From Saccoglossus kowalevskii (taxonomy: Eukaryota; Hemichordata; Enteropneusta; Harrimaniidae): a stretch of 21,552 nt of DNA. The stretch covers positions 698,464 through 720,015 of the forward strand of contig NW_003108580.1 in NCBI RefSeq assembly GCF_000003605.2, in the 5' to 3' direction. Positions within the stretch are counted from its first letter, which is position 1; every line of letters begins with the position of its first letter. Below, one piece after another: positions 1 to 21,552 of this stretch. The position numbers and the translations under genes are program-made. A model generated the notes under the pieces. That model saw nothing but the letters and a program-made list of their open reading frames with translations, made no database searches and was not told the DNA's origin.

Positions 1-3000
1 GTAATGACCATTGTTTGGGGAGAAGGACACTCGTGCATATTAAAGCGGCACCGTCGTAGGAACTGCGCATGACTATCCACGGTTCTATTAGAGATGGACC
101 ACTAAATTTTGAAAGGGAGGTCAAATCTTCAACCAAATGCTGTATTAAAGTTGGCACCACGAATTGAGTTCAAAGCGTCACAGTTGTCACATCTTTGTAT
201 GATTTTTGTATGAACAATGCATTGTACACACAATTTGTAACACGAATGTGACTCCTTGCGTTGGATCCATGTTGAACTTAACACAATGCAACGATTGTTG
301 TGTTGATTGAAGGTACTTTAACCATAGCTTCCTCATAAATTCATATTAGAAATAATGTACCATTTTGGAACCAAATTGTTTGATTGGCTCCTATAGTAAA
401 TTATTTATTAAGACTTGATATATCATTATGTTAAGACTACTAGTATTACATGAAGTAATAATAATATTGGCTCATCATACATGCTATATAGTGACTATAA
501 TGATGACGACGTTACAGACCAGAAAAAGCAATAAAAAATTCAAATAATAAGATAAGGTAAAACAAATCGAAATGCAAGATCAGAAAGTAAATATATAATA
601 GTTATAAATATTGATCTGCCATGTGAAATATGGTCAGTAGGCAGTGCGAGAATAAAGTCATACAATTTTCTGAATTCGCACAATGAGTTCTTCAGTGTTT
701 TGAAACATAATGCTATACCGTGTGAAGAAATATATATTGACCATTTCAAGTTACATAGTTACCTTATTTATGTCACGGCATTAAAAGCAAATTTTTAAAA
801 AGCAGTGAAGTATAACATATAAGAATGCTCAAAAATGTTATAATCCGATTGCACGTGTATATCGCAATCAATAGTTATGTCACAATTTGTTCACTGTGAT
901 AATCTTTAAGGTGATAAATACATTCAGAATTGTCCTAAATCGTGATGATTAACAATAATACTTTGACCATTTTTGCAAAATATTGACCATAATATATAAA
1001 CACAAGTCACGTCATGAGTCCCCGTTGATTCAGTAGTAAACTAAACTGAAATTGGTCAGCCATTTTGAGTCAGGCCATCGAACAAATGACATGATGTCTA
1101 ATGTAGTTGTAAATTTTGGTTACGATAGTTGTCCATAGAAATATCTCAAACTGTAAGAATGTCCACTTTCTAATATTCAGTGTCTGTACAACTACCCGAG
1201 TATACTAGACAACGCTGAACTATTTGAACGACTGAGCAAATTTCAATCAGGCAACCATTGTTTTGAAATAGGAACAGACAAATGAAAAATGAAAGACATG
1301 GGTGAGAGCAAGGCTAAATTATTATTTTTGTTATTATTTGACATGTTTATATTCTTATACATTTTTATGTCATTGAGTAATATTTTATATTTTGTTTTTT
1401 TAATGAATCTTTTTTCATGTTTACATGTTTATACTTTTATACTACTTTACTTAATTCATTCTTAAGCATTTTCAAAGTAGGTCAAAGATCACCCCGATGA
1501 ACATGAAATGAAAGACACTGTAAGCGAAATACTATAACACAAAGTCATGCAACTGAAAAGATATAATTCAATAAATCATCAGAGTCACTGTCACCCCTGT
1601 CGGCGTTTACAGCAGCACGTTTTTACAGAGAAGAATAAAAACCCAAATACTTGCCTCTAATGCAGATGAGCAGAAGACAGTATAAACTGGAACTTAATAT
1701 CTTAGCAGTACCCATCGTTTCTGTTGCGCAGGGTTTATCTTGCGTAAGTTTATCAACAAACCCAATCCTGGTATAACACCCAAGGTTAAAACAGTGTAAA
1801 GCTATTGATACCGTTTAACGGTATTAACAATACCTTTCTAATCTAAACGGACAATACCAAACAAATAGGCATACAACAGTTTTAGTTACGCTTAATCAAA
1901 ATAAATATTATAAAGATTATTACAATGCTTTCTCATAAGCAATTAAAATGTTTATTTATTTCATATTTTGTTATTGAAAATATATCGTGGGTTTCATAAT
2001 GTCAAAATGGCAATATTTCTGACAGTGTAGGGCACGGTAAGCTAAAGGTTGGTAATCTTTCCTATAGAGTACAATGATAATACCAACAATGGGTGAGCGC
2101 TTGATTGGCCTAGAATATAATCGTCGGACGGCACGCCCGTTAAATATAATAAAGTGTTGATGAATTAGCAGAAATAAAACGTATACGTAGAATTTTTCTA
2201 TCCCAAAACAGTTCGATCAAATAACCCCCTTGCCTAAATAACATCATAATATTAAGTAATTGTATATATATATGCCTTTGCTGTGACACATATCTGATTC
2301 ATTTGCAAATGGATCTCATTACAAGGACAATGACAAAGAAAGGCGGTTGACAGGGTCCAATATCATTCTTAATGGACAGCACTGAAAACATGGTAAACAG
2401 ATTGCTATGACAACAATTGTTATATGGAAATCAATTGACATCGCCGCTCGTATAAGGTGCGTTCTGTTTATACCATCAAACACACTGCTCAATTGAAAGA
2501 ATATCCTCTTGTAGAAATGTCCTTATTCATGTACGCAATGTCCAGTGAGTAGTGTATAGCAAATTGCAGTACTTAATTTTAGTCCTTGGTAATTAATCAA
2601 TCAGTACAACCTGAGTAGATTCGGTCAGATTCCTTACACGTTGATAGTAAACCCAAGCAAAGAATACATACGATGGTTGATACATATGATTAATATGCAG
2701 TTTTTGAAAAAAATATTAAATTTGTGTCGCGTTTTTGTTGTTAAATAAATCTACAAATGTAGTCTGCCAAAGTGATCTTATTAATACTAAGCAATCTATG
2801 GACGATATTAAGTCATAATATATATAAATTGTCGTGCATGTGTGTGAGTGAGTTAATGTTTTTTCTAGGTTCTAGCATCTATGCAAGTCGATTTTTAAGA
2901 AAAGAAACCCCAACCGCATCGACATTGTTAAACACGTTACATGTTTGGTAATTTCCTTCATCTGCATTCAGTCATACTTCAAATATAATGCAAAGATATT

Positions 3001-3299
3001 GAGAATGTACCAAATTATGTTTTGCTGGCATTATTCAAGTATAATCGGCGATTCTGAAAATTATTAATGGTGTGCATACGGAATACATTTCGTTATAAAA
3101 TATTTTTGATTTTAATTTTTTTCAAAACAATGAAAGAATTCGCAATTCCACAACGTCGAAAACGGAAAGTCTTTATCATAGTGCTGCACAGTTGTCCAAG
3201 CGAGAACAGTCAAATAATATTCGTTACAGATGCTTAAATTGTAAGCGAATATATATACTAACTATAATATAACTATACTATATATATACTAACTATAAT
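1..3299. other. Intergenic, no gene seen
   Basis: AT-rich DNA. The only long frame (540-749, minus) has no domain, signal peptide or matching splice sites. There is a T-rich stretch at about 1315-1450 and a 17-nt palindrome (ATACCGTT-T-AACGGTAT, 1808-1824). Nothing else stands out. Confidence 0.6.
3250..3299. repeat. Short AT-rich direct repeat
   Basis: TATATATACTAACTATAAT occurs at 3250-3268 and again at 3281-3299, a 31-bp offset. Simple AT-rich duplication. Confidence 0.75.
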
Positions 3300-3570
3300 T
3301 ATACCTCATAGCCTATTGGCCAATCGGATTCGCGCATTTAGCTGGGAATGTATTTGCATATTGACTTCTCGTTGGCCACTTGCAACGAGTTATGTTCTAT
3401 GTGAATATTTGTAACCGGGAGATAATCATCAAACAACACGACTACATCTGTCGGTCACTCCGACCGTAGTCGCCGCACCGTGTACCTATGTATAGCTGAC
3501 AACCTGAACTTTGCACGGTATTCCTGGATTTGTTGACGTCGTATACTGACGTATAGTGCTCCTATTTATT
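3300..3570 (+). promoter_or_regulatory. Possible promoter-like GC-richer block
   Basis: It contains ATTGGCCAATCGG (CCAAT box on both strands, 3314-3330), an octamer-like ATTTGCAT, a TGACGTCG near-CRE and a possible splice donor (ATCAAG|GTAATT, about 3580). No coding exon can be attached on either strand within the next 2 kb. The idea that this is a promoter or untranslated first exon is speculative. Confidence 0.15.
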
Positions 3571-6015
3571 TCATCAAGGTAATTTGATTACATACATCTG
3601 TGTTTCATTAAACTGTTCATTTAACTGGAAATGTGTTGTTATATTTCGTTTTAATTATGTCCGAGTGGGCCGAGTGCAGTGTGATGTTTTGTCTATGTGT
3701 ATTTGAGTTATGTGTAAAGATCGCAGTTTCTGAAATATCAGAAGCCGCTCATAGCAAGTTGATGCCTACAAAAATCTTAAATGTGACAGTAATTTCGGAA
3801 GGGGTTATGGAATATAAATAAATACGAACTATTGGAAGTGTAGTGAAACAAGTACTTGTGAATGGAGAACATTCTGGATATTGTCATTGAAAACCTGATC
3901 AGAAGAGACACAGTCTAATACTAACAAATTGTTTGTTTTGTTCGGTATAATAAAACAAATATTGATCCAACCCTCGGTCGATATTTACGTGTGTCGATGA
4001 GGTATTGGTATTACGCATTGCAAACTCAGCTCAAAAACTGTTTAGGGCTACTGATCGGCAACTGTATATGCTATGTAGTTGGCATGGTAACGAGTAATCA
4101 AACAGAAAACAACAGTTTGCGGAGCTTTAAAATTTATCAGTGCAAACTTGCATCTACTTTCACCCATACATAAATCGACATGAGAGTTACTTTATTTCAG
4201 ATAAAATTTAGCACAACTTTTCAAAATCGTTACTAAAATAATTTAATTGAGCGTATGTAGTACATCACGGTTGCCAGGTTTATCAAGTTTTCACAACCTT
4301 CGACCAAGAGCTTGAGTATCTGCATGTGTGTCATTCACAGTACGCTTTCTGTGCATCTAGTTCCAAAGGAAATAACAAAATCTGATTGAAATAATCTGCA
4401 TTTGTTCCACAACACATATCGTAAAACCAAGTATGATAACACGACCGTGATATCGCAAGTCTCGTCGCGTCTCGTTAATATAACAAGATTGCTCGTAAAT
4501 ACCACAATGGCATCGCGATACCGGCGAAAATAGTTTTGGCAATGAACTCTAAGTACACTCATTCATAGGTTACCCGTATGCACGCCATACTTGAGTAATA
4601 CAAATATGCCTTAGACCGGGTCATCGGTAAAGCGATCTGTCAGACTGCAATGATAAGCACAGATAGAAATCTCAACAATTTTGAAAAAGAGATTAGAAAG
4701 TTTAAGATTTAGTCAATAAGTTTGCATTAGAATTATGGCGAAGAGTTAGGTAGGTATACTGCGTATCATTTTAAACCCCAACTTAAATCATGCTAATACA
4801 CGTATTTTTTATAATAATTTATTTTAAGAATTGCCCAAAACTATTTTTTTTAAGAATTGCTGGTGTATAGTGAATATGAGCCCAATGAGCCGAACCTTCA
4901 ACATTAACGTTCGTGGGCCGGTTATAACTGGCCGGCTTTAGCGAAACCGTGCGATTCAGACGATGCATTTTAATGGATAAAGGGTTGTTGAAAACGATTG
5001 TCGCACACCCATATCGGTTAAACATTAAACAGTGTGATCAATTTCGTTTATCAATCTTTTGTGGCTTACATCATTATCTTCCTAGTTTTACCTTGGATTT
5101 ATTTTTGTTCGAATAAATATTTGAACAAATTCGAACAAGTTTATTTCTAGATCATCAAATACCCAACACATGTATACAGAAGATACCAACAAACTATAAA
5201 TACTAGTATACAATTGTTGTACGGTTGTTGTTATTTTTGTTGTTGTTGTTGTTGGGAGGGGTCTCAATAACAAATAACAGGTATATATATAATAATCGAA
5301 AAGAAAAATATATATTTATATGTAAGTAAATAACACCAAATAAACGGCATGGTAATCTCTGTTATTCGGAGTTATTATACTTGCTTTACTTTCTATGTCA
5401 GAAACTTCTGATTTTACAGGAGTTTCCAATGGTCCGCCTCTTATTTGCGTCGGTCCTCCGAAAACGTTTTACTCAAGTGTGCAAAGAATAACACCCAAAA
5501 CTGGAAAACATCATCTGACTGTGCTTTTCAAGGTATACATGACACATATGTGCCGGTATTGTACATGTAAATAAATGGGACTAGTATCCAGAAAAAACGA
5601 GAAACAATCTCTCCGATCCAATCACACATTATCATTATCACACAGATCTTTCATTTTATGCCCCGCCAGTCACAGTGTGGAGATAGTTGAGAGGGTATAC
5701 AATGCTTACAATGCACTATAGATATTGATATATGCGTTTTGAGGGCACACAAACTACACTAAACTGGTTTAAAGCGGTTTTTATTTCTGTGTATATGTGG
5801 AATGTGCAGGTAAATGTAAATGTAAAATACGTCCTGTATTTATCGAAACTAAAATAATTCTCTACAATCTAAGTACACACACATTCTGAAAGACGCGTTG
5901 TCTCTTCAACTATTGTTAGAACTCAGACAACCAATTTACTAGTATTAGTTAATTATAAATAATTCGATGCGATATTTACATATGCTGGTCTAACGGTTGT
6001 ACTGGTTCAAAACTG
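3571..6015. other. Intergenic, no supported gene
   Basis: Open frames at 3633-3821, 3991-4173, 4335-4562 and 5088-5273 have no recognisable domain or splice context. A (GTT)n run lies at about 5236-5256. The GC-richer block at 4805-5035 is listed separately. Confidence 0.55.
4805..5035. other. GC-richer block with an 18-bp near-palindrome
   Basis: This block is less AT-rich than its surroundings. At 4916-4933 it contains GGCCGGTTATAACTGGCC, which is GGCC-N-GTTATAAC-N-GGCC and palindromic except at the two N positions. The minus strand is open for 68 codons, with no recognised protein. It may be a short interspersed repeat. Confidence 0.25.
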
Positions 6016-6025
6016 TTTATTTATT
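6016..6025 (-). terminator. Gene A candidate poly(A) signal
   Basis: TTTATTTATT on the plus strand reads AATAAATAAA on the minus strand, two overlapping canonical hexamers about 245 nt downstream of the gene A stop. It is the first canonical AATAAA after the stop. The cleavage site itself cannot be placed. Confidence 0.55.
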
Positions 6026-6267
6026 CTGTGTTTTTGCTTATTGTTATCATTTCTGCCCCAATAAAGAGGAGTCTGTATTGCTATTTGCCGTCGCATTGTA
6101 GCGACTTTGTTTACATTTTTGCAAATAAGCAATCTGTGACAACGTTGCCCGAACGTTGTTTTATATCAGCGAACAACGTTATTATTTTATCTTCGGTTAT
6201 GACGCAAAATGAAAATAAGTGCGACGGTCATGGCTATTTTACAGGTTTTAAGGTGAAAGTGTCCTTC

Positions 6268-6482
6268 TCATACAGGGCATGAAGTAGGGGGTGGGTACGC
6301 AGGGTCGTTTATTGGTGCTGGTTGTGTTTGGTCTGGTTGAAATCCATATGCTGGTTGACCATACATTGGTGGTGGTTGACCATACATTGGAGGAGGTCCT
6401 GTCTGCATGTAAACAGGGGAAGCAACAGGCGCTGCATTGTAGGAGACGACCGCTGCCTGAGGACTCTGAGCAACTTGGTTGT
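6268..6482 (-). CDS. Gene A exon 4: proline/tyrosine-rich cytoplasmic tail
   Basis: The acceptor is TTTCTCCTAG (AG at 6484-6483), phase 1, and the stop is TGA at 6270-6268. The tail holds two near-identical heptads, PPPMYGQ, and ends in TSCPV. The heptad duplication gives two PPxY ligands for WW domains. It is the longest exon 4 of the three paralogues (215 nt against 83 and 131). Confidence 0.82.
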
Positions 6483-8152
6483 CTAGGAGAAAGCACATGT
6501 TCACAGAGTTTAGTTTTGCCTAATATGTATATGTTATAATGCACGAGTGAGGGAAATGAGATTGAAGATAGGCGACGAAGACATATATATCTTACCACCG
6601 AGTTATTGTGGTATATTGGGTACACGGGCAAACACGCAATAAATGAACACACTTACGAACAACGGTCCTACTACTTGGAGATGATGACGATGAAATACAG
6701 CATACACATGCTACGACGGCGATAATAACGATTAGTACAATCAAACCAATTATACCACAAACAACACCAATGATTATCTTGGTTCTATGAAATAAAAAAA
6801 AATAAAAAAAAAGTTCAAATGAATGTATATACTGTACAATACATTTTTATAAATGTAGTAACATAAGATTTGAATTGGAGGTCAATCATTTGAGACTCCG
6901 ACAACCAGTTTGAAATAAGGCTGGAGTTGCTGGAAGAATATGAGTGCAATTTTTGTCGCAGTGTCTTTTCTGTATATTTATATTTATTTTAATTTTTCGT
7001 GAATGTGTTATCCATTTTTTTTATCTTATCCTGATGTCTTGCCTAAATATTTTTCTTTCGGCCATCCCCCATGATTTCAAATGATCGACCTGTAACGTGT
7101 TGTTTCGCGAATCACAGTTTTCACGTATTTACGGACACAAATTGCTTACATGTGTTCTGCGGTATCTCCGATGTCTTCATTCAGGTTGTTCCAATCACTA
7201 TTGAATAGGTCATCAATACCGTCTGGGTCAATGCTACAACAATATTTGTCTGTATCTGAACCGCAACAGTATGAATCACACAAAAATCCGAACTGGTATG
7301 TATTGTAGTCGTCCCAATAACCGCTACAATAATCACTGACCGAAACACCTGAAATACAGCATAGTTAGTATTATAATGATGACGTCAACTGACCATACAC
7401 TTAACATCACATCACATCACGTGACCGGTCATGTCGCGTCTGCTTGCACCTCATTCACTGCTTCACGAACGTCACACTCATTGTTCCCGTTCATTATACG
7501 ACGTCGAAAACATTGTTTACACAATGAAATGTAGTTAGGCCCGAAAAAAAGTATACCGACTGATAACGAATAATAGCGACAAATATATAACTTTATATAG
7601 CGTTACATTGCGGTATTCCAGTGCGAGGAGCGGGTAATAACAGCGACGGTGCTGTATTTCAACATTATTTGTGATCAGTGAACTATAACATGCAATAGTT
7701 TGTTAAACTCCCCCTTTGTCAGGTCGACCACTAGTTTGCAAAGGACGTCAATTCTACACGTATAGTAGGTGGACGATGCAAAGACAAACAATAGGCGTGA
7801 ACACAGAGGCGTTGAAGTTTATTATATGTGACCTTTATTATTGTATGTCGAAATTTGAATTAAAACGGCTATAGACAAGTAGCTTGTGATGCAAGCGACT
7901 CACTAAATTAATTTTCTCATATGAGCCAATCAAAGTGCTTGTAGGCCATTCTATTTATAACTTGTATAACTATGTGAGAATCCAAACGAATAAGTTTGAA
8001 ACGTAGTTTCTATTAAGTTTAATTTGACGAGTCGAGTGTCTTGAGGAATGAACAGAAGGAAATCGATTCGAAGAAAACAAATTCTCACCTGCTAATAGCA
8101 GTAAAAGTAGAAAACACGTCAACTGGGCAGGTGAACTGTGTACAGGCGCCAT
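6268..8152 (-). CDS. Gene A: Shisa-like single-pass membrane adaptor, 4 exons, 201 aa
   Basis: Spliced CDS join of 8089-8152, 7150-7348, 6657-6784 and 6268-6482 (606 nt, 201 aa plus TGA). All introns are GT/AG with phases 1, 2 and 1. Residues 1-22 form a signal peptide with a run of six leucines. Residues 23-88 are the ectodomain, with exactly six cysteines (29, 45, 49, 50, 58, 59) in the order C-SGY, C, YCCG, YCC, then an acidic linker. Residues about 91-113 are the transmembrane helix with a GxxxG (94-98), followed by Cys114/116/117. The tail is rich in P, Y, Q and G and has PPMY at 161-164 and 168-171. The six-cysteine knot, one helix and PPxY tail are the signature of Shisa-like adaptors (Shisa, CYYR1, WBP1, VOPP1), which bind WW-domain proteins and work in membrane trafficking. 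Only three residues separate Cys45 from Cys49, against 11 in genes B and C. The ATG has A at -3 and G at +4. The assembly is well supported; the subfamily is not resolved. Confidence 0.85.
6657..6784 (-). CDS. Gene A exon 3: transmembrane segment
   Basis: The acceptor is TTTCATAG above 6784 and the donor is GTAAGTGTG below 6657. It is 128 nt, phase 2 in and phase 1 out. It encodes TKIIIGVVCGIIGL and a further 12 hydrophobic residues, then ACVCC, a serine cluster and RTVV. It has the same length as gene C exon 3 and the same boundary codons as gene B exon 3. Confidence 0.85.
7150..7348 (-). CDS. Gene A exon 2: six-cysteine ectodomain
   Basis: The acceptor is GTATTTCAG just above 7348 and the donor is GTAAGC just below 7150. 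It is 199 nt, entered in phase 1 and left in phase 2, with no internal stop. It encodes DYCSGYW ... FGFLCDSYCCG ... DKYCCS followed by an acidic linker. It is too short and broken to show as a long open frame and was found by its match to the exon 2 copies in genes B and C. Confidence 0.85.
7380..7424. promoter_or_regulatory. CRE-like and E-box palindromes in gene A intron 1
   Basis: A full TGACGTCA palindrome sits at 7380-7387 and a TCACGTGA palindrome at 7417-7424, separated by a short (ATCAC)n run. These match the consensus sites of bZIP (CREB/ATF) and bHLH-zip factors. They lie in intron 1, 32-76 nt upstream of exon 2. Short motifs like these occur by chance, so function is only a possibility. 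Confidence 0.2.
8089..8152 (-). CDS. Gene A exon 1: signal peptide
   Basis: Reads from ATG at 8152-8150 through a hydrophobic core, LTCFLLLLLLA, to the first base of a Gly codon. The donor is GTGAGAAT (8081-8088), phase 1. There is no in-frame ATG upstream. The 5' UTR limit is unknown, so only coding bases are given. Confidence 0.8.
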
Positions 8153-8183
8153 GTTTACAAGATTATGTTTGCTTGCATACCAT

Positions 8184-8220
8184 GGAAACAGCTGTAGTCT
8201 TTAGAAATGAAAGCGAGGCC
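8184..8220 (-). promoter_or_regulatory. Gene A upstream element shared with gene B
   Basis: On the minus strand this reads GGCCTCGCTTTCATT, ten variable bases, then ACAGCTGTTTCC. It lies 31 nt upstream of the gene A ATG. Gene B has the same 37-nt block, ungapped, with 25 of 37 bases identical, 30 nt upstream of its own ATG. The fixed spacing points to a core promoter, initiator or 5' UTR element kept since duplication. No TATA box is evident at gene A. Confidence 0.45.
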
Positions 8221-8276
8221 AGCAAGCAAGTTACCTGCAAGTGGTTTTACACACGTTTTGATTCAATCAAAGTTGT

Positions 8277-8468
8277 TTGGCCAATCAGATGGAATGTAGT
8301 TGGGCCAAGTATGGGGTCACAGTTAAACTAAGAAAGTCGTCCACGGCAGAATTTGCTATAGATGCTTTAGTTACAATTCTTCAAGATCAGTTAATATTAG
8401 ACACATTCACAGTGTTATACCCATTAATGACTGGCCCCACGCGCTCCCAACTAAAACAACACTTGTAA
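8277..8468 (+). other. Coding-like patch upstream of gene A, divergent orientation
   Basis: A 63-codon open frame starting MANQMECSWAKYGVTVKLRK and ending TGPTRSQLKQHL before TAA. The middle (AEFAIDALVTILQDQLILD) reads as an amphipathic helix. It starts about 125 nt from the gene A ATG on the opposite strand, so if real it would share a bidirectional promoter with gene A. No family is recognised; it could be chance. Confidence 0.2.
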
Positions 8469-8870
8469 CGTCATACTATTACATTGTGCGGTCGTTATCT
8501 TGGGGGCGCCTGTACTCCCGGAGAGGAGAACTCCTCTTACAATTCAAACAGGGATCACCTATTATGAAGGTTTGAGTGCAACTTCCTCCTCCATATTGAA
8601 GGAGAATTATTCAGCGGAGAGTAAGACCAGGAACTGGAACCAAACAAAGATACGGAGGAGATTAGTAAATAATCTGAATAAAAACAAAGCGGGCACAGAT
8701 ATGATTATACATGTACGTATTAATTTTGAAACAACGTATTGCGTCTTTGGGGCTGTATCGTGAAAAATATGTGGGTTTAATTTTGCCAAGTAAATGTTCA
8801 TGGCCATTAATAATAAAAAAAACTTGGCTACTAACTGAAAGCCAGCAAAAAACTAGATATTTATTTTAAG

Positions 8871-9081
8871 ACCTTTGACAGAATTATGTTATATATCATG
8901 TCATATGGATATGAAATTTGGGATTACGAACCTCATCCCCAACTAAAAAGTATACATTCACGATATATAGGCTTTGATTCGATTATGAGACAACTACAGC
9001 GTGGAGATCACGAACCTGTTTTTCTGCTGGAATTTACAAATCGGTCTAATAATAAAAACGATTGGGGAATGGTACTCAAAG
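8871..9081 (+). pseudogene. Coding-like patch; possible LINE reverse transcriptase C-terminal scrap or host exon
   Basis: An open stretch of 70 codons starts after TTTATTTTAAG (possible acceptor) and ends at AAAG before GTATGT (good donor, phase 1). Its N-terminal part, TFDRIMLYIMSYGYEIWDYE and then LKSIHSRYI, resembles the K-x-FD...LYG-x-EIWG...IE-x-IH-x-x-F block near the end of LINE-type reverse transcriptases. The remaining 40 residues (GFDSIMRQLQ ... NDWGMVLK) do not match that reading. No intact polymerase is present upstream. The two readings, decayed retrotransposon or exon of an unknown gene, cannot be separated by eye. Confidence 0.3.
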
Positions 9082-9653
9082 GTATGTTTTCTAGAGAAAA
9101 CCGCCTGTTATAGTAAGTTTAAACTTGGTTTTGGGCGGGAAAATTACCAGAATAAATAGGTAGACACAATGACACTGGCATATATTCAAAACTATTGAGC
9201 CAGACTGAAGTGAAGTTCGTTTGCTGTTAAAATGCCCTGGTTATGATCATCTGAGATTTGTACGGGAAACAAGTGTGAGAATTTCATTCATATTATGGTA
9301 TCATTAGAGTATAGAAATTAAATCACTTGCATTATTCAGTTATCATGCTTTATTACTCAGAGAGCAACTTTAATATAATTGGTGTTTATTGGCAAACTTA
9401 CAATTATTTATATAAATTGTACATGTGTATTATTTATGTATATAGGCGGGTGTCTAAATACGAAGAAAATATAAAGTTGACTGAACCAAGGTGTTTGTTG
9501 AGAGATTGTAAACGAGTGACCCGTGATTAATAAATGAGTGTATCTGGTGTGCCAGATATGTACATCCGGGTAATTTTTGTTCCACTCTTCCTTACATCTA
9601 CACACACAAAAAATGCACAACACATAACATGAGTTTTATATGTGTATATATCT

Positions 9654-9700
9654 GTGTTTGTTTGTTTGTTTGTGGGGGCTGCGTGTGTGTGTGTGTATGT
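9654..9700. repeat. (GTTT)n and (GT)n microsatellites
   Basis: A GTTTGTTTGTTTGTTTG run is followed after GGGGGCTGC by about seven GT units. Simple sequence only. Confidence 0.9.
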
Positions 9701-9745
9701 GGGAGGATGTTAAGTTAGAACCCTTTTCTGACTTCATAATTACAG

Positions 9746-9902
9746 TGGGCCACTAAACTAGAGGTTTACCTGTTTCGTGGTTTCCCCTGTTACTTAGATC
9801 AAGATGTACACATGACAGTGGACGCAAAGGAATTAAAAGTGCAACTATCTTCCACATTGCCCATTGAAATTAATACACCATGGCTGGACGGCGTGAATAA
9901 AA
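9746..9902 (+). other. Coding-like patch, possible plus-strand exon
   Basis: After a plausible acceptor (ACTTCATAATTACAG) the frame stays open for 73 codons to TAA at 9965-9967. It begins WATKLEVYLFRGFPCYLDQD, then VHMTVDAKELKVQLSSTLP and IEINTPWLDG, which looks like folded-protein sequence and not random translation. A weak donor (AG|GTCAAT) follows 9902. I do not recognise the family. It does not join in phase with the 8871-9081 patch (phase 1 against phase 0), so a missing exon or a relic is needed to link them. Confidence 0.25.
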
Positions 9903-9967
9903 GGTCAATATTTGGATCAAAATGTCTATCTTATATACGACGTTATTCAATACACATACTTATTTAA

Positions 9968-11159
9968 TATTCCGGGTGTGATTTAATTTTTAGATTTCGA
10001 AAGGTCTTCGACAGTAGAACACAGCGTTTTTGTACACTCACTCAATAAGTTTAACTTTATTGAACAGTTCATAAAATACACCTTAACGATATACAATGAC
10101 GATTGGGTTACAATTAATATACGGAGAGATATACGTTAAGCCTGCCCTCTATCGGCATTGCTATTTCATCCTGGTAATTACAACGAACGACCGTATAAAC
10201 CCAGCAATGTTTTAATTAGGTGCCTCAAGTGGACACAACCGGCTTTTAATTTTCTACAAATAATGAAATTCGTTAAACGATTGACCTAATCAACGAATTT
10301 AGAAGACATGTGCTAAAAAACAAAACAGAACATGTCTGTTGCTCTCGGCGTCTGGAACGATGGGAACGAAAAAGGAAACAAATTCAGTCCTCAGCTGACA
10401 AGACAAACCAATCAAAGCACATGTATAGGTTTGTTCTGCTACAATCAGCTTATACCATAAAACTATTAAAAATATTAAAACCTTGCTGTAATATGAAAGG
10501 TAGTAAATTAACTCAACACGGAAAGGCACGGAATACCGATGAGTGATGTATACATACACAATTAAGATTAAAAGAGATATGTTATTTGGTATGTACACAT
10601 CGTATAAGCTGTGGGTCCATAGCTCTTGTGTCGGTATTCAGTCTTTGTGATGGTATTTAAGTCATTTCTGATATATTTTGTGTCATTACATTTGTTATTA
10701 TCAGATAATAGGGTTTTTATCGACACAGAAGATCCATGGCGTAACACAAACGCGTGACGCCAAATGACCAAGGCTTTTCTTCACAAGTTAGCAACGCCGC
10801 CATACGGACATCCCAACTATTGGCTTCATCAATCTGAGACTCGCCTATAAAAATCTGAATGAATACTTGATGATCTTAAGTTTTTGACATTTGACATCAA
10901 AATATCCACAGTACCTTCGATATTTTGGTCCATGTAATATTCAGAAGTATTTAGAGCAAATCTGGTCAAAAAAACCTTAGATTTGCACTTTTCAAAGAAA
11001 ACTTTCAATTATATGGAGAAATAACAAAAAATGTGAATACAAAAAAAAAAAAAAAAACTCGCGGGAAATATGCAGATATCGGTTTAAACGGTTCATGTGG
11101 GAAATGTTCAATTACAAAATTTACTTGAAAATATTTGTTAGGCCATTGTCCCTCTCATA
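9968..11159. other. Intergenic, nothing recognised
   Basis: Contains frames of 60-99 codons at 10299-10771 with no domain, and a 17-A homopolymer at 11041-11057. No exon of the Shisa-like family is present. Confidence 0.55.
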
Positions 11160-11560
11160 CGAGGCCTCACCTTTCAAAGTTTACTGATTATTTTGTACGA
11201 TAATTTGACAAAATCTTGATTTTCAGTTGACATCGAGATTGAACGCCTGTATAACGTACACTTTCCGAAAAGACCCTCAAAATGACCAAAAATGATTGGT
11301 CTGGCACATTTCTTTACTGGACGATCCCTTTCTCCCTTTTACATGGGATTGACTGAATTGAGATTGAACGCACCTGTAAACGTCTTTATAACATTTTCGG
11401 AATAGACACCCTCGAATTGACTTACAAAAGTCGGTCTGGCACATTTCTTTACCAAGTGACCCCTTCCCTCTTTCATAGGAGATGTTTGACATTGTGTAAC
11501 CAGTATTTCCAAAATCATCACCCTAAGACTGGCCTGGCAAACCTAACGTACCTATAACAG
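11160..11560. repeat. Degenerate tandem repeat, about 125-135 bp unit
   Basis: GAGATTGAACGC occurs at 11235 and 11360. GGTCTGGCACATTTCTTTAC occurs at 11298 and 11433. Each unit ends in a CCCTTTCTCCCTTT-like or CCCTTCCCTCTTTCA-like run followed by a GGAGAT-like junction. A weaker third unit runs from about 11485 (GACTGGCCTGGC at 11527) and a partial unit precedes the first. Minus-strand open frames here repeat the KEMCQT peptide and are products of the repeat. Confidence 0.6.
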
Positions 11561-11878
11561 TTGTCATTTTAAAGAAAAATAGGTATGTAGTATGCAAATC
11601 GAGAACAGTAAACACGGCTCAGACTTAGACGGCGGATTTTTGCTCCCATGCTGGTATATTCAATAATTAAAAATTCATGTCATGGGAATTGACTATGTGT
11701 TATATTTTGGGCTATTGTTTATTACACGTGAACAAAAGTCGTGTTAATTTGCTTACTTAATTTCTTTCCACTTTGTTTTTGGTAATCGTAGTGAATTAGT
11801 ATCATCGTGCGACTAAATATGGGGGGGGGGTGTAGGTTAGTATCACATTGCAGTATGATGCAGTTTGGTGAGTGCAAG

Positions 11879-11884
11879 TTTATT
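11879..11884 (-). terminator. Gene B candidate poly(A) signal
   Basis: TTTATT on the plus strand is AATAAA on the minus strand, about 225 nt past the gene B stop. It is the first canonical hexamer downstream and lies at nearly the same distance as in gene A. Confidence 0.5.
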
Positions 11885-12107
11885 ATTCTAGCAATTAAAA
11901 CAAACAATACATTTATGAATTCTTGGGTAAATATGAATCTGAATTTTCATGTATTAATACAGCTTTCCACATTAAATTTCAAATAATATTTGAAGTTGAT
12001 AATATAATGTGTATAATTCATGCATGGTTTAGACGATACACTGTTAGGATGCATTCAATACGAAAAACGTTTTTGCTGATTAACACCTGTCCACTTGTAT
12101 AGTTTAG

Positions 12108-12190
12108 TTAGACGGCATACGACGGACCTTTTCCTGGCTCTGAATAGTTAGGCGGAGGCGCGTTGCTGTAGGCCGGTGCAGGGGCAGTTT
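12108..12190 (-). CDS. Gene B exon 4: short PPxY tail
   Basis: The acceptor is TTTTTTCTTTCAG with a strong pyrimidine tract. It is 83 nt, ending in TAA at 12110-12108. It encodes TAPAPAYSNAPPPNYSEPG and a final GPSYAV. There is one PPNY motif. It is the shortest tail in the cluster. Confidence 0.82.
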
Positions 12191-14077
12191 CTGAAAGAAA
12201 AAAAAACAGAAACATAACAATAACATCATTCTAGTTGCGTTATCCCATCTAATAAATTTGCAATAAAGTAATATTTTCCATCAAAATTAACTTACGATGT
12301 ACCACGGTGGTTGTAGCCTGGCTGCTTGATGTAGCCCCCTTGATACAGCAATACACACATACAACTATGCATACTATTATGAGGACCACAAGTGCAATGA
12401 CACCACATATTATTCCAATAATGACCGCCGTACTGAAAAATAAATATTTGTTAATTATTATTACACGAGTCCCTTGAATAACTGATACCATGTCAGACAA
12501 TGCGTGTACAAAGAAACCTTCCGATGTACTCGTACTTTCAATTAATTACTTATGTATTCGACAACAAGTAAAGATAACACATTGAGAAAGATGTACAAAA
12601 TAATTATACATACGCTAATCCGACAGCCGTGTCGACAGCATCGTCTAAATCGTTACCGAAATCAAAAGCTGATTGATCACAGCAGTATCTGTATGAATCA
12701 TCTCCACAGCAGTAGGTCTCGTCCTCAGTGTAAAGCAAGGTTGGACATTCGAATCCTTCATAATATATACCGTAACTGGTATAGCCTTCGCATGTATCAC
12801 TCGATACACCTGGAAAAGACGCAAACATTCACTGTTGAAACATTCACTGATGAAAACGCAGTGCGTATACGCATCTAGTGCAATTCGAATAATTCATTAT
12901 CTAAATGTATGAACAATAATTAAGTGGAAACAGAAGTGAAATTAATATCTTAATTACAATTTTAATTAAAGTGGAAGTTTTAGTTGAAGTCAAAATGGGA
13001 CCATGACAGAACGGAGCCATATAAGTAACTAATTATGGTACGTTCTATCGGTTCTGGTCGTGTCCGAAAAACTGGGTGGCCTGGGTGCGTTGTTTAGACA
13101 GCGCTTGTTCCGCCCAGAGAACTACTTCATCAATAATGTAACTTGTACAGCGCGAAATGACTGTCTTCATGATTTTGGCAATAGTTTAGCTTTTTAGAGC
13201 AACTATCCAATTGTTCCCGGGAAGTCACCATGACGGTTCTCACAACCCTGGCTGACCAAGTTACAGGATAGACTCTCGCTAGTAACACTTTAACAGATCG
13301 GACACGGCTGTGAACAGTTCTTATAAAACGGAGAAAGAATTCCTTGACTACAAAGTTCTCCATTCAGTACATATTTACATTTATTTATTGACACAGTAAT
13401 GACGTTGCACTAAAAAAACACAAAACAATAAAAAGAATTTAACAACAGGAGTGTAAACAAGCATTGGGAAAGAGTTTCTGTCATACCACCACCACCCCTA
13501 ACACTAATCCTACCCCTACCCTCCAGCTCTCCCCAATTTAATTTTGTATTCTCTTTCTAAAAAAATTTACTAAACTAAAATCATGGAGATCCCAGGTCGT
13601 ATTTTCACTGTCACTTCTATATAAAATAGCATGAGCCATACACAGCACAGCAAAACCGTTCTAATCTGAGTTATTCTGAGTTCTAATGTGACCATTCCCA
13701 CGTTATAAATTGATAACCATTACTGAATACAGCTCTCATCGATTGTGACGACCTTTCTGTCGACGATTATTGAAATTTCACTCGTATAACAATTTGGGAA
13801 GCTTCACTTTTACCCCTGTTAAATTATGGGCAAAGAATTGTGAAATGTGATTTGGTGCGTTTATCTTATCCCAATCTTTGCTGTAATTTTAGCTGCACCG
13901 TCGCGTATTTAAGAACAGTAGCCTAGTAGGTCACTTATAGCTGCCTACACTTTTGAAAAACTCAGCCAATGTTTAAAAGTTTTACATTTTTGAAACTCAC
14001 GTTGAATACGGGGTCTTACCTGCAATACTGATACACACCAAACACCAAATGATTGCGTACATGTTTGTGGCTGCCAT
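12108..14077 (-). CDS. Gene B: Shisa-like single-pass membrane adaptor, 4 exons, 157 aa
   Basis: Spliced CDS join of 14020-14077, 12614-12809, 12296-12432 and 12108-12190 (474 nt, 157 aa plus TAA), with intron phases 1, 2 and 1 as in genes A and C. Residues 1-20 form a signal peptide. The ectodomain carries six cysteines (26, 41, 53, 54, 62, 63) in the pattern C-EGY ... F-E-C-P ... TYCCG ... YRYCC. The transmembrane helix is about 88-112 with GxxxG at 91-95, followed by YCC(112-114)-IKG. The short tail carries one PPNY (143-146). By family knowledge this is a Shisa-like adaptor: an extracellular or lumenal disulphide knot, with a cytoplasmic tail that recruits WW-domain partners. Of the three, its exon 2 fits the family pattern best. 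Intron 1 (1210 nt) contains a duplicated copy of the gene's own upstream element. The start has A at -3 and G at +4; a second in-frame Met is codon 6. Confidence 0.87.
12296..12432 (-). CDS. Gene B exon 3: transmembrane segment
   Basis: The acceptor is ATTTTTCAG above 12432 and the donor GTAAGTTAA below 12296. It is 137 nt, phase 2 in and phase 1 out. The helix starts TAVIIGIICGVIALVV and is followed by CVYCCIKG and a Ser/Thr stretch ending TTTVVH. It is three codons longer than the exon 3 copies in genes A and C. Confidence 0.87.
12614..12809 (-). CDS. Gene B exon 2: six-cysteine ectodomain
   Basis: The acceptor is TTTTCCAG above 12809. The donor GTATGT (12613-12608) is chosen over a GTATAA four bases further on because only it leaves phase 2 and joins exon 3 in frame. 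It is 196 nt. It encodes SSDTCEGY ... EGFECPTLLY ... ETYCCGDDSYRYCC and an acidic Asp-rich linker. Confidence 0.87.
13300..13345 (-). repeat. Second copy of the gene B upstream element, inside gene B intron 1
   Basis: Aligned without gaps to 14108-14153, 34 of 46 bases match, including AAGGAATTC at one end and ACAGCCGTG at the other. Similarity also continues weakly on both sides (GAACTTTGTxGxC upstream). The copy contains TTTTATAAG, a better TATA match than the functional-position copy. No signal-peptide ATG follows it. It may be a relic of a fourth gene's promoter, a local duplication or an alternative promoter. Confidence 0.4.
14020..14077 (-). CDS. Gene B exon 1: signal peptide
   Basis: ATG at 14077-14075 opens MAATNMYAIIWCLVCISIA and one base of a Gly codon. 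The donor is GTAAGACC, phase 1. The hydrophobic core spans residues 7-19. The exon is too short to stand out as an open frame; it was recognised by joining in frame to exon 2. Confidence 0.8.
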
Positions 14078-14107
14078 TCTTCACTCGACGCAAGCTTCAA
14101 TTGATTG

Positions 14108-14153
14108 GGGCACGGCTGTCAGCAGTTCCAATGAAAGCGAAGCCGAATTCCTT
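14108..14153 (-). promoter_or_regulatory. Gene B upstream element (conserved with gene A)
   Basis: The minus strand reads AAGGAATTC, GGCTTCGCTTTCATT, ten bases, ACAGCCGTGCCC, ending 30 nt before the gene B ATG. The 37 nt nearest the gene match gene A at the same spacing. All 46 nt match a second copy inside gene B intron 1. This is probably core promoter or 5' UTR sequence. Gene C has no recognisable copy. Confidence 0.45.
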
Positions 14154-14286
14154 AGACTTGACAAATAGTCCACAAAGTTCACTACTCCGTCAGGCATCAT
14201 TTAGAGTGACAGGTGCGTACATACCTTGTTCATTGTAATGTGCATTGTAATGTAAAATACCAAAGCAATTGACCTTCCATCAATAA

Positions 14287-14416
14287 CAATCACCATAATT
14301 TGAAGATTCAAAGCAACAATCACCATAATTTGAAGATCCAAATCAACAATCACCATAATTTGAAGATTCAAATCAACAATCACCATAATTTGTAGATTCA
14401 AATCAACAATCATCAG
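14287..14416. repeat. 30-bp minisatellite upstream of gene B
   Basis: Four units start at 14287, 14317, 14347 and 14377, each beginning CAATCACCATAATTTG, and a broken fifth starts at 14407. Units differ at only one to three positions. The open minus-strand frame across it (repeating MVIVDLNLQI) follows from the 30-bp period and is not a gene. The array starts about 130 nt upstream of the gene B promoter-proximal element. Confidence 0.85.
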
Positions 14417-15424
14417 GAATTAATATTAACCAATCACCAACAAATAAAACCTATACAAAAATAACCACAACTCTCCAATTTTGTTTAAAATATTAGTACA
14501 CACAGACCATTTTCTACCAGTACAAAGTAAGTTTACTTCAGGTAAGGTGTGGTTCATTTGAACTCCTTAAAGGGGTTATCATTTTTGGAAAACAATTTCA
14601 ATTTATGGATAGTTAAGTACAAATTATCAGTAAGTAGTATCTTCCGTCGTCCTAAAGATGGTTCATTCCATGGCAGATCTCAAACAATTTAGGTCAAATG
14701 AAAACCCTCAAATAGGAGAAAATATATGGGCGAACAGCACCATAAATATAAAATGTATTTTTTTGAAGTGATCCACAGACCAAAAGATATTTGTTGGAAT
14801 ATAATACAAACGTAGAAGAATTCAATCGACAGGTTTACGGTACAGTCACAAAGATTACATTTATGAGCTTTCGTGTACGGTGAGATGTAAATGTGTCACT
14901 TGTTTCCTGGTTTGTTCAGTCAAATTTATAACTATTAGCAAACCGATTCTCATATCGAACAAAATTGTATAACCCACATGTAAGCCAGTTGGACATTTTG
15001 ACATAACATGTGTGCTGTTCGAATCAAGTTTAAATTCAATCATACTAATCCACAGCTGACGTAATTGAAGTTCTCCCTCAAACATCGCGTTTTAGATAAA
15101 ATGTGGTGGAGGGAAACAAATAATGGCTAAAGAACGCTGATAGGCTAATTGGTGGTGTGAACCCTGTAAGCAAATTCTCATGGAATAAGGCACGAACCTA
15201 GATCATTGGGCAACTACATTAGATGGACAGCCACGGTGTATTATTATAGTGTGCCCTTCAACGTCCGATAGGCAGCAATATAACATCGATACCCGGTGTA
15301 TCCAAGCCACAGTGCTGTATACTATGCATGTAATAATTCAGGGTTAAATATATACAGCACACTTAATGGGTTACTATTGTACATTATGCTTTCTGTTAAC
15401 TATTTAATTTACCAATAATACTTC
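14417..15424. other. Intergenic, nothing firmly recognised
   Basis: The minus-strand frame 14861-15085 starts MFEGELQLRQLWISMIEFKL and looks mildly coding, but it has no family match and no convincing splice partner. No other feature is seen. Confidence 0.5.
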
Positions 15425-15479
15425 GTGATTTTGCAACACGTATCATTAGAAAACGGTATTTCGTTATTTTTGTGCAAAC

Positions 15480-15615
15480 TAATTTACATACTGTCCTTAA
15501 ATGTCACATTTCTGTCAGATGAACTCGTCCCTAACAAATATAATTATGTCCATACAGGTAACAACATTATCACATGGATTCAACATGGTTGGACTATAAA
15601 AGGTAATAGATTATC
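15480..15615 (+). pseudogene. Possible LINE endonuclease scrap
   Basis: The open frame contains FLSDELVPNKYNYVHTGNN followed by IITWIQHGW. This resembles the late block of LINE AP-type endonucleases (F/YTY...ISWIDH), in which Asp and His of the IDH motif are conserved. Here the Asp is Gln, and no other endonuclease blocks are intact, so it would be a dead fragment. Recognition rests on one block only. Confidence 0.3.
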
Positions 15616-16433
15616 ATTGTGAGCAACAAAATATTTCAAAACTGTACAGCGCCATCAGCGGCGGCTGTCCCAGACGCTCTGCATCAGGACATGGTAGTGT
15701 TTGTTTCACGTACTAGTGTATAATATTAATGTACACTTCCAGATAGCGAATAAGAAACTCATTGTAGGCAGCCATTTTTAATTGTTATTAGTATTCACTC
15801 GGTGCGAAATACCTGTATGGTATGAAGTATCTTGGAGTGCAGCAACAACATGGTACGAAGCTACCATATGAATGCACGAAGCTCTGAAGGTTGTCATGAC
15901 ATGAATGCAGTATACTGACCTCATGGATTCAGAACTGACAAAGTGTTACATATTTGATTCCACCAAGAATGAAGGATGTAAATTTACTCATGTTCACATT
16001 GCAAGATGTGGGATTAGTATGAACTGACTAGAGGTTATTCGGGTTCTGCTAAATCAGTCACAATAATAGCATATAATGTCAGCTGGACAAGGAACTGATA
16101 ATTAGGTCAATGACTGTCAAAAAACAATGATCGTATCGAACATAGAGTTACATGAAACCGTTATTTATTTAGAATATATTGCTCTTATACAAGATTCTAG
16201 TATACTGACATTGACCAAGGGCGTAGGCAAAAGTACCCGGGTCAATACAATATTTTCTTCTTGGCTAAAATGAGTTATATTAGTAACATTGCGTCTTGCT
16301 CAGACCCAGAGTTTTAGAAAACGTACGCTTAGTGCGTACAAGATATGACCGCGATTTTTTTGAAAACGTTCGAATGTATGACGCTTTGAGTGACCTTATT
16401 AAAGTCATCACCCTCAATGATAATATACCTCAC

Positions 16434-16596
16434 CATAACTAAAAACCTTCGCTGTCATTTCATGCAACCAGGTTGCAAGTAACTGCATATATGATAACGG
16501 TTGTTTTGATGAAAGCCGCCAAATACTTCCACTCCACTTAGTCCACACAGATTCAATCACTGACTGAAAAGCTGACACAATCTCAAGAGTGGCCAT
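16434..16596 (-). other. Orphan coding-like exon between genes B and C
   Basis: An ATG with G at -3 and G at +4 opens MATLEIVSAFQSVIESVW, continues through SGSIWRLSSKQPLSYMQLL and ATWLHEMTAKVFSY, and meets a good donor (TATG|GTGAGG), phase 1. The composition (Trp, Met, Leu and Ser with helix-like periodicity) looks coding. It lies about 110 nt beyond the gene C poly(A) signal on the same strand. No signal peptide or Shisa feature is present, and no partner exon was found. It could be a transposon scrap or the first exon of an unknown gene. Confidence 0.25.
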
Positions 16597-16708
16597 AACA
16601 GAGCGTTACTGTCATTTCACGCTATCACCGACATCTATGGTCATAGTAATTAATAGCTTTCAAAGTAGAGATGTGCCTGTGGAAATCGATCAATGTAGAA
16701 TGATACAA

Positions 16709-16714
16709 TTTATT
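16709..16714 (-). terminator. Gene C candidate poly(A) signal
   Basis: TTTATT on the plus strand, AATAAA on the minus strand, about 270 nt past the gene C stop. It is the first canonical hexamer found downstream. Confidence 0.45.
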
Positions 16715-16982
16715 TGACCTCTGAGGTCATCATTAATGTCATATTTACAATTACAAAACAATTGAAAGCAGTAATCAGGAGTAAAATACAATTACATCTC
16801 ACGTTTATAATCATGTCATTTTTTAAAATGAAAAAATTAAAAGTACATTTTTCATTATCTGTAAAATTGTCTGTGTAATGTAGTCTTTAAATCGTGTTAT
16901 AATTATAATGCACTCTTCTTGGTTAAATGTGCTTGTTGTTTTGGTTCAGTATTTGTCCAACAACAGTTCCTTACGGATGTAC

Positions 16983-17113
16983 TTATTTGCCATATACCTG
17001 CGCTACTGGGTCGTATGTCGGTGGCAGCTTAGCGTACGGTGGTTGTAGTCCATACGCTGGCGGTGATTGTACAGTCCATAGCGCGCCATCTGGTGGTGGA
17101 TTAAATTGGGTAT
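16983..17113 (-). CDS. Gene C exon 4: PPxY tail
   Basis: The acceptor is AACTTTACAG above 17113, phase 1, and the stop is TAA at 16985-16983. It encodes PPPDGALW, SPPAYGLQPPYAKLPPTYD and VAQVYGK. The two PPxY motifs and an overall P/Y-rich make-up match the exon 4 copies of genes A and B, although the rest of the tail does not align. Confidence 0.78.
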
Positions 17114-19565
17114 CTGTAAAGTTGTAACAAATCTAGTCAATGAAGTGGAATAATCCTTGCAAGAACAAATGTAATGTCTAAGTGTTACAATTATGGCCCA
17201 AAACGGTGTGAATATTGTAACATTTGCATCATTACATAACAAATATTAATATACATCTTTCACTGTAACGCCATGAGTTACAGCGTGCCGTAATTTTGCG
17301 GTATTTTAAGGGTTTTGTTCATCCTACCATATAAGGAAATGCGAATTCCAAATATGAAATGATTACACGCGTAAACGTCCTCTAATAATAAAAACAAACA
17401 CGGCTGCCACCAAGGTTTGACCGGACTCCACACAAAAAAGTTCGCTGATTCTGTTCTAAACTTTTTGGATTTCGGCATTCACATGATGTATCCTTGAAAG
17501 GCAAAGATGTATAATAATAAGGTTATTACGAGGATACCTCAAAGTATGCACTCAGACAGTACGTCTCGCATAGTGTCGCTGTACTCAGGCTGTATTCGTG
17601 CAAACTTCCTCGTAATAACCTCATAGTCAGTCTAATGGTATTTGTGAGTAACCAAAGCGGTCCTTGAAACCATTAATCACACGCCCACACGAAGTGATTC
17701 TTTAGTAGATGTTTGTTTCTTATACTTACGAATTACGTGGGTTCGTGTACTTTTGTTACTTCCTGCTTTGATACAACAACACACACATGCGGCTATACCA
17801 GCAATGGTTCCAACAATGATAAGTACAGTAATAACAATTCCAAAGATTGCAGCTGTCCTGTTTACAATGTACGAAATAGTGCCTTATTGATATATTGTAA
17901 CATACAAAGGCTGTACTACACAACAGCAAAAACATGCTTCTTTGTTAAGTTTCAGGAGAAAAGACAAGACAGTTTATAGGTACCATCTCGAGGTGTAATT
18001 AATACCAATGATTGTCTGTCTTGATTGCAAAATATTATTATACAAATCTCAACTTTTCATGTAACTCCGTGGTGTGAACATGCCCTTTGAATATACCGGT
18101 GATAAATTCCATGATTAGTAGAGTCATGTACTTCATTAGCTACTATTGGATTTATGTAATAACGAAAATGGCTCGGAGTACATTTTCTCCACCCGTCATT
18201 TTCTCCACCCGTCAACGCGAATACTCATTGGTTGCCAATCATCTAATATTGTATTAAATAGACGAGTTTCGAGTTCCCGGTGTTGTTAAGTTAGTAAACG
18301 CGTGTGCCTCTGTTTTGTTCATTTGTTGATATCTCACGAAAAATTGTATTTGCATCAACTATATTGTATATAGATACAACATTCTCCAAGCTGTTATAAT
18401 ACGGTATCTTATAAGTTATTGTTGACCAAAAGTGAACGTCGAACGAGCCCCTCGTGATGGAATAGCAACAAAACAAGATGTGAATTCAAAAAATTATCTT
18501 ATTTAAATTGTATATAATAATATTTTGTAAAGGTTATTCGGATGATCGGAAAACGTCACTGTTACCACATGTAATGATGAAAAGTTGAGTATAATATAAT
18601 TGACAATCGTAATCAAAATTAAAAATAATACAAGGAAATCCCTGGCAGCTCTTTCGAGACTGTACTGAGTATGCCACCTGCCATATTGACGATTTAGCGC
18701 CCCATTACAATGAAGAGCAATGTCACCAAAATATCAATAAGATGACATAGTAATGGATTTTAGTTATTTTAGTTATAATTACAGTGAGACGTAACACATC
18801 TTTAATTTGACATGATAGTGCAAAACGTTGGGAACAATATAATATATAACAATTTTAACGTGCCGTGCTTTATTAGTCGTTTTTTGCTGCCAATAGCACA
18901 AATATCCGTCAGATGTTAATGAATATATGCTTATATGTTTAAACGATTATAGCCCCCCCCCCATTCAGGCATTCTCTCGCTTTGAATTGTTATCGTGTTG
19001 CTGTGTTACAGTTACCATGCCAAGAGTAATATTTACTCATGAACGGTACTTGTGTATTTTGAGTCGGTACAAGCGGGATGTTATATGTCCTGTTCAACTA
19101 CTTTTGTTAACTACGTATACTGGTACCATTGGGGTCAAGTATTTCTATGACGTGCGTAAAGTTATGACCAATTGTAGTTTTTATGTAATTTTCAACCCTC
19201 ACTTGTACAGTGGCACGCCGGCTATTCGACCTTCTAGAGTAGCTTTTAACTGTGGGCGAGTCTTCCTAGGTTGCCTGCCCAGAACAAGTACGACTATTAC
19301 ATTATTGTGGTAGTTAAGTGAAATTAGATTGCGGACATTAACTCACCCGAGACCAGTGGGTGCACTTAATCCATAAGACAACCAGTCATCGTAACCACAA
19401 CAGTATTTGTAGGTACTTGAACCACAGCAGTATGTCTCAGAACTGGAGTCAAACCATTTGGGACAGGTGAAACCTTCTGTAAAATCACCCTCGAAATCGT
19501 AATAACCGTAGCAATATTCGCTTCTTACCTCTATAGTGAAGGAACGCACACTTTCAGTGAGACTG

Positions 19566-19600
<35 letters not shown>

Positions 19601-20083
19601 ATACTATAGTTTAATACTACCGGTAAACCCATGAAATAGTAAATATTTGAGCAAATTAAAAAAAATGATCGGACACATTTGTTAATGACGATGTCCTTGT
19701 TGCAGTTTGTTGTTTTTAGTGAATATGTAAAAACATTGGTACTGTGCACCTGAGATATCCGTCATACACGTCCTACGTATGCAGTACAAGCATGTACGCG
19801 CCAAAATCGATTGTGTCTGACAATTTAAAAAAAGGTTGGTTCAAGAACACGTAATTTGCTGTTATAAATTGCTTTAATTTCGACAATGCTAGTGGATGAA
19901 AGTCTTTTTTAAAAGTAAAACAATTACGTCACCAGAAGACAGTTTGACCGATACCATAAACACCTAATAAAAAATAGAAACTTAGCAATATAATCCGACG
20001 ACACATTCTCCTGGATACATACCTGTGATAGTGAGTGCAAGATAACACAACGTTAACATCAGTAACTGGCGAAGAGTTTCCAT
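16983..20083 (-). CDS. Gene C: Shisa-like single-pass membrane adaptor, 4 exons, 167 aa
   Basis: Spliced CDS join of 20023-20083, 19347-19530, 17730-17857 and 16983-17113 (504 nt, 167 aa plus TAA), with intron phases 1, 2 and 1. Residues 1-20 form a signal peptide. The six ectodomain cysteines are 27, 43, 55, 56, 64 and 65 (EYCYGYY ... GFTCPKW ... ETYCCGSSTYKYCCG). The helix is about 84-105 with GxxxG at 98-102, directly followed by CVCCC (106-110) and a basic IKAGSNKSTR stretch, which fits a cytosolic C-terminus. The tail contains PPAY (142-145) and PPTY (155-158). By family it is a Shisa-like transmembrane adaptor that docks WW-domain proteins. It has the longest introns of the cluster (492, 1489 and 616 nt), and these hold a hairpin element and an (AT)n tract. 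The Cys43-Cys55 spacing equals that of gene B, so genes B and C may be the closer pair. Confidence 0.85.
17521..17620. mobile_element. 100-bp inverted-repeat element (MITE-like) in gene C intron 3
   Basis: GGTTATTACGAGGA at 17521-17534 is perfectly inverted at 17607-17620, giving a 100-bp unit with 14-bp terminal arms. The interior has no open frame. It could be a miniature inverted-repeat transposable element or a folded RNA. No clear target-site duplication is visible next to the arms, so the class is unassigned. Confidence 0.4.
17730..17857 (-). CDS. Gene C exon 3: transmembrane segment
   Basis: The acceptor is ATTGTAAACAG above 17857 and the donor GTAAGTATA below 17730. It is 128 nt, phase 2 in and phase 1 out. 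It encodes TAAIFGIVITVLIIVGTIAG, the CVCCC cluster and a basic segment. Confidence 0.83.
18181..18212. repeat. 16-bp tandem duplication in gene C intron 2
   Basis: CATTTTCTCCACCCGT occurs twice back to back (18181-18196, 18197-18212) without a mismatch. Confidence 0.85.
18927..19313 (+). other. 128-codon open frame in gene C intron 2, unassigned
   Basis: This is one of the longest uninterrupted frames in the window and lies antisense within gene C intron 2. An internal Met starts MPRVIFTHERYLCILSRYK, faintly like the N-terminus of some mariner-type or helix-turn-helix transposase proteins (MPRV-x-FT...). The rest shows no domain. The upstream end crosses a C homopolymer (18954-18961). Most likely a chance frame or a scrap of a transposon. 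Confidence 0.15.
19347..19530 (-). CDS. Gene C exon 2: six-cysteine ectodomain
   Basis: The acceptor is CCTTCACTATAG above 19530 and the donor GTGAGT below 19347. It is 184 nt, phase 1 in and phase 2 out. All six cysteines and the CxGY, YCCG and YxYCC signatures are present. The linker before the membrane is short and not acidic, unlike genes A and B. Confidence 0.85.
19569..19597. repeat. (AT)n microsatellite in gene C intron 1
   Basis: A pure AT run of 29 nt. It lies only 39 nt upstream (on the minus strand) of the exon 2 acceptor, so it covers or borders the branch-point region of that intron. Confidence 0.95.
20023..20083 (-). CDS. Gene C exon 1: signal peptide
   Basis: ATG at 20083-20081 opens METLRQLLMLTLCYLALTIT and one base of a Glu codon. 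The donor is GTATGTAT, phase 1. A is at -3 and G at +4. Nothing in the 120 nt upstream resembles the element shared by genes A and B. Confidence 0.78.
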
Positions 20084-20862
20084 ATTTAACACAGTTTTGC
20101 CGTCGGGGCGTAATACTAGTGAAGTTAGAACACTGGTCGTATGACGACTACACAAACAAAGCTACAGTCAACCTTCAGGTGATTTATGTGCATAGATAAA
20201 TCTGGTTAATAGTTAACAAATCCGGTTTTTGACACACTCGCAATCTAACACGATTGGATTCAGTAGAAATAGTGAAATGCACATGATTTGATCTTCCTTC
20301 CTTTCCAGCTATAAATGATACTGGAAAAGTCGGCTTACAATATTAATAGCCGCTGCAGTAACACTTCGATTTTTTTGACATTTCTTCGTTTTTATAGAGG
20401 AAAATACAGTATTTTTACCAAGTAAAACTATATTTATTAAAGTTCATACGTGAATTGTTGAACAAACTACACACTTTGTATTTTCTTTCAGCTGCCTTCA
20501 GTCATAACAAATGAAATGCAAAAATATCAAGAATATGTTTTGTATTAAATATTCACGCGTAACCGTCAATTATGAAAATTATTGTGAGCGTATTAAATAC
20601 ATTTTGTTATGAAATATTCTTAATATATTACCTATTTCACTTGTTAAAATCAGTTGTTTTAATTTTTCAATTTAACCCCGATGACTTGATATTCATCCAC
20701 ACTTTGCCAATAGTGCGTGAAAACACGGATCAAAGATTTGCTACTGGCAAGTTATCTATATCTGTAGTTTAGTGGAATTATTTGATTTTTTGATAAGATA
20801 TTGATATTGTTTCATACCATGTCACCTTTTTTGTGCTGCTATTGCTTAGAAATTATTAAGAC

Positions 20863-20893
<31 letters not shown>

Positions 20894-21276
20894 CACGAAT
20901 TTTCGGTATTTAAGTTTCGAAGGATCATCTCAAATACATTTATGAGTTGGTGGCCTCAGACACACAGCAGTTATTGTTAAAATCCACAGTTAATGGCAAT
21001 ATAGTTGCGTAGTGGTCCGATAAATAGTTCATGACATTAACTTTGGAGAAACCTATTTGTTTGAAACACTCCATACAAGAGTCAACTTGGTACTGATGAA
21101 TAAATTATATTTCTGCCCCTTGCAATTATTAAAACATTATTACTACTCAACTCTATCAGTCGTGTATCTTGGATATACCCTTTTTTAGTAATTCTAGTTT
21201 GTAAAAAATAAACACAGACACATGTAAAATGCAACCAAATCTTTTGAATGAACAGTCTCACTATTGTTCGGCCAAA
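20084..21276. other. Intergenic upstream of gene C, nothing recognised
   Basis: AT-rich, with the (TA)13 tract and a 66-codon frame at 20572-20772 of low-complexity hydrophobic composition. There is no further six-cysteine or transmembrane exon of the cluster. Confidence 0.55.
20863..20888. repeat. (TA)13 microsatellite
   Basis: A pure TA run of 26 nt in the intergenic DNA upstream of gene C. Confidence 0.95.
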
Positions 21277-21329
21277 TTAGCACTTATAATAACTGGAATT
21301 AATTAACAAGGTTTCAAATTTGAACTTAC

Positions 21330-21543
21330 TATTTGAATTACAAACAGTTCTAGGCTCATCGAACTGATTTAGGGTAGATTTAAGGGTCATTATAGAGGCT
21401 ACAAAACACACATCTGATGGAATACGCTCATCAAGAACCCGATCGATGACCATCACCACATCCACTGTCCTTGACTGTACTATATGATGACCATCACCAC
21501 ATTCAATGTCCTGGACTGTATTATATGATGACCACCACCACAT
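21330..21543 (-). other. Possible exon running into the 41-bp repeat
   Basis: On the minus strand the frame reads VIDRVLDERIPSDVCFVASI, then MTLKSTLNQFDEPRTVCNSN, and ends at a strong donor (AATA|GTAAGT, phase 1). Its upstream half is the minisatellite. It may be the end of an exon of a gene continuing to the right, or a chance frame. No family is recognised. Confidence 0.18.
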
Positions 21544-21552
21544 CCACTGTCC
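21445..21552. repeat. 41-bp minisatellite at the right edge
   Basis: Units begin at 21445, 21486 and 21527, each GATGACCAYCACCACATYCA, and the third is cut by the window end after 26 bp. The period of 41 is not a multiple of three. The full copy number lies outside the window. Confidence 0.85.

Follow-up and report, generated by a model that had tools for sequence, protein, structure and literature searches.

At the end of a contig of Saccoglossus kowalevskii, three similar genes follow one another, which raises the question of what family of proteins they encode, whether the row arose by local duplication and what the proteins might do. The window, i.e., the whole stretch of 21,552 nucleotides that was analyzed (C286:698464-720015; G+C content 35.6%), ends together with the contig and holds three minus-strand genes of four exons each, designated A (8152-6268), B (14077-12108) and C (20083-16983). 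The preferred reading, for which a probability of roughly 0.8 is given, is that all three are functional Shisa-like paralogues and members of a tandem cluster, with PPxY tails that would recruit a WW-domain ligase.

Structure of the three genes

The 12 exons and 9 junctions were rebuilt from the minus-strand sequence (Table 1), and the coordinates, lengths, intron phases and in-frame totals given in an earlier note on this DNA proved to be correct. After splicing, the coding sequences of A, B and C comprise 606, 474 and 504 nt with a single terminal stop each, encoding proteins of 201, 157 and 167 residues. All nine introns are of the GT-AG type, and their phases are 1, 2 and 1 in each gene. 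Introns 1 and 2 fall into an identical column of the protein alignment in all three genes; intron 3 shares a column in A and C, where it splits the codon of an H, and lies one residue later in B, where it splits the codon of the Q that follows the H. The donors agree with 4-6 of 7 consensus positions (85th-99th percentile among all minus-strand GT), and the acceptors reach the 78th-99.9th percentile among all AG, as measured with a simple ad hoc pyrimidine score. Each ATG has an A at -3 and a G at +4, a stop codon in the same frame precedes it by 6, 51 or 81 nt, and an AATAAA signal starts 224-269 nt past each stop codon. The remark of the same note that ordinary open-frame calling misses exons is true, but this is general to intron-bearing genes.

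Table 1. Exons of genes A, B and C with their positions in the window.
Feature	Position	Strand	Evidence and remarks
Gene A exon 1, ATG and putative signal peptide	8089..8152	-	phase 1 after
Gene A exon 2, six-cysteine Shisa_N domain	7150..7348	-	40.5 bits against PF13908 without splicing; phase 2 after
Gene A exon 3, transmembrane segment	6657..6784	-	hydropathy maximum 3.49; phase 1 after
Gene A exon 4, proline-rich tail, two PPMY motifs, stop	6268..6482	-	spliced translation
Gene B exon 1, ATG and putative signal peptide	14020..14077	-	spliced translation, start context
Gene B exon 2, six-cysteine Shisa_N domain	12614..12809	-	40.0 bits against PF13908 without splicing
Gene B exon 3, transmembrane segment	12296..12432	-	hydropathy maximum 3.62
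Gene B exon 4, proline-rich tail, one PPNY motif, stop	12108..12190	-	spliced translation
Gene C exon 1, ATG and putative signal peptide of weak hydrophobicity	20023..20083	-	spliced translation, start context
Gene C exon 2, six-cysteine Shisa_N domain	19347..19530	-	38.0 bits against PF13908 without splicing; 5m0w as best, though weak, fold match
Gene C exon 3, transmembrane segment	17730..17857	-	hydropathy maximum 2.81; within CYYR1 profile match
Gene C exon 4, proline-rich tail, PPAY and PPTY motifs, stop	16983..17113	-	spliced translation

The N-terminus is strongly hydrophobic in A and B, and in that of C no 19-residue window exceeds a hydropathy of 1.6. The cysteine pattern C*C*CC*CC, in the wording of PMC5578492, is present in the three genes as well as in all eight further exons described below. 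The length of the cysteine loop varies: A (window 7152-7346) is about 8 residues short before the first CC, and two of the further exons, D695 and E688, are likewise shorter at this place. The last CC is followed by SIDPD, DQSAF and GYDDW in the three proteins. A single transmembrane segment after the cysteine domain was found in each of them by hydropathy only, and every tail contains one or two PPxY motifs (Table 1).

Several repeats accompany the genes. AT microsatellites are located at window positions 19569-19597, in intron 1 of gene C, and 20863-20892, upstream of this gene. A tandem array of a 30-base unit (14285-14412; 4.3 copies, 95% matches) lies just upstream of gene B, and two 58-base direct repeats with 74% identity (11273-11330 and 11408-11465) were found between A and B. 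In addition, a plus-strand open frame at 8835-9113 with YGYEIWDYEPHPQL is reminiscent of the C-terminal part of LINE reverse transcriptases from animals; Pfam returned nothing for this frame at E up to 0.1.

Family assignment

The earlier note had described the genes as Shisa-like in topology and suggested a profile search, in which all three spliced proteins passed the Pfam family Shisa_N (PF13908; cut-off 22 bits) with 37.2, 37.2 and 35.5 bits for A, B and C. A chance match is excluded, because the cysteine-exon frames pass this profile even without splicing (Table 1). The top match of a profile search against the PDB was mouse Shisa-3 (5m0w; E 3.3e-12), followed by 11 matches with E 0.013-0.93. 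The same structure was the best PDB match for the predicted fold of the cysteine exon of C, a weak match with probability 0.99 and 48% identity in 44 aligned columns. A, B and C are almost certainly animal genes that belong to the Shisa-like (STMC6) family.

The CYYR1 profile (PF10873; cut-off 31 bits) was passed by C only (40.6 bits); B stayed below the cut-off with 20.8 bits and A was unlisted at E up to 1. A relation to WBP1 and VOPP1, which the earlier note had also named as sharing this topology, was not borne out by Pfam, where WBP1, VOPP1 and TMEM92 were unlisted at E up to 1 for the three proteins, in a search whose HMMER filters drop weak matches.

The cluster on contig C286 and its history

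The genome of 572,110,611 bases in 4830 contigs was searched with the cysteine exon of C, which matched eight places, namely C and B themselves, a further three at lower positions of C286 outside the window, and a single place on each of the contigs C370, C1047 and C3976. The exons of B and C370 matched 5 and 7 places, respectively, none of them new, and the exon of A matched itself alone. The flanking sequence, which the earlier note had recommended for inspection, was covered by a profile scan of C286:600001-720015. Eight cysteine exons were identified between 673,095 and 718,066, all on the minus strand and in the order H673, G676, F681, E688, D695, A, B, C; no cysteine exon was found below H673 in the scanned region. 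The cluster thus consists of at least eight same-strand cysteine exons in about 45 kb, five of them below the window, and is larger than the window shows; the original description ended at three copies because the window ends there. With the three dispersed copies, at least eleven cysteine exons were counted in the genome, a total to be read as a lower bound.

All eight exons outside the window, five on C286 and three on other contigs, pass Shisa_N with 24.2-45.7 bits. The weakest cluster exons in the scan, D695 (E 0.0006) and E688 (8e-5), both show the full cysteine pattern. At E up to 0.01, matches to a membrane exon occurred close to seven of the eight cluster exons, the exception being F681, and close to two of the three dispersed ones, the exception being C3976. 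In all 11 exons, a phase-1-compatible acceptor precedes the first cysteine codon by 11-23 nt, the phase being read by calibration on A, B and C. By a strict rule, which the real donor of B escapes, a phase-2 donor follows the cysteine exon in 7 of 11 cases; G676 and C1047 have none, and C3976 has a phase-0 candidate only.

Two further repeats were observed on this contig. A long minisatellite, the copies of which repeat about every 71 bases and are about 93% alike, is located beside F681 (C286:681664-683386). A tandem array of a 41-base unit (window 21445-21552; 2.6 copies) reaches the end of both window and contig, so that the contig may break within this repeat.

Amino acid identity over aligned residues amounts to 68/144 for A-B, 62/153 for A-C and 56/142 for B-C. 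Synonymous sites are saturated (pS 0.84, 0.70 and 0.73 for the same pairs), dN is 0.53, 0.61 and 0.58, and the DNA of the gene regions aligns in short stretches only, the best of which covers 38 bases and pairs the cysteine exon of A with that of C. Saturated synonymous sites as compared with dN, together with the short DNA matches, therefore mark A, B and C as old copies kept as proteins. The neighbours D695 and E688 share stretches of 413-457 bases with 79-82% DNA identity and are, judged from this identity, a comparatively recent duplicate pair. In a tree of 12 rows, which is based on the short cysteine domain and includes mouse Shisa-3, they are paired with a support of 0.98; C1047 groups with B, D695 and E688 (0.74) and C370 with A (0.82), its pairwise identity being 68% to C and 67% to A. 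Mouse Shisa-3 falls among the copies (0.72). The local expansion proposed from the window is supported, since at least eight same-strand exons lie within about 45 kb and one neighbouring pair is young, and the alignments support that the cluster has continued duplicating. The earlier note also took the family to be usually dispersed, and three further copies do occur on other contigs.

That Shisa genes expanded independently in invertebrate deuterostomes has been described before in PMC7653359, in which Shisa gene counts of 16 for Saccoglossus kowalevskii, of 6, 6 and 8 for three amphioxus species and of 0-2 for the listed protostomes are given. In a mussel transcriptome, the Shisa Pfam family is among the annotations over-represented in gill (PMC5549309).

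Proposed function and comparison with known proteins

By analogy with studied relatives, A, B and C would each be a type I single-pass membrane adaptor, the disulphide-rich domain of which may contact a client membrane protein. The cytoplasmic PPxY tail would recruit a partner with WW domains, which, as in the case of CYYR1, is most likely a HECT ubiquitin ligase of the NEDD4 family, and the adaptor could then steer the client or the ligase along the endosome-lysosome route. For CYYR1, binding of the PPxY motifs to the WW domains of WWP1 and WWP2 is reported, with ITCH as a further partner, and WWP1 is sent by it from late endosomes to lysosomal degradation (PMC11399591). The ligase mechanism is favored for the three proteins at about even odds, because PPxY is present in all of the otherwise dissimilar tails.

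It is also possible, at somewhat less than even odds, that A, B and C are Shisa proteins proper, in which the cysteine-rich domain holds or escorts receptors and PPxY is incidental to proline-rich tails. Shisa_N was passed by all three and Shisa-3 is the nearest solved structure; moreover, invertebrate Shisa1/L1 sequences are placed with Shisa5 in PMC7653359, and Shisa1-3 are described as blocking the endoplasmic reticulum export of Wnt and FGF receptors (PMC6470934). This is opposed by the presence of PPxY in three tails that differ greatly in length and sequence, and by the match of C to CYYR1, which runs through the membrane segment and the tail.

An origin of A, B and C in an older cluster common to many animals, and not in the expansion of one lineage, is rather unlikely. 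It would agree with the synonymous saturation, with the uneven response to the CYYR1 profile and with the position of mouse Shisa-3, owing to which the tree does not show the cluster genes as one clade, but the eight same-strand copies point to growth by local duplication, as does the young pair D695 and E688. That one or more of the genes are decayed pseudogenes is highly improbable. The shortened cysteine domain of A, the weak putative signal peptide of C and the AT microsatellite in the intron before its exon 2 could be taken as signs of decay, but frames, splice sites, start contexts and polyadenylation signals are intact in all three, and amino acids are conserved far beyond synonymous sites.

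A bolder proposal would be that the cluster is a nursery of Shisa and CYYR1 genes. It is suggested because C passes both Shisa_N and CYYR1 within a run of at least eight Shisa_N copies that would share one exon plan, and it is considered improbable; if true, CYYR1 would have originated from a Shisa gene through tandem duplication, and clusters of this kind would go on yielding adaptors that vary in cysteine-loop length and in their tails. The significance of the locus is modest, as nothing is overturned and A, B and C are ordinary animal genes of a known family. For a family that is poorly sampled outside vertebrates, the locus contributes three well-formed gene models, and eight further domains are now placed in the genome, and a still-duplicating tandem cluster holding a gene that matches both profiles helps to order the origins of the subfamilies.

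Among the known systems, the other STMC6 members WBP1, VOPP1 and TMEM92 resemble the three proteins in general topology, as worded in PMC11399591 and PMC5578492. The C-terminal EVTV given for the CKAMP group (Shisa6-9) in PMC6470934 is absent from A, B and C, which end in SCPV, SYAV and VYGK. The likeness to CYYR1 consists of four exons in all three genes, as in the human CYYR1 gene (PMC1863428), of PPxY in the tail and of the score of C above the curated cut-off. In contrast, A and B fall short of this profile, one or two PPxY motifs are found here and three in CYYR1, and the CCSYYAY box and three PPPY motifs described in PMC1863428 do not occur in A, B and C. The best profile match and, weakly, the best fold match are those to the Shisa family (PF13908, 5m0w), with which the proteins share the C..C..CC..CC domain, one membrane segment and a proline-rich tail, and from which they differ in the shortened spacer in the domain of gene A and in the at least eight copies that stand here in a row.
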